The translations under genes were made by a program, and so were the position numbers. A stretch of 57,200 nt of DNA from Bacteroidaceae bacterium. GTDB lineage: Bacteria > Bacteroidota > Bacteroidia > Bacteroidales > Bacteroidaceae. The notes under the pieces are model-generated. The model made no database searches. It saw only the letters and a program-made list of their open reading frames with translations, and was not told where the DNA came from. Shown in pieces: positions 1 through 57,200 of this stretch; within the stretch, counting starts at the first letter, position 1; every line of letters begins with the position of its first letter. The stretch covers positions 1 through 57,200 of the forward strand of contig JAFRQD010000002.1 of NCBI GenBank assembly GCA_017428785.1, given 5' to 3'.

Positions 1-12
1 GGAAAAAAGATT

Positions 13-189
13 ATGAAAAAGACATATATTCAGCCCAGCACGCTGACAGTAGAGATGCAGCACAACCAGATAATAGCTATGAGTATCGGTGGCAATGCAG
101 GCTTCGATCCGACTCCACAGCCCGGTGACGGCACAGGACCCTCTACTCCTCAGGTAAAAGAAAAAAACATTTGGGACGACGAATGGTAA
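13..189 (+). CDS. Small Bacteroidales-type peptide, 58 residues
   Basis: A 58-codon frame starting MKKTYIQPSTLTVEM and ending NIWDDEW. It has no clear hydrophobic signal peptide; the middle is Gly/Pro/Thr-rich (residues about 26-45) and the tail is acidic and aromatic. A purine-rich stretch just before the ATG can serve as ribosome binding site, and a strong terminator follows 52 bases after the stop, which supports a real transcript. I recognise the general pattern (MKKxYxxP start, acidic Trp/Asp tail) as a common type of short uncharacterised peptide in Prevotella and Bacteroides, but no function is known to me. The next gene downstream is a secreted peptidase, 760 bases away. The promoter lies outside the window. 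Confidence 0.7.
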   Translation: MKKTYIQPSTLTVEMQHNQIIAMSIGGNAGFDPTPQPGDGTGPSTPQVKEKNIWDDEW

Positions 190-240
190 GCCCACTCTCT
201 ATGTAATACCTCATCCCTGCCCTTAGAGGGGCAGGAGACA

Positions 241-281
241 CAGCAGCCCGCTTGACAGCAAGTCAGGCGGGCTGCTTGTTT
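241..281 (+). terminator. Rho-independent terminator after the small peptide
   Basis: Arms AGCAGCCCGC (242-251) and GCGGGCTGCT (267-276) pair perfectly and are followed by a short T-rich run. The same hairpin type, with TTGGCAATCAGTCAG in place of TTGACAGCAAGTCAG in the loop, follows both peptidase genes at 6413 and 9914. Confidence 0.8.
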
Positions 282-289
282 GGTAGCAG

Positions 290-550
290 AGAGGCATTAC
301 TATCCGCCCCTGAAGGGGCGAACGAGTGGCCGAAGGCCGAAGTGGGGTGAACAAGTCGCTAACCATTCTTACCCCACCCCTACCCCTCCCCTTAGATGGG
401 AGGGGAGTTGGGATGCTGCGCTCTCCCCAATTGCTCCGCTGCTAACAGACAATTGCCCTTAGATGGGAGGGGAGTTGGGGAGCGAAACTCTCCCCAATGC
501 CTGTCACAATCGGGCAATTGCACCTAGAAGCAGAGGGGAGTTGAAGGGGC
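290..550. repeat. C/G-rich intergenic repeat block with about 68-base tandem copies
   Basis: No gene is supported here. The text CTTAGATGGGAGGGGAGTTG occurs at about 391 and 459 (68 bases apart), with a decayed third copy at about 523. The spacers between them are also similar (CTCTCCCCAA..., CAATTGC...). A small hairpin CGCCCCTGAAGGGGCG lies at 305-320. The block runs directly into the 22-base array that follows. Confidence 0.6.
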
Positions 551-569
551 GTCAGAGGGTACCTGAAAA

Positions 570-756
570 CGCCGGCTGCGGCGATGGCAATCCCCGGCTG
601 CGGCGATGACCATTTCCGCACGCGGCGTTGGTCAATTCCGCACGCGGCGTTTTTCACCCCTTCACAGAGGGCTTTTTCACTGTGCCTATCTACCCGGAAA
701 ACCAGACACAGGTAAGTCGAAAAGTTAACACGCTTACTTGTGTGCCTTAACAGCAG
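570..756. repeat. 22-base phased dyad array, copy A
   Basis: Four GC-rich cores begin at 570, 592, 614 and 636, exactly 22 bases apart: CGCCGGCTGCGGCG, CCCCGGCTGCGGCG, then TTCCGCACGCGGCG twice. Continuing in the same register, weaker units follow at CACA 663, CCTA 685, CACA 707 and CACG 729. The unit at 663 (CCCTTCACAGAGGGC plus T-run) also resembles a small terminator. Copy B at 10018 shares the register and most unit types. Confidence 0.85.
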
Positions 757-873
757 AATGTGACTCTCAATCCATGGAATAATTTTACGCATAATTGGTT
801 GTATAAACTTGCATAGAATCAAACATTTTGGTGACAAAAACGAGTTTTTTTACAACTTTATAAAAAAAAATGC

Positions 874-903
874 TTGAGGACTTAAATATTTTTTTTAACT
901 TTG
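874..903 (+). promoter_or_regulatory. Bacteroidetes promoter for the C25 peptidase
   Basis: The -7 box TAACTTTG lies at 896-903 and a TTG for the -33 element at 874-876. It sits 47 bases before the ATG at 951, so an upstream in-frame ATG at 870 precedes the promoter and is not the start. Confidence 0.75.
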
Positions 904-950
904 TGCGTCATTTGCGTAAATATCTACCAAATAATCGTAATTATATCTTT

Positions 951-3900
951 ATGAGAACAAAACAACACAACAACGCATGGATAGCACAAAGCCTCCGTGC
1001 TACGGGCAGACTTCTGCTCATGACTCTTTTCCTGATGCTAGGCGTCAATGTCATGGCTCAGAAAAAGATTCTGTTACATCCCACTACCAACGACGGCGCC
1101 AAATGTGAGAAGAGCGACATGACGAGCCTCAAGGCCACATTCTCTTTCCCTGTGCTCGAGGCACAGGATTGCAAGAACAAGGGCGGTGAGTTCTCCTTGC
1201 TCAGCATGCCCAACACCGTGATTGGCGGCAACGAGGGCGCCCCCGAGATTCCCGTCGTCAACGAACTGATTGCAGTGCCTGTCGGAGCTACTCCACAAAT
1301 CAGGGTGAAGAGCTTCAGCACTGAGGACTACAACCTCGCCGACTACGACATCAAGACTCTGGCTCCACGCCAGCCTTCACTGCGAAAGGACAAGAATGCC
1401 GACGCCGCCCCCTTCGTCTACAACAAAGCTGCCTACGAGAAGGAAGGTCTCAGCAAAGAGCCGAGGGCAGTGGTCGAGGTGGTGGGCACCATGCGTGGCA
1501 TCCGCTTGGCCAAGATGACCATCGAGCCCGTGAGCTACGACCCAGTGAAGAACACCGTCCGTGTGTTCAACGACATCGAGGTGGAGGTGGATTTCGACGG
1601 TGCCTCGAAGAAGGCCACCAACGACTTGTACACAGAGACCTACAGCCCCTACTTCGACATCGTCTATAAGCAGCTGTTCAACGGCAATGCCACAAAGAGT
1701 GCATACGACGATCATCCCGACCTCTACAAGACACCGGTGAAGATGCTTGTGGTTTCCACTTCGACCTACATCAACAGCGCGGCTTTCCAGAACTGGCTGA
1801 CTTGGAAGAAACAGAAGGGATTCGATGTAGATGTGCAGACCGTGGCCAACAACGCATCAGCTTCCACAGTCAAGAACTTGATTTATTCCAGATACAACGC
1901 CAACCACCCGACCTTCTTGGTTATCGTTGGCGACGAAACCGTTGTCACCAACTACTCTATGTGGGACTATGACAGCAGTTACGGCAATGCAGCCACTGAC
2001 CTGGAGTATGCTTCCGTCGATGGCGATGTCTATCACGACATGTTCATGAGCCGTATGCCTGTTTCGTCCACCACGGAACTCGGCAACCTCGTCAACAAGA
2101 TTCTGACCTACGAGAAGTACACCATGTCCGACCCCAGCTATTTGGACGAGACTCTGCTCATTGCCGGTTGGGATGAAACATGGACTCCCAGGGTGGGCAA
2201 GCCGACTATCCAGTATGCCAACACTTACTATTTCAACGCAGCCCATGGCATTACTCCTCATGTATTTCTCACCACAAGCAGCGGCGAAACAGAATGCTAC
2301 AACTTTATAAATCAAGTAGGCTTCATCAACTACACTGCCCATGGTGACATTCAGAAATGGCATGACCCAGAGTTTACCAACACCAATGTCAACAGCCTTA
2401 CAAATAGCGACAAGTACTTTTGGGCTATGGGCAATTGCTGCTTGACAGCCAATTTCAAGAACGCCCAAAACAGTCAAGTCAGCTTTGGCGAGACTATGGT
2501 TCGTGCCGCCAACAAGGGCGCTTTCGGCTATATCGGTTCCGTCCCTGAGAGCTATTGGTATGAGGACTATTATTTCGGTGTAGGTGCCACAACCAAGCTT
2601 AACGCAATGCCCACGCAGGAACAAACCAAGACAGGTGCCTATGATGCCTTGTTCGACGACACGGGCTTCAACACCCTGAATTCAGTGCCTTTCATCGGCA
2701 ATGTGGCTGTGGCTTACGCCCATGCTAACAGTTATACAAGTAGTGTTACCGACGAGTACTACTGGCGAGCCTACCAGTGCTTCGGCGACGGCTCCGTAAT
2801 GCCTTATCTCAAGCAGCCGGCAGCCAACAATGTCAGCCATGCCAACGTCATCTTCATCGGCGCCACCAGCTTCACAGTAAACGCTGATGCAAAATCCTAT
2901 GTGGCCATCACCAAGAACAACCAAATCCTCGGTGTTGGCGTTGTGCCCGCTAACGGAACCTCGGTGGATGTGCCGATTGAAGGCCTCACAGAAGGCGGAG
3001 AAGTGATGATTGTGGTTACCCGCAACCAGCGTCAGCCTTACATCACGACCATCCAAGCCATTACTCCAGACGGTCCATATATCAACCTCGACAGCTATAC
3101 TCCGACGATGGCTTTAGTTGGTGAGAGCACTGACCTGAGCCTGACATTCAGGAATATTGGTACAAGTGCCACATCAGGTCCCACCACGGTCACCCTGACT
3201 TCCAACGATGCCAATGTCACTATTAACGGCAACGGCAGCTTCAACGCATTGGATGCCGATGCCACTGCAACCGTGAGCGGCTTCAGCTTCACCATCAATC
3301 CGGGTGCAACCCTGGGCGACCCTGTCTCCTTGCATTATACTGCTGTAAATGCCAGCAACACTTGGGAAGGCGACTTTACCATCATCCCAAATCAAAGATT
3401 CACTGTCAACGTTGCAGCCAACGACAGCAACTTCGGCACAGTCAGCGGCGGCAACAGCTTCGATTACAATACATCTTGCACCGTGACCGCCACGCCTGCC
3501 GACGGCTATATGTTCACAGGCTGGACTCTGAATGGCAATGTTGTTTCAACCAACCCCGAGTACACCTTCAATGTGACCAGTGACATGAATCTGGTGGCCA
3601 ACTTTGCATCAGGTGTCATGATTGGCAGCGGCACAACCACCAACAATTACCTGCCGACCTACAACTATTACAATTATTCCCTTTCCGAGCAGATATACAC
3701 ATCTGCTGAGGTGGGCGGTGCAGGCCTCATCACCAGCATAGCCTTCTATAACAACGGAGCGGCGAAGACACGTATCTTCGACTTCTACATGAAGTCCACG
3801 ACGAAGAACAGCTTCTCAAACAAGACAGACTGGATTGCCGTTTCTTCTGGCGACAAGGTGTTCAGCGGCAGCGTCACACTGGTTGCCAACGACTGGACAA

Positions 3901-6398
3901 CCATCACCTTCAGCACTCCTTTCGTCTATGATGGCACCTCCAATATTGTTCTCGTTACTGATGACAACACTGGTGATTATTCCTCTTCGCCTCACATGGC
4001 TTGCCGAGTGTTCTCCACTTCTTCAACCCAGGCTCTGTATTCCTATGACGACAGCAATAATTTCAATCCCATGTCACCCCCGACATCTTCCGGTTCCAAC
4101 AATTCTACGTTGTCTGTAAAGAACCAGATCATCCTCTCCAAAGCTCCTCTGCCTAGCGGACAATTCAATATTGCCGTGAGCTCCTGTTCTTCACAAGCTG
4201 GCACGGTGAGCGGTGGCGGCGAATACCAGTTCGGCGAGACCTGCACTGTTACTGCCGCACCGAATCTGGGTTATTCCTTCACTGGCTGGACAGAAAACGG
4301 TGTCGTGGTTTCTACGGAATCAACCTATAGCTTCTCTACTGTTGCTGACAGAAACCTCGTGGCCAACTTCATCGATGCCATACAAATCGGTCAAGACGCT
4401 TCAACCAACAATTACCTGCCCAGCTACAACTATTACAATTATTCCATGACTGAGCAGATATACACGGCTGATGAGATCGGCATGGCAGGAACCATCAACG
4501 CCATTGCCTTCTACAACAAGGGTGCAGAGAAGACGCGTACCTATGACCTATATTTGAAGGCCACTAACAAGAGCAGCTTCTCGAGTAAGACCGACTGGAT
4601 AAGTGTTGCCGCTTCCGACAAGGTGTTCAGCGGCAGTGTCACCATGGCTGCTAATGCTTGGACTTACATCACCTTCACCACTCCGTTTGAGTATGACGGC
4701 ATTTCCAACATAGTTCTCGTTGCCGACGATAACACTGGTTCTTATACCAACTCGCCTCACATGGCCTGCTCTGTCTTCAGCACAAGTCAGAACCAAGCCA
4801 TATATATATATAATGACGGCACAAACTACAACCCGGCATCACCTACGACATCCCAAAGCTCTAACTATGACGTGCTTAATGTAAAGAACCACATTCGTCT
4901 TTCTATAGAGGGAGGCGCAGCTCCTTGCCCCGTTCCCACGGATTTGAGCGTGAACGACATCACCAGCAGATCTGCTGTTGTAAGTTGGGAAGGTGAAGCA
5001 GACAGCTACGAGTTGCAATATGTTGAAGAAAAGATGGAAACGCTTACCTTCGACTTTGAAGACGGCTCCCAGGGATGGACTGTTCTGAAAGGAACAGAAG
5101 GCACATCGACACACAACTGGATGCACAACACCGAGTATGTGGCATACGCCAGCGGAAGCCAAATTACAACGGAAGGTCACAATTCCTCTTCCGGCATGAT
5201 GCTTTCCGAGTCCTACATCTCCGCTGCCACAGCTGACGGCACAGGTTCGGCTGTTACTCCCGACAACTACCTCGTATCTCCAAGGATACAGTTAGGCGGA
5301 ACCTTCAGCTTCTATGCAGCATCCCGCATGAGCAACTATCCTGCAGAGAAGTTCTCCGTGCTGGTTTCGGAAACTGGCAACAGCATCAGCGACTTCACTC
5401 ATACAGAGCTGACAGTGACTTTGAGCAATACCAACTGGAAAGAATACACTATTGACCTGAGCGCATACAGCGGCATGGGCTATGTGGCCATCCGTCACTA
5501 CGACTGCTACGACCAGCATCTGCTCTATATCGACGATGTAACCATTGAAGGAAAGAGTTCAGACTGGGTAACAGTGAGCAACGCCACCAGCCCCTGCACT
5601 TTGACCAACCTCACGCCTGGCACACCGTATCTGACAAGAGTTAGAGGCTTGTACGGCGCGAATGACGGAAGCGAATGGAGCAATAATGTAAGCTTCACCA
5701 CGAAGGATTATGTAACCCTCGAGCTTGCTAATGGTGCCAACAATACTGATGTGATTGATACCAACAGCGGTGCAGAAGCCACAGTAACCCTCACAGGTCG
5801 CACACTCTACAAAGACAACGCATGGAACACCCTCTGCCTGCCTTTCGACGTGACAGTATCTGAAAGCCCATTGGAAGGCGCTATCGTTAAGGAACTCGAC
5901 ACCACGACTTCCAACTTGAACGGTAGCACACTGACGCTGAACTTCACAGATGTTACAGACATCGAGGCAGGTAAGCCCTACATCATCAAGTGGGAAAGCG
6001 GTGACGACATCGTTAATCCTGTTTTCACAGGTGTGACGATTAAAAAGGAGCTCATTCCTGCTGAGGTAACAGGCGTCGTTTCCTTCATTGGTAACTATGA
6101 TCCTGTGCCATTGACCGCCGGAGACCAGAGCATCCTCTACATAGGTGCGGGCAACCAGCTCTACTACCCGAATGCCAACTTCGCATTAAACGCTTTCCGC
6201 GCTTACTTCAAGATGGACGACAAGACAAAACGAGTCAAGGCGTTTGTGATGTCTTTCGACGAGGATTTTGCAACAGGCATTGTTTCTCTCCTTGGAGAGA
6301 CGGAAGAGGGAGCAGTTATCTACAACCTCGCCGGCCAGCGTCTGAACAAGACACGCCAGGGTATCAATATCGTGAACGGAAAGAAAGTATTAAAGTAA
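951..6398 (+). CDS. Secreted gingipain-like cysteine peptidase (family C25), multidomain, T9SS-like tail
   Basis: A probable outer-surface protease of 1815 residues. The signal peptide ends near VMAQ (residue about 37). The C25 catalytic region spans roughly 230-600, with the catalytic pair His464 (NYTAHG) and Cys497 (GNCCLTANF), matching the gingipain HG and C...F motifs. After it come an Ig-like segment, then two copies of a module made of an InlB/Listeria-Bacteroides type repeat (FTGW...LVANF) plus a beta domain (SLSEQIYT...IAFYN), at 3391-4140 and 4165-4905. Next is a fibronectin III domain split by an inserted cleaved-adhesin domain (about residues 1324-1586). A 230-residue C-terminal module ends YNLAGQRLNKTRQGINIVNG, a T9SS-like sorting signal. 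The start at 951 is chosen because the promoter overlaps the longer frame. Substrate preference cannot be read from the sequence. Confidence 0.9.
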   Translation: MRTKQHNNAWIAQSLRATGRLLLMTLFLMLGVNVMAQKKILLHPTTNDGAKCEKSDMTSLKATFSFPVLEAQDCKNKGGEFSLLSMPNTVIGGNEGAPEIPVVNELIAVPVGATPQIRVKSFSTEDYNLADYDIKTLAPRQPSLRKDKNADAAPFVYNKAAYEKEGLSKEPRAVVEVVGTMRGIRLAKMTIEPVSYDPVKNTVRVFNDIEVEVDFDGASKKATNDLYTETYSPYFDIVYKQLFNGNATKSAYDDHPDLYKTPVKMLVVSTSTYINSAAFQNWLTWKKQKGFDVDVQTVANNASASTVKNLIYSRYNANHPTFLVIVGDETVVTNYSMWDYDSSYGNAATDLEYASVDGDVYHDMFMSRMPVSSTTELGNLVNKILTYEKYTMSDPSYLDETLLIAGWDETWTPRVGKPTIQYANTYYFNAAHGITPHVFLTTSSGETECYNFINQVGFINYTAHGDIQKWHDPEFTNTNVNSLTNSDKYFWAMGNCCLTANFKNAQNSQVSFGETMVRAANKGAFGYIGSVPESYWYEDYYFGVGATTKLNAMPTQEQTKTGAYDALFDDTGFNTLNSVPFIGNVAVAYAHANSYTSSVTDEYYWRAYQCFGDGSVMPYLKQPAANNVSHANVIFIGATSFTVNADAKSYVAITKNNQILGVGVVPANGTSVDVPIEGLTEGGEVMIVVTRNQRQPYITTIQAITPDGPYINLDSYTPTMALVGESTDLSLTFRNIGTSATSGPTTVTLTSNDANVTINGNGSFNALDADATATVSGFSFTINPGATLGDPVSLHYTAVNASNTWEGDFTIIPNQRFTVNVAANDSNFGTVSGGNSFDYNTSCTVTATPADGYMFTGWTLNGNVVSTNPEYTFNVTSDMNLVANFASGVMIGSGTTTNNYLPTYNYYNYSLSEQIYTSAEVGGAGLITSIAFYNNGAAKTRIFDFYMKSTTKNSFSNKTDWIAVSSGDKVFSGSVTLVANDWTTITFSTPFVYDGTSNIVLVTDDNTGDYSSSPHMACRVFSTSSTQALYSYDDSNNFNPMSPPTSSGSNNSTLSVKNQIILSKAPLPSGQFNIAVSSCSSQAGTVSGGGEYQFGETCTVTAAPNLGYSFTGWTENGVVVSTESTYSFSTVADRNLVANFIDAIQIGQDASTNNYLPSYNYYNYSMTEQIYTADEIGMAGTINAIAFYNKGAEKTRTYDLYLKATNKSSFSSKTDWISVAASDKVFSGSVTMAANAWTYITFTTPFEYDGISNIVLVADDNTGSYTNSPHMACSVFSTSQNQAIYIYNDGTNYNPASPTTSQSSNYDVLNVKNHIRLSIEGGAAPCPVPTDLSVNDITSRSAVVSWEGEADSYELQYVEEKMETLTFDFEDGSQGWTVLKGTEGTSTHNWMHNTEYVAYASGSQITTEGHNSSSGMMLSESYISAATADGTGSAVTPDNYLVSPRIQLGGTFSFYAASRMSNYPAEKFSVLVSETGNSISDFTHTELTVTLSNTNWKEYTIDLSAYSGMGYVAIRHYDCYDQHLLYIDDVTIEGKSSDWVTVSNATSPCTLTNLTPGTPYLTRVRGLYGANDGSEWSNNVSFTTKDYVTLELANGANNTDVIDTNSGAEATVTLTGRTLYKDNAWNTLCLPFDVTVSESPLEGAIVKELDTTTSNLNGSTLTLNFTDVTDIEAGKPYIIKWESGDDIVNPVFTGVTIKKELIPAEVTGVVSFIGNYDPVPLTAGDQSILYIGAGNQLYYPNANFALNAFRAYFKMDDKTKRVKAFVMSFDEDFATGIVSLLGETEEGAVIYNLAGQRLNKTRQGINIVNGKKVLK

Positions 6399-6412
6399 AT
6401 ACATGAAAGGAT

Positions 6413-6457
6413 GCAGCCCGCTTGGCAATCAGTCAGGCGGGCTGTTTTGTTTTATAT
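6413..6457 (+). terminator. Terminator after the C25 peptidase
   Basis: Arms GCAGCCCGC and GCGGGCTGT flank a loop containing TTGGCAATCAGTCAG and are followed by TTTTGTTTT. The hairpin and flank are nearly identical to those at 9914-9958. Confidence 0.85.
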
Positions 6458-6545
6458 AGTCTGCCGTCTGAGGATATTATTAGTGCGTCCTGAATCCCCG
6501 TGAGTTCGGCTTATGGCAGATTTACAATAAAAAAGTTTTTTGTGC

Positions 6546-6576
6546 TTGTGTATTTATAAAAAAGTCTCTATCTTTG
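6546..6576 (+). promoter_or_regulatory. Promoter for the C10 peptidase
   Basis: The -7 box TATCTTTG is at 6569-6576, with a TTG at 6546-6548 in the -33 region. The C10 gene therefore has its own promoter rather than relying on read-through from the C25 gene. Confidence 0.7.
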
Positions 6577-6628
6577 TCCCCGTTTGTATGACAAAAGAGA
6601 GTAAGCATAACTATAACAAAAACTTAAA

Positions 6629-9600
6629 ATGAACAACAGAACAACCTTTACACGAGCCATGATGGCATTGCTCCTTGCTCTGTTCTGCATCTTTGGCGCT
6701 TTTGCTGAGGATATCACAGAGAAACAGGCACTTGAGCAGGCATTGGACTTCTTGGCAAAACAGCAGGCTATTCCCGGCAAGCCTGGCAACAATCAATCTT
6801 CAGCACAGAAACAACTCACGCTGGCCGACAGGGTGAGCGGACTCTATGTCTTCAACGCAGAAGACAATAGCGGCTTTGTGGTAGTCAGCAACGACGACCG
6901 CACCTACCCCATTCTGGGCTTCAGCGAGAAAGGCAGCTTCAGCACAGACAAGATGCCCGACAACATGAAAGCTTGGCTGCAGGGCTATGCCGACGAGATA
7001 GCATGGCTGCAGAAGAGCGGCTCAAAGAAAGCCGACGCCATAAAGCCCGCCAAAATGGAGAAGGTCGGCACGCACAGCACAGCTGCCGTAGCTCCTCTTT
7101 GCACCTCGACCTGGAATCAGGATGCGCCTTACAACAACCTCTGCCCTACATATAGCAGCAGCGGCAGGTGCGTCACGGGCTGTGTGGCAACAGCAATGGC
7201 GCAGGTGATGTACTACCACAAGTGGCCGGAAAGTTCAACAAAGGCTATACCCGGATACACCACCTACAGCTACGGATTGAACCTCTCTTCCCTGCCTGTC
7301 ACAACATTCGACTGGGCAAACATGAGGGACAGCTACTCCGGTGGCTATACAACGGTGCAAGGTAATGCCGTAGCGAAGCTGATGCAATACTGCGGCTATG
7401 GCGTGCAGATGGACTACGGCCCATCGTCGGGTGCTTACACGGAGGACGTCGCCATTGCCCTGCGTGAATACTTCGACTACAATCCCTACACCACACGCTT
7501 CGTGTCGCGCAGTTCCTATACCTATGCCAATTGGACCGACATGATGTACTATGAGGTGTCGCATGGTCGCCCTGTATGCTATGGCGGCACATCAACTGGT
7601 GGCGGACACGAGTTCGTATGCGACGGCTACACATTCGAGAGCAACACCGACTTCTTCCATATCAACTGGGGATGGGGCGGCGATAGCGACAACTACTTTG
7701 TCCTCTCGGCTCTCGACCCCGACCAGCAAGGCATTGGCGGCAGCACATCGACCGACGGATTCAATTCGGGACAGGATGCCGTCATCGGCATACAGAAATC
7801 GACGGCAAGCGGCACGACAGCCGACATCCCTGCCAATGTGGTTGACCTCACGCTGAACAGCGTTAGCTTAAGCCGCAACCCTGTTGCGCCATATTCGACG
7901 GTTAGCGTGAACTTCAACATCACCAACAACAGCTCAGATCCCTATGACGGCGACCTCTGGCTGACTCTGAGGAAAGACGGCAACGACTACCTTATGGAAG
8001 TCGAGAGCGTTCTCTTGGAGCCCGGCACAACACAAGACGTCGCCATTCCATACACCCCCACAGAGACTGGCACATACACCCTTATGCTTACTTACATCAA
8101 TTCTGTAGGCGAATATGTTACCTATGAAGGAAAGTCGGTCACGCTGAATGTTATAGAATACCTGACCAACGAAGTTGTTCCCGTCTATGGCTATTGGACC
8201 GACAACTACAGCAGGAGCCAGTTTATCATTGGCGAAACTAACTTGGAAGACATGATTGGCGGCATGCTCAACGCCATGACTTTCTCTGCCTCGCAGACAT
8301 CCGTCAGCTGGGGAAATGCAAAGTTCGACGTCTATCTGAAGGAAACGACAGACAACACCATCTCCGCCCTGAAAGATTGGGCCACACTCGACAAGGTTTA
8401 CTCCGGCAGCCTCTCCATCGTCAATGGCGAGATGACCATCACCTTCAGCGAACCCTATCCCTATGTAGGCGGCAACCTGCTGGTCGGCATCAACCAAACC
8501 GCCACAGGCTCCTACAAGAATAGCTCATGGTACGGACAGACCGTTAATGGTGCATCTGTAGGCGGCTACGGCACACAAATCAGCCAGCAGAACTTCCTGC
8601 CCGATGTGGTCTTCGACTTCACACCCGGAACCGGCATCTATGTCAGGAAGCCAAAGGACCTGGCTGTCAGCTACACTGGCGGAGATGAGGCTATAGTAAG
8701 CTGGACCAGCGATGAGCAAGTGTTCGATATCGAGGTGAATGGCGAGACTATCGAGGATGTAGGCAATCCCTGCACTTTGACAGACCTTGAGTGCGCCACA
8801 ACATATTCCGTTAGGGTACGCGCGAAGAATCAGGGTGTGGTAAGCGATTGGACAGAGCCCGTCAGCTTCACCACGAACCTCTCCCTCCAGTCCTGCCAAA
8901 TCAGGCTTGACCTTACAGACACCACCGGCGACGGATGGAACGGCAACGCCATAAAGATAGTGGACGCACTGACTGGCACAGAACTTGGAACATATGCCAA
9001 TACGAATGAAGCAGGGAAGAACGAAGCACAGACTTATTATGCAGAAGTTCCCGACGGCAGAGACATCCAGTTCCAATGGGTGAACGGCAACTACTTCCAC
9101 GAATGTATCTATGTGGTTTACGATGTGGCTGGAAATGAAATCTTCTCCGGCAAAGGAAAGATTAAGACGCCCGTCACATATCATGTGGACTGCAACGCCG
9201 CCACAGCCATTACGCTGGTCAACGACGAAGACAACACTTCGCTGATTGAGAATCACAACGGCGCGACCAATTGCGAAGTCACGCTGCAGGGCCGCACGCT
9301 CTTCAAGGACGGTTCATGGAACACCCTCTGCCTGCCTTTCGACTTGACAATATCCGAAAGTCCATTGGAAGGCGCTATCGTTAAGGAACTCGACACCACG
9401 ACTTCCAGCTTTAACGGCAGCAGACTGACGCTGAACTTCACGGATGTTACAGACATCAAAGCTGGTAAGCCCTACATCATCAAGTGGGAAAGCGGTAGCG
9501 AAAACATCGTCGATCCCGTGTTCACAGGTGTGACGATTAATAAGGAGCTCGTGCCTGCTGTGGTAGCGAATGCCATCACTTTTGCTGGCAACTATGCTCC

Positions 9601-9901
9601 TGTGCCTTTGGCTGCCGGAGACCAGAACATTCTCTACATAGGTGCTGGCAACCAGCTCTACTACCCTGCCCCGGGTAGCAATATCACCCTCAATGCCTTC
9701 CGCGCATGTTTCCAACTGGCCGGTACTGCAAATCACATCAAGGAACTGATGATGAACACCGACGAGGATTTTGCAACAGGCATTGTTTCTCTCCTTGGAG
9801 AGACGGAAGAGGGAGCCGTTATCTACAACCTCGCCGGTCAGCGCATGAGCAAGACTCGACAGGGTATCAATATTATAAATGGAAAGAAAGTATTAAAGTA
9901 A
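6629..9901 (+). CDS. Secreted streptopain-like cysteine peptidase (family C10) with T9SS-like tail
   Basis: A SpeB-like protease of 1090 residues. A signal peptide (MALLLALFCIFGAFA) is followed by a Spi/I69-type inhibitory prodomain at about 25-140 (GLYVFNA...GFVVVSNDDR). The catalytic domain is about 150-390, with nucleophile Cys185 in TGCVATAMAQ, His327 in GGGHEFVCDGY, and the downstream INWGWGG oxyanion/Trp segment. Then come an Ig-like domain (about 400-510), one copy of the beta domain also found twice in the neighbouring C25 enzyme (about 512-670), a fibronectin III domain, and a long C-terminal module ending YNLAGQRMSKTRQGINIING. It is expected to be made as a zymogen and exported by Sec and T9SS. 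The last 1.5 kb is closely related at DNA level to that of the C25 gene, suggesting duplication or gene conversion. Confidence 0.92.
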   Translation: MNNRTTFTRAMMALLLALFCIFGAFAEDITEKQALEQALDFLAKQQAIPGKPGNNQSSAQKQLTLADRVSGLYVFNAEDNSGFVVVSNDDRTYPILGFSEKGSFSTDKMPDNMKAWLQGYADEIAWLQKSGSKKADAIKPAKMEKVGTHSTAAVAPLCTSTWNQDAPYNNLCPTYSSSGRCVTGCVATAMAQVMYYHKWPESSTKAIPGYTTYSYGLNLSSLPVTTFDWANMRDSYSGGYTTVQGNAVAKLMQYCGYGVQMDYGPSSGAYTEDVAIALREYFDYNPYTTRFVSRSSYTYANWTDMMYYEVSHGRPVCYGGTSTGGGHEFVCDGYTFESNTDFFHINWGWGGDSDNYFVLSALDPDQQGIGGSTSTDGFNSGQDAVIGIQKSTASGTTADIPANVVDLTLNSVSLSRNPVAPYSTVSVNFNITNNSSDPYDGDLWLTLRKDGNDYLMEVESVLLEPGTTQDVAIPYTPTETGTYTLMLTYINSVGEYVTYEGKSVTLNVIEYLTNEVVPVYGYWTDNYSRSQFIIGETNLEDMIGGMLNAMTFSASQTSVSWGNAKFDVYLKETTDNTISALKDWATLDKVYSGSLSIVNGEMTITFSEPYPYVGGNLLVGINQTATGSYKNSSWYGQTVNGASVGGYGTQISQQNFLPDVVFDFTPGTGIYVRKPKDLAVSYTGGDEAIVSWTSDEQVFDIEVNGETIEDVGNPCTLTDLECATTYSVRVRAKNQGVVSDWTEPVSFTTNLSLQSCQIRLDLTDTTGDGWNGNAIKIVDALTGTELGTYANTNEAGKNEAQTYYAEVPDGRDIQFQWVNGNYFHECIYVVYDVAGNEIFSGKGKIKTPVTYHVDCNAATAITLVNDEDNTSLIENHNGATNCEVTLQGRTLFKDGSWNTLCLPFDLTISESPLEGAIVKELDTTTSSFNGSRLTLNFTDVTDIKAGKPYIIKWESGSENIVDPVFTGVTINKELVPAVVANAITFAGNYAPVPLAAGDQNILYIGAGNQLYYPAPGSNITLNAFRACFQLAGTANHIKELMMNTDEDFATGIVSLLGETEEGAVIYNLAGQRMSKTRQGINIINGKKVLK

Positions 9902-9913
9902 ATACATCAGAAT

Positions 9914-9958
9914 ACAGCCCGCTTGGCAATCAGTCAGGCGGGCTGTTTTGTTTTATAT
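9914..9958 (+). terminator. Terminator after the C10 peptidase
   Basis: The same AGCCCGC...GCGGGCT hairpin and TTTTGTTTT run as after the C25 gene; similarity continues for about 10 bases past the T-run. Confidence 0.85.
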
Positions 9959-10017
9959 AGTCGGATTATCAGCCCTTTTCAGGGGCGATGTTCACCCTCT
10001 CATTTTATGCTTCCAAA

Positions 10018-10215
10018 CGCCGGCTGCGGCGATGGCAAATTCCGCGTGCGGCGATGGCAATCCCCGGCTGCGGCGTTGGGCAATTCCGCGTGCGGCGTTT
10101 TCAACCCCCTTACGGAGGGCTTTTTCTCTATGCCAATCAACCCCGAAAACAACGCACGCGTAGTTTGCGATTTATCCACGTGTAGTTTGGCAACTAAGCA
10201 CGCCTAGTTTGTGAT
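10018..10215. repeat. 22-base phased dyad array, copy B
   Basis: Four GC-rich cores start at 10018, 10040, 10062 and 10084 (for example TTCCGCGTGCGGCG). In the same register come TACG at 10111, a decayed unit at 10133, and then AT-rich units with CACG at 10155, 10177 and 10199 (each followed by ...TAGTTTG). The first AT-rich unit is exactly 66 bases, three periods, from the equivalent base of the last GC-rich unit. The array fills the gap between two convergent genes. Confidence 0.85.
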
Positions 10216-10224
10216 TCAGGCCTG

Positions 10225-11091
10225 TCAGAACTCGAGGTCTGCAAAGTGGGGATTGTGGTCGGAGAGTATGAACTTGGGGTCTGGAACCTCAATGTGGGAG
10301 TGATTGACCTTGATGGTCGGGGTGATGAAGATGAAGTCGATTTTCTCGCACTTGAGGGGCGGAATCTGGCAGAACTGGTGGAAGGTGTAGGTTGTGCCGG
10401 TATGATTGGGCGTCATGTGGTATGCATCGTTCATGCGGAACTTGTCCGTCACCATCGTGGTATATGCTTCGTCGTCCTCCGTCACATTGAAGTCGCCCGT
10501 AACGACTGCAGGTTGCTTGCCGACGATTTGCTGAATCTTCTTCATGATGAGCTTTGCACTTTCTCGACGAGCAGTGACGCCCACGTGGTCGAAGTGCGTA
10601 TTGACGGCCATGAAGATTTTGCCCGACTGCTTGTCTCTCAGCTTGACATAGCTCGCCACTCGCGGGAGGGCAGCATCCCAACCCTTCGAGCCTGCCACAT
10701 CAGGCGTCTCGCTCAGCCAGAAATTGCCTTTCTCCAGAGCCTCGAACTTGTCCTTGCGGAAGAAGACGGGCGTGTACTCACCCTGCTTTGCACCATCGTT
10801 ACGCCCTACCCCGACATAGTCGTAATCGGGCAGAAGGGCAAGCAAGTCCTCGAGCTGGACATGCAGAACCTCCTGCATACCCACGATATCGATGTGCTTC
10901 GACTTAATGTAGTTGGCCACTCTGTCCTTCCGAACCTTCCAACCATAGCCGGCCTTATCGTCGCCATCGTTCTGAAGGCGGATATTGAACGTGCCCCATC
11001 GAACCGAACAATTAGCCGGTTTTGCGGTCTTACATTGAGACACAAAGGGCACAAGCATTGCAAAAACCAATAGCAGAGACTTCTTTACCAT
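10225..11091 (-). CDS. Secreted endonuclease/exonuclease/phosphatase-fold protein
   Basis: A 288-residue member of the EEP (DNase I-like) superfamily. The family motifs appear in order: FNIR, the metal-binding Glu in MQEV, NTHFDH, GDFN, KIDFIF and the terminal SDHNP. An N-terminal hydrophobic segment (LLLVFAMLVPFV) indicates export; the Cys at residue 20 follows VSQ, a poor lipobox, so a periplasmic protein is more likely than a lipoprotein. EEP enzymes hydrolyse phosphodiester or phosphomonoester bonds in nucleic acids, phosphoinositides or sphingomyelin. The substrate cannot be decided here, although small secreted Bacteroidales members of this type are common. It is transcribed alone from the promoter at 11128-11135. 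Confidence 0.85.
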   Translation of the reverse strand: MVKKSLLLVFAMLVPFVSQCKTAKPANCSVRWGTFNIRLQNDGDDKAGYGWKVRKDRVANYIKSKHIDIVGMQEVLHVQLEDLLALLPDYDYVGVGRNDGAKQGEYTPVFFRKDKFEALEKGNFWLSETPDVAGSKGWDAALPRVASYVKLRDKQSGKIFMAVNTHFDHVGVTARRESAKLIMKKIQQIVGKQPAVVTGDFNVTEDDEAYTTMVTDKFRMNDAYHMTPNHTGTTYTFHQFCQIPPLKCEKIDFIFITPTIKVNHSHIEVPDPKFILSDHNPHFADLEF

Positions 11092-11127
11092 ATATTTATC
11101 TTTTTAGCATTTCACATTTATCAGATG

Positions 11128-11135
11128 CAAAGATA
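11128..11135 (-). promoter_or_regulatory. -7 box for the EEP-fold gene
   Basis: On the minus strand TATCTTTG lies 37 bases before the start codon. It is divergent from the ssb promoter 45 bases away. Confidence 0.7.
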
Positions 11136-11179
11136 TAAAATAATTCACAATTCACAATCTCTAATTCAGAACTTTTTTG

Positions 11180-11187
11180 TACTTTTG
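11180..11187 (+). promoter_or_regulatory. -7 box for ssb-gldE
   Basis: TACTTTTG fits TAnnTTTG and is 41 bases before the ssb ATG. I see no convincing -33 element. Confidence 0.6.
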
Positions 11188-11228
11188 CATTGTAAAAATG
11201 TATAATTGTCAAATTGTCTGATTAAACT

Positions 11229-11573
11229 ATGAACAAAGCGATGCTTATCGGCAATGTAGGCAAGGAGCCTGAGGTGAAGTATGTAGATGCCGGCGTCTGC
11301 GTGGCAAGCGTGCTGCTGGCAACCACCGAACGCGCCTACAAACTGAAGGACGGGACAGAGGTGCCCGAGCGAACTGAGTGGCACAACATCATTCTGTGGC
11401 GAGGACTGGCCGAGGTTGTCGAGAAATATGTCCACAAAGGCGACAAACTCTTCATCGAGGGGCAGATCCGCACACGCAGCTATGACGACCGGAACGGAAT
11501 GAAACGCTATGTGACAGAGATTTGGGCAGACTCGATGGAGATGCTTACTCCTAAAACGAAGAGTGAGGAATGA
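11229..11573 (+). CDS. ssb: Single-stranded DNA-binding protein, short form
   Basis: A 114-residue OB-fold SSB (MNKAMLIGNVGKEPEVKY, then TEWHNIILWRGLAEVVEKYV and GDKLFIEGQIRTRSY). It binds single-stranded DNA during replication, repair and recombination. The protein stops soon after the OB fold, ending KTKSEE. It lacks the Gly/Pro-rich linker and the acidic DDDIPF-type tip that bind partner proteins in typical SSBs, so it may be an accessory paralog. It is followed 69 bases later by gldE, an order conserved in Bacteroidetes. The gap has a pyrimidine-rich repeat built on TAATCCC/TATCCC (11595-11642). Confidence 0.93.
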   Translation: MNKAMLIGNVGKEPEVKYVDAGVCVASVLLATTERAYKLKDGTEVPERTEWHNIILWRGLAEVVEKYVHKGDKLFIEGQIRTRSYDDRNGMKRYVTEIWADSMEMLTPKTKSEE

Positions 11574-11642
11574 CGAGCAAAAAACCGAAGCTATCCCCTA
11601 TCCCCAATCCATAATCTTTAATCCCTAATCCTTTATCCCTAA

Positions 11643-12965
11643 ATGTCTGGCTGGCAAGAGTTCATCGACTCGATTTATACCGTAAGCATCCAAATGCCGA
11701 CTCTCAGCGTCTGGATTGCTTTCGCAATTGTCTTCATTCTGCTCCTTTGCTCGGGCTTCGTATCGGCAAGCGAGATAGCTTTCTTCAGTCTTACTCCCAA
11801 CGACAAGAGAATCATCGAAGAAGAGAAGCATCCTGCCGACGACGAAGTGTCGTATCTGCTGAACGACAGCGAACGCCTCCTTGCCACTATCCTCATCAGC
11901 AACAACCTGGTAAATGTGGGCGTCATCATCCTCCTCTATTTCTGCTTCGACAAGACTATTGATTTCGGGCAAGCCGTTTGGCTGGAGTTCCTCGTCATGA
12001 CGGTACTCCTCACCTTCCTGCTTCTGCTTTTCGGAGAGGTCATCCCCAAAATCTACAGCGCTCAGCACGCACTTGCCTTCTGTCGGATGTCGGCTCCTAC
12101 GCTAAAGGTGCTGAGCAAAGTGTTCTGGCCTTTCAGCAAGCTTCTCATCCGAAGCAAAGTGATTACGAAACGCTTTACCAATCACGAGTCGGATATGCTA
12201 ACGGTGGACGACCTCGAGAAAGCAATGGAGCTGACCGACAAGAAGGACATTGCGGAAGAGGCCGGCATGCTCAAAGGCATCATTCGCTTCGGCGGCGAGA
12301 TGGTGAAGGAAATCATGACGAGCCGCGTCGATATCGTTGACCTCGACATAAAGGCCTCGTTCAAAGATGTGCTTGCCTGCATCGTGGCAAACAACTACAG
12401 CCGCATCCCCGTCTATCAGGACACACAAGACAATATCAAGGGAGTGCTCTACATCAAAGACCTCCTTCCCCATCTGGGGAAACCTCAGGGGTTCCGTTGG
12501 CAGACACTCATCCGCCCTGCCTACTTCGTGCCTGAGACAAAGATGGTGGACGACCTGCTTCGCGACTTCCAGGCAAACAAAGTCCACATCGCCATCGTTG
12601 TGGATGAGTTCGGAGGCACCAGCGGAATCGTCACGATGGAGGACATCCTGGAGGAAATCGTGGGCGAGATAAACGACGAATACGACGATGAGGAGAAACC
12701 CTATCAGCGCCTTAACCAGAACACCTACATCTTCGAAGCAAAGACGCTCATCACGGACTTCACGAAGATTCTTGGCCTTGATGACGATTACTTCGAGAAC
12801 GTTGAGGGCGAAGCAGAGACGCTGGCCGGCCTGCTTCTCGAGATAAAGGGAGAGTTCCCCATACAAGGAGAACGCATAGAATACAAGCGTTTCACCTTCG
12901 ATGTGCTGGAAGTGGACCAAAGGAGAATCGTCAAAGTAAAGGTCATCGTCCATAATGAAGCATGA
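11643..12965 (+). CDS. gldE: GldE-like CNNM/CorC-family membrane protein with CBS pair
   Basis: A 440-residue integral membrane protein. An N-terminal DUF21/CNNM transmembrane region (about 15-180, with hydrophobic segments near 24-42, 85-105 and 115-135) is followed by two CBS domains (about 215-335, SRIPVYQD and VDEFGGTSGIVTMEDILEE) and a C-terminal CorC/HlyC domain (about 350-438). Homologs are implicated in divalent cation transport. The Flavobacterium homolog GldE, encoded between ssb and gldD, is linked to gliding motility. The name here rests on the ssb-gldE order and domain layout. No gldD follows: the next gene is on the other strand after a terminator. Confidence 0.85.
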   Translation: MSGWQEFIDSIYTVSIQMPTLSVWIAFAIVFILLLCSGFVSASEIAFFSLTPNDKRIIEEEKHPADDEVSYLLNDSERLLATILISNNLVNVGVIILLYFCFDKTIDFGQAVWLEFLVMTVLLTFLLLLFGEVIPKIYSAQHALAFCRMSAPTLKVLSKVFWPFSKLLIRSKVITKRFTNHESDMLTVDDLEKAMELTDKKDIAEEAGMLKGIIRFGGEMVKEIMTSRVDIVDLDIKASFKDVLACIVANNYSRIPVYQDTQDNIKGVLYIKDLLPHLGKPQGFRWQTLIRPAYFVPETKMVDDLLRDFQANKVHIAIVVDEFGGTSGIVTMEDILEEIVGEINDEYDDEEKPYQRLNQNTYIFEAKTLITDFTKILGLDDDYFENVEGEAETLAGLLLEIKGEFPIQGERIEYKRFTFDVLEVDQRRIVKVKVIVHNEA

Positions 12966-12970
12966 AACAA

Positions 12971-13005
12971 AAAAGGAAGCCTCGTTGAAGCTTCCTTTTC
13001 TTTTT
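12971..13005. terminator. Bidirectional terminator between gldE and the TPR gene
   Basis: The arms AAAAGGAAGC and GCTTCCTTTT are perfect complements around a short loop. T-runs are present on both strands, so it can end both gldE (+) and the convergent TPR gene (-). Confidence 0.85.
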
Positions 13006-13016
13006 ACGCTCTTCCC

Positions 13017-14276
13017 TCAGGACTTTTGATTGAGCAGCTTGTCTATCTCGTTGAACTCCTCACCAAGATTGAGGTTGAGGTAGATGCGATAGAGCGGCGA
13101 AGCCCAACGTTCCTGCCTTTCCGGTTGCAGTTTGCGGACCATTTCCATGCAGGGACGAGCCAGACGATAGAACTCCTGTGTCCTCATCTTGTCTGTGAGA
13201 TACTCGGGGTTCTTCGTGTCCTTGGTGCTCACCTCTTGCGAGATGACGGCCTTGTTGAGATAAGCTATTCCTTTATTATACCAGGCATCGACGAAGTCAT
13301 TCTGAAGAGCAATCGTGCTGTCGGCATAAGCGATGCACTCATCATAGTTGTCCTCCGAAAGGTAGCTCTTCGACTTTGCATAGTAGAGGATTGTCTTAGG
13401 TCCCGTTCGGCGAGCGAGGTCGTCGGCAAGACTTCTTTCTTCATCAAAAGCACGCTGCGCTTGATACCAGTCTGAGAGCTGCACGAAGAACCAGTCGTGC
13501 TCGGGATAGTTCCTGACACCTTGCTTGAGCGATACCACCCAAGCGCTGTCGTTACCGAGCTTGCCAAAGGAGCGCACTTTGTATTCCAGCAGAATTGCGG
13601 CTGTGAGGGAGTCGGTGTAGGGGATTGCATTATCCACATGCTTGACTGTTCCCTCATAGTTCTCGGCCTGAAAGGCTGCGAGCGTCGCCCAAAGAACTGC
13701 CTTTGAATAGGAGGTGTCTGGTTGCTCTGCGTCGTCCTTATTAGAACAATAGAGGTCGAGGAAAGAATAGGCGGCCGCATAGTTCTTCTTGGAAAGGAAG
13801 TATTTTCCTCCGCTGAGGATGTTGCGACGATGCTTGAGGCGAAGCGAATGTGTCCGTTTCCGGAAGTGCGGCTTCACGTTTCCTTTGGCATCGGGCAGTA
13901 CATCCACGCTGTCGCAAAGGCGGAGCTGGCCGTACATATCGCGGAGCTTGTTGAAGAACACAGCTGTGTCGTATGGCTTTTTGAGGAAAGCCTTCTGATT
14001 CTCCACACCATTGAGCGACTGCTCGAGCAAAGCGGCAGAATAGTATATCTTGGCCTTCTGTTTGTTTTTGAGCTCATGGCGGCTCAAAGCCCCAAGCAGA
14101 GCATTTCGAGCCGCATCCTGACCGCCTTGGTTCTTGAGCGCAGTTCTAGCATTCTTATAGAGTGTCGTAAGCTTTTCCTGCTTGGGTTGCTTCGGCTTCT
14201 CTTCCTTTGCCTTCTTGGCGGAGCTAAGCGTCAGGAATGCTGGAAACAAGAATGTAAGGAACAATGCCCACCTCAT
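13017..14276 (-). CDS. Secreted TPR-like protein, gyrA operon (419 residues)
   Basis: An exported helical-repeat protein with a signal peptide (LFLTFLFPAFLTLSSA) and a Lys-rich stretch after it. TPR-like repeats are spread through the body, for example AWYNKGIAYLNKA near residue 338. It resembles the next upstream gene, including the DAWYxxG repeat and a common ending ...EIDKLL / ...EMDKLL, so the two are diverged duplicates. It is the last gene of the operon gyrA-TPR-TPR. The gap before it carries three ATTGAAA heptamers (about 14287-14314). The role is unknown; TPR proteins next to gyrA are common in Bacteroidales. Confidence 0.8.
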   Translation of the reverse strand: MRWALFLTFLFPAFLTLSSAKKAKEEKPKQPKQEKLTTLYKNARTALKNQGGQDAARNALLGALSRHELKNKQKAKIYYSAALLEQSLNGVENQKAFLKKPYDTAVFFNKLRDMYGQLRLCDSVDVLPDAKGNVKPHFRKRTHSLRLKHRRNILSGGKYFLSKKNYAAAYSFLDLYCSNKDDAEQPDTSYSKAVLWATLAAFQAENYEGTVKHVDNAIPYTDSLTAAILLEYKVRSFGKLGNDSAWVVSLKQGVRNYPEHDWFFVQLSDWYQAQRAFDEERSLADDLARRTGPKTILYYAKSKSYLSEDNYDECIAYADSTIALQNDFVDAWYNKGIAYLNKAVISQEVSTKDTKNPEYLTDKMRTQEFYRLARPCMEMVRKLQPERQERWASPLYRIYLNLNLGEEFNEIDKLLNQKS

Positions 14277-14324
14277 ATCTTTAATTAAAAATTGAAAATT
14301 GAAAATTGAAAATTATGAGGGGGA

Positions 14325-15635
14325 TTAGAGCAGCTTGTCCATCTCGGCTGCCTTTGCGGCCTGACCGGTTACGGAGTAGCACTGACGGAGCTCGAATGCC
14401 CACTTCATCGGTTCGTCGGGAGCACACTCACGGGCTTTCTCGAAGAAGGGGATTGCTTCGCCGAAGAGGGCCTTTGTGCGTTCGAGCGTCTTCTTTGCTT
14501 CTGTCTGGTTCTTGATGGAGCTGACGGTTGCATTCAGAGCAAGAGCCTGACGATACTTGCAGAGCCCGCATTGATACCAGGCATCGTAGTAGTCGTCCTT
14601 GATTTCAGCACACTTGTGATAAGCTGCGAATGCCTCGTCGTATTTCTCGCTCTCGAAGTACTTGTAAGCCTTACCGTACTGAGCGATGAGGATGTTGGGG
14701 TCTTTTGCGAGAATCTCGTCAGCGTAGGGCATCATGAGGTTGCTGTCGGGACCTGCTTCCTTATCCTTTTTGAGGTAGTAGGCGATGAGCATCTGGATGA
14801 AGTCCTCGTTTGCCTTGGGTTCGGCGAGAGTCAAATCGCGCACATAGTTTGCCCAAGCTGTGGAGTCGCCACGCTCGAGATAGGAGGAAGCCCTCACTTG
14901 CTTTGTGCCGAGAGCGCCTTCTGCAAACTTCACGGCCTCATCGTAGAGAGCATCCATCTTGTCGTACATCTTGCCCTCGTGAGCGGTGTGGAAGGCATAA
15001 TAGGCAATCTGCTCGTTGGGGATGCGGAGCTGAGCCTTGTCTGCCACTTCGGGATACTTCTTGGTATAGTTCATGGCGATGTCGAAAGCCTCGAGTGCCT
15101 TATCTTTCTTGCCGCATTCGGAGTTGAACTGAGCGGCATAGATGTAGTAGTCGCCGCATTGAGCAAGGTTGGCGAGCCTGTTCTTTATGTGAGCCTCGTT
15201 GCCTGCCTCGCCCTTCGTCACCTTGGTGTTCTTCACCTCACCCTGCAGGGCATCGGTCATGCTCTTGAGGTTCGTGTAGAAGAAGGCTGTGTCGAAAGGT
15301 TCCTTGTTGACGGCGTGCTGGAGCATGATGTTGTGAGGCTGGAAAGTCATCTCGACAAGCGTCTTGTAGGCTTCGCCGAGCTTGTTTTCGGCCACACCGC
15401 CGCCCTTGATGGCCTTACGGACAAGAGCCTGAGCCTTCTTGCATTCGCTCATGATTTCCTCTTCCGTTGCAGTCTTCTCGTTTATCTTGGCAGTGATGGC
15501 TTCGTTTATCTTCTGAGCCTCTGCCACCTGTGCCTTCGCTTCTTTCTGAAGCTGCTTGAGGGCTGCCTTATCTACCTGTCCCATGATGGTACCCACGCTG
15601 AGGAGCAGTGCCATCGAAATCATAATCTTTTTCAT
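14325..15635 (-). CDS. Secreted TPR-like protein, gyrA operon (436 residues)
   Basis: An exported protein with signal peptide MISMALLLSVGTIMGQ, a Lys/Glu/Ala-rich helical stretch at about 22-75, and TPR-like repeats toward the C-terminus (KYFESEKYDEAFAAYHKCAE, then DAWYQCGLCKYRQAL). It starts 34 bases after the gyrA stop on the same strand, so it is co-transcribed with gyrA. It is a paralog of the following gene. It may act as a periplasmic scaffold, but no partner is visible. Confidence 0.82.
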   Translation of the reverse strand: MKKIMISMALLLSVGTIMGQVDKAALKQLQKEAKAQVAEAQKINEAITAKINEKTATEEEIMSECKKAQALVRKAIKGGGVAENKLGEAYKTLVEMTFQPHNIMLQHAVNKEPFDTAFFYTNLKSMTDALQGEVKNTKVTKGEAGNEAHIKNRLANLAQCGDYYIYAAQFNSECGKKDKALEAFDIAMNYTKKYPEVADKAQLRIPNEQIAYYAFHTAHEGKMYDKMDALYDEAVKFAEGALGTKQVRASSYLERGDSTAWANYVRDLTLAEPKANEDFIQMLIAYYLKKDKEAGPDSNLMMPYADEILAKDPNILIAQYGKAYKYFESEKYDEAFAAYHKCAEIKDDYYDAWYQCGLCKYRQALALNATVSSIKNQTEAKKTLERTKALFGEAIPFFEKARECAPDEPMKWAFELRQCYSVTGQAAKAAEMDKLL

Positions 15636-15669
15636 ATCTTATAATTTAAAATGAAACTTTCTATTTTTT

Positions 15670-18210
15670 TTACTGTTCGCTGTTTCCTGTCTCTTCGGCT
15701 GGAGTCTCTGCTTCGCCTTCCTGAGTCTCGGCTTGACTTTCGTCGAGAGTTGCTTCGTCTTCGGCACGAGGCACTACGCTGAGGTGCGAGATGACGTCGT
15801 TGCGCTTCTTGAGTTCGATAACCTTCGTGCCTTGCGTGACGCGACTCTTCGTTTCCTTGATGACGTCGGCGTGCAGGCGGATTGTTGTGCCGCTCTTGTT
15901 GATAATCATCAGGTCGTCGTCGTCCTTGATGACGGTGATGGCTACGAGATAGCCGGTCTTCTCGGTGATGGCGAGCGTCTTGACGCCCTTCGCGTGGCGG
16001 CTCGTCTTGCGGTACTCTTCAACGTCTGTGCGTTTGCCGAAGCCGTTTTCGCTGAGCACCATGATGCTTTCCGTTTCCACATCGTTGATGATGCACATGC
16101 CGACAACCTGGTCGCGCGGGTCATCGTCGAGGATGATGCTCTGCACGCCGGTTGCGGTTCGTCCCATCGAACGGACTTGTGTCTCGTCGAAGCGGACGGC
16201 GCGGCCTCCAGCGTTGGCGATGATGATTTCGTTCTTGCCGTTTGTGAGCTCTACGCCGATTACCTGGTCGTCCTCGCGAATGTTGATGGCGTTGATGCCG
16301 TTCGAGCGGACGCGGCTGTAGTATGTGAGTTCTGTCTTCTTGATGATGCCCTGCTTGGTGCAGAACACTACGAAGTGGCTCTTGCAGAAGTCGGGGTCGT
16401 TCAGCTTGCGGATGCAGAGGCAAGCGCGGACGGCATCGCCCGGCTCGATGTTGAGCATATTCTGAATGGCACGACCTTTGCCCTGCTTGTTGCCGTCGGG
16501 AATGTCGTAGACCTTGAGCCAGTAGCAGCGTCCGCGGTCTGTGAAGAAGAGCATGGTGTTGTGCATCGTGGCGGGATAGATCTTCTCGATGAAGTCGTTG
16601 TCGCGAGTGCTTGATGCCTTCACGCCGATGCCGCCGCGGCCTTGTGCCTTGAACTCGTCGAGCGGGATGCGCTTGATGTAGCCCATGTGCGACATGGTGA
16701 TGACCACCTCGTCGTCGGCATAGAAGTCTTCGGCGTTGAACTCCTCGGCGCTCGGCAGAATCTCTGTACGACGCTCGTCGCCGTATTGTTCCTTGATTTC
16801 GAGGAGTTCGTCCTTCATCACCTTGCGGCAAAGCTGGTCGTCGGTGAGGATTTGGTTGTAGTACTTTATCTTCTCCATGAGGTCGTCGAACTCGGCGTGG
16901 AGCTTCTCCTGATTGAGGCCTGTGAGTTGAGCGAGTCGCATCTCCACGATGGCCTTGCTTTGCAGTTCATCGAGAGCGAAGCGAGCTTCAAGGGCGCGTT
17001 GTGCGTCGGCTGGCGTCTTGCTCTTCTTGATGATTTGCACCACTTCGTCGATGTTGTCGCTGGCGATGATGAGGCCTTTCAGGATGTGAGCCCTCTCCTC
17101 AGCCTTGCGCAGGTCGTACTTTGTGCGACGGATGGTGACGTCGTGACGATGTGCCACGAAGTTGCTGATGAAGTCCTTGAGTGTGAGCAGCTGCGGACGT
17201 CCCTTCACCAGCGCGATGCTGTTCACGCTGAAACTGGTCTGAAGCGGCGTCATCTTGAAGAGTTTGTTGAGGACGACACGGGCGTTGGCGTCGCGCTTCA
17301 GGTCGACCACGATGCGCATGCCTTCCGAGTCGCTCTCGTCGTTCACATTGCTGATGCCCTCAATCTTCTTGTCGCCGACGAGTTGGGCGATGTACTCGAT
17401 GAGCTGCTGCTTGTTGACGCCGTAAGGAATCTCGCTCACGATAATCTTGTCGTGCGTCTCGCCGTTCTCAATCTCGGCCTTCGCACGGATGACGATGCGG
17501 CCGCGGCCTGTCTCGTAAGCGTCGCGGATGCCCTGCATGCCCATGATGTAAGCGCCCGTCGGGAAGTCGGGACCTTTCACATATTGCATCAAGTCCTCCA
17601 CCTCGAGGTTCTCGTTGTCGACATAAGCCACGCAAGCGTCGATGACCTCGCTCAGGTTGTGCGTGGGTATGTTCGTAGCCATACCGACGGCAATACCCGT
17701 AGCGCCGTTGACGAGCAGATTCGGGATTTTCGTAGGCATGACGGTAGGCTCTTGGAGGGTATCGTCGAAGTTGTTGGTCATATCGACGGTCTCCTTCTCC
17801 AGGTCGTCCATCATGGCCTCACCCATCAGGCTGAGCCTGGCCTCGGTATATCGCATGGCGGCAGGAGAGTCGCCATCGACGCTACCGAAGTTGCCCTGCC
17901 CATCGACAAGCGTGTAGCGCATCGCCCATTCCTGAGCCATACGCACGAGGGCCATATAGACCGAGCTGTCGCCGTGCGGATGGTACTTACCGAGCACCTC
18001 TCCCACGATACGGGCGCACTTCTTGTATGGGGCACTGTGGAAATTCCTGAGCTCGCGCATACCATATAATATACGGCGATGCACAGGCTTGAAACCGTCT
18101 CTCACATCCGGCAGGGCGCGAGCCACGATGACCGACATCGAATAGTCGATGTAGCTCTTTTTCATCTCCTGCTGGATGTCAACTTTGATTATTCTTTCTT
18201 GATCTTCCAT
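15670..18210 (-). CDS. gyrA: DNA gyrase subunit A
   Basis: An 846-residue type IIA topoisomerase subunit that cuts and rejoins DNA for negative supercoiling. The start is [16 protein letters not shown]. The active-site region has RYTEARL with catalytic Tyr121, and the quinolone pocket reads HPHGDSSVY. The C-terminal beta-pinwheel carries the GyrA box as QGRGGIG, which favours GyrA over ParC. The tail is acidic and Glu-rich. Ser82 (E. coli Ser83) is the susceptible residue, but the position of E. coli Asp87 is Met86. The gene leads the operon with two TPR genes and has its own promoter at 18266-18273. Confidence 0.96.
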
Positions 18211-18265
18211 TTGGGGTTTAGTTGTCTTTTATCAGACTTGTTTTTATCATACATATTTCGGGGTA

Positions 18266-18273
18266 CAAAATTA
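18266..18273 (-). promoter_or_regulatory. -7 box for gyrA
   Basis: On the minus strand TAATTTTG fits TAnnTTTG and lies about 56 bases before the gyrA start. Confidence 0.6.
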
Positions 18274-18325
18274 TAAATAATTTTCGACCTGTGCAAATCC
18301 TAAAAGTAAAAAAATCATAAAATTA

Positions 18326-18610
18326 GTGGAGAGTGGAGAGTGGAGAGTTTAGAGTTGAGAGTTATTTTTTAGAGTTAAAAGTAGACAGTAGTTCAGTAGT
18401 TAAGCCAATACTTCTTTCGCCTGCTCGCCGCTTCAAAAACACTCGGCTTAACTTCTGACTACTGACTACTCTTAAACCTACTCATCTACTGTCCACTCTT
18501 ACGCCCCCAAAGCATTCGGCTTAAATACCTAACTCCTGTCTACTTTATTTCTTAACTCTTAACTTTCAATATATCTCTTAACTCTTCACTAAAAATAACT
18601 CTTCACTTTC
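18326..18610. repeat. Low-complexity inverted-repeat element between gyrA and the lectin-like gene
   Basis: The left part has GTGGAGA heptamers then AGAGTT units, leading into AGTAGACAGTAG...TTAAGCC (18380-18406). Two inverted counterparts follow: GGCTTAACTTCTGACTACTG at 18445 and GGCTTAAATACC...GTCTACTTTATTTC at 18518, the latter running into AACTCTTAACT units. It therefore forms low-complexity arms around a unique core. No gene is supported in it. Confidence 0.7.
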
Positions 18611-18673
18611 CCGCGACTTTGACTTCGTCGAGGTTCCTTCCGCCCAGGGATGAAAAGAAAAACAAGTTTTTTC

Positions 18674-18704
18674 TTTGCATTTCGCTCGCTTTTTCTTAAC
18701 TTTG
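18674..18704 (+). promoter_or_regulatory. Promoter for the lectin-like surface protein
   Basis: -33 TTTG is at 18674-18677 and -7 TAACTTTG at 18697-18704, separated by 19 bases, which is the expected Bacteroidetes spacing. Confidence 0.8.
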
Positions 18705-18740
18705 CCCTCGAAATTCCTATAACCTGTAAACATTTTGATT

Positions 18741-21575
18741 ATGAAGAAACTGTTTCTCCTTTTGCTGGCGGTTGTGGCTGGGGCTGCGACTGCTTGGGCT
18801 GACGATTTCACGGAACTCCTGACGAACGGGGCTTGCGACGGCACCTTCAGCGGTTGGGAAAAGACTGACGGCGGCAACGGATGGGGCATCGGGCAAGACA
18901 ACGACGGCTCGTATTTCTGGGCTTCCTCGTTTGAACGATGCACGCTCTACCAGACTGTTGTCCTTTCCGAAAAGGGCATCAGCGATGCCGACATCGACGC
19001 AGGGAATGTGTCGTGCAAGGCTTCTGCCATGATAAAGGCAATATGGGACCCGCAGAACACAGGCCGCGGCTCCGATATCGCGAAAGTGTATGTCGAGATG
19101 CAGGATGACAGCGGCAATGTGCTCTCTACCATCACCGTGCTCGACGACAGGAGCATCTTCCTGGAATGGACGCTCTTCCAGACCAACGAGTTCACTCTGG
19201 TTTCAGGCACACGCAAACTGAAATTCGTGGTCGAGGGTGATGACAGCGCCTATTGGGGCGGGCAGTTCGGCCCGTGCTTCAAGAATGTCTCGCTCATGGC
19301 TAACAACAATAACGGCTGCGGCCCGAATGGTCACGAATGGGGGGAATGGAGCACAACTAAAGACCCCTCCTGCACGGAAGCTGGCTCCCGAACCCGCACT
19401 TGCAATAATTGCGGTATGGTGGCAAGCGAGACAATCCCTGCCTTGGGGCACGACTGGGGAGAATGGGAGCTTTCTTCCGCCCCCTCCTGCACGGAAGACG
19501 GATACAACGTCCGTTCCTGCCAACGCTGCGGATTGACAGAAAAAGAGAAAATCCCTGCCTTGGGACACGACTGGAACAGCAATGGCGTTTGCAACAGATG
19601 CAGAGCAAACAGGCTCACCACCGATGGGTATAGCGCCTTGACCTACATCGTATCGACAGGCGAACAGGTCTTCAACACGGGCTACATCCACAAGGCGAAC
19701 ACGTTTGTGGAGATGGACTGCGTGGTGAAGCAGAATCAGGACAGGAACTACGAGGCGCTGCTCGGCGCTCGTCTGGGTAGCTACAAGAACAACGCCTTCT
19801 GCTTCTTCTCGCGCTTCGCCGGCAAGGATGTTCCTTGCTTCAACCGCTCCGGCAAAGAGGCGACGGGCGAAGGCTTCGTCTATGACGAGCGCATCTTGCT
19901 GTGGTGCACCTATGACAATGCCACCTGGTTCAGGCAAAGCAATCCGCTCGTAGAGGTAGGCAGCATCTACAATGCGGGTACAGCCGACGCAGGCAAGACG
20001 CCGATGTTCCTCTTCAACCTGAATACAGCCAACACGGAAGGCGGAGTGCAGGCCGACGGCTCTCCCTGCCGCATGAAGCTCTACAGCTGCAAAATCCATG
20101 AAGACCAGGTGCTGATTCACAACTACGTCCCCGCTAAGGACAAAAACCACGTTGTGGGACTTTATGACTTGGCGACAGGCACTTTCGCCGGCTCCATCAC
20201 GGAAAAACCCTTCTACGAGGAAGAAGGAATAACGTATCCGATAACCGTCGAACAAATGGGTTCAACTATTCCAGTGGATTATCCAAGCAAGGCAAAACCA
20301 GGAGAAAATGTCAGTGTGAATTATGATTACACAGGGAAACCGGTGCCCAAGGTGAAAGTGCTGGACGACAACGGGAACGAAATATCCTCATCTATCCTAT
20401 CGCTGGGGAACAATAAAGAATATGTAGAATTCACTATGCCCGCCTGCCCCGTGACTGTCAGAATCATTAATGAACCAGATATAATCAGAGAGATACCCGA
20501 CGGATGTGAAGTCAAGACATATTTGCGCCACTCTGCCGCCATCTACAATCTATTTGGATATTACAGCGAAGAAGTGTCAGGCAAGTTCAACATTGCATTT
20601 GCACCAGACGGAACGGTTTACATACAAGACCCGGCATGGGTTATCGACAATGAGCACAGTTATGTAAAGGGCACCTACAACAAGGCGACCGGCATCATCT
20701 CCATCCCGACAGGACAGTTCCTGACCTGGAACTCGTCGCACTATTATGGGCTGCAACTCTGCTGGGGCTCAACCCTGATTGTTACGGAACCAGATTCCGA
20801 AACGGGTAACGATAGATACAATTTAAGCGTGGCGTATGACCCGAAAGTCAAAACAATCGAATTCCGCGTTGACGGCGACTGTCTGTATCTGCTGAATTCC
20901 GAAGGAGACGTGCATGCCGAATACCCGAAGAATTATAATGCTACGGGTATGTATCTCATGTATAGTGACGACAATTCGGCGCGTGCATTAGAGTTCGCCA
21001 ACACAGATGCCGACGGAAAACAAACACCATTCGGCACCATTTTGAATGTTGTCCCGGCCATCCCTGCCGATCCCGTCATTATAGAATGGCATGACAGCGG
21101 AAGCCCAGATGGTTACAGTAAATTAATGTTCACCATGCCATTATATGACATCAACTGCAAACCCATCGACCAAGACCTCTTGAGTTACAGCATCTTCACC
21201 GACAACGGGCATGGCGCAGAACTCTTCACCTTCCAGACTTCTGTTTATTATACCCTCCAAGAAGACCTTACCGAAATCCCCTATACGCTTACTGGTTATG
21301 ACTTCTATCCCAGTTACGTCTATTTCTATCGCACCAATGCCGAAGGCTACGAACCCTTCTTCACACAGAGACTCGGCATGCAGGTTTACTACACCGTAAA
21401 CGGCGTCCGCAACCAGTCGAACCTCGTCTGGATAGACAATCCCGTCGGCATAGACGAAGTGAAGGCCGAACAAGGCAACGGCGGCGACAAGATCTACAAC
21501 CTCGCAGGCCAACGCCTCGAGAAACTGCAGAAAGGCATCAACATCGTAAACGGCAAAAAGGTCTTGATTAAGTGA
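18741..21575 (+). CDS. Large secreted lectin-like surface protein with Cys-rich repeats and T9SS-like tail
   Basis: A 944-residue exported protein; ATG 18741 is preferred over a TTG two codons earlier. The signal peptide is LFLLLLAVVAGAATAWA. Residues about 22-190 look like a galactose-binding-type beta sandwich. Residues about 195-285 hold two and a half copies of a Cys-rich repeat with GHxWGxW, SCTExG, RxCxxCG and IPALGH, whose four Cys per unit could bind zinc. Residues about 290-500 look like a laminin-G/concanavalin-like fold (NTGYIHKANTFVEMDC). The rest is beta-rich and unassigned. The end, YNLAGQRLEKLQKGINIVNG, is a T9SS-like sorting signal. No catalytic motif is visible, so adhesion or glycan binding is an inference. 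Confidence 0.85.
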   Translation: MKKLFLLLLAVVAGAATAWADDFTELLTNGACDGTFSGWEKTDGGNGWGIGQDNDGSYFWASSFERCTLYQTVVLSEKGISDADIDAGNVSCKASAMIKAIWDPQNTGRGSDIAKVYVEMQDDSGNVLSTITVLDDRSIFLEWTLFQTNEFTLVSGTRKLKFVVEGDDSAYWGGQFGPCFKNVSLMANNNNGCGPNGHEWGEWSTTKDPSCTEAGSRTRTCNNCGMVASETIPALGHDWGEWELSSAPSCTEDGYNVRSCQRCGLTEKEKIPALGHDWNSNGVCNRCRANRLTTDGYSALTYIVSTGEQVFNTGYIHKANTFVEMDCVVKQNQDRNYEALLGARLGSYKNNAFCFFSRFAGKDVPCFNRSGKEATGEGFVYDERILLWCTYDNATWFRQSNPLVEVGSIYNAGTADAGKTPMFLFNLNTANTEGGVQADGSPCRMKLYSCKIHEDQVLIHNYVPAKDKNHVVGLYDLATGTFAGSITEKPFYEEEGITYPITVEQMGSTIPVDYPSKAKPGENVSVNYDYTGKPVPKVKVLDDNGNEISSSILSLGNNKEYVEFTMPACPVTVRIINEPDIIREIPDGCEVKTYLRHSAAIYNLFGYYSEEVSGKFNIAFAPDGTVYIQDPAWVIDNEHSYVKGTYNKATGIISIPTGQFLTWNSSHYYGLQLCWGSTLIVTEPDSETGNDRYNLSVAYDPKVKTIEFRVDGDCLYLLNSEGDVHAEYPKNYNATGMYLMYSDDNSARALEFANTDADGKQTPFGTILNVVPAIPADPVIIEWHDSGSPDGYSKLMFTMPLYDINCKPIDQDLLSYSIFTDNGHGAELFTFQTSVYYTLQEDLTEIPYTLTGYDFYPSYVYFYRTNAEGYEPFFTQRLGMQVYYTVNGVRNQSNLVWIDNPVGIDEVKAEQGNGGDKIYNLAGQRLEKLQKGINIVNGKKVLIK

Positions 21576-21651
21576 GAGCAGAGCCAAACACGTTTGAGCT
21601 ATGCCGAACGTGAAAGAGCTCGAGCAAAGCTCAAGGTCTTGATTAAGTGAG
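21558..21651. repeat. 19-base direct repeat at the gene end
   Basis: AAGGTCTTGATTAAGTGAG, which includes the stop of the lectin-like gene (21558-21576), is repeated at 21633-21651. Between them lies the short inverted pair GAGCTCGAGCAAAGCTC. Confidence 0.75.
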
Positions 21652-21682
21652 GCTCAAAGCACTAATCAAATATGGGCCATTT

Positions 21683-21730
21683 AAATCGTAAATGGTAAAT
21701 CGTAAATGGTAAATCGTAAATGGTAAATTA
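21683..21730. repeat. Three 14-base tandem repeats before metA
   Basis: AAATCGTAAATGGT is repeated three times, ending four bases before the metA start codon region. It takes the place of a usual leader, and no Shine-Dalgarno-like sequence is seen. Confidence 0.8.
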
Positions 21731-21734
21731 AACT

Positions 21735-22718
21735 ATGCCACTCAGACTCCCCGACAGGCTGCCTGCCATCGAATTCCTCAGAGAAGAAAACATCTTCGTG
21801 CTTGGCAACGAGAGAGCAAACGCTCAGGATATCCGCCCCCTGCGCATCGCTATCCTCAACCTCATGCCCCTGAAAATCACGACCGAGACCGACCTCATCC
21901 GCCTCCTCTCGAACAGTCCCCTGCAACTCGACATACACCTCATGAAAATCAAGGCGCACACACCAAAGAACACGCCTATCGAACACATGCGGGCCTTCTA
22001 TCGCGACTTCGAGGAAATGAGGGACGAGAACTTCGACGGCTTCATCATCACGGGAGCCCCTGTAGAGCACCTCGACTTCGAAGAGGTGACCTATTGGGAC
22101 GAGATGACCGAAATCCTCACATGGGCACGCACGCACGTTACCTCTACCCTATTCATCTGCTGGGCAGCACAGGCGGGACTTTACTTCTACTACGGCATCC
22201 CCAAATACCCCCTCCCGGAGAAGAAGTTCGGCATCTTCCCGCAAGTGCCGCTCCTCCCCCGTCTGCCCATCTTCAGAGGCTTCGACGACGTCTTCTACAT
22301 GCCACACAGCCGGCACACGGAAATACGGAAAGAAGACATTGTCAAAGTAAATGAAAGATTGAAAATGGAAAATGGAAAATTGAAAATTAAGGATGAAGAA
22401 TTAAAAATTGAAGGGCAAGGATTGACCATCATCGCCGAAGGAAAAGAGAGCGGCGTCTCGATGGTGATGGCGCGAAACGGACGCGAATTCTTCATCACGG
22501 GACACTCGGAATACTCGCCCCTGACGCTCGACAACGAATATCGGCGCGACCTCGGGAAAGGACTCCCCATCCACAAGCCCTACAACTACTATCGCGACGA
22601 CGACCCCGAGAAAGGACCGCTCGTCACTTGGCGAGGGCACGGCAACCTCCTCTTCCAGAACTGGCTCAACTACTACGTCTATCAGGAAACACCCTACGAC
22701 ATTGATGAGATACACTAA
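21735..22718 (+). CDS. metA: Homoserine O-acyltransferase (predicted acetyl-CoA type)
   Basis: A 327-residue MetA-family enzyme of methionine synthesis, acylating the hydroxyl of L-homoserine in the cytoplasm. The nucleophile Cys142 is in FICWAAQAGLYFYYGIPK and the catalytic His257/Glu259 in GHSEY. Position 111 is Glu (TGAPVEHLDF), the residue tied to acetyl-CoA use in MetA proteins, where Gly111 goes with succinyl-CoA. An extra Lys/Glu-rich segment at about 206-229 (LKMENGKLKIKDEELKIEG), absent from the usual family pattern, is encoded by an A-rich repeat at 22350-22417. The stop overlaps the start of the following U32 gene by 17 bases. No SAM riboswitch is evident upstream. Confidence 0.93.
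   Translation: MPLRLPDRLPAIEFLREENIFVLGNERANAQDIRPLRIAILNLMPLKITTETDLIRLLSNSPLQLDIHLMKIKAHTPKNTPIEHMRAFYRDFEEMRDENFDGFIITGAPVEHLDFEEVTYWDEMTEILTWARTHVTSTLFICWAAQAGLYFYYGIPKYPLPEKKFGIFPQVPLLPRLPIFRGFDDVFYMPHSRHTEIRKEDIVKVNERLKMENGKLKIKDEELKIEGQGLTIIAEGKESGVSMVMARNGREFFITGHSEYSPLTLDNEYRRDLGKGLPIHKPYNYYRDDDPEKGPLVTWRGHGNLLFQNWLNYYVYQETPYDIDEIH
22350..22417 (+). repeat. A-rich heptamer-like repeat inside metA
   Basis: GAAAATGGAAAATGGAAAAT and related ATTGAAAATT units run in frame through metA, encoding a Lys/Glu/Leu-rich insert between two conserved enzyme segments. Confidence 0.75.
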
Positions 22719-24588
22719 AAAGACCCTCACAAACTCCCCCCTAAAGGGGGAGGAGCCAGGCGAGTTTCCCGCGAAGGAAGCCTCCCCTTTAAGGGGAGGT
22801 TTGGTAGGGTCTGGTCTCCTCGAACTCCTCTCCCCTGCCCGCAACTTGGAGTGCGGCATCGCTGCCATCGAGCATGGGGCGGATGCCGTCTATATCGGGG
22901 CTCCACGCTTCGGAGCAAGAGCGGCTGCCGGCAATTCCGTCGAGGACATCCACAAGCTTTGCGACTACGCACATCAGTTCGGCGTCAAGATTTATGTCAC
23001 CCTCAACACCCTGCTTCGCCCCGAAGAATTGGAGCAAGCACGCCTCATAGCGTGGAAACTCTATCATGCCGGAGCAGACGCTTTCATCACGCAAGATGAA
23101 GCCCTCCTCAAGCTCGCTCTTCCGCCCGTTCCCCTTCATGCAAGCACGCAGATGGACAACCGCACGAAGGAAGATGTTGCCCGTCTTAAAGAATTAGGAT
23201 TCAACCAAGTAGTCCTCGCACGCGAACTTTCGCTCGAACAGATAAGGGAGATTCACGAAGCCGTTCCCGAGGTGACGCTCGAAGCCTTCGTTCACGGCGC
23301 ACTTTGCGTCTCTTATAGCGGCAGATGCTATGCTTCGGAGTATTGCTTCGGACGCTCGGCAAATCGTGGCGAATGTGCGCAGTTCTGCCGACTGCCTTTC
23401 TCGCTCGAAGATGCAAACGGCAACACGCTCATCAAGGACAAATACCTGCTCTCGCTCAAGGATATGAACCGCCAGCAGCACCTCGAAGAGATGATGGACG
23501 CAGGCGTGCGGAGCTTCAAAATCGAAGGCCGACTGAAGGATGTCGCCTATGTCAAAAACGTGACCGCCAGCTATCGCGAAGCACTCGACGCCATCATGAA
23601 ACGCCGTCCGGAATTCGCGCATTCTTCTTATGGCACAAGCACTTACACCTTCCATCCCGACCTCTCCCGCAGTTTCTCTCGCGGCTACACCGACTACTTC
23701 CTCTTCGGTCGCACAAACGACCTCGCATCACCCGACACGCCCAAAAGCCGAGGCCGCGAAGTGGGGCACGTGAAGGAAGTGAGATGGAAGAGGAAAGACG
23801 GAAGAGGTTGCATAATCGTCTCATCTACAGAGACTTTCAACAATGGCGACGGACTTTGCTTCCTCGACGGAGAAGGAAAGTTGCAAGGCTTCCGCGTGAA
23901 TCGAGCAGAAGGGAATCACCTGTATTTTAATTCAAATTTAATAAAATCAAATTTCAAAATCAGGAAGGGCGACAGGCTTTGGCGTAGCTTCGACAAAGGT
24001 TGGGAAGACATGATGAGCGGCAAAACGGCTGAGCGTCGCATCTCAGCACAATTCCTGCTCGAAGAGACTGAGCAAGGATTCCGCCTCACTTTCACGGCAG
24101 AAGACGGCTCAAACCGAAGCGAGGAGTTCGTCCAGGAACATCAACTCGCCAGAACCGACCAAACGGCCTCAATCAAGGAAGTCCTCAGCAAACTTGGCGA
24201 CACACCATACCAATGCAAAGAGGTTTCCGTAAACTTCTCCCAACCTTGGTTCATCCCGAGAAGCATACTGGCAGAGTGGCGAAGAAGAATTATTGAAAAT
24301 TCAAAATTGGAAATTGAAAATCCTATACACAAAGACACAACTCACCCCACAACTTTCAATCCCCAATCTTCAACTTTCAATCTTCAATCTCCCTTGATGA
24401 CCTGCCGCTTCTGCCTTCTCCACGCTTGGGGACAATGCAAGAAGGAGAAGCCAGCCGCAAATGAAATGGTAAATGGTAAATGGTTAAATGGTAAATGGCA
24501 AGAGCCGCTTTACCTCGTCCTCGGTGATGGGCGTCGATTCCGGCTCGAGTTCGACTGCAAACGATGCGAAATGTTAGTATTGAGATGA
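22702..24588 (+). CDS. U32-family (TrhP/RlhA-like) RNA hydroxylation protein
   Basis: A 628-codon frame of the peptidase U32 family. Members such as TrhP and RlhA use an iron-sulfur cluster and prephenate to hydroxylate tRNA or 23S rRNA; no protease activity is implied. The core starts at LLELLSPARNLECGIAAIEH. The Cys set of the cluster is in ALCVSYSGRCYASEYCFG and GECAQFCR. The C-terminal third is the DUF3656-like extension found in larger members. Three stretches look like repeat insertions: the first 33 codons (element 22721-22812), about 33 codons at 24292-24391, and a TAAATGG run at 24465-24498. The true start may be TTG 22801, since ATG 22702 lies inside metA and would translate the repeat. 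Confidence 0.88.
   Translation: MMRYTKKTLTNSPLKGEEPGEFPAKEASPLRGGLVGSGLLELLSPARNLECGIAAIEHGADAVYIGAPRFGARAAAGNSVEDIHKLCDYAHQFGVKIYVTLNTLLRPEELEQARLIAWKLYHAGADAFITQDEALLKLALPPVPLHASTQMDNRTKEDVARLKELGFNQVVLARELSLEQIREIHEAVPEVTLEAFVHGALCVSYSGRCYASEYCFGRSANRGECAQFCRLPFSLEDANGNTLIKDKYLLSLKDMNRQQHLEEMMDAGVRSFKIEGRLKDVAYVKNVTASYREALDAIMKRRPEFAHSSYGTSTYTFHPDLSRSFSRGYTDYFLFGRTNDLASPDTPKSRGREVGHVKEVRWKRKDGRGCIIVSSTETFNNGDGLCFLDGEGKLQGFRVNRAEGNHLYFNSNLIKSNFKIRKGDRLWRSFDKGWEDMMSGKTAERRISAQFLLEETEQGFRLTFTAEDGSNRSEEFVQEHQLARTDQTASIKEVLSKLGDTPYQCKEVSVNFSQPWFIPRSILAEWRRRIIENSKLEIENPIHKDTTHPTTFNPQSSTFNLQSPLMTCRFCLLHAWGQCKKEKPAANEMVNGKWLNGKWQEPLYLVLGDGRRFRLEFDCKRCEMLVLR
22721..22812. repeat. 92-base inverted-repeat element at the 5' end of the U32 gene
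   Basis: Left arm AGACCCTCACAAACTCCCCC... (22721-22752) and right arm ending ...GGTTTGGTAGGGTCT (22781-22812) are about 32-base imperfect complements. Each arm also contains its own small palindrome (CTCCCCCCTAAAGGGGGAG and CCTCCCCTTTAAGGGGAGG). This resembles a MITE or REP-type element. Confidence 0.8.
24292..24391. repeat. Low-complexity inverted-arm element inside the U32 gene
   Basis: Left arm ATTGAAAATTCAAAATTGGA (24292 on) and right arm CAACTTTCAATCTTCAATCT (24371-24390) are inverse low-complexity repeats around a 30-base core, inserted in frame before the conserved LMTCRFC segment. A second run of TAAATGG heptamers lies at 24465-24498. Confidence 0.7.
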
Positions 24589-25598
24589 AGAAGATAAAAG
24601 AAGATAAAAGAAGATATGTCACTGAATGCGACGAAGTTAGAGGACAATACAAATGTCGTCTATCTCCTTCTTTCTTCTTCTTTCTTCTTATATCTTCTTG
24701 TTTTCTCCTCTCCTCCTGTTATTACAGCCAAGAGGATGCGACGCTTTATGTGGCGGGGGATAACTTTGTGCTTTCTGCCGACAGCCTCCATTTGCAAAGC
24801 AGCCAGCCCCTTCACAATCTCCCCATCGATACCGCTTGCGAGCAACTGAGCGTTTACTACAACGAACCACTCGTTGTGGCTGAGACGCTCGTCATTCCCG
24901 AGGATTCTGTTGACAGCGTCTGGGTGAAGCTGGCTCGCGACCAATTCACAATGGGATGGGTTCATCAACGAGACTTCATCGCGAGTGTGGTACCCGACGA
25001 CCCCATTTCGCAGTTCATCCACCTTTTCAGTATTCGTCATTTAGGGCTTTTCGGCATTCTCTTCGCCATTTCTCTTGCCGCACTCCTTTATCAGATATTC
25101 AGCCGAAGGAAGCCTCATGTCTTCTTTCTTCGCGACATACTCTCGCCCTACCCCACTTACCTGCTCATCACGCTTGCCGCATCCGCCCTGCTCTATGCCG
25201 GCATCCAGCATTATGTGCCCGAAACATGGCTGCTATATTATTATCATCCCACGCTAAATCCGTTCGGACTCCCTGTCATCTTGAGTTTTTTTCTGTGCTG
25301 TGTTTGGATTTTACTTGTACTGACGATTGCTACAATCGAGGAAGTGTTTCGCCTTCTTCCTATGAGTGAAGCCCTACTCTATCTGCTCTCCCTGCTCGGG
25401 TGTTGCATTCTCTTCTATCTGCTTTTCACTTTGGCCTCTCTAAGTCCGGGCGTAAGCTACCTGCTCTTTGCACTCTTTGTCCTCGTCCTCCTCCTGCGAT
25501 ATTGGCGCGACACGAGGCCTCGTTTCTTCTGCGGCTCCTGCGGAAAAAGACTCAAAGACTTGGGCAGATGCCCTCATTGCGGAGCAGAAAACAGATAA
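24585..25598 (+). CDS. Membrane lipoprotein with SH3-like domain, five TM segments and zinc ribbon
   Basis: A 337-residue protein whose ATG overlaps the stop of the U32 gene (ATGA), suggesting translational coupling. After a long basic N-terminus, a hydrophobic stretch (SFFFFLLISSCFLLSSC) ends in a lipobox-like LSSC. Residues about 50-135 look SH3b-like (WVKLARDQFTMGWVHQRDF). Five transmembrane segments follow (for example LFGILFAISLAALLYQIF and YLLFALFVLVLLL). The C-terminus is a zinc ribbon (CGSCGKRLKDLGRCPHCG). The first 40 codons derive from an inverted low-complexity element, so the exact start and signal are uncertain. Function unknown. Confidence 0.75.
   Translation: MKKIKEDKRRYVTECDEVRGQYKCRLSPSFFFFLLISSCFLLSSCYYSQEDATLYVAGDNFVLSADSLHLQSSQPLHNLPIDTACEQLSVYYNEPLVVAETLVIPEDSVDSVWVKLARDQFTMGWVHQRDFIASVVPDDPISQFIHLFSIRHLGLFGILFAISLAALLYQIFSRRKPHVFFLRDILSPYPTYLLITLAASALLYAGIQHYVPETWLLYYYHPTLNPFGLPVILSFFLCCVWILLVLTIATIEEVFRLLPMSEALLYLLSLLGCCILFYLLFTLASLSPGVSYLLFALFVLVLLLRYWRDTRPRFFCGSCGKRLKDLGRCPHCGAENR
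24587..24700. repeat. Inverted purine/pyrimidine repeat over the lipoprotein start
   Basis: Three AGAAGATAAA units (24588-24617) and an inverse run of TTCTTTCTTC and TATCTTCTTG (24661-24700) flank a 43-base core. The start codon and the signal-peptide codons are made of this element. Confidence 0.7.
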
Positions 25599-25612
25599 AA
25601 TTGCCCCTTCCC

Positions 25613-25643
25613 TTTGCTTTTTATCAAAAAAGTGCTAACTTTG
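25613..25643 (+). promoter_or_regulatory. Promoter for the GH76 gene
   Basis: -33 TTTG is at 25613-25616 and -7 TAACTTTG at 25636-25643, separated by 19 bases; the ATG is 30 bases on. Confidence 0.8.
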
Positions 25644-25673
25644 CGCACAAAATCAAGGTAAAAAGTAAAAGTC

Positions 25674-28600
25674 ATGAAAACTATCCGCCTTCTGTTTGCC
25701 CTCCTCCTGACGGCAATATGCTTTAATGCGAAAGCCCTTGAAACAGGCCAGACCATCCGACTCATCAACAACAACAAGTCTGTCATCACAGTCAACTCGT
25801 CCCTTGATGAGAACAAGCCTGCAGTCCTTTGGAAAGAAACCAATGTGAATTCCCAACGCTGGACACTCGAAGCCAAGAGCAACGGGACATTCCTCCTTTC
25901 GAACGACTATACGGGTCTCTACCTCGCTGGCCTCACCTCAGGAACCTCAGGCAGAGTGGGTCAGCTGAAGAAATCAACCACAACCAGCAAGGGCTCCTGG
26001 GAATTTGTTCCCGTAGAAGGCACGAGCGACAGGTATTACATCTATCAAGGCACGACACGCAAATATGCTCTCGCCGTACCTGCCACGCGTAAGGAGGGCG
26101 ACACCCTCACCATCGTCAACACCTTAGACGAAAACAATCCTGTTCCCGCAGCCCGCATCACATGGACAGTCAGGGTTGTGAACCAAATGGAGAAGGCCTT
26201 TACGAAGGACAAGCGCGACGACATGATGAAAAAGTGGAAAGACCGCTGCTACAAGCAAGCAAGCAACGGATGGGTCATCGGAAACGGCGGCTTTTGGGGC
26301 GATGCAGAGATGTTCGAGATTGTCCTCGATGCCCTCGAAACGACAGGCGACCAACAGTATGCCACCATGTTCGACAACCTCTACAAGAACTTCATCTATC
26401 GCAACAAAAGCATCTGGTATCAGCAAGGGGTGAGTGGGTACAATGCATACAATGACGACATCGCCTGGATGTGTATCGCCTGCGTTCGAGCCTATCTCCT
26501 TACGGGAAAACAAGATTACCTGACAACCTCCAAGACGAACTTCGACGGCATGTTTGCCCGAGCCGACTGTTATGGCAACGACCTCCTGCAATGGAAGCAC
26601 AACAGCGGACAAGGCACAAATTCCTGCATCAACGGCCCTGCAGCAGTTTGCGCTTGCTACCTCGCAATCGCCGAAGCCGACGAGAGTTACTACGAGAAAG
26701 CAAGAAAGACCTATATGGCAGAGCGAGGCCTGCTCTTCGAAATGCAAAACGGCAAACCTACAGGCGCCGTCTGGGACAGTTACGACCAAGCATCAGGCAA
26801 ATACAACAAATGGTGCTCTACCTACAATCAAGGCACAAACCTCGGCGCTGCCATCATGCTCTACAATCATTATGGCGACCAAATGTTCAAGGACGATGCC
26901 GACGCCATCATCAGATGGTCGGAAGCAAACATGGCCAACTCGAAAGGTATCATCCATGTTTGTCAGACTGTTCGGGGAGACCTTTGCGGCTTCAAGGGCA
27001 TCATGCTGCGATATCTGCGAATGTATGCCGAGAGCTTCAATGACCCGTCCCATTATGCCTGGATTGCAAAGAATGCCTATCATGCCTGGAACAACCGCAA
27101 CTCCTCGGGCATCACATCTTCTGCCTGGCTTACAAAATCGGAGGAGAACTTCATACATCCCGAATGGAATAATGATAAACAAATCTATGAAAACAAGGAA
27201 TTCGGCGACGAAGGCAACATGACCTGCATCTCGGCTGCCTTCAACTGCCACCTTGGAGTGGTCGATTATCACGACGCTTATGCTCAGAACGAAGCCGAGG
27301 ACTTCAACTTCGTCCGTAATGCGCCCGTCACTTACAATAACAACCTCGATGAAGATGGCGGCGGAAAAGTGGGACCGATGAAGGACAATTACTACATCGG
27401 TTATCGCAGGGTTGACTTCGGAAGCAAGCCCGCTTCGCATCTCAACCTTCGCATCAGGATGGTTACGCAAAACACAAAGTTAGAGGTCTATCTCGACCAG
27501 CCAAACGAAGAGCAAGGCACGCTGCTTTGCACCGTTGTAGGTGAAGAACTTTCCGCTCTCTCAACATGGGAGACCATCCAAAAGATGATTAACGTTCCCG
27601 TTACCGGAATCCACAATCTCTATTTCAAGTCACGAACCACCAACGCTTCGGATGCCGTACACATCAACTGGTGGCAGTTCCAGAGCCTCAACGCCGTTTA
27701 TGCCGACCTGACTAACAACAACGGAACGCTCACAGCTTCCTTCTCGCCATCCAATCCCGACGCTCTTATCGACGACGATCTTTCGAGCGTATGCAATGGT
27801 TCCATAGAGGAAGGCAGCAACGCTTGGATAATGTATCAGAGTCCTTCGCCAATGTTCATCTACGGCTATCAGTTCTTCTCAGGCAAGGACAGGGACAGCA
27901 ATCCGAAAGGCTGGGCTCTTCAAGCCTCCAACGACGGACAGAATTGGGAGACGCTCCACAGTGTTTCCGACCTTTCCTTCAGTGTTCAGGCAGAGTGCTT
28001 CACGGCCGACATTCAGGCATCAAAGGCCTACACCCATTATCGCCTGCTCTTTGAGAAGAAGGAAGATGCACAGTCTTCACTTTCCATCAGCGAATGGCAA
28101 TTGCTTGGCCGCTGCATCAACGAACTCGACCTGACTGCCGACGGAGGGACTACCGAAGAAGGCCAAGAAGCTCTTATCGACCACATCGGAACCACAGTCT
28201 TCACGGCACCGATTACTGCCGTCTATCATCCTGCAGGGAACTACAAGCTTACCGCTTATAGCATAACTGCCGAGACCGCTTCCCAGGCTCCCGTCTCATG
28301 GAAGCTAGAAGGCTCGGCTGACGGGAGGAAATTTGAGACAATCGACGAACAGACAGAGGCCGTCTTCCCCTACGACAACTGCACAAACGTCTATCGCGTC
28401 AATCCCGCCACTTCCTACCTTCACTATCGCCTGACCGTCAGCGGCAACGCAGAGCAGACTGAAGACAACGGTCAGATTACTCAGTGGCAGCTCTTCGGCA
28501 AGCCTGATTATGGAATCTACTATGCAGACGCCACGAGTATCGCCACCATCCTGTCGAGCGACGGAAGCGACGCAGAGCCCCTCATCGATGATGACGGAAC

Positions 28601-29522
28601 CACCTACTCCACCGTTAGCGGAGAAACACCATATTGGGATCTTTTATTCCCTATTCCTGTCAAAGCATTAGGCCTCTCTTTCGTTAACGCCAACAACGCC
28701 GAACTCGATCCAAAGAGCGTCATCATCTACGGCATCGACGATGATGGCACAGAAACGCAGATTTCCACAAAGATTCCGACCTTCAAGGCCAGAGGCTTCA
28801 GACACACCAGCTCCATCACCGCAAGCAAGCTCTTCAAGCATTTCCGCCTCCAAGTCAACGGAGAAGAGGGTTCGAGCGTCCGCCTTGCAGACATCGAGCT
28901 TTATGGTACAGCCATCGCGACTGCCGACGACGAAGGCTTCCTCCCGCCAACCTCAGTCGAGGCTTCCGAGAAAGGACTCTCCTCCACAGAACTTATAAAC
29001 CGCATCTACGACGGGAAATACACCTCCACCTATCGGGCCGCTTTCACAAAGCCGGTCAGCATCACCTACACCTACGAACAACCCGTCAGCATCAACGCCT
29101 ACAGTCTTACAGCCAGCAGGAACGAACTAACACGCGACCCAGCCGATTGGATTCTCGAGGGAAGCAACGACGGACAGACCTGGACGCAGCTCGACTATCA
29201 AGCCGGCCAGACCTTCGCCCAACGCTATGCCACACAGTTCTACTTTACCGAAAACTCAGAATCCTACACGAACTATCGCCTCACCATCAACGCCGTAAAT
29301 GGCGCCAATCAGCTTCAAATAGGACAACTCCAGTTGCTCAACATTAAGCCGGTTGACCCGACCCCAATCGTTTCTCCACGCGGAGATATCGGAACGGGAG
29401 CATACGCTTCCATCCACACTATCGACGGCATAAAGGTGGAGCGTCCTCAGAAAGGCATCAACATAGTCCGCACAGTCGGCTCCGACGGCAAGATGACCGT
29501 CAGGAAACTGCTTGTGAAATAA
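25674..29522 (+). CDS. Secreted GH76 alpha-mannanase with ricin, CBM6 and discoidin-like domains
   Basis: A 1282-residue surface glycoside hydrolase. A signal peptide (LLFALLLTAICFNAKA) is followed by a ricin-type lectin domain (about 25-165), then GH76 (about 175-500) with the family Asp-Asp pair in YNDDIAWM (Asp261, Asp262) and NGWVIGNGGFWGDAE. GH76 enzymes are endo-alpha-1,6-mannanases acting on yeast mannan or mannosylated glycans. Next is a CBM6-type module (about 540-680, EAEDF...WWQF), then four F5/8-C/discoidin-like (CBM32-type) domains (about 685-825, 826-950, 951-1085, 1088-1225), each with an ASNDGQNWE or equivalent motif. The end, SIHTIDGIKVERPQKGINIV..., is a divergent T9SS-like tail. 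It is preceded by its own promoter and has no SusC/D partner here. Confidence 0.9.
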   Translation: MKTIRLLFALLLTAICFNAKALETGQTIRLINNNKSVITVNSSLDENKPAVLWKETNVNSQRWTLEAKSNGTFLLSNDYTGLYLAGLTSGTSGRVGQLKKSTTTSKGSWEFVPVEGTSDRYYIYQGTTRKYALAVPATRKEGDTLTIVNTLDENNPVPAARITWTVRVVNQMEKAFTKDKRDDMMKKWKDRCYKQASNGWVIGNGGFWGDAEMFEIVLDALETTGDQQYATMFDNLYKNFIYRNKSIWYQQGVSGYNAYNDDIAWMCIACVRAYLLTGKQDYLTTSKTNFDGMFARADCYGNDLLQWKHNSGQGTNSCINGPAAVCACYLAIAEADESYYEKARKTYMAERGLLFEMQNGKPTGAVWDSYDQASGKYNKWCSTYNQGTNLGAAIMLYNHYGDQMFKDDADAIIRWSEANMANSKGIIHVCQTVRGDLCGFKGIMLRYLRMYAESFNDPSHYAWIAKNAYHAWNNRNSSGITSSAWLTKSEENFIHPEWNNDKQIYENKEFGDEGNMTCISAAFNCHLGVVDYHDAYAQNEAEDFNFVRNAPVTYNNNLDEDGGGKVGPMKDNYYIGYRRVDFGSKPASHLNLRIRMVTQNTKLEVYLDQPNEEQGTLLCTVVGEELSALSTWETIQKMINVPVTGIHNLYFKSRTTNASDAVHINWWQFQSLNAVYADLTNNNGTLTASFSPSNPDALIDDDLSSVCNGSIEEGSNAWIMYQSPSPMFIYGYQFFSGKDRDSNPKGWALQASNDGQNWETLHSVSDLSFSVQAECFTADIQASKAYTHYRLLFEKKEDAQSSLSISEWQLLGRCINELDLTADGGTTEEGQEALIDHIGTTVFTAPITAVYHPAGNYKLTAYSITAETASQAPVSWKLEGSADGRKFETIDEQTEAVFPYDNCTNVYRVNPATSYLHYRLTVSGNAEQTEDNGQITQWQLFGKPDYGIYYADATSIATILSSDGSDAEPLIDDDGTTYSTVSGETPYWDLLFPIPVKALGLSFVNANNAELDPKSVIIYGIDDDGTETQISTKIPTFKARGFRHTSSITASKLFKHFRLQVNGEEGSSVRLADIELYGTAIATADDEGFLPPTSVEASEKGLSSTELINRIYDGKYTSTYRAAFTKPVSITYTYEQPVSINAYSLTASRNELTRDPADWILEGSNDGQTWTQLDYQAGQTFAQRYATQFYFTENSESYTNYRLTINAVNGANQLQIGQLQLLNIKPVDPTPIVSPRGDIGTGAYASIHTIDGIKVERPQKGINIVRTVGSDGKMTVRKLLVK

Positions 29523-29551
29523 AACGGAACAGGGATAATCGACGAACATCA

Positions 29552-29622
29552 CACGAGATGTTTATGAATTTCACACGTGAAGTTTTCAAACATCACGAGA
29601 GACATTTCCATACCCCTCACAA
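29552..29622. repeat. 22-base phased dyad array, copy E (short)
   Basis: CACG occurs at 29552 and 29574 (22 apart), with TTTCACACGTGAAGTTTTCA around the second. The third CACG is at 29594, two bases out of register, and CCTCACAAGGGAG restores the register with CACA at 29618. Confidence 0.65.
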
Positions 29623-29704
29623 GGGAGCAGAAACGCCGCCCTACTCCTTTACATATATAAAGATGTAGAAAAAGCGCCGATAGAACAAAATAATTGCGGA
29701 AATG

Positions 29705-29736
29705 TTTGGTTGTTCCAATAAAAAGCCGTACCTTTG
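29705..29736 (+). promoter_or_regulatory. Promoter for rpsF-rpsR-rplI
   Basis: -33 TTTG is at 29705-29708 and -7 TACCTTTG at 29729-29736, with 20 bases between. The leader of about 40 bases is AT-rich. Confidence 0.8.
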
Positions 29737-29784
29737 CAGTCGCTTTATGAGCAAAATAATATTTATTAACTTATTTAACGTATT

Positions 29785-30132
29785 ATGAACCAATACGAAA
29801 CCGTTTTCATTTTGACTCCCGTTTTGTCTGATGAACAGATGAAGGAAACGGTAGAAAAGTTCAAAGGCGTCCTCACTAAGGCTGGTGCCGAAATCATCAG
29901 CGAAGAGAACTGGGGCCTGAAGAAACTCGCCTATCCCATCGACAAGAAGACAACAGGATTCTATGAGCTCATTGAGTTCAATGCAGCTCCCGAGACCATC
30001 AAGACTCTCGAGACCCAGTACCGCCGTGACGAAAAAGTGCTCCGCTATCTTACCGTTAAGATGGAGAAGTACGCAGCCGAGTACGCAGCCAAGAGAAGGA
30101 GTAACAAACAACCTAAAGAGCAGGAGGCATAA
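29785..30132 (+). CDS. rpsF: 30S ribosomal protein S6
   Basis: A 115-residue S6 protein of the small-subunit platform that pairs with S18. The family start [18 protein letters not shown] and the central [20 protein letters not shown] are present, with a short basic tail. It is first in rpsF-rpsR-rplI; rpsR begins 2 bases after its stop. Confidence 0.97.
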
Positions 30133-30134
30133 AC

Positions 30135-30401
30135 ATGGCACAGCAATCAGAAATCCGCTACTTGACCGCTCCCGCTATTGACGTCAAGAAGAAGAAGTAC
30201 TGCCGTTTCAAGAAGAGCGGTATCAAGTACATTGACTACAAAGACCCCGAATTTCTGAAGAAGTTCCTCAACGAGCAAGGCAAGATTCTGCCCCGCCGCA
30301 TCACAGGCACCTCTCTCAAGTATCAGCGCCGTGTGGCTCAGGCCGTTAAGCGTGCCCGTCACCTCGCTCTGCTGCCCTTCGTAACTGATTTGATGAAATA
30401 A
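30135..30401 (+). CDS. rpsR: 30S ribosomal protein S18
   Basis: An 88-residue protein with the S18 core ([40 protein letters not shown]) and [11 protein letters not shown] at the C-terminus. It binds S6 and 16S rRNA. The two-base gap to rpsF implies coupled translation. Confidence 0.97.
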
Positions 30402-30417
30402 AGTAAGGAGGAAGATT

Positions 30418-31011
30418 ATGGAAATTATACTGAAAGAAGACGTAATCGGACTCGGTTACAAGAACGATATCGTGAACGTTAAGGCTGGCTACGGCCGCAA
30501 CTACCTGATTCCCACAGGCAAGGGCGTCATCGCCAGCGAAAGCGCAAAGAAGGTCCTCGCAGAGGAACTCAAGCAGAAGGCCGTCAAGCTCGCTAAAATC
30601 AAGGCTGAGGCAGAAGCACTCGCCGAGAAGCTGAACGCAGCAAGCCTGAGCTTCAACGCAAAGGCAAGCAGCACAGGCGTCATCTATGGCAGCGTAGGCA
30701 GCCTGCAGATTGCAGAAGAGCTCCAGAAGCTCGGCTTCGACATCGACCGCAAGCTCATCGCCGTGAAGGACGTCAAGACTGCCGGCGAATATGTTGCTGT
30801 TGTAAAGCTTCACAAGGAAGTAACCGCTCAGGTTCCTTTCACCGTAACCGTTGAAATGGACAAGCCTGAAGTGACAGAAGAAGCTCCCGAAGAGAAGAAG
30901 CCCAGAAAGGCTCGCAGGGAAGAGACTCCTGAAGAGGAAGCTCCCGTAGCTGAGGAGGTTCCCGCAGAAGAGGCCGAGGCTCCCGCTGTAGAGGAGAAGA
31001 CAGAAGAGTAA
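30418..31011 (+). CDS. rplI: 50S ribosomal protein L9 with acidic extension
   Basis: A 197-residue L9. The N-terminal domain (MEIILKEDVIGLGYKNDIVN, GYGRNYLIP) and the C-terminal domain to about residue 148 are normal. A further 45 residues form a Glu/Pro/Ala-rich acidic tail (EEAPEEKKPRKARRE, ending EEKTEE) that most L9 proteins of about 150 residues lack. L9 sits at the base of the L1 stalk and influences frame maintenance. The ATG is preceded by AGGAGGAAG. Confidence 0.96.
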   Translation: MEIILKEDVIGLGYKNDIVNVKAGYGRNYLIPTGKGVIASESAKKVLAEELKQKAVKLAKIKAEAEALAEKLNAASLSFNAKASSTGVIYGSVGSLQIAEELQKLGFDIDRKLIAVKDVKTAGEYVAVVKLHKEVTAQVPFTVTVEMDKPEVTEEAPEEKKPRKARREETPEEEAPVAEEVPAEEAEAPAVEEKTEE

Positions 31012-31037
31012 GTTTTTTTGTTTCATATGCAAGGAGC

Positions 31038-31072
31038 AAAGGGGCACGGCCGCAAAAAGCCAGTGTCCCTTT
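31038..31072 (+). terminator. Hairpin after rplI
   Basis: AAAGGGGCAC and GTGTCCCTTT pair with one mismatch, and the stem can extend into GC/TGC. There is no clean T-run, so it may be a weak terminator or attenuator ahead of the next gene. Confidence 0.45.
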
Positions 31073-31135
31073 GTGCCTTAAAGGCCTCGAACCCCTTAAC
31101 CTTTTATCTTTTATAACTATTAAACTCTTAATAAG

Positions 31136-32278
31136 GTGAGCATAATCAAATGTCCCGAGTGTGGAGGACAAGTCTCCACGATGGCAGGCACTTGTCCCGG
31201 ATGCGGCACGAAGATTGCCGGCAACCTTCGTCAGTGCCCTAGTTGCGGTGGCTATTGCCTCCTCTCGCAGCAGGTTTGCCCCCATTGCAAACATGAGTTA
31301 GAGTCCTCCCCCACTCCGTCAGCCCAAGAGCAAGGCGAAAAAGGGAAAGACGAATCGAAACCTGCTGGAGGAAACGCAAAGAAGGCTTCGGGCACAAAGT
31401 TTCCGGATAACGGAATGTCGATAATAGGCGTATTGGTAAAGGCCATACTCTCCCTCCTCCTGCTCTGTCTCCTTTGTGTTGGCGGATACCAATACTACAG
31501 ACGTGAAAAGGAGGAAAAGGAGCTGGCGGACTACAAACGACTGGAAGGCGTCACCAATCCCGAATACTATCAGCAGTTCCTCATCGACCATCCTAACAGC
31601 ACATACTGTCCCGAGATTGAGGAACGGATGCATGCCCTCCAAACAGAAGAGCAGGAATGGAAGCAACTGCAGAAGAACATCAGCCGTTCGAGCGTATCCC
31701 TCTTCATGCAGAAGCATCCCAACTCCCTTCGCCAAAGAGCTTGCGAGGACATGCTCGACTCCATCGACTGGAACGATGCCGTAGCTATCGGCAGCGAGGA
31801 AGCCGTCACAGACTATCTGGCAAAACACCCTTCTGGCCGCTTTGTCAGTGATGCCGCAGAAAAGAAGAATGCTCTCCTGCTCGCAAAGGTTACTCCTGAA
31901 GAGAAAGCTTTGATTCGCGGCACACTCGAGGCCTTCTTCTCAAACGCAATCGCCAAGCAGGACATCGAGGCAGCCAAAGCAGCCATTCCCGACACAATGG
32001 CAAACTTCTGCGGCAAGCAGAATGCAGATGCGGAGGCTATCGTGGAATATGCAAAAGAGAAGATGGCAAAGGATGTCATCGGACTTCACTATGCCTTCGG
32101 GCAGAAGATGGATGTCCGCAAGGAAACACTTCCCAACGGCAACACCGGTTTCGCTGTGGAAGTCAGCCTGCAAGAGACCATCAGCCGCAGCGACACCAAT
32201 CAGCCCTCATCCAATCATTATCGAGTCAACGCCCTCATCAATCAAGAACAGAAGATTGTAAAGCTCATCATCTTCTAA
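31136..32278 (+). CDS. Zinc-ribbon membrane protein, 380 residues
   Basis: Starts at GTG after AATAAG. The N-terminus has two zinc-ribbon modules (KCPECGG...GTCPGCG and QCPSCGG...VCPHCK). A single transmembrane segment follows at about residues 102-120 (KAILSLLLLCLLCVGGYQYY), then a charged helical region with TPR-like character (FMQKHPNSLRQRACEDMLDS). The C-terminal part (about 260-380) resembles an NTF2-like small domain. The topology suggests a cytoplasmic zinc ribbon and a periplasmic C-terminal domain. No function is known to me. It is 124 bases from rplI and 20 bases before the AICAR transformylase gene, with which it may share a transcript. Confidence 0.75.
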   Translation: MSIIKCPECGGQVSTMAGTCPGCGTKIAGNLRQCPSCGGYCLLSQQVCPHCKHELESSPTPSAQEQGEKGKDESKPAGGNAKKASGTKFPDNGMSIIGVLVKAILSLLLLCLLCVGGYQYYRREKEEKELADYKRLEGVTNPEYYQQFLIDHPNSTYCPEIEERMHALQTEEQEWKQLQKNISRSSVSLFMQKHPNSLRQRACEDMLDSIDWNDAVAIGSEEAVTDYLAKHPSGRFVSDAAEKKNALLLAKVTPEEKALIRGTLEAFFSNAIAKQDIEAAKAAIPDTMANFCGKQNADAEAIVEYAKEKMAKDVIGLHYAFGQKMDVRKETLPNGNTGFAVEVSLQETISRSDTNQPSSNHYRVNALINQEQKIVKLIIF

Positions 32279-32298
32279 ATCCTTCACTCTTCTATATT

Positions 32299-33486
32299 AT
32301 GGCACAGAAAGAACTGCAGCTCAAGTATGGCTGCAACCCCAATCAAAAGCCCTCACGCATCTTCATGGAAGAGGGCGAACTGCCTATCGAAGTGCTGGGC
32401 GGCCGTCCCGGCTACATCAACTTCCTCGATGCGCTGAACAGCTGGCAGCTTGTCAAGGAACTCAAAGCCGCCACAGGTCTGCCTGCAGCAGCCAGCTTCA
32501 AGCATGTTTCCCCAGCAGGAGCCGCAGTCGGTCTGCCTTTGAGCGACACGCTTGCCCGCATCTATTTCGTGGACGACATCAAGGTGCCTCTCAGCCCGAT
32601 TGCCTGTGCCTATGCCCGTGCAAGAGGCGCAGACCGCATGAGCAGCTACGGAGACTTCATCGCTCTTAGCGATACCTGCGACGAAGCGACGGCCCTCATC
32701 ATCAAACGTGAGGTGAGCGACGGCATCATCGCTCCCAGCTATACAGAGGAAGCATTGCAGATACTGCGAGAGAAGCGCAAAGGGACCTACAACATCATCA
32801 AGATAGACCCCAGCTATGTGCCTGCTCCTATCGAGCGCAAGCAAGTGTTTGGCGTTACATTTGAACAAGGAAGGAATGAAGTGAAGCTCGACGACCCTGC
32901 TCTCTTCGAGAACATCCCGACCGCCAACAAGCACTTCCCCGAGGCTGCAAAGCGCGACCTCATCATCGCTCTCATCACCCTCAAATACACGCAGAGCAAC
33001 AGCGTCTGCTATGTCAAGGACGGTCAGGCCATCGGCATCGGTGCAGGTCAGCAGAGCCGCATCCATTGCACGCGTCTCGCCGGCAGCAAGGCCGACATCT
33101 GGTGGCTCCGGCAGAACCCGAAGGTGATGTCGCTGCCCTTCATCCCCGGCATTCGCCGTGCTGACAGAGACAACACAATCGACGTCTATATCAGCGACGA
33201 CTATATGGACGTCCTTGCCGATGGAGAGTGGCAGAAGTTCTTCACCGAGAAACCCGAACCGCTCAGCCGCGAAGAGAAGCAGGCATGGATAGCAAAGAAC
33301 ACAGGCGTGAGCCTGGGCAGCGATGCCTTCTTCCCGTTCGGCGACAATGTGGAGCGAGCACATAAGAGCGGCGTTGAATACATTGCCCAAGCGGGCGGCA
33401 GCGTTCGCGACGACCACGTCATCATGACTTGCGACAAGTACGGCATCGCAATGGCCTTCACCGGCGTAAGATTGTTCCACCACTAA
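32299..33486 (+). CDS. Stand-alone AICAR formyltransferase (PurH C-terminal domain type)
   Basis: A 395-residue protein matching the transformylase domain of PurH, which transfers a formyl group from 10-formyl-THF to AICAR in purine synthesis. Motifs include KYGCNPNQKPS, the catalytic Lys-His in FKHVSPAGAA, SNSVCYVKDGQAIGIGAGQQ and FFPFGDNVERA. The N-terminal IMP cyclohydrolase domain of ordinary PurH is absent and the gene begins cleanly at ATG, so this is a stand-alone form rather than a truncation. IMP cyclohydrolase activity must come from elsewhere. It follows the zinc-ribbon gene closely. Confidence 0.92.
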   Translation: MAQKELQLKYGCNPNQKPSRIFMEEGELPIEVLGGRPGYINFLDALNSWQLVKELKAATGLPAAASFKHVSPAGAAVGLPLSDTLARIYFVDDIKVPLSPIACAYARARGADRMSSYGDFIALSDTCDEATALIIKREVSDGIIAPSYTEEALQILREKRKGTYNIIKIDPSYVPAPIERKQVFGVTFEQGRNEVKLDDPALFENIPTANKHFPEAAKRDLIIALITLKYTQSNSVCYVKDGQAIGIGAGQQSRIHCTRLAGSKADIWWLRQNPKVMSLPFIPGIRRADRDNTIDVYISDDYMDVLADGEWQKFFTEKPEPLSREEKQAWIAKNTGVSLGSDAFFPFGDNVERAHKSGVEYIAQAGGSVRDDHVIMTCDKYGIAMAFTGVRLFHH

Positions 33487-33499
33487 AGCCCCCTCTGTT

Positions 33500-33706
33500 A
33501 TGAATAAGTTCGGAGGAGACGATATCGATGCCGTTATCCTGGGAGGCATTACCTTCAAGGGAGGCTCTAAAGGCGGGCCGAAGAAAGACGAAGCCAAGGT
33601 GAAGACCAAGGCAAAGAAGAAGCAATACATAACAGGCGCTCACGGCAGCGCTTCGGCGAAGAAGAAGGCCGACATTCGCCGCCAAAGAGCCAACAGACAT
33701 AAATAA
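33500..33706 (+). CDS. Small basic hypothetical protein, 68 residues
   Basis: Begins 14 bases after the transformylase stop. The N-terminus is Asp/Gly-rich (MNKFGGDDIDAVILGG) and the rest is strongly Lys/Arg-rich (KAKKKQY, AKKKADIRRQRANRHK). No signal peptide or known domain is seen. The composition suggests nucleic-acid or ribosome association, but this is an inference. Codon use matches the neighbours. Confidence 0.55.
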   Translation: MNKFGGDDIDAVILGGITFKGGSKGGPKKDEAKVKTKAKKKQYITGAHGSASAKKKADIRRQRANRHK

Positions 33707-33765
33707 GCCCTCCTCTTACTTCCACAAAGGATAGGAATCAGTAAACAAACCGTAAACATCAGGAA

Positions 33766-34875
33766 ATGAAAAAGTATATCTTGTGCTTCTTGCTCAGCCT
33801 GGCAGCCACGGGCTTGTCCGCACAGACAAAGGTCGGTTCTTTAATCTCAGGCCTTTCGTCGTCGTCGCAGACAGAGGTTGAGCCATTCGTGCCGGGCAGT
33901 ACGCTCGAAGGCGTTGCCTATTATCTTCCACGGACAGCCTTCCGCATCACCATCATTGCAGAGAAGACAACCACCAAGCCCGGCGACTTCTACAAGTATG
34001 CCGACCGCTACCTTCGCCTTCAAAACGTTCCTACAGAAGAGAGCGTGCAGTGGAGCCTGAAGAGTATCAAGATGGAGCCCTACGGCAAGCCCGACAAGAA
34101 CAAGGCTTTCAGCATCAAGATAAAGAGCAAGACTGTAGCCCCGCTCGTAGGTTTAAGTCGTGACGGACTTCTGCTGAGCATCAACTGCGATGCCGAGGAA
34201 GACTTCCTGCCCGACCTCCCCAAACCAGAGAAAGGTCCTGCTCCCGAGAATCCCCGTTCCTATATGACGCAGGAAATCATTGCAGCAGGCAGTACGGCGA
34301 AGATGGCCGAACTGTGTGCCCAGGAGATTTACGACATCCGGGACAGCAAGAACTCACTCATTCGGGGCGAAGCCGACAACACGCCCAAGGACGGTGCCCA
34401 GCTGAAGCTCATGCTCGACCAGCTCGACAAACAAGCCGCCGCCCTTGAGTCGCTCTTCAGCGGTACCACTCAAACCGACACAGAAGTCTTCTCCCTCTTC
34501 TTTGATCCTCAAGAAGAGACCGACCACAATGTGCTTTTCCGCTTCTCGCAGAAGCTTGGCGTATTGGATTACGACAACTTGGCCGGCGAACCGGTCGTCG
34601 CTTCAATCAAGGCTTTGGAGACGATTCCGACGGCAGTTCCTTCGGAAGAGGTTGCCAAGAAGCGCGCAAAGATGGAGCACGGAGTCTATTATAATGTGCC
34701 AGTCCGGACAAAGATAAAAGTCACATTCGACGGTCAGGAATACGTCAACATGGAGACTCCGATGGCTCAGTTCGGAGTCGTTGAAATGCTCTCCAACACG
34801 CTCTTCGACAAGAAGACAAATACGCAGGTAACCTTCTTCCAAACCACCGGCGGAACGAAGGATGTGATGGAGTAA
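33766..34875 (+). CDS. Secreted DUF4831-family protein
   Basis: A 369-residue exported protein with signal peptide YILCFLLSLAATGLSAQ. It has the DUF4831 pattern I recognise from Bacteroidales: GVAYYLPRTAFRITIIAEK early, PGDFYKYADRYLRL, and near the end HGVYYNVPVRTKIKVTF. No catalytic motif is seen and the function is unknown. The stop codon is followed within five bases by a 22-base array on the minus strand (copy C). Confidence 0.82.
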   Translation: MKKYILCFLLSLAATGLSAQTKVGSLISGLSSSSQTEVEPFVPGSTLEGVAYYLPRTAFRITIIAEKTTTKPGDFYKYADRYLRLQNVPTEESVQWSLKSIKMEPYGKPDKNKAFSIKIKSKTVAPLVGLSRDGLLLSINCDAEEDFLPDLPKPEKGPAPENPRSYMTQEIIAAGSTAKMAELCAQEIYDIRDSKNSLIRGEADNTPKDGAQLKLMLDQLDKQAAALESLFSGTTQTDTEVFSLFFDPQEETDHNVLFRFSQKLGVLDYDNLAGEPVVASIKALETIPTAVPSEEVAKKRAKMEHGVYYNVPVRTKIKVTFDGQEYVNMETPMAQFGVVEMLSNTLFDKKTNTQVTFFQTTGGTKDVME

Positions 34876-34879
34876 AAAA

Positions 34880-34960
34880 CGCCGCACGCGGCGATGCCCA
34901 ACGCCGCACGCGGAAATGCCCATCGCCGCAGCCGGGGATTGCCATCGCCGCACGCGGCGT
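34880..34960 (-). repeat. 22-base phased dyad array, copy C (inverted)
   Basis: Cores start at 34880, 34902, 34924 and 34946, exactly 22 bases apart: CGCCGCACGCGGCG, CGCCGCACGCGGAA, CGCCGCAGCCGGGG and CGCCGCACGCGGCG. Read on the minus strand, unit order and spacers (GATGGCAATCCCCGGCTGCG) match copy A. It begins four bases after a stop codon. Confidence 0.85.
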
Positions 34961-35065
34961 TTTCAGACCCACCAAGGGACGTTGAAAAACGCCCCTTTTT
35001 TTGTTATTTTTTGCAAATAGCGAAACTTTTATTTGCATATTGCAGCACATATTATAAATAATGTT

Positions 35066-35073
35066 TATCTTTG
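35066..35073 (+). promoter_or_regulatory. -7 box for the GLUG-repeat surface protein
   Basis: TATCTTTG, 69 bases before the ATG, with TTG at 35040-35042 as a possible -33 element. Confidence 0.7.
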
Positions 35074-35141
35074 CAACGATTATACACTTATTTGGCAGAT
35101 AAAACCTCTTATTATATAAACAATTTAATTTATTAACAACA

Positions 35142-38100
35142 ATGAAAAAGTTATTTACTTTGGTATTTGCTTTGATGGCTATGCTCAGCGTCAATGCAGA
35201 TGAACTTTACCTCGTAGGTGACGGCACTCCCATCGGCTGGGAAGGCGATGGCAACATGCGCCAAACGATGAGGATGACAGAGACTGAGACCAACGTCTAT
35301 GTATGGACAGGTCTGCTGAAGAACGGTGGCGAAGGCTTCAAGATCTGTAACTCCTTCGGCGGTTGGGACGGTTATCATCCCTCGAGCGAGAACTTTGCAA
35401 TCGGTGAAAGTGGCACGGACAACTACACCACCAGCGGCAACGACTGCAAGTGGAACCCAACAAACACAGATTGGCAGTGGTACACCATTACACTCGACCG
35501 GAACGCAGGCACACTCTCTTGGGCTACAACAACTCCCACTCTGCTCGAGGCAGTGGACGGCGTTTACTACATCGGCACAGCAGAAGAGCTGAACACATTG
35601 GCTTTGATGTATCGCAACAATGTCGACAACAAAAGCTATAATGTAAAGCTGACTGCCGACATTGACTACACTGCCTACAAGAACGGCAGCATGTCAGCCA
35701 TCGGTGTTACCGAGAAATTCCCCTTCCGCGGAGAGTTCGACGGTCAGAACCACACCATCACTGTTGACCTTGAGTCCTACAGCACACGATTCAGCTTCTT
35801 CGGAACAATCGTAGGTAAGGTTCATAACCTGAAGCTGGCCGGCAAGATTACTGCCACCAACAAGAACCAGATAGGCGGTATCTGCGGTCTTCTGAAGGGA
35901 AATGACAATCAGATCTACAACTGCATCAGTGCTGTTGAGATTGTTGACAATCAGGGCGGCGACGGCACCATCGGTGGCATCGCAGCCGTAACATACGATG
36001 CATCCACTATCAAAAACTGTGCATTCTATGGCAAGATCAATGCTCCTAGCCGCGACGGCAACGGCGGCATAGTGGGTTGGGCAAACAGCGGCGCAAGCAC
36101 AACCATCGAGAACTGCCTCATAGTTGCTGACATCAACTGGAACGGCGGTGGCGAATTCGGTCGCAACAATCCCTCCGTCATCAACAGCTATAAGACCACA
36201 GCCAGCGACGAAACACTCGGCAATGGTGAAATGACTTACAAACTGAACAGCTATGTATCTGGCAGCGAAAACTGGTTCCAGACTCTCGGCACAGACGCAA
36301 TGCCCTCTCCCCTCTCTTCCAGCGAGAAGATCTATGCAAACGGTCAGTTCTACTGCGACGGTGTTACTCCTAAGGAAGGCACAGAATCAGTATTGAGCAA
36401 CGAAAATGCTTCTATCGTTGATAATCATGAATTTGGCGAAGACGGCATCTGCACCGTCTGCCATGCTGCAGGTCAGGAAGCAGAAGAGGTTGACGGCGTA
36501 TTCCAACTCAACAAAGCAGGCAACCTGCTGTGGTGGGCACAGTATGTCAATGCAGGCAATCCCGCATCCGACGCTGTTCTTAACGCTGATGTAGACCTGT
36601 CTGCTGCCAAATATACTCCTGCTGGCACATCAGCCAACAAGTATGTCGGCACATTCGACGGCCAGGGACATTCAGTTAAGCTGAACATTGAAAGCAGCCT
36701 GAACTATCAAGGCCTCTTCGGTATTGCAACAGACGGTGCAACCATTCAGAACGTTATTGTCAAAGGTTCTGTCAAGGGTAACAGCTATGTTGGCGGTATC
36801 GTTGGTGGCTCTAATGGTGGCGAGGATGGTAAGAAACTCAATATCATCAACTGCGGCAACGAGGCTACGATTTCTGCAGCCGAAGCTAATGGCGCCGGCA
36901 TCATCGGTGTAAACATGAGCGGTTCCGCTCACTTCAACATCCTCAACTGCTACAACGTAGGTAAGGTCTACTCTGGCAGAGAGTCAGGTGCCATCACTGG
37001 TTGGACTGGTGGTGACAAGACTACTATCGAGAACACCTACAACATCGGCACAGTCGTTAACGGCGACGGCGACGGCTTCATCCGTGGCGGCGGCAACCTC
37101 ATTAACACATACAACCTGTCTGCAAACGATGCACAGGTTGCAAGCGGTGAACTGTGCTTCAAGCTGGGCGAAGCATTCGGCCAGACTCTTGGCACCGATG
37201 CTTATCCCAACTTCACAGGCCTGAAGGTTTACTCTTGGGGTATCGCTTATAGCAATGTTCCATTCGGCGACCTCAATGTTGAGACGGCAAACGGCGATGC
37301 AGAGTGCATCCTGCCCTCTATGAAGTGGGGCGGCTCTTATCAGGCTTACACTTACGTCGCTCAGGCCGACTTCGACTTCGGCGACTGGAACACTGGCAAT
37401 CCCAACTACAACGTTATCATCGGCGTTCCCGCAGAGAACAACGGCAAGGCTTGGTTTGCTCCCGGCTACTCTGTTGAAGGCTGGAACTATGGTCAGGATC
37501 TGCCCCAATTCGGTGACGGACGTCCTGCTGATGTTTATGCAGTACGCTATTTCACCGTTGATGGCGAGATTCCTTCTGACCTCTTCATGCCCGCAGCTCA
37601 CGACGACGCTCCTTGCGAGTACTACATCAATGGCGAACTGATTTGGGCTGAGACCGACGGTTGGTATGAAGACGAGGTTGTTCGTCTCACCGACGCACAG
37701 AAGGCTCTCATCAAGACAGACGGCACTGTCAATGTATTCGCATTCCACGTTCACCAGAACTGGGGTGGCCGTTATGCCGACGGTGGTCTCTATACCGCTG
37801 GCGATATGGTTAACAGATATTTCAATAATGACGAGAAGAAGGCTCTGGATGCCACAATCGTTTTGGCAGAAGAGGAAGGCATCAATGCAGAAGTTATTAA
37901 CCTTGGAAAGAATGCCAACTCTCATGCAGCAGCAGTCACCGCACTTGCCCAGCTTCGCAAGGCTCGCCGCCTCGCATTCGACGCACGCACAGAGAACTTC
38001 ACAGGTTCTGCTCCTGCTGACGGCATGATTGCTTACATCCTGAATGTAGGTGCCAAGATGTTCCTGGCCGGTGGTAACGACTGGGGTACTCACGCTTCTC

Positions 38101-39626
38101 TGAACCACATGGGTGCTAAGTGCGTTCTGCACGCTAACTCCTCCGGTGAAAACCGCTACACCATCCAGACCAACCTGCCTAACGGCGTTCGTGGCAAAGA
38201 TGATGCCCTTGGTCACAATGGTTATGTTGATGCCACAAATTGGAATACAACCGGTGCAAACTGGGCTTGGGAAATCAAAGCTGCAGAAGACGGCACATAC
38301 CACATCATCAACGCTGAAAACAACTTGTATTTGGGCATGACCGACGACGAGCGTCTGCAAGTCGATACCGACAAGACCGGTGCTGACAATGAATTCAACA
38401 AGTGGATCTTTGTTACTCCCGAAGAGTTCATTGCTCTTGCAGAGAATGCTACTCCTGAGGCTCCCGTTGACCTCGGTCACCTCGTTCATCAGGCAACCTT
38501 CGCAGAAAACGACTTCGAAGGCGACAACAAGGCTGCAACCAATGGTAATATGAACGACTCCAAGTGGCAACACAATGCCGGTGGTATCTGGGAATGGAAC
38601 TCTGGTAATAAGGATAACCGTGCCGACCACTCGTTCGAGATGTGGAACACCAATGGCTATGTATACCTCGAACAGGTAGTAGAAGGCCTGCCCGCCGGTA
38701 AGTACACTGTTAAGATGAATGGTTTCTATCGCGACGGTCGTTTCGAAAGTGCTGATGAGGGCAATGTCCGTCAGCTCGCCTACATGTTCGCTGGCAGTGA
38801 AAAGAACTGCGTACCTATGGCAAGCATCGTTGATGGTAGCGGCAACTGTCCTGGTTACGGACGTGGTGGCGCAAGCGGTATCGTGATTCCTGACGGCTGT
38901 AACGACGCAGCAAGGTTCTTCCAGGTTGGCACTTATGTCAACACCATTGATGCTATGGTCGGTCCTGACGGCAAGCTGAAGATTGGCCTCTTCCGCGGTG
39001 CTGAGGATGTCTTGGGTGAAGACTGGATTGTTACCGACAACTGGCGTCTGTACTATAAGGGTATGGATGTTGAGGCAACGATTACCGATGCAGGCTATGC
39101 TACCTTTGTTGCTCCTTGGAACATCAATGTTATCCCAGAAGGTGTAGTGGCAAATGCTGCCCGCACTAACCTGCTTAAGGAAGGCTTTGTTCATCTGCAA
39201 CCCATTACAGCAATCCCCGCTGGCGAAGCAGTCGTACTGAAGGGTGCAGAAGGCACATACACCTTCAAGGGCACCAAAGAGGCCGTTGAGCTTGGTTCTA
39301 AGAACGACCTGATTGCTGCCACAGAGGAAGTAACCGCAGACGGCACTCAGTTCGTCCTGGCCAAAGACCCGGAGGACGCTTCCCTCTCTGTTGGCTTCCT
39401 GAAGGCTACTACCGGAACCACGATTGCTGCCGGCAAGGGCTATCTGGTAATCACCGAAAGCAATGGCGTCAAGCCCTTCTATCCCTTCGAGAAAGATGGT
39501 GCAACTGGCATTGCTAACATCGAGAATACGCTCGAAAACGGTGTTATCTACAATGTAGCAGGTCAGCGCCTCGGCAAGACCCAGAAGGGCATCAACATTA
39601 TTAATGGCAAGAAGGTTCTTAAATAA
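35142..39626 (+). CDS. Large GLUG-repeat surface protein with T9SS-like tail
   Basis: A 1494-residue exported protein with signal peptide KKLFTLVFALMAMLSVNA. The first domain (about 20-130, ELYLVGDGTPIGWEGDG) resembles SusE/SusF starch-binding folds. Two blocks with GLUG-type repeats follow (about 145-395 and 460-690; GGICGLLKG, GGIVGGSNGG, NIINCGNEATIS). The middle (about 700-1000) and the galactose-binding-like region (about 1130-1310) have no recognised catalytic motif. A TDAGYATFVAPW segment near residue 1310 and the end YNVAGQRLGKTQKGINIING match other Prevotella surface proteins. It is probably an abundant surface adhesin or structural protein; its codons are strongly biased, which also leaves a long open frame on the other strand. 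Confidence 0.85.
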   Translation: MKKLFTLVFALMAMLSVNADELYLVGDGTPIGWEGDGNMRQTMRMTETETNVYVWTGLLKNGGEGFKICNSFGGWDGYHPSSENFAIGESGTDNYTTSGNDCKWNPTNTDWQWYTITLDRNAGTLSWATTTPTLLEAVDGVYYIGTAEELNTLALMYRNNVDNKSYNVKLTADIDYTAYKNGSMSAIGVTEKFPFRGEFDGQNHTITVDLESYSTRFSFFGTIVGKVHNLKLAGKITATNKNQIGGICGLLKGNDNQIYNCISAVEIVDNQGGDGTIGGIAAVTYDASTIKNCAFYGKINAPSRDGNGGIVGWANSGASTTIENCLIVADINWNGGGEFGRNNPSVINSYKTTASDETLGNGEMTYKLNSYVSGSENWFQTLGTDAMPSPLSSSEKIYANGQFYCDGVTPKEGTESVLSNENASIVDNHEFGEDGICTVCHAAGQEAEEVDGVFQLNKAGNLLWWAQYVNAGNPASDAVLNADVDLSAAKYTPAGTSANKYVGTFDGQGHSVKLNIESSLNYQGLFGIATDGATIQNVIVKGSVKGNSYVGGIVGGSNGGEDGKKLNIINCGNEATISAAEANGAGIIGVNMSGSAHFNILNCYNVGKVYSGRESGAITGWTGGDKTTIENTYNIGTVVNGDGDGFIRGGGNLINTYNLSANDAQVASGELCFKLGEAFGQTLGTDAYPNFTGLKVYSWGIAYSNVPFGDLNVETANGDAECILPSMKWGGSYQAYTYVAQADFDFGDWNTGNPNYNVIIGVPAENNGKAWFAPGYSVEGWNYGQDLPQFGDGRPADVYAVRYFTVDGEIPSDLFMPAAHDDAPCEYYINGELIWAETDGWYEDEVVRLTDAQKALIKTDGTVNVFAFHVHQNWGGRYADGGLYTAGDMVNRYFNNDEKKALDATIVLAEEEGINAEVINLGKNANSHAAAVTALAQLRKARRLAFDARTENFTGSAPADGMIAYILNVGAKMFLAGGNDWGTHASLNHMGAKCVLHANSSGENRYTIQTNLPNGVRGKDDALGHNGYVDATNWNTTGANWAWEIKAAEDGTYHIINAENNLYLGMTDDERLQVDTDKTGADNEFNKWIFVTPEEFIALAENATPEAPVDLGHLVHQATFAENDFEGDNKAATNGNMNDSKWQHNAGGIWEWNSGNKDNRADHSFEMWNTNGYVYLEQVVEGLPAGKYTVKMNGFYRDGRFESADEGNVRQLAYMFAGSEKNCVPMASIVDGSGNCPGYGRGGASGIVIPDGCNDAARFFQVGTYVNTIDAMVGPDGKLKIGLFRGAEDVLGEDWIVTDNWRLYYKGMDVEATITDAGYATFVAPWNINVIPEGVVANAARTNLLKEGFVHLQPITAIPAGEAVVLKGAEGTYTFKGTKEAVELGSKNDLIAATEEVTADGTQFVLAKDPEDASLSVGFLKATTGTTIAAGKGYLVITESNGVKPFYPFEKDGATGIANIENTLENGVIYNVAGQRLGKTQKGINIINGKKVLK

Positions 39627-39713
39627 TGGGACAATGCTTTGAAAAGAGAAGACAACGCATGGCACATCTGCGGCGGCGAAGAATAAGCCGTTGCTAGACT
39701 AACCATAAGTCCA

Positions 39714-39770
39714 AATACCCCTGACCTGCTTTGAAGATTCAAAGATGTGGTCAGGGGTATTTTCTTTTTC
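39714..39770 (+). terminator. Terminator after the GLUG-repeat gene
   Basis: AATACCCCTGACC (39714-39726) pairs perfectly with GGTCAGGGGTATT (39749-39761), followed by TTCTTTTTC. Confidence 0.9.
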
Positions 39771-39825
39771 TAATAAAGAGTGAAGTTTTTTCAAATTACT
39801 ACTTTCATCTTTCAATATATTTTCT

Positions 39826-39833
39826 TACCTTTG
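39826..39833 (+). promoter_or_regulatory. -7 box for dnaB
   Basis: TACCTTTG, 24 bases before the dnaB ATG. Confidence 0.7.
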
Positions 39834-39857
39834 CAAGGTAATTAAACGAATCAAGAT

Positions 39858-41429
39858 ATGGCAGAGACATCAAGGAAAAGGCGCTCGAGCACCACAAAGA
39901 TTGTGGAAGTGCCTCAGGTTGACCAATATGGACACAAGCAGCCACAAAGTCTGGACTTGGAGGTTGCAGTGCTCGGTGCGCTCATGGTGGAGCAGGACTC
40001 ATACGGTCTGGTAGCAGAGCTGCTCAGGCCCGAGAGCTTCTACGACCACAGGCACCAGCTTATCTATCAGGCCATCCAGACGCTCAATGCCGAGCAGAAG
40101 CCTGTCGACATCATGACTGTCATCAATCAGCTCGAGAGCACAGACAACCTCGAAGCCTCCGGAGGCGAAGTCTATCTAATGCAAATCAATGCGCAGGTTG
40201 CCAGCTCTGCCCATATCGAATATCACGCCAAGATAATCGCACAGAAGTCCTTGCAGCGCCAGCTCATCACCTTTGCAAGCCTTGTTCAGACGAAAGCCTT
40301 CGATGCCACGATAGACGTTGCCGACCTGATGCAGGAAGCCGAGAGCACGCTCTATGCCATCGCGCAGAAGAACATGAAGAAGGACTTCACGCAGATCGAC
40401 CCGGTCATCAGCCAAGTCTATGAGCTCATCCAGAAAGCACAGGCAAAGGAAGGTGGACTGAGTGGGCTGCCATCCGGCTTCCATGAACTTGACAAGATAA
40501 CAAACGGCTGGCAGAACAGCGACCTCATCATCATAGCTGCCCGTCCCTCTATGGGTAAGACTGCCTTTGCCCTTTCCATGATAAAGAACATGGCTGTCGA
40601 CAACAAGATACCGTGCGCCATGTTCACCCTTGAGATGAGCAACCAACAGCTTGTGCAACGCCTCATGGTCAATGTCAGCGAGCTGAGCGGCGAGAAACTT
40701 CGCAGTGGACAGTTGGCTCCCTACGAATGGGGGCAGCTCGACAAGCGCGTCCGCCAGCTCTTCGGTGCACCTATCTTCATCGACGAAACGCCCTCGCTCA
40801 GCGTCTTCGAACTACAGACCAAGGCACGACGGCTGGTTCGGGACTTTGGCGTCAAAGTCATTATGATTGACTACCTGCAACTGATGCGTGCCAGCGGACT
40901 GAACACCAACAACCGCCAGGAAGAAGTGAGCATGGTGAGCCGTGCGCTGAAGGGTTTGGCAAAGGAACTGAACGTGCCTGTCATTGCTCTGAGCCAGTTG
41001 AACCGTGGCGTAGAGAGCCGCGAAGGGTTCGAAGGCAAGCAGCCCGTGCTGAGCGACTTGCGCGAGTCGGGTGCCATCGAACAGGATGCCGACATCGTTT
41101 GCTTCATTCACCGTCCGGAATACTATAAACTGACGGTTGACGACAAAGGGTATGACTGGCATGGAAAAGCGATGTTCATCATCGCAAAGCACCGCAACGG
41201 TTCCGTGGGCGACATCAAGCTGGCATTCCGCAGCGAATTTGCCCGTTTCTCAGACCTCGACACATCTGTTCCTCTGCCAGGCTCGCAGGATAGCGACATG
41301 GGCGGGCGCTTTGTCTCTCCCAAGATGACGCCGGAAGAGATAGCAGAGAGTGACAAGATTGCCAGTGCTCTCGGCACCAACGACTCTTTCGGTGGACTGC
41401 AAAGCGCACCAACGGAAGACGAATTCTAA
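39858..41429 (+). CDS. dnaB: Replicative DNA helicase DnaB
   Basis: A 523-residue hexameric 5'-3' helicase of the replication fork. The N-terminal helical domain starts near LDLEVAVLGALMVEQDSYGL after a basic tail. The RecA-like domain has Walker A ARPSMGKTAFAL (from residue 228), Walker B VIMIDYLQLM and the family's SQLNRGVESR. No intein interrupts it. The C-terminal tail after about residue 470 is Ser/Asp-rich and variable. It is transcribed alone and converges on yebC. Confidence 0.96.
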   Translation: MAETSRKRRSSTTKIVEVPQVDQYGHKQPQSLDLEVAVLGALMVEQDSYGLVAELLRPESFYDHRHQLIYQAIQTLNAEQKPVDIMTVINQLESTDNLEASGGEVYLMQINAQVASSAHIEYHAKIIAQKSLQRQLITFASLVQTKAFDATIDVADLMQEAESTLYAIAQKNMKKDFTQIDPVISQVYELIQKAQAKEGGLSGLPSGFHELDKITNGWQNSDLIIIAARPSMGKTAFALSMIKNMAVDNKIPCAMFTLEMSNQQLVQRLMVNVSELSGEKLRSGQLAPYEWGQLDKRVRQLFGAPIFIDETPSLSVFELQTKARRLVRDFGVKVIMIDYLQLMRASGLNTNNRQEEVSMVSRALKGLAKELNVPVIALSQLNRGVESREGFEGKQPVLSDLRESGAIEQDADIVCFIHRPEYYKLTVDDKGYDWHGKAMFIIAKHRNGSVGDIKLAFRSEFARFSDLDTSVPLPGSQDSDMGGRFVSPKMTPEEIAESDKIASALGTNDSFGGLQSAPTEDEF

Positions 41430-41539
41430 GATACCCCGAGAAGGCATCTTCGTTTTAGCCCACGAGAATAACCTTTTCTGCTCGCGGCATCAATTAATTG
41501 CAAATTGCAATTCCACAAACGCAACTTGCATATAAACAA

Positions 41540-41573
41540 TCACAGGTTGCATCTGTCCAAATGCAACCTGTGA
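41540..41573. terminator. Hairpin between dnaB and yebC
   Basis: TCACAGGTTGCAT and ATGCAACCTGTGA are perfect 13-base complements around CTGTCCAA, between convergent genes. There is no long T-run, so its strength is uncertain. Confidence 0.65.
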
Positions 41574-41600
41574 ATCTAGAATTTAACAAAGCCGAAGTAT

Positions 41601-42341
41601 TTATTCCTCAGGCTTCATGTTAGTATATACCGTCTGGACATCATCAAACTCCTCAAGCTTCTCTACCATCTTATTGATGGTCTCGCGCTGCTCTGGAGTA
41701 ACGTCCTTCACATCGTTGGGAATGTAAGTAAACTCACCGCCGACATCCTCATAGCCGTCTGCCTCAAGTTTCTTCTGAATGGCATTGAAGCTGGTCGGCT
41801 CGCCATAGATGGTGATGGTGGTCACGTCCTTCTCCTCGTCGTACTCTTCGTCGTACTCTTCCTCCACGCCGCAGTCGATCATCTCCAGGATGAAGTCGTC
41901 CATATCCATGTCGTCCTTCTTCTTGAAGGTGAACACGCACTTGTGGTCGAAGAGGAAAGCCAGCGAACCAGTCGTTCCCATATTGCCAGAGAACTTGTTG
42001 AAGACGCTGCGCACGTCGGCAACGGTACGGGTTGTGTTGTCGGTAAGCGTGTCCACAAAGACAGCGACACCGTGAGGGCCGTATCCTTCGTAAGTCACAC
42101 TCTTGTAATCACTCTGGTCCTTACCCATCGCGTTCTTGATGGCACGCTCGATGTTGTCCTTCGGCATGTTCTCGCGCTTGCAGACAGCGATGACGCTACG
42201 CAGTGCAGGATTGTTCTCTGGTTCAGGACCGCCAGCCTTCACAGCAATGGCAATCTGCTTGCCCAGACGCGTGAAAGTCTTAGCCATGTGGCCCCATCTC
42301 TTCAGTTTAGTCGCTTTGCGATATTCAAATGCTCTTCCCAT
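41601..42341 (-). CDS. yebC: YebC/PmpR-family protein
   Basis: A 246-residue YebC/TACO1-type protein (MGRAFEYRKATKLKRWGHMA, KDNIERAIKNAMGK, YEGYGPHGVAVFV, GSLAFLF). Family members act as DNA-binding regulators or as translation factors that relieve ribosome stalling at proline runs. An acidic stretch EEEYDEEYDEEKDV interrupts the third domain near residue 170. The start lies 67 bases after the pheT stop on the same strand, so pheT-yebC probably form an operon. Confidence 0.95.
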   Translation of the reverse strand: MGRAFEYRKATKLKRWGHMAKTFTRLGKQIAIAVKAGGPEPENNPALRSVIAVCKRENMPKDNIERAIKNAMGKDQSDYKSVTYEGYGPHGVAVFVDTLTDNTTRTVADVRSVFNKFSGNMGTTGSLAFLFDHKCVFTFKKKDDMDMDDFILEMIDCGVEEEYDEEYDEEKDVTTITIYGEPTSFNAIQKKLEADGYEDVGGEFTYIPNDVKDVTPEQRETINKMVEKLEEFDDVQTVYTNMKPEE

Positions 42342-42355
42342 TGGTTTAATTATTT

Positions 42356-42402
42356 TATCGTTATTTCTTTATTTCGTTATGACGTTATTTCGTTATGACG
42401 AG
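42356..42402. repeat. Short tandem repeat between pheT and yebC
   Basis: TTATTTCGTTATGACG is repeated directly (about 42372-42387 and 42387-42402) after a related TTATCGTTATTTCTTTATT. It belongs to the same low-complexity class as the repeats near metA and gyrA. Confidence 0.65.
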
Positions 42403-42408
42403 AACAGA

Positions 42409-44916
42409 TTAGCGCAGTTCTGCGCCAAGTTCTTTGGTCAAGTTATTGATGAGTTTCTGCATGACGGCGTCGATGGCTTTGTCGTTGAGTGTCTTTGTCT
42501 CGTCTTGCAGGATGAAGTTCACAGCATACGACTTCTTGCCTTCGGGCAGATTCTTCCCTTCATAGACATCGAAGAGTTTGACTGCCTTGAGCAGCTTCTT
42601 CTCTGTTTGATAGGCGATACGCTCCACTTCGCCGAAAGGCACGTTGCTGTCGAGCAGCAGAGCAAGGTCGCGGCTGACTGCAGGGAACTTGCTTATCTCT
42701 GTGTAGGTGACGTTCTGATTCTTGATGATGCGAAGGATTTGGTTCCAGCGGATGTCGGCGAAATAGACAGGTGAATCAATGTCGAAAGCCTTCGTTAGCT
42801 TGTTCGAAACGATACCCATCTCTGCAAGCACTTTGCCGCCTCTGTTCTCAACGCAGATGCTTGCACTATAGATGTCGCTCTTGCCTTCGCCAAACACAAG
42901 CATTCCAAAGGGAACTCCCAATCGGGTGAAGATGTTCATGACATAAGCCTTGAGCTGAGCGAACGAGCTGTCCTCGTCGGGATGAGCCCAACTGCCACGC
43001 ACGCGCTTGCCTGTCAGCCAAAGTCCGAGATGATAGTCCTCACTGTACGCATCGAGCACATGCTTGATGACTTCAGGGTCGCGACTGCTGCTTACGCCGG
43101 GAATGATGTCCGGACATTTCTTCTCTGCCTGGAAACGATAGCAGTTGCCATACTCGAAGAAGCGCAGGTCCGTGTTGCGATAGCTGATGTTGCGTGCGAT
43201 GCTCTCCAGTCCTCCGAAGAGAAGTGTCTGGCGAAGCACATTGAGGTCTTGGCTGAGCGGATTGAGAAGCTTCACAGATTCCTCACTCTTGTAAGACTTC
43301 AAGCCGTCATAATATGCGCCACGCTGGAGGCTGTTATTGAGAATCTCACGGAAACCGCCGCCAACCAACTGCTCGGCTATGATGTTCTGCAACTTGTGAC
43401 TCGTGTCGTGAATCGTCTTTGTGGTCAGGCTGTTCTTGAGCGTCGTCGGTATCTCTACATTATTATATCCATAGATGCGAAGGATGTCCTCCACAACATC
43501 GCAAGGACGCTGCACATCCACTCTGTATGCGGGAACCGTGAGTTCGAGGCCTTCTTCGCTTTCCTTATCAATCTTCATCTCGAGGCTCGTCACGATGCTC
43601 TTGATGGTTTCCTGAGGAATGTGCTTGCCGATGAGGGTATCTACGTAGTCGTATTTCAAAGAAACCATGAAGTCAGGCAGAACTTTTGGGTGCACATCCA
43701 CGATCTGCATGCTGACCTTTGCACCTGCCAGTTCCTTTGCAAGTATGGCTGCCTGCTTGATAGCATACACTTGGCCGTTGGGGTCGATGCCGCGTTCGAA
43801 GCGGAAGCTTGCATCTGTGCTGAGTCCATGACGGCGTGCACTCTTGCGAATGCTGGTCGGATTGAAGTAAGCGCTTTCGAGGAGGACATTGACAGTCGTG
43901 TCGTACGTACCACTACCCTTTCCGCCAAAGACGCCGGCAATGCACATCGGCTCCTTTACGTTGCAGATGGCGAGGTCTTGGTTCGAGAGCTTATGCTCCA
44001 CACCATCGAGCGTCACGAAGGGAGTTCCTTCGGGCAGAGTCTTTACAATCACTTGCTTGCCCTCAATCATATCTGCGTCGAAGCAATGCAGAGGCTGTCC
44101 GTAAGCCATCATGATGAAGTTCGTGATGTCCACGATATTGTTGATGGGGCGCAGACCAATCGTGCGAAGCTTGTTCTGAAGCCACTCGGGACTCTCCTTC
44201 ACCTCGCAACCCGTCAAAGTAACGCCAACGTAGCGAGGACAAAGATTCGGGTCGTCGATGGTTATGCTGATAGGCAACGACTCATCGTCCACCTTGAACT
44301 TCTCGCAATCGGGACGATGCAGGCTGGTCTTGTAACCGTTCTGAACGAGCCAGGCATAAAGGTCGCGAGCCACACCATAATGGCTGCAAGCGTCTGCTCT
44401 GTTGGGTGTAATATCCACTTCTATCAGCCAATCGCTCTCAACATGATAGTATTCGGCCGCAGGTGTGCCTACTTTTGCATCGTGGGGAAGCACAATGATG
44501 CCGCTGTGGTCATTGCCGATGCCAATCTCATCCTCTGCACAAAGCATGCCGAAACTCTCCACACCACGCAGTTTGCTGCGCTTGATGGTGAAGCACTCGT
44601 CGCCGTCATAAAGCTTGGTTCCAACGACGGCAGCAATAACTTTCTGTCCGGCAGCGACATTAGGAGCGCCACAGACAATCTGCAAAGGCTCGTCCTGACC
44701 CACATTGACTGTGCAAACATGCATGTGGTCGCTGTCTGGATGGGGCTCGCAAGTCAGCACTTCAGCCACATAGAGACCTTCCATACCACCTTTGATGGTC
44801 TGCACTTCTTCCACACTATCCACCTCGAGACCGGCGCTTGTAAGTGCATCGGCCGCTTCCTGAGCACTTAGCGTCGTATCGACATATTCCTTAAGCCATT
44901 TGTATGATATGTTCAT
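42409..44916 (-). CDS. pheT: Phenylalanyl-tRNA synthetase beta subunit
   Basis: An 835-residue class II synthetase beta chain that pairs with PheS to charge tRNA-Phe. In order: the N-terminal start NISYKWLKEYVDT, an EMAP-II-like tRNA-binding domain (about 40-155, LYVAEVLTCEPHPDSDHMHV), the B3/B4 editing region, B5 (about 410-480), the catalytic-like core, and a C-terminal ferredoxin-fold anticodon-binding domain (about 740-835, KFPAVSRDLALLLD). Length is normal. pheS is not adjacent, as is common in Bacteroidetes. The promoter is at 44972-44979; yebC follows downstream. Confidence 0.96.
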   Translation of the reverse strand: MNISYKWLKEYVDTTLSAQEAADALTSAGLEVDSVEEVQTIKGGMEGLYVAEVLTCEPHPDSDHMHVCTVNVGQDEPLQIVCGAPNVAAGQKVIAAVVGTKLYDGDECFTIKRSKLRGVESFGMLCAEDEIGIGNDHSGIIVLPHDAKVGTPAAEYYHVESDWLIEVDITPNRADACSHYGVARDLYAWLVQNGYKTSLHRPDCEKFKVDDESLPISITIDDPNLCPRYVGVTLTGCEVKESPEWLQNKLRTIGLRPINNIVDITNFIMMAYGQPLHCFDADMIEGKQVIVKTLPEGTPFVTLDGVEHKLSNQDLAICNVKEPMCIAGVFGGKGSGTYDTTVNVLLESAYFNPTSIRKSARRHGLSTDASFRFERGIDPNGQVYAIKQAAILAKELAGAKVSMQIVDVHPKVLPDFMVSLKYDYVDTLIGKHIPQETIKSIVTSLEMKIDKESEEGLELTVPAYRVDVQRPCDVVEDILRIYGYNNVEIPTTLKNSLTTKTIHDTSHKLQNIIAEQLVGGGFREILNNSLQRGAYYDGLKSYKSEESVKLLNPLSQDLNVLRQTLLFGGLESIARNISYRNTDLRFFEYGNCYRFQAEKKCPDIIPGVSSSRDPEVIKHVLDAYSEDYHLGLWLTGKRVRGSWAHPDEDSSFAQLKAYVMNIFTRLGVPFGMLVFGEGKSDIYSASICVENRGGKVLAEMGIVSNKLTKAFDIDSPVYFADIRWNQILRIIKNQNVTYTEISKFPAVSRDLALLLDSNVPFGEVERIAYQTEKKLLKAVKLFDVYEGKNLPEGKKSYAVNFILQDETKTLNDKAIDAVMQKLINNLTKELGAELR

Positions 44917-44971
44917 CTTCTTTTAATTAAGAATTAAGAGTGAAGAATTAAAAATTACTTCAAATCGCGTG

Positions 44972-44979
44972 CAAAATTA
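44972..44979 (-). promoter_or_regulatory. -7 box for pheT
   Basis: On the minus strand TAATTTTG followed by CACGCG lies 56 bases before the pheT start. Confidence 0.6.
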
Positions 44980-45302
44980 CGAAAATCCTCGCACATAGCA
45001 AAGTAAAGCGCTACATTTTTTTTATCTCTTGCATGAGTGACAGGATAATCCTTGTGTAAGATAGTGTGTTGAATCCGCCGGTTTTGCAGATTTTCATTGT
45101 ACGGAGCATCTACATTTAGGATGATTGGAGCATCCTTAGAAGGCACAATACTTGCCATTTCATATAACCACACAAGGATGACAAAAAACAATTCGACAAC
45201 AAAGATGATGATGATATTGGTTGCGAGCCACGGAAGTAAAGCATATCATTGCCGGAAAAATCTTTACATATTCCAAACAATAAATGTGTGCTTACAAAAC
45301 TT
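44980..45302. other. Gap without a supported gene
   Basis: Short frames exist on both strands (up to 78 codons on minus, running into the pheT promoter), but none shows a ribosome binding site, a recognisable domain or a terminator. I see no tRNA or other RNA gene. Confidence 0.5.
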
Positions 45303-45440
45303 CACGCGTTAAAAATCCAAACATCTCACGTGAAGATTGGAAAGTTCACACGTGAAAATCACAAACTTCACACGTGAACTTTGCCAACTTCACACGTGTA
45401 GTTTGCAACTTTATCATGTGACGTTTGGAAACTGTTCAAG
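45303..45440. repeat. 22-base phased dyad array, copy D (AT-rich type)
   Basis: CACG occurs at 45303, then at 45327, 45349, 45371 and 45393; from 45327 onward the steps are exactly 22, and CATG at 45415 and CAAG at 45437 continue the register. The unit is TTCACACGTGAA plus a spacer such as CTTTGCCAAC, with arms TTCAC and GTGAA around AC. Confidence 0.85.
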
Positions 45441-45589
45441 TAAAGAAAACAAACCACTCATTAACAAGCAGTTGGAAGAAGACATAAAAAGAGGCTGTTT
45501 GAAAGCAACTTGAGACTTACGGTTTAGCAAGTCATAAGTCTGCACACACATTCCGCAATCTTATTTCTATGAAAAATCCTTTACATTTT

Positions 45590-45890
45590 TATATTGTTGT
45601 CCGGTTAATCCGGCCTGAAAGGCCATTAAGATGTCAGCCCAGGGCATCGCCCTGGGTTTATGACGCAGAAGTAGATTTCGCCCTAAAGGGGCAAAAGCTT
45701 TGTGTTTTAGTGCTTTTGCTCTTACAGAGCGTCATTTGCCGCGGCATTTCAACACCCAGGGCGCTGCCCTGGGCTGACATCTTTCTGCCCCTTTGGGGCG
45801 TCCCAAGCCCCTGCTAATCACATCTTGCTCTAAATGCCGATGGTTAGGAGGGTGCAGGTAATGATGAAAAATATTTACCGGACAGCAATA
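45590..45890. mobile_element. About 300-base MITE-like element with terminal inverted repeats
   Basis: Ends TATTGTTGTCCGGTTAAT (45592-45609) and ATTTACCGGACAGCAATA (45873-45890) are inverted repeats with 16 of 18 matching. ACATTTT flanks both sides (45583-45589 and 45891-45897), a likely target-site duplication. Inside, AGATGTCAGCCCAGGGC...GCCCTGGG occurs in inverted copies with smaller hairpins such as CGCCCTAAAGGGGC. No transposase is encoded, so mobility would depend on an enzyme elsewhere. Confidence 0.75.
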
Positions 45891-45992
45891 ACATTTTCAC
45901 CTTAATGATTAGCTCGTTTCAAGAACAAATTCTTGCCCTTCCTGCGGTTCTCTTCTCTTTGTGCAACTTGAAGGCTATTGAGAACAAACGCT

Positions 45993-46037
45993 CAAAAAGC
46001 GCCCATTCCATCGATTTTGTGGCGATGGAACGGGCGC
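45993..46037 (-). terminator. Terminator after cysQ
   Basis: On the minus strand GCGCCCGTTCCATCG pairs with CGATGGAATGGGCGC (one G-T pair), followed by TTTTTGAG. Confidence 0.85.
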
Positions 46038-46060
46038 AAAGCAGGTACAAAACGAGGTCG

Positions 46061-46843
46061 TTACCGAACGATGAACCAGGGGTTGTGGAGGTCTGGCTTG
46101 TTGTAGATGAGGGGTTGACCAGTCTCCGCATTAACGATTTGCTTGCCTGATGCACGGATAATAGCGTCTCCAGCGGCCGTATCCCACTCCATTGTGGGGG
46201 CAAAACGCGGATAAACATCTGCCTTCCCCTCGGCAACAAGACATATTTTAAGGCTGCTTCCACTGCTGATGAGCTTTACCGCCTTATGCAAATTGCGCAT
46301 CTGACTGATGTATTGCTCTGTCTCCGGATTTAGGTGCGAACGGCTGGCCACAATGGTATAAACATCCTCTCTCTCTGCGTCCCCGTCTAAGTGGAGAACT
46401 TCATTCCCTTTCCCTAATGAGCTCGAAGTGGTCTTCCACGCCCCCATTCCAACGATGCCGAAATAAATCATGCCTGTCACCGGCACAAGAATCACGCCGA
46501 GAACAGGCGAACCATCCTCCACGAGTGCTATATTGACCGTAAACTCACCGTTTTTCTTAATGAATTCCTTTGTGCCGTCGAGTGGGTCAACCACCCAAAG
46601 TCTGTGCCATTCCTTGCGTTCTTCATAAGGCAGATGTGCTCCCTCTTCACTGAGAATGGGGATTCCTGTTTGGGAAAGATGGCGCACGATACATTTGTGA
46701 GCAGCTCGGTCGGCTCTCGTCAAAGGACTTTTATCGCTTTTCTCCTCGATGTCGAAATTCTGCCTGGGGTCTTGATAGACACGCATAATCTCCTCGGCTG
46801 CCTCATGAGCGGCAACAATTGCAATTTTCAGAAGATTTTCCAT
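46061..46843 (-). CDS. cysQ: 3'(2'),5'-bisphosphate nucleotidase CysQ
   Basis: A 260-residue inositol-monophosphatase-fold enzyme that removes the 3'-phosphate of PAP/PAPS in sulfur metabolism. Metal-binding motifs are EEKSDKSPLTRADRAAH, SEEGAH, WVVDPLDGTKEFIKK and the C-terminal EWDTAAGDAI. Length is typical. It lies 50 bases after the ruvA stop on the same strand and ends in a strong terminator, so ruvA-cysQ form one transcript. Confidence 0.94.
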   Translation of the reverse strand: MENLLKIAIVAAHEAAEEIMRVYQDPRQNFDIEEKSDKSPLTRADRAAHKCIVRHLSQTGIPILSEEGAHLPYEERKEWHRLWVVDPLDGTKEFIKKNGEFTVNIALVEDGSPVLGVILVPVTGMIYFGIVGMGAWKTTSSSLGKGNEVLHLDGDAEREDVYTIVASRSHLNPETEQYISQMRNLHKAVKLISSGSSLKICLVAEGKADVYPRFAPTMEWDTAAGDAIIRASGKQIVNAETGQPLIYNKPDLHNPWFIVR

Positions 46844-46893
46844 TTGTTAGATTGCTTAAGGTCTCAGGTAATGTTGGTATTGGTTTCAAAAGG

Positions 46894-47490
46894 TCATAGC
46901 ATCTTCAAGGCGAGCTTTATGACGCGTTCCACAGGTGCTTCGGGCTCATCGGTAAGAATCTTCTGTACGGCTTTATGTGCGGGAGCCGGACTGAACCCAA
47001 GCATCGAGAGGGCTGCTATGGCTTCGTCCATTATCTCCTTATTGACAATTGGTGAGCTGACGACTTGACGATTCGAGACGTCTATCCCAAGAGAACCAAT
47101 CTTGTCGCGAAGCTCTACAATGATGCGCTGGGCTGCCTTCGGGCCGATGCCTTTCACGGATTTGAGCATCTTGTCGTTACCTTCGCTGATGAAGCTGGCC
47201 AGTTCCGAGACCGTCATAGACGAGAGAATGACTCGGCTTGTGGCTGCTCCGATGCCACTCACACTATTCAGCAACAGGAAGAGCTCGCGCTCTGTCCGTG
47301 TACTGAACCCCCAGAGTTGGTAGGCATCCTCGCGAATCGACTCGGTAATCCACAACTTGACTTCCTGTTTGCCCTGAATGGCAGAAAAGGTGTTCACGGA
47401 GATATTCACGCCGTATCCCACTCCGTGACACTCGACTACAGCAAGGGCAGGAGTAAGGTCGGCAAGCGTTCCTTTCAAGTATTCTATCAT
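46894..47490 (-). CDS. ruvA: Holliday junction helicase subunit RuvA
   Basis: A 198-residue RuvA beginning [20 protein letters not shown]. The OB fold, the helix-hairpin-helix pair ([39 protein letters not shown]) and the small C-terminal RuvB-binding domain are present. RuvA binds four-way junctions and loads RuvB. A longer in-frame start at 47523 is rejected because the -7 box TATCTTTG (47520-47513) overlaps it. ruvA beside sprA is a recurrent Bacteroidetes arrangement. Confidence 0.95.
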
Positions 47491-47512
47491 ATTCTTTCCT
47501 TGTTTATTTGTG

Positions 47513-47520
47513 CAAAGATA
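47513..47520 (-). promoter_or_regulatory. -7 box for ruvA-cysQ
   Basis: Minus-strand TATCTTTG, 22 bases before the ATG at 47490. Confidence 0.7.
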
Positions 47521-47617
47521 CAAAAAAATAAGAAAATAAGTAAAGAAGAGGCGAAGAAAATAAGAAAAATAGTTCTATATACAATAAAAGGACGCGTACA
47601 TACGTTAATAAAAAGAC

Positions 47618-50600
47618 ATGAGCGCGCGAAAAATCATATTAGTTCTGGCAGTGCTGCTGAGCATAGTCCCACTCCTACTTCCCCTCGGAGGAGGAATAGA
47701 AGCCTCTCCTTTGGCAGGCTTGTTGGGAACTGTTCCTGCTGATACTGTTACTGATGGAAAGCCGCGCTACTCAGTTCGTAGGACAGGAACTTCAGAGACA
47801 AAAGACCTCCGCAAGAAGACTGCCGACCTGAAAGACCCCGATAACCTGAAGACCGAAGTCGTCTACGACGAAAAGGATAACACCTATACCATAGGCACAT
47901 CACTCGTTGGAGACGACGCAACCGGCACTTCTTCTGCAGGAAAAGGAAGCGGAGGAAGCACCCGTAATTCAGGGACAAGAGGCGGAACCTCTACAAGCAG
48001 AGGTGGTGGCAGCAGTCGTGGGCAGAGCTCTTCCAGCTCAAGCTCCACTCAAACAGGTGCCGCAGGTGCATCTTCTGGAAGCATCCTTCCCGGCAGGTCG
48101 GGCTTTACGCTCGGCACAGCCACCAGCTTCCTGAATGCGCCCGTCCTGATGACGCCAGAGGAATACCAGCAATGGTCGCTGCAGAACTCAATGCAGCAGT
48201 ACTGGAAGCAGAAGAACGAAGAAGCTTTCGAGGCAGAAGGAAAGAACAAGTTCGACTTCACGGACATGCACTTCGACCTCGGTCCTGCAGAGAAGATATT
48301 TGGTCCTGGCGGCGTACAAATCAAGACTCAAGGTAGTGCAGAGCTTAAGATCGGCATCAACTCGAAGAAGGTAAACAACCCAGCTCTTGCTGCTTCCAGG
48401 AGAAAGACTGTCGGTTTTGACTTCGACGAGAAGATTAACCTCAGCCTCAATGGTAAAGTGGGCGACAAGATCAACATGAACTTGAACTACAACACGCAAG
48501 CCACCTTCGACTATGACGCCCAGAACCTCAAACTCAAATACGACGGTAAGGAAGACGAAATCGTCAAGCTCATCGAAGCCGGCAATGTCTCCTTCCCCAG
48601 CAACATCAGCCTTGTGCCTGGCGTCAGCAGCCTTTTCGGTCTTCGCACAGATGTGCAGTTCGGTAAGCTCAAAATACAATCTGTCATTAGCCAAAAGAAG
48701 AGCGCAAGCTCGAGCGTCAACAGTAAAGGCGGCTCACAGACAACCAACTTCGAGTTCAGCGCAACGAACTATGAAGAGAACCGCCACTTCTTCCTCTCCC
48801 ACTTCTTCCGCGAGATGTACGACAAGAACATGGAAAGCTTGCCCACCATCTCAAGCGGCATCAACATCAAGCGTGTCGAGATTTGGGTAACAAACAAGAG
48901 CGGTAAGACGGAAAACAACCGCAACATCATCGCTTTCGCCGATTTGGGTGAACCGACCTACATATACAACAAGATATGGACAGGTACAGGCACCAGCATT
49001 CCCGGCAACCGATCCAACAGCATGTACGATATTCTCGTCAACAATTATGCTGGTGCTCGCGACATCTCTCAAGCCACAACCATTCTCGACGGTATAGAGA
49101 AATTCTATGGAAGCGTCGACTACGAGAAGCTGCAAGCTGCACGAAAGCTCTCCAGTAGCGAATATACTGTCAACAATGCCTTAGGTTATGTCAGCCTTTC
49201 AAGCACTTTGCAAGTGGATGATGTCCTCGCAGTTGCTTATGAATTCACCTATATGGGCACAACCTATCAGGTGGGTGAATTCGCAAGCGACCTTACCGAT
49301 AACAGTAAGGCACTCTTCGTGAAAATGCTGAAAGGCACTTCGGGAAGTCCAATCCTTCCTACTTGGCGCTTGATGATGAAGAATGTCTATTATCTTGGCA
49401 CACAGAAGGTAATGAGCGACAAGTTCCGTCTCGACATCAAGTATCAGAGTGACTCGACAGGCGTTTATCTGAGTTATCTTCCTGAAGAAAAGTTCAAGAG
49501 CACAATTCTCTTGAGAGCCCTCAACCTCGACCGCCTGGACGCCAAGAACAATCCACATCCAAATGGCCAATTCGACTTTGTAGAAGGTTACACCATCAGC
49601 AAGGGACGCATTATCTTCCCTGTTGCAGAGCCTTTCGGCGAGCACTTGGCGAAATGGATTAAAGACCCGGCTTTGGCCGACAAGTATTGCTTCCGTGAAC
49701 TTTACGACAGTACAAAGACCGTCGCAAAGCAGATTTCCGAGCACGACAAGTTCCTCCTGACTGGCCGATATAAAGGTACAAATGCAGGCGAAATCGATTT
49801 GGGTGTCACCAACATTGCAAAAGGTTCTGTCATCGTTACTGCAGGAGGCACAACACTTACAGAGAACACCGACTATACTGTCGATTACAATATGGGCCGA
49901 GTGACCATCATCAACCAGAGCCTCATCGATTCAGGCACCAACATCAGTGCTTCCGTAGAGAGCAACGATACTTATGGTATGCAGCGAAAGACGATGCTCG
50001 GCCTGAATATGGATTATGAGATTAACAAGAACTTCACAGTCGGTGGTACGCTGATGTACCTGAGCGAACAACCGCTCACCACAAAGGTCAGCATGGGCAA
50101 CGAGCCCTTGAAGAACACACTATGGGGCTTCCATATCAGTTGGAAAAAGGAGAGTCAGTGGCTTACGAACATTATCGACAAGCTGCCTCTCATTCAATGT
50201 ACACAGCCCAGCTTCATCTCTTTCAATGGTGAGTTCGCTCAACTTATTGCCGGACAGAACCACAGTGTTCAGGGCGATGCTTCTTATCTGGACGACTTCG
50301 AAAGCAGCAGCATTAAGAGCAGCCTGACGCAACCTACTTATTGGAGCATGTCGAGTACGCCAAGCATGTTCGCAGAAAGCAAGTTGACATCCGACAAAGC
50401 ATACAACTACAACCGCTCCTTGCTCGCTTGGTACTATGTTGACCCCATCTTCACGCGTCGCAGCAGTACACTTACCCCAAGCCACATCAAGAGCGACCTT
50501 GACCAACTTTCCAGCCACTATGTTCGCGAGGTCTATGAACGTGAGCTTTATCCCCAGAAATCGCAAAACAACTACACAAGCGCCACAGGCCTTAATGTCC

Positions 50601-53600
50601 TGAACCTCGCTTTCTATCCCAAGGAACGTGGTGCCTACAACCTCACTACTGATGTTGACCAGAATGGTCATCTCAAACATCCGGAAGAGACTTGGGGAGG
50701 CATGATGCGCAAACTCGACAACACAGATTTCGAGGCACAGAACATCGAATACATCGAGTTCTGGATGATGGATCCGTTCATCTACAAACGCAACCTTCCA
50801 GGCAATCACGGAGGCGACCTCTACTTCAATCTTGGCGAAGTGTCTGAGGATATACTCAAGGACGGCAAGAAGTATTTCGAGAGTGGAATGCCCGTAGATG
50901 GTAACCCACAATATTTTGTTGATGGTTATTGGGGACGCATTCCCAATAGTAGCAGCGTAACCTATGCGTTCAATAACGAAGCCGGTTCGAGAGCCAGACA
51001 GGATGTCGGCCTCAACGGTCTCAACGATGAAGAAGAACGAGAGTTCAGCCTCTATTCTGACTATCTGCAACAGATGCAAGGAAAGGTTTCCGGAGCAGTC
51101 TATGATAGTATCTATGCCGACCCAGCCAACGACAACTATCACTATTATCGTGGCACCGACTTCGACCAGCTTCAAATGTCCATCCTTAATCGTTACAAGC
51201 GCATCAACATGCCTCAAGGCAACAGCGCAGACTCCAACACGAGCCCGGAAACATATGAGACAGCATGGAAGGTAACGCCCGATGTGGAGGATATCAACCA
51301 GGACTATACCCTCAACGAATACGAGAAATATTATCAGTATAGAGTAAGTATCCGTCCTGAAGATATGGTGGTCGGTCGCAACCACATTGCAGACAAGCGA
51401 ACGGCAAGTGTCAAGCTTCGTAATGGCAACACAGAGGAATGTACTTGGTATCTGTTCCGTATTCCCTTGACAGAATATGAAGACAAGGAAGGCAACATTC
51501 GCGACTTCACGAGCATACGTTTCATGCGTATCTTTATGACGGGCTTCGAAGAAGAGACTATCCTTCGTCTCGCTACTCTCGACCTCGTTCAGGGCGACTG
51601 GCGAACCTATCAGCAGCCTCTCTACAATGGTAATGTCGCTTCTACAGGTAGCGGGACTTTGGAAGTAAGCACTGTCTGCATCGAGGAAAACAACGACAAG
51701 CAGCCTGTCAACTATGTCCTGCCTCCAGGCATTACGCGTATCACCGACCCATCGCAGTCACAACTTGTAGAAGCTAATGAACAGGCCATGTGTATGGTTG
51801 CTCGCAATCTTGGCGGAAGCGAAGCAAAAGCCGTTTATAAGAACTGCAATTACGACATGAGGCAGTACAAGCATCTGCAAATGTATGTCCATGCAAATGC
51901 GTTGGCCGAGAATGTCACAGCTACCACAGATGGTGATTGCAGTGTCTTCATTCGTCTCGGTTCCGACTACAAGAGCAACTACTACGAATACGAAGTGCCT
52001 TTGAGGATTACTCCTCCGGGCAACTACGACACTTATAGCGCTGCCGGCTGTCTGGCTGTTTGGCCTTCGGAGAATATGGTCGATATCAATTTTGACCTCT
52101 TCACTTCGCTCAAAAAGCAACGCAATGCTCAGGCAAGTGTTGGAGTGGCTTCCATGAATCGTCTCTTCTCAACATACGACGAAGACCATCCCAACAACCG
52201 CATCTCCATTATGGGTAACCCGACGCTTGGCGAGGTCAAGACTATCATGATTGGTATTCGCAACAACAGCGGCAAGACGAAGAGCATCGAGGTTTGGGCA
52301 AATGAATTGCGACTGCAGGAGTTCAGCAACAACGGCGGTTGGGCAGCACAAGGAAGCCTGCAGGTACAGGTCAGCGACTTGGGTTCGGTCAACGCCACTG
52401 CCAAAATGATCACATCGGGCTTTGGCGGTATTGAGCAAAGTGTGGCACAACGCAAGAACGAGGACAACCTCAATTACTCTGTTTCCACACAATTCGACCT
52501 CGGACGTCTTCTTCCCGAAAAGGCAAAACTTCATGTCCCGATGTACTATAGCTATAGTAAGGAAAAGGTTTCTCCCAAATACAATCCTTTCGATACGGAC
52601 ATGCTTCTCGGCGATGCTCTCGACGCTCTTGCCAACGAACATCAGCGCGACTCCCTGCGAAGTCTCACCAATCATACAGAGACCAACAAGAACCTATCTT
52701 TCACTGGTGTAAAGCTCAATATCAGTACGCGCAAGCATCCGATGCCTTACGACCCAGCTAACTTTACTTTTGGTTACAGCCGCTCCACACAATATACCGA
52801 AGGTCAGACAACCGTTTATGAACGCGAACTGAATTGGAAAGCCAACCTTAATTACTCATGGAGTCCGAACTGGAAGTCGTGGGAACCGTTCAAAAACCTC
52901 AAGGGAAAGAGCAAGTGGTTGGATATCATAAAGGCGCAGAACCTCGCTTTTGCTCCGCAGAGCATTACATTCTCCACCGACATGAATCGTAACTATTACG
53001 AACTTCAGGAGCGCGACCTCGAGAATCCAAGCGACTACTCTGCTTTGCCTGCAACCTTCAGTCAGAACTGGACTTGGAATCGCAACTTCTCGCTCAAGTG
53101 GGACATATTCAAGGCATTGCACTTCTCCTTCCAGAGTGGCACAAAGGCTGAGATTGAGGAGCCTTACACACAAATCAACAAAGACCTTTATCCTGACCGT
53201 TACGAAGCTTGGAAGGACTCAGTAAAGTGGAGTCTTCGCCACTTCGGTCGTCCTCTTGACTACAGTCAGAACACACAAATCAGCTACAAGTTGCCTTTAG
53301 AGAAGATTCCAGTCTTCGATTGGGCTTCCGTTGATGGCTCTTATACTTCAAACTATTCTTGGAAGCGAGGAGCAGAGAGAGTTGGTCGTCCGTCGCTCGG
53401 CAATACCATCAATACTCAGCGAACCGTCAACATCAACGGCAAGATAGACCTCGAGAAACTCTACAACCACAGCAAGTTCCTGCAGGAAACCAACAAACGC
53501 TTCTCTGCCTCTAATGCTCGAAACAACGCTAATCAGAAGCGTGCAGAGAAAGAAAAAGAGAACAAAGCAAAGAAGGCTGAGAAGGAGAAAGAAAAGAGTG

Positions 53601-55489
53601 ACCGGCAGAAGGCAGAACAAGAATCGATGGAAACAGGCGAGTCCGTTGATAGCATTATGGCCAAAGGACAGAAGGGCATTTCCAAGCAAAGCAATGCGGC
53701 TGGTGTCAGCACAAAGAAGAAAGCCGAGAACAAAGGCTTCGTGCAGGAGATTACACTCTATCCCGATTCCGACCTCGTTGTTGCCCACGGACAGAAGTCA
53801 AAGCGCATTCGTGTTACTGCACGAGACAGTTCAGGCTTTGCCTATAACATCAAATATAAAAAGGTTGACGAGAACAGCATTCGCATCGTCAGGACGCCTG
53901 TCGATACCACAAGCCTGCGCTTGAATGTTGTAGCGTTGCCCAAACTATCAGAACAGAAATGGTACGGATTGGCTCAAGCCGCCGCTCGATTCCTGATGAT
54001 GGTGCGCAATGTCAGCATCACCTATCGCAACACATACAACCTTGCCGTTCCTGGTTTCTTGCCCGAAGTGGGCGACATGCTCGGACAAAGGAAGATGGGA
54101 GGCATGTTCACACCTGGTCTTGACTTTGCCTTTGGTTTTGTGGACGACAACTATCTCGACAAAGCAAAGAGTCGCGGCTGGCTTATTGGAGGCGATAGTG
54201 TGGCTACACCCGCAACAATTGCGAAGACAGAGGATGTGCAAGTGAAGATGACTCTGGAGCCATTCACCGACTTGAAGATTGACCTCAATATGAGTCGGAC
54301 CGACAATCGCAACAAGAGCATCCAGTACATGTACGGCACTCCGCCAACCCACAGCGGCTCGTTCAACATGACGACCATCAGCATCGGTTCTGCTTTCGCC
54401 AGCGTCGGTTCTGCAGGCAACGGCTACTACAGCAAGACCTTCCAGAAGTTCCAGGACAACCTCGATGTCTATCAGCAACGCGTAGAAGCCCAGTACAGAG
54501 GCATTCGCTATCCCGAAGGAACAGGCATGAGCGGCACCTTCAATCCCGAGAACGGAACTGTCAACAAGTATAGTGCAGACGTTATGGTGCCTGCCTTCCT
54601 TAAAGCCTATACAGGAACTGGTTCGCTCGACATCTTCCCGTCGCTCCTCAAGATGCTTCCCAACTGGAGCATCAACTACAAAGGCCTGGGCAATCTGCCT
54701 TGGGTGCGCGACCACTTCAAGAGCGTCAACCTCACACACGCCTACAAGAGCATCTATTCCGTTGGCTCCTATCACTCCTACAGTTCATGGGTTGAATGCA
54801 TGGGCAGCGGAGGACTCGGCTTTATTCAAAACACCACAACAGGCGGTTATATTCCCAATAGCCTGCTTGATGTCAGCACAGTCAGCATCAACGAAAGTTT
54901 CTCGCCCCTCATCGGCATCAACACCACTTTCAACAACAACATGACGCTCAAGCTCGAGTACAAGACCACGCGTGTTCTCAACCTCAGCATGACTAGCGCA
55001 CAACTCACCGAGACAGGCTCAAAGGACTTTGTGATTGGATGGGGTTACAAGATAAACGACTTCAACCTTTCGAGTCTGCTGCGCTTCAGAAAAGCCAGCG
55101 AGCAAGTGGCGAAGAACACAAAGTCGAAAGGCAAGGGAAATGCCAACAACATGCAAGGCGACCTCGATTCTGGCGACATGCAGTCGGGAAGCAGTCGTGG
55201 CGGAAAGTCCGGAAAGCAGAAGATATCCCACGACCTCAACCTCCGTTTCGACTTCAGTATCCGAAACCAAAGTGCCATCAAGCGCGACTTGCAGACAAAT
55301 CTTTGCGAAGCAACCAGCGGCAGCAAGGCATTCAAGACAAGCGCCCAAGTCGATTACACCCTGAGCCGCATGGTAACGCTCAGCCTCTTCTACGACCGCC
55401 AGCGCTCCGCACCGCTCCTTTCCAGCAGCAGCTATCCTACCATCACACAAGACTTCGGCATGACCATGAAGTTCTCGCTGACAAGGTAA
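47618..55489 (+). CDS. sprA: T9SS outer-membrane translocon protein SprA/Sov
   Basis: A 2623-residue giant beta-barrel, the protein-conducting channel of the type IX secretion system. After a hydrophobic N-terminus (IILVLAVLLSIVPLLLPL) and a low-complexity Ser/Gly/Thr linker (about residues 103-157), the family pattern begins (FLNAPVLMTPEEYQQWSLQN, then NYNTQATFDYDAQNLKLKY and FGLRTDVQFGKLKIQSVISQ). Other signatures include FISFNGEFAQLIAG...GDASYLDDFESS and the C-terminal barrel strands. A Lys/Glu-rich insert (about 1965-2045, KRAEKEKENKAKKAEKEKEK) and a Gly/Ser-rich loop (about 2495-2530) enlarge it relative to the roughly 2400-2500 residues of known SprA/Sov. It is divergent from ruvA. It would export the window's five proteins with T9SS-like tails. 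Confidence 0.95.
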   Translation: MSARKIILVLAVLLSIVPLLLPLGGGIEASPLAGLLGTVPADTVTDGKPRYSVRRTGTSETKDLRKKTADLKDPDNLKTEVVYDEKDNTYTIGTSLVGDDATGTSSAGKGSGGSTRNSGTRGGTSTSRGGGSSRGQSSSSSSSTQTGAAGASSGSILPGRSGFTLGTATSFLNAPVLMTPEEYQQWSLQNSMQQYWKQKNEEAFEAEGKNKFDFTDMHFDLGPAEKIFGPGGVQIKTQGSAELKIGINSKKVNNPALAASRRKTVGFDFDEKINLSLNGKVGDKINMNLNYNTQATFDYDAQNLKLKYDGKEDEIVKLIEAGNVSFPSNISLVPGVSSLFGLRTDVQFGKLKIQSVISQKKSASSSVNSKGGSQTTNFEFSATNYEENRHFFLSHFFREMYDKNMESLPTISSGINIKRVEIWVTNKSGKTENNRNIIAFADLGEPTYIYNKIWTGTGTSIPGNRSNSMYDILVNNYAGARDISQATTILDGIEKFYGSVDYEKLQAARKLSSSEYTVNNALGYVSLSSTLQVDDVLAVAYEFTYMGTTYQVGEFASDLTDNSKALFVKMLKGTSGSPILPTWRLMMKNVYYLGTQKVMSDKFRLDIKYQSDSTGVYLSYLPEEKFKSTILLRALNLDRLDAKNNPHPNGQFDFVEGYTISKGRIIFPVAEPFGEHLAKWIKDPALADKYCFRELYDSTKTVAKQISEHDKFLLTGRYKGTNAGEIDLGVTNIAKGSVIVTAGGTTLTENTDYTVDYNMGRVTIINQSLIDSGTNISASVESNDTYGMQRKTMLGLNMDYEINKNFTVGGTLMYLSEQPLTTKVSMGNEPLKNTLWGFHISWKKESQWLTNIIDKLPLIQCTQPSFISFNGEFAQLIAGQNHSVQGDASYLDDFESSSIKSSLTQPTYWSMSSTPSMFAESKLTSDKAYNYNRSLLAWYYVDPIFTRRSSTLTPSHIKSDLDQLSSHYVREVYERELYPQKSQNNYTSATGLNVLNLAFYPKERGAYNLTTDVDQNGHLKHPEETWGGMMRKLDNTDFEAQNIEYIEFWMMDPFIYKRNLPGNHGGDLYFNLGEVSEDILKDGKKYFESGMPVDGNPQYFVDGYWGRIPNSSSVTYAFNNEAGSRARQDVGLNGLNDEEEREFSLYSDYLQQMQGKVSGAVYDSIYADPANDNYHYYRGTDFDQLQMSILNRYKRINMPQGNSADSNTSPETYETAWKVTPDVEDINQDYTLNEYEKYYQYRVSIRPEDMVVGRNHIADKRTASVKLRNGNTEECTWYLFRIPLTEYEDKEGNIRDFTSIRFMRIFMTGFEEETILRLATLDLVQGDWRTYQQPLYNGNVASTGSGTLEVSTVCIEENNDKQPVNYVLPPGITRITDPSQSQLVEANEQAMCMVARNLGGSEAKAVYKNCNYDMRQYKHLQMYVHANALAENVTATTDGDCSVFIRLGSDYKSNYYEYEVPLRITPPGNYDTYSAAGCLAVWPSENMVDINFDLFTSLKKQRNAQASVGVASMNRLFSTYDEDHPNNRISIMGNPTLGEVKTIMIGIRNNSGKTKSIEVWANELRLQEFSNNGGWAAQGSLQVQVSDLGSVNATAKMITSGFGGIEQSVAQRKNEDNLNYSVSTQFDLGRLLPEKAKLHVPMYYSYSKEKVSPKYNPFDTDMLLGDALDALANEHQRDSLRSLTNHTETNKNLSFTGVKLNISTRKHPMPYDPANFTFGYSRSTQYTEGQTTVYERELNWKANLNYSWSPNWKSWEPFKNLKGKSKWLDIIKAQNLAFAPQSITFSTDMNRNYYELQERDLENPSDYSALPATFSQNWTWNRNFSLKWDIFKALHFSFQSGTKAEIEEPYTQINKDLYPDRYEAWKDSVKWSLRHFGRPLDYSQNTQISYKLPLEKIPVFDWASVDGSYTSNYSWKRGAERVGRPSLGNTINTQRTVNINGKIDLEKLYNHSKFLQETNKRFSASNARNNANQKRAEKEKENKAKKAEKEKEKSDRQKAEQESMETGESVDSIMAKGQKGISKQSNAAGVSTKKKAENKGFVQEITLYPDSDLVVAHGQKSKRIRVTARDSSGFAYNIKYKKVDENSIRIVRTPVDTTSLRLNVVALPKLSEQKWYGLAQAAARFLMMVRNVSITYRNTYNLAVPGFLPEVGDMLGQRKMGGMFTPGLDFAFGFVDDNYLDKAKSRGWLIGGDSVATPATIAKTEDVQVKMTLEPFTDLKIDLNMSRTDNRNKSIQYMYGTPPTHSGSFNMTTISIGSAFASVGSAGNGYYSKTFQKFQDNLDVYQQRVEAQYRGIRYPEGTGMSGTFNPENGTVNKYSADVMVPAFLKAYTGTGSLDIFPSLLKMLPNWSINYKGLGNLPWVRDHFKSVNLTHAYKSIYSVGSYHSYSSWVECMGSGGLGFIQNTTTGGYIPNSLLDVSTVSINESFSPLIGINTTFNNNMTLKLEYKTTRVLNLSMTSAQLTETGSKDFVIGWGYKINDFNLSSLLRFRKASEQVAKNTKSKGKGNANNMQGDLDSGDMQSGSSRGGKSGKQKISHDLNLRFDFSIRNQSAIKRDLQTNLCEATSGSKAFKTSAQVDYTLSRMVTLSLFYDRQRSAPLLSSSSYPTITQDFGMTMKFSLTR

Positions 55490-55512
55490 AAAGGGAGTAT
55501 CTCACAACTAAG

Positions 55513-55560
55513 CACGCTTAAATCTCAAACTACGCGTGCGTCGATGGCAAACATGACATG
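55513..55560. repeat. 22-base phased dyad array, copy F (short)
   Basis: CACG at 55513, CGTG at 55535 and CATG at 55557 are 22 bases apart. CAACTAAGCACGC (about 55505-55517) is identical to a piece of copy B (10191-10203). Confidence 0.6.
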
Positions 55561-55710
55561 TTGCGCCAGACTACTCCTTAAGTCAAGATGAAAAGGATCT
55601 GCTGCCCCCCTAGATGAGGTCAGCTTATCCGGCTTGCCCCATCGCTCTTTCACACAATAAGAATTTTGCTATTAATAGGGGAATGGTACTGCACATTTAA
55701 ATAATTGTCG

Positions 55711-55718
55711 TACCTTTG
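55711..55718 (+). promoter_or_regulatory. -7 box for the 234-residue hydrolase
   Basis: TACCTTTG, 32 bases before the ATG at 55751. Confidence 0.7.
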
Positions 55719-55750
55719 CAGCAAGATAAATCTGAATTTACGCCTCAGTT

Positions 55751-56455
55751 ATGAAAAGATATATAGTATTTCTCATTGTCCTTGTTACTAGTCTTTTTGC
55801 AATGGCTCAGGATTTCAAGCCGATGGAGCATAATGGACTGCTCTATCAAGAATTGGTTTTCTGTAATGACGTAAAGGGCAAAATTCCTTTGATCATCTAC
55901 CTTCATGGCCGACATGCCAGTGGAAACGACAATCTGAAACAACTGTCTCAGACAGGTGTCCAAGAGATAGACAAATACCTGCGGAAGAATGCAGTTTCTG
56001 CCTGTTTCCTTGTGCCTCAATGTCCGGAGGACTATGAGTGGGACGGACGTAATGGCAAGTCTGGCTACACAGACAAGGTAGAGGATTTGATAAATCATTA
56101 TCTGAATACAAAAGATATTGATATGAACAGGGTTTATATATGCGGCGCATCTATGGGCGCATGTGGCACATGGAAACTATTGAAGGATAATCCCAAACTC
56201 TTCGCTGCTGCTTTAATTGTTTCTGGTCGGGCCCAACATGAAAAGCCTGCTGACTATGCGGACACCCATTTATATGTGACTGTAGGCTCGGAAGAAAGGA
56301 GTTACGATGCCCTGAAATGGTTTACTACAGAAATCCGCAAAGCAGGAGGCGACGTGAAGTTTGACGTTCTGCTTGGGCAGAAACATCGCAATGCGTGTGA
56401 CAATGCCTTTTCGACAAAAAGAATAAAGTGGCTGTTTTCACAAGTGAGAGATTAG
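55751..56455 (+). CDS. Secreted alpha/beta-hydrolase (esterase-like)
   Basis: A 234-residue exported esterase or peptidase of the alpha/beta-hydrolase fold. A signal peptide (IVFLIVLVTSLFAMAQ) precedes the oxyanion region YLHGRHASG. The nucleophile elbow is GASMGACGTW (Ser about 137) and the last-strand His is in QKHRNACDNAF. It resembles the small PHB-depolymerase or feruloyl-esterase-like hydrolases of gut Bacteroidales; the substrate is not clear. Base composition is more AT-rich than in the neighbouring genes. The next gene encodes another hydrolase of the same superfamily. Confidence 0.83.
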   Translation: MKRYIVFLIVLVTSLFAMAQDFKPMEHNGLLYQELVFCNDVKGKIPLIIYLHGRHASGNDNLKQLSQTGVQEIDKYLRKNAVSACFLVPQCPEDYEWDGRNGKSGYTDKVEDLINHYLNTKDIDMNRVYICGASMGACGTWKLLKDNPKLFAAALIVSGRAQHEKPADYADTHLYVTVGSEERSYDALKWFTTEIRKAGGDVKFDVLLGQKHRNACDNAFSTKRIKWLFSQVRD

Positions 56456-56554
56456 GTAAATTCCAATTTTACAAACAAGAAAAGAGTAATCATTTATTTG
56501 AAAGGTCTTGGCAGAGACCAGAGCCGTGACTCGAAACACTCCATAGAAGAAATA

Positions 56555-57200
56555 TGAAGAAAATAATGTTTTTGATGGCAGTTGGTGTGATGTGTCTGAC
56601 TGCCTGCGCCCAGAAGAAGGGCGGCGAGCGTGGTCCTCGTCAGGGTGGCCACATGGAGATCAACAAAGATTCAGACAGTACGTTTGTGGCCTTGAAAAAT
56701 GAGACATTGAAGAAGTTTAAGCAACTGACTTTCAACGACACTCAGACAGGCAAGACGATGGAGTATAATCTGCTGATTCCCGAAGGTGCAGAGGCAGGTC
56801 AGAAACTCCCTTTGGTACTCTTCATGGCCGATGCCAGCACTGCCGGTAAGGAGGTGACGGCTCCGCTCACGCAGGGCTACGGCGCCTTGGAGTTCGCTTC
56901 AAATAGAGACCAGCAGAAGCATCCTTCATTCGTATTGGTTCCGCAATATACCGACTGGGCTGTGCAGGATGATTGGAGCACCACCGACGAGGTGGAGATG
57001 ACCATCCGTCTGCTTGAATCCGTCTGCAAGGAATACAATGTAGACACTAACCGTCTATACACTACAGGTCAGTCGATGGGCGGTATGATGTCGTTCTACT
57101 TCAACATCACACATCCCGACCTCTTTGCCGCTTCGCTCTTCGTCAGCAGCCAGTGGGACACCTCGAAGATGCAGGACTTCGGCAAGAAGCATTTCTTCTA
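56555..57200 (+). CDS. Lipoprotein alpha/beta-hydrolase, cut by the window end
   Basis: At least 215 codons with no stop before the window ends. The N-terminus MKKIMFLMAVGVMCLTAC ends in a good lipobox (LTAC), so it is a predicted lipoprotein. A linker rich in Gly/Arg follows, then an alpha/beta-hydrolase domain with LPLVLFMADAS and the nucleophile elbow GQSMGGMMS. It is a prolyl-oligopeptidase or esterase-like enzyme. It lies 99 bases after the previous hydrolase, possibly in one transcript, with a GGTCTTGGCAGAGACC hairpin in the gap. Confidence 0.85.

Follow-up and report, generated by a model that had tools for sequence, protein, structure and literature searches.

It is clear that the genome of the Bacteroidaceae bacterium considered here (G000; 2.98 Mb, 84% complete, in a genus sampled by 139 genomes) carries a large class of intergenic arrays in which short dyads recur every 22 bp, in most arrays within a shared outer frame, while the letters of the inner arms differ from array to array and turn over between genomes at places that are conserved at the two sites tested. 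The best explanation, offered tentatively and at a little short of an even chance, is that these are phased operator arrays for a putative two-fold symmetric DNA-binding protein of fast-changing specificity. The window from which the class is described is the whole stretch of 57,200 nucleotides that was analysed, and its features are collected in Table 1.

In the array between the genes at 6629..9901 and 10225..11091 of the window, a GC-rich set of four dyads (10020-10095) and an AT-armed set of three (10154-10207) follow a common 22-bp register. As a preliminary description of this DNA had stated, the register is maintained across the 66 bp between the two types, the step from 10090.5 to 10156.5 being 3 x 22. 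The same description counted seven or more consecutive positions; the 22-base steps stand and the continuity does not, the layout being four plus three with two register positions in between, one of them occupied by the hairpin at 10105-10125 and the other without a clear dyad. Its AC centre fits the AT-armed dyads only, the GC dyads being centred on CT or GT on the plus strand (AG or AC on the opposite strand). Nor do all dyads come to lie on one face of the DNA, as with a helical repeat of 10.5 bp a 22-bp step makes 2.1 turns, a drift of about 34 degrees per unit, and by the same arithmetic a single face would be kept only near 11 bp per turn. The hairpin adjoining the array may well be a terminator. 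The repetition itself is strong in both parts: in the GC part 51 of 78 positions are identical at lag 22, where 5000 dinucleotide shuffles reach 36 at most (mean 21.1, sd 4.1), and in the AT part 30 of 50, where shuffles reach 24 at most (mean 12.2, sd 3.1).

Table 1. Arrays, dyads and neighbouring genes in the window.
Feature	Coordinates	Strand	Basis
GC-type array, second in window, likewise four-unit	526..691	.	lag-22 scan, GC-dyad scan
Left neighbour, Peptidase_C10 with Inhibitor_I69 (Spi) and fn3 domains, converges on array	6629..9901	+	ORF, domain search
GC-type cassette, four 22-bp units, short A-run/T-run ends (CAAACGCC ... GGCGTTTT)	10014..10101	.	letters, GC-dyad scan
GC dyad 1, CCGGCTGCGG	10020..10029	.	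CCG-NNNN-CGG
GC dyad 2, CCGCGTGCGG	10042..10051	.	CCG-NNNN-CGG
GC dyad 3, CCGGCTGCGG	10064..10073	.	CCG-NNNN-CGG
GC dyad 4, CCGCGTGCGG	10086..10095	.	CCG-NNNN-CGG
Terminator-like hairpin, CCCCCTTACGGAGGG + T5, centred roughly half a base away from the register	10105..10125	+	letters; folds as separate hairpin
AT-armed dyad 1, GCACGCGTAG, register position +6, AC centre 10156-10157	10154..10163	.	letters, register
AT-armed dyad 2, CCACGTGTAG, register position +7, AC centre 10178-10179	10176..10185	.	letters, register
AT-armed dyad 3, GCACGCCTAG, register position +8, AC centre 10200-10201	10198..10207	.	letters, register
Right neighbour, Exo_endo_phos protein, converges on array	10225..11091	-	ORF, domain search
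AT-type array (TTTCACACGTGAAGTT-like)	29523..29626	.	lag-22 scan
GC-type array, orientation reversed	34857..34998	.	lag-22 scan, GC-dyad scan
AT-type array, about 5-7 units (AACTTCACACGTGAAGTTTGC-like)	45282..45461	.	lag-22 scan

The autocorrelation check proposed with the preliminary description found strong enrichment at lag 22 beyond this array, in the window, in the rest of G000 and in relatives. Over lags 10-39 the window holds five arrays at lag 22 and at most two at every other lag. Tandem repeats of 7 bases (AATTGAA, TAAATCG, AAATGGT) at 14283-14314, 21682-21728, 24292-24390 and 24464-24498 add to its peaks at lags 14 and 21. In 726 kb of G000, a quarter of the genome in 41 stretches, lag 22 gives 88 arrays; its harmonic 44 follows with 70, then lag 21 with 17 (these include 7-mer repeats and a separate 21-bp family), lag 14 with 14 and lag 20 with two, and lag 23 has none. 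Six of the stretches were positioned around hits (L007, L023, L024, L107, L109, L113), and when these and the window are removed the remaining 550 kb gives 71 arrays at lag 22, two at 20 and none at 23. Extrapolation to the whole genome gives about 361 arrays from the 726 kb, and about 385 when the unselected 550 kb is taken instead. The family of period 21 in G000, with ACGCAAGCTGCGTA-like dyads, was seen at L006 4005, L010 14826, L013 9339, L017 549 and L018 2377 (0-based).

Most arrays are variations on one unit. A CACG core is present in 79 of the 88 arrays in G000 (39 of GC type, 40 other) and in 31 of 39 from 20 relatives, and units with this core have a roughly palindromic frame of 18 bp, A-W-(C)-N4-CACG-N4-(G)-W-T, and a linker of 4 bp. 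The alignment drew on non-overlapping stretches and was limited to rows with a CACG core, the CACG being fixed by selection, so that only the outer boxes are evidence; these boxes, A-A at -7/-6 and T-T at +9/+10, carry 0.8-1.55 bits per base in the non-GC consensuses (40 from G000, 30 from relatives), with A in 37/40 and 24/30 at -7 and in 32/40 and 21/30 at -6, and T in 33/40 and 22/30 at +9 and in 37/40 and 26/30 at +10. The third letters of the frame are weaker (C at -5 in 28/40 and 21/30, 0.7 bits; G at +8 in 23/40 and 18/30, 0.4-0.6 bits) and in G000 fall below some inner positions, which counts against the operator reading. The inner arms, at 0.3-1.0 bits in G000 and 0.1-0.8 in relatives, are mixed, with 30 distinct arm pairs in the former and 26 in the latter. 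Among GC dyads, 109 of 115 neighbours under 60 bp apart are spaced 22, and the 12-bp linkers, of 56 kinds, have T at position 4 in 109/109 and A at position 9 in 108/109, so that the GC unit reads A-W-Y-N-CCG-NNNN-CGG-N-R-W-T. The GC and AT types of the window array are most readily taken for one frame in two arm dialects, and look less like two kinds of site; the common frame disfavours treating them as unrelated. Several dialects coexist in one genome and even in one array, and families lacking CACG (TCATGA/GCAATTGC, GACCTAGGTC, TTCGCGAA and others) retain the period.

The units are symmetric beyond what their composition by column provides, with a dyad symmetry of 0.60 paired vs 0.51 column-permuted and z>2 in 51 of 133 arrays (14 of 147 were omitted, having a score under 0.58 or lying too close to an end). 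Dyad centres are purine-pyrimidine in 333 of the 575 tallied (AC 117, GT 96, GC 75, AT 45). A stricter symmetry of the whole 22-mer, at p<0.05, is found in 26 of 86 array consensuses vs 8 of 54 at control lags, and this counts against the operator reading. The two arms covary in the non-GC units of G000 at positions 1-5 (z 3.1-7.5). In relatives the covariation is weak, position 3 alone reaching z 2.7 under a within-locus permutation that has little power, in a sample whose units are not all independent, as it includes named loci sharing contigs with other relative stretches. GC units of G000 are anti-complementary at positions 4 and 6 of their arms (z -3.9 and -5.7), which gives the impression that a perfect palindrome is being avoided.

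The arrays lie between genes. By codon-usage scoring, 94 arrays of G000 are distributed over tandem (28 + 27), convergent (16) and divergent (13) regions and contig edges (8), leaving two within predicted genes, against 14 of 52 in frames of at least 90 amino acids under a less refined ORF caller; among relatives one of 53 is inside a predicted gene. There are 84 arrays per 250 intergenic regions over 60 bp in G000. Their density there is higher in convergent regions (16 in 12.9 kb) than in divergent ones (13 in 21.7 kb), a contrast that is less clear in relatives (17 arrays in 18.2 kb of convergent and 14 in 18.4 kb of divergent regions). An array is found 3' of the end of the Exo_endo_phos gene in several relatives as well as in the window; the named relatives at this gene are, with few exceptions, assemblies of uncultured Bacteroidaceae, Prevotellaceae and Bacteroidales, many of them ruminant-labelled.

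This placement bears on the proposal that the arrays are rows of RNA hairpins, acting in the transcript as bidirectional terminators or 3' stabilisers. The window array does sit between convergent genes next to a T-run hairpin, its cassette folds end to end as one long hairpin followed by a U-run, and the convergent bias of G000 points the same way, but divergent regions hold arrays too (13 of 94 in G000, 14 of 53 in relatives), the fold of the AT type is weak, and fold energies are no better than in shuffled sequence (z for the GC part -0.20 and -0.78, and for the AT part 1.19 and 0.54). On the sense strand of tandem arrays G-U pairs number 161 vs 188 for A-C, no excess, and symmetry of this kind, with which the folding agrees, points to DNA rather than RNA as the level of action. 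A transcript-level role is consequently improbable, and the hairpin array suggested in the preliminary description is left unsupported. In Rfam, positions 9800-10400 of the window gave five matches, none reaching the gathering score, and both a known Rfam family and an intrinsic terminator were rejected for the array, with matches below threshold and stems no stabler than composition predicts. The orientation of GC units relative to that of the genes shows no clear tendency, 21 tandem cases dividing into 7 of the same and 14 of the opposite direction.

The shared register is real across the genome and not in the window alone. Within 250 bp of 39 GC cassettes, 27 of 101 CACG/CGTG cores fall in the register of the cassette vs 4.6 expected (p 5e-14), and with the window removed 22 of 94 flanking cores do so (p 2e-10); some of these in-register cores are degenerate GC units. 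The layout of the window array, GC units followed by a gap and then AT-armed units in phase, recurs at L104 and L111.

Arrays persist at places where their letters do not. At one tandem intergenic site an array is present in 14 of 16 resolved relatives (among these 14, that of L164 is weak at 0.56 and its region long), in dialects that include CACACGTGAAGTTTGGCATTTA (G058), AAGTACGTGTACTTATTGCCGG (G105) and CACACTAGTTAATCGCAATCGT (G116), and at a second site in 10 of 14; both sites were selected for array presence in G000, and 4 of 20 and 5 of 19 loci, respectively, failed pairing. At L180 (G114) there are two GC dyads 22 apart in a region below scannable size. Four regions that are arrayless in G000 have arrays in 0/12, 0/14, 1/19 and 1/20 relatives, the last (L144) being a weak AT-rich case. 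At a convergent site, 4 of 13 relatives have an array and one more has two units, arrays having been gained and lost there. Seen by eye, the sequence immediately flanking the array is common to G079 and G045 while the units of the array are not, which suggests that arrays may be rewritten in place. Unit pairs alike at 16 or more of 22 positions make up 24% of 120 pairs from the same genome, 4.8% of 167 from the same locus in different genomes, 4.4% of 2267 sharing neither, and 0% of shuffled pairs; this comparison skips low-complexity units and takes as locus classes the arrays near the middle of each locus. Dialect tracks genome more than locus (rank test p 0.012), with a small locus signal in the slightly greater likeness of same-locus arrays across genomes, compared with that of unrelated arrays (p 0.014).

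Ordinary slippage during replication, acting on a short palindrome that has no function and with the common period reflecting descent from one ancestral array, would account for units that are alike inside an array and for numbers that vary (2, 6 and 8 by eye at one orthologous site). It fails to explain one period over unrelated dialects, a register shared across gaps, or dialects that follow the genome, and is very improbable.

The class recurs through the genus and in other genera, with a period that is mostly 22 and in some 21 or 23. Among 341 kb from 20 close relatives there are 42 arrays at lag 22, seven at 21 and none at 19, 20 or 23, and 362 kb in 20 stretches of the genus, two or three of them selected around GC hits, gave nine at lag 22. 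In 20 stretches of the family (19 from outside the genus) there were 11 rows at lag 22, three at 23 and five at 21, several of which are simple repeats; eight of these stretches were positioned around hits of the ACACGTG pair search, and the one from G157 is without an array. Other families of the order gave one lag-22 array in 237 kb (18 stretches). ACACGTG pairs at an allowed spacing occur in 29 of 121 family genomes, where the reversed control matches many genomes as well; the pairs listed are mostly 22 apart in G122, G157, G240, G263 and G235 and 23 apart in G206. The 22-bp arrays are far more widespread than the GC type: among the 139 genomes of the genus the strict GC pair was counted 309 times in G000, 357 in G114 (where 4 of the 28 listed have a 21-bp GC spacing) and 76 in G146, one to four times in ten others and not at all in 126, the reversed-pattern control giving 0 in all 139. 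In G230, of another genus, stretch L207 has period-21 arrays with strong palindromes (GATATTTTCAAAAATATC-like) at 1207-1326 and 19873-20000 beside a period-22 array. The control pattern GTGCACA...GTGCACA is frequent in G253, G266 and G230 (59, 50 and 11 forward places), which suggests a further dialect in other genera.

The main rival of the operator reading is a family of selfish repeats on the model of BrickBuilt, minisatellite or MITE-like, whose cassettes would copy to new intergenic places or overwrite older arrays, the 22-bp unit being the trace of a mobilising enzyme or of plain descent. We regard it as possible, though clearly short of probable. The GC type indeed has the behaviour of a cassette of four units that was amplified: the unit number is exactly four in 34 of 39 chains, the cassette ends AAAACGCC/GGCGTTTT are inverted repeats at or near which many BLAST matches end (when two other G000 cassettes are matched to further cassettes, many alignments stop at the corresponding borders or a few bases off), and the lineage bursts confine abundant GC pairs to three genomes vs 0-4 in the other 136 of 139. 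The gain and loss of arrays at one convergent site, and the membership of BrickBuilt, a tandem intergenic repeat, in the same size class and the same order, are also as such a family would have them. Against it, no target duplication is seen by eye in the inspected flanks of GC cassettes, borders keep arrays while letters change, and flanking cores stay in register. Neither RAYT nor Cas1 is general in these genomes. A Y1_Tnp match is missing from 13 of 18 sampled genomes of the genus, and the single copy in G000, RAYT-like, lies amid other palindromes in a 3.3-kb locus without a lag-22 array, so that a RAYT-driven REP element was disfavoured; a contrary point is the Y1_Tnp locus of G013 (L153), with a 22-bp array of about 8-9 GGCCATAAGCTCACGAGTCATC-like units at 1014-1252, a few hundred bases from the gene, whose closeness may be chance at such array density. 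The RAYT-like gene of G000 (L152 1300-2000, C56) is flanked by palindromes of its own (CCCTGAAAGGGC, CCAGGGCGTTGCCCTGGG), similar to those flanking the Y1_Tnp of G013, and looks like a separate REP system. Cas1 was found in only 2 of 10 genomes, which told against duplication of a fixed length of the Cas1 type and, with units contiguous and no unique spacers between them, against a CRISPR array. A plasmid or phage origin of the GC cassette was also set aside, the window cassette having no match in plasmid and phage collections. Operator role and selfish origin may both be true in turn.

The clustered operator named in the preliminary description remains the best reading; its register is real and genome-wide, the transcript-hairpin alternative is not supported, and a segregation site would be unlikely given some 360 dispersed sites. 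A dimeric DNA-binding protein, or a few paralogues, would dock side by side, perhaps cooperatively, on the 3-8 units of an array, with contacts to the frame that stay constant and contacts to the N4 arms that vary; a change in specificity would then shift the arms in concert across the genome and so give rise to dialects. The array would probably act as a nucleoprotein block at the borders of transcription units, by insulation, as a roadblock or in chromosome anchoring. A two-fold symmetric protein whose specificity shifts would be expected to have operator arrays of this kind, fixed in spacing and outer frame and conserved in place, with arms that vary together over a genome, and the A-A/T-T outer boxes round the CACG core, with symmetry above permutation, are features of operator type. 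On the other side, several dialects per genome mean that the operator model requires paralogues or loose recognition, the presence of arrays in convergent, tandem and divergent regions indicates no single border function, and the fixed length and lineage-specific bursts of the GC cassettes resemble a mobile element. The weak arm covariation in relatives, the anti-complementary positions of the GC units, the slight locus signal and the 21-bp spacings of G114 also tell against it.

A broader form of the operator reading, which is less likely than not, is a family-wide system of chromosome marking, in which border arrays with private lineage dialects are read by a putative trans-acting protein while places, spacing and frame stay constant; if true, it would be a bacterial counterpart to fast-evolving specificity systems such as centromere satellites. 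Stable places and spacing with concerted turnover of letters are unusual in bacteria, and by arithmetic (some 360 arrays of about 100 bp) about 1% of G000 belongs to this one unexplained class. Should the arrays be read by a protein, that protein would be a previously undescribed organiser, on a global scale, of gene borders in a common group of gut bacteria; otherwise the arrays would be an unusually regular selfish repeat.

The class is not assigned to BrickBuilt, REP/RAYT, CRISPR or iterons, as the features of each that were tested are lacking. The 22-bp iterons of plasmid R6K are tandem direct repeats at one replication origin, on which one protein is bound side by side. The arrays resemble them as tandem sites of about two helical turns and differ in their palindromic units and in their number, 88 arrays over 41 chromosomal stretches in place of one origin cluster. 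Porphyromonas gingivalis belongs to the order Bacteroidales, as does the source genome. Its BrickBuilt minisatellite/MITE is described, in the available portions of the report, as intergenic tandem units of 23 nt with some dyad symmetry and non-identical copies at many loci, comprising 19 elements with a common consensus and 1-22.8 units, most with a leader and/or tail and terminal inverted repeats (PMC4596501). Set against that partial description, the present class is distinguished by about 360 arrays of mostly 3-8 units, a period that is mostly 22 and many unrelated consensuses; the GC cassettes, the only type compared in this respect, end in AAAACGCC/GGCGTTTT and have no common leader or tail by eye in the flanks inspected. 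The remark in the preliminary description that it knew of no described element with such a layout agrees with the accessible text of open-licence PMC papers, where nothing closer than BrickBuilt appeared and where absence is weak evidence. REP/BIME elements with RAYT are, like these arrays, short intergenic palindromes, high in copy, clustered and lineage-specific, and the fixed 22-bp phase seen here has no counterpart in the sections of that account available (PMC3733652). From a Bacteroidales species also comes a regulator site of comparable build, that of BT4338 in Bacteroides thetaiotaomicron, which the available part of its report gives as 22 bp, palindrome-like, with the consensus wwwTATGTTnTAnAACATAwww (PMC6989115); it shares with the present units their length and palindrome-like form, and differs in a consensus distinct from the CACG frame and in its place, as described there, at a promoter rather than in an array.
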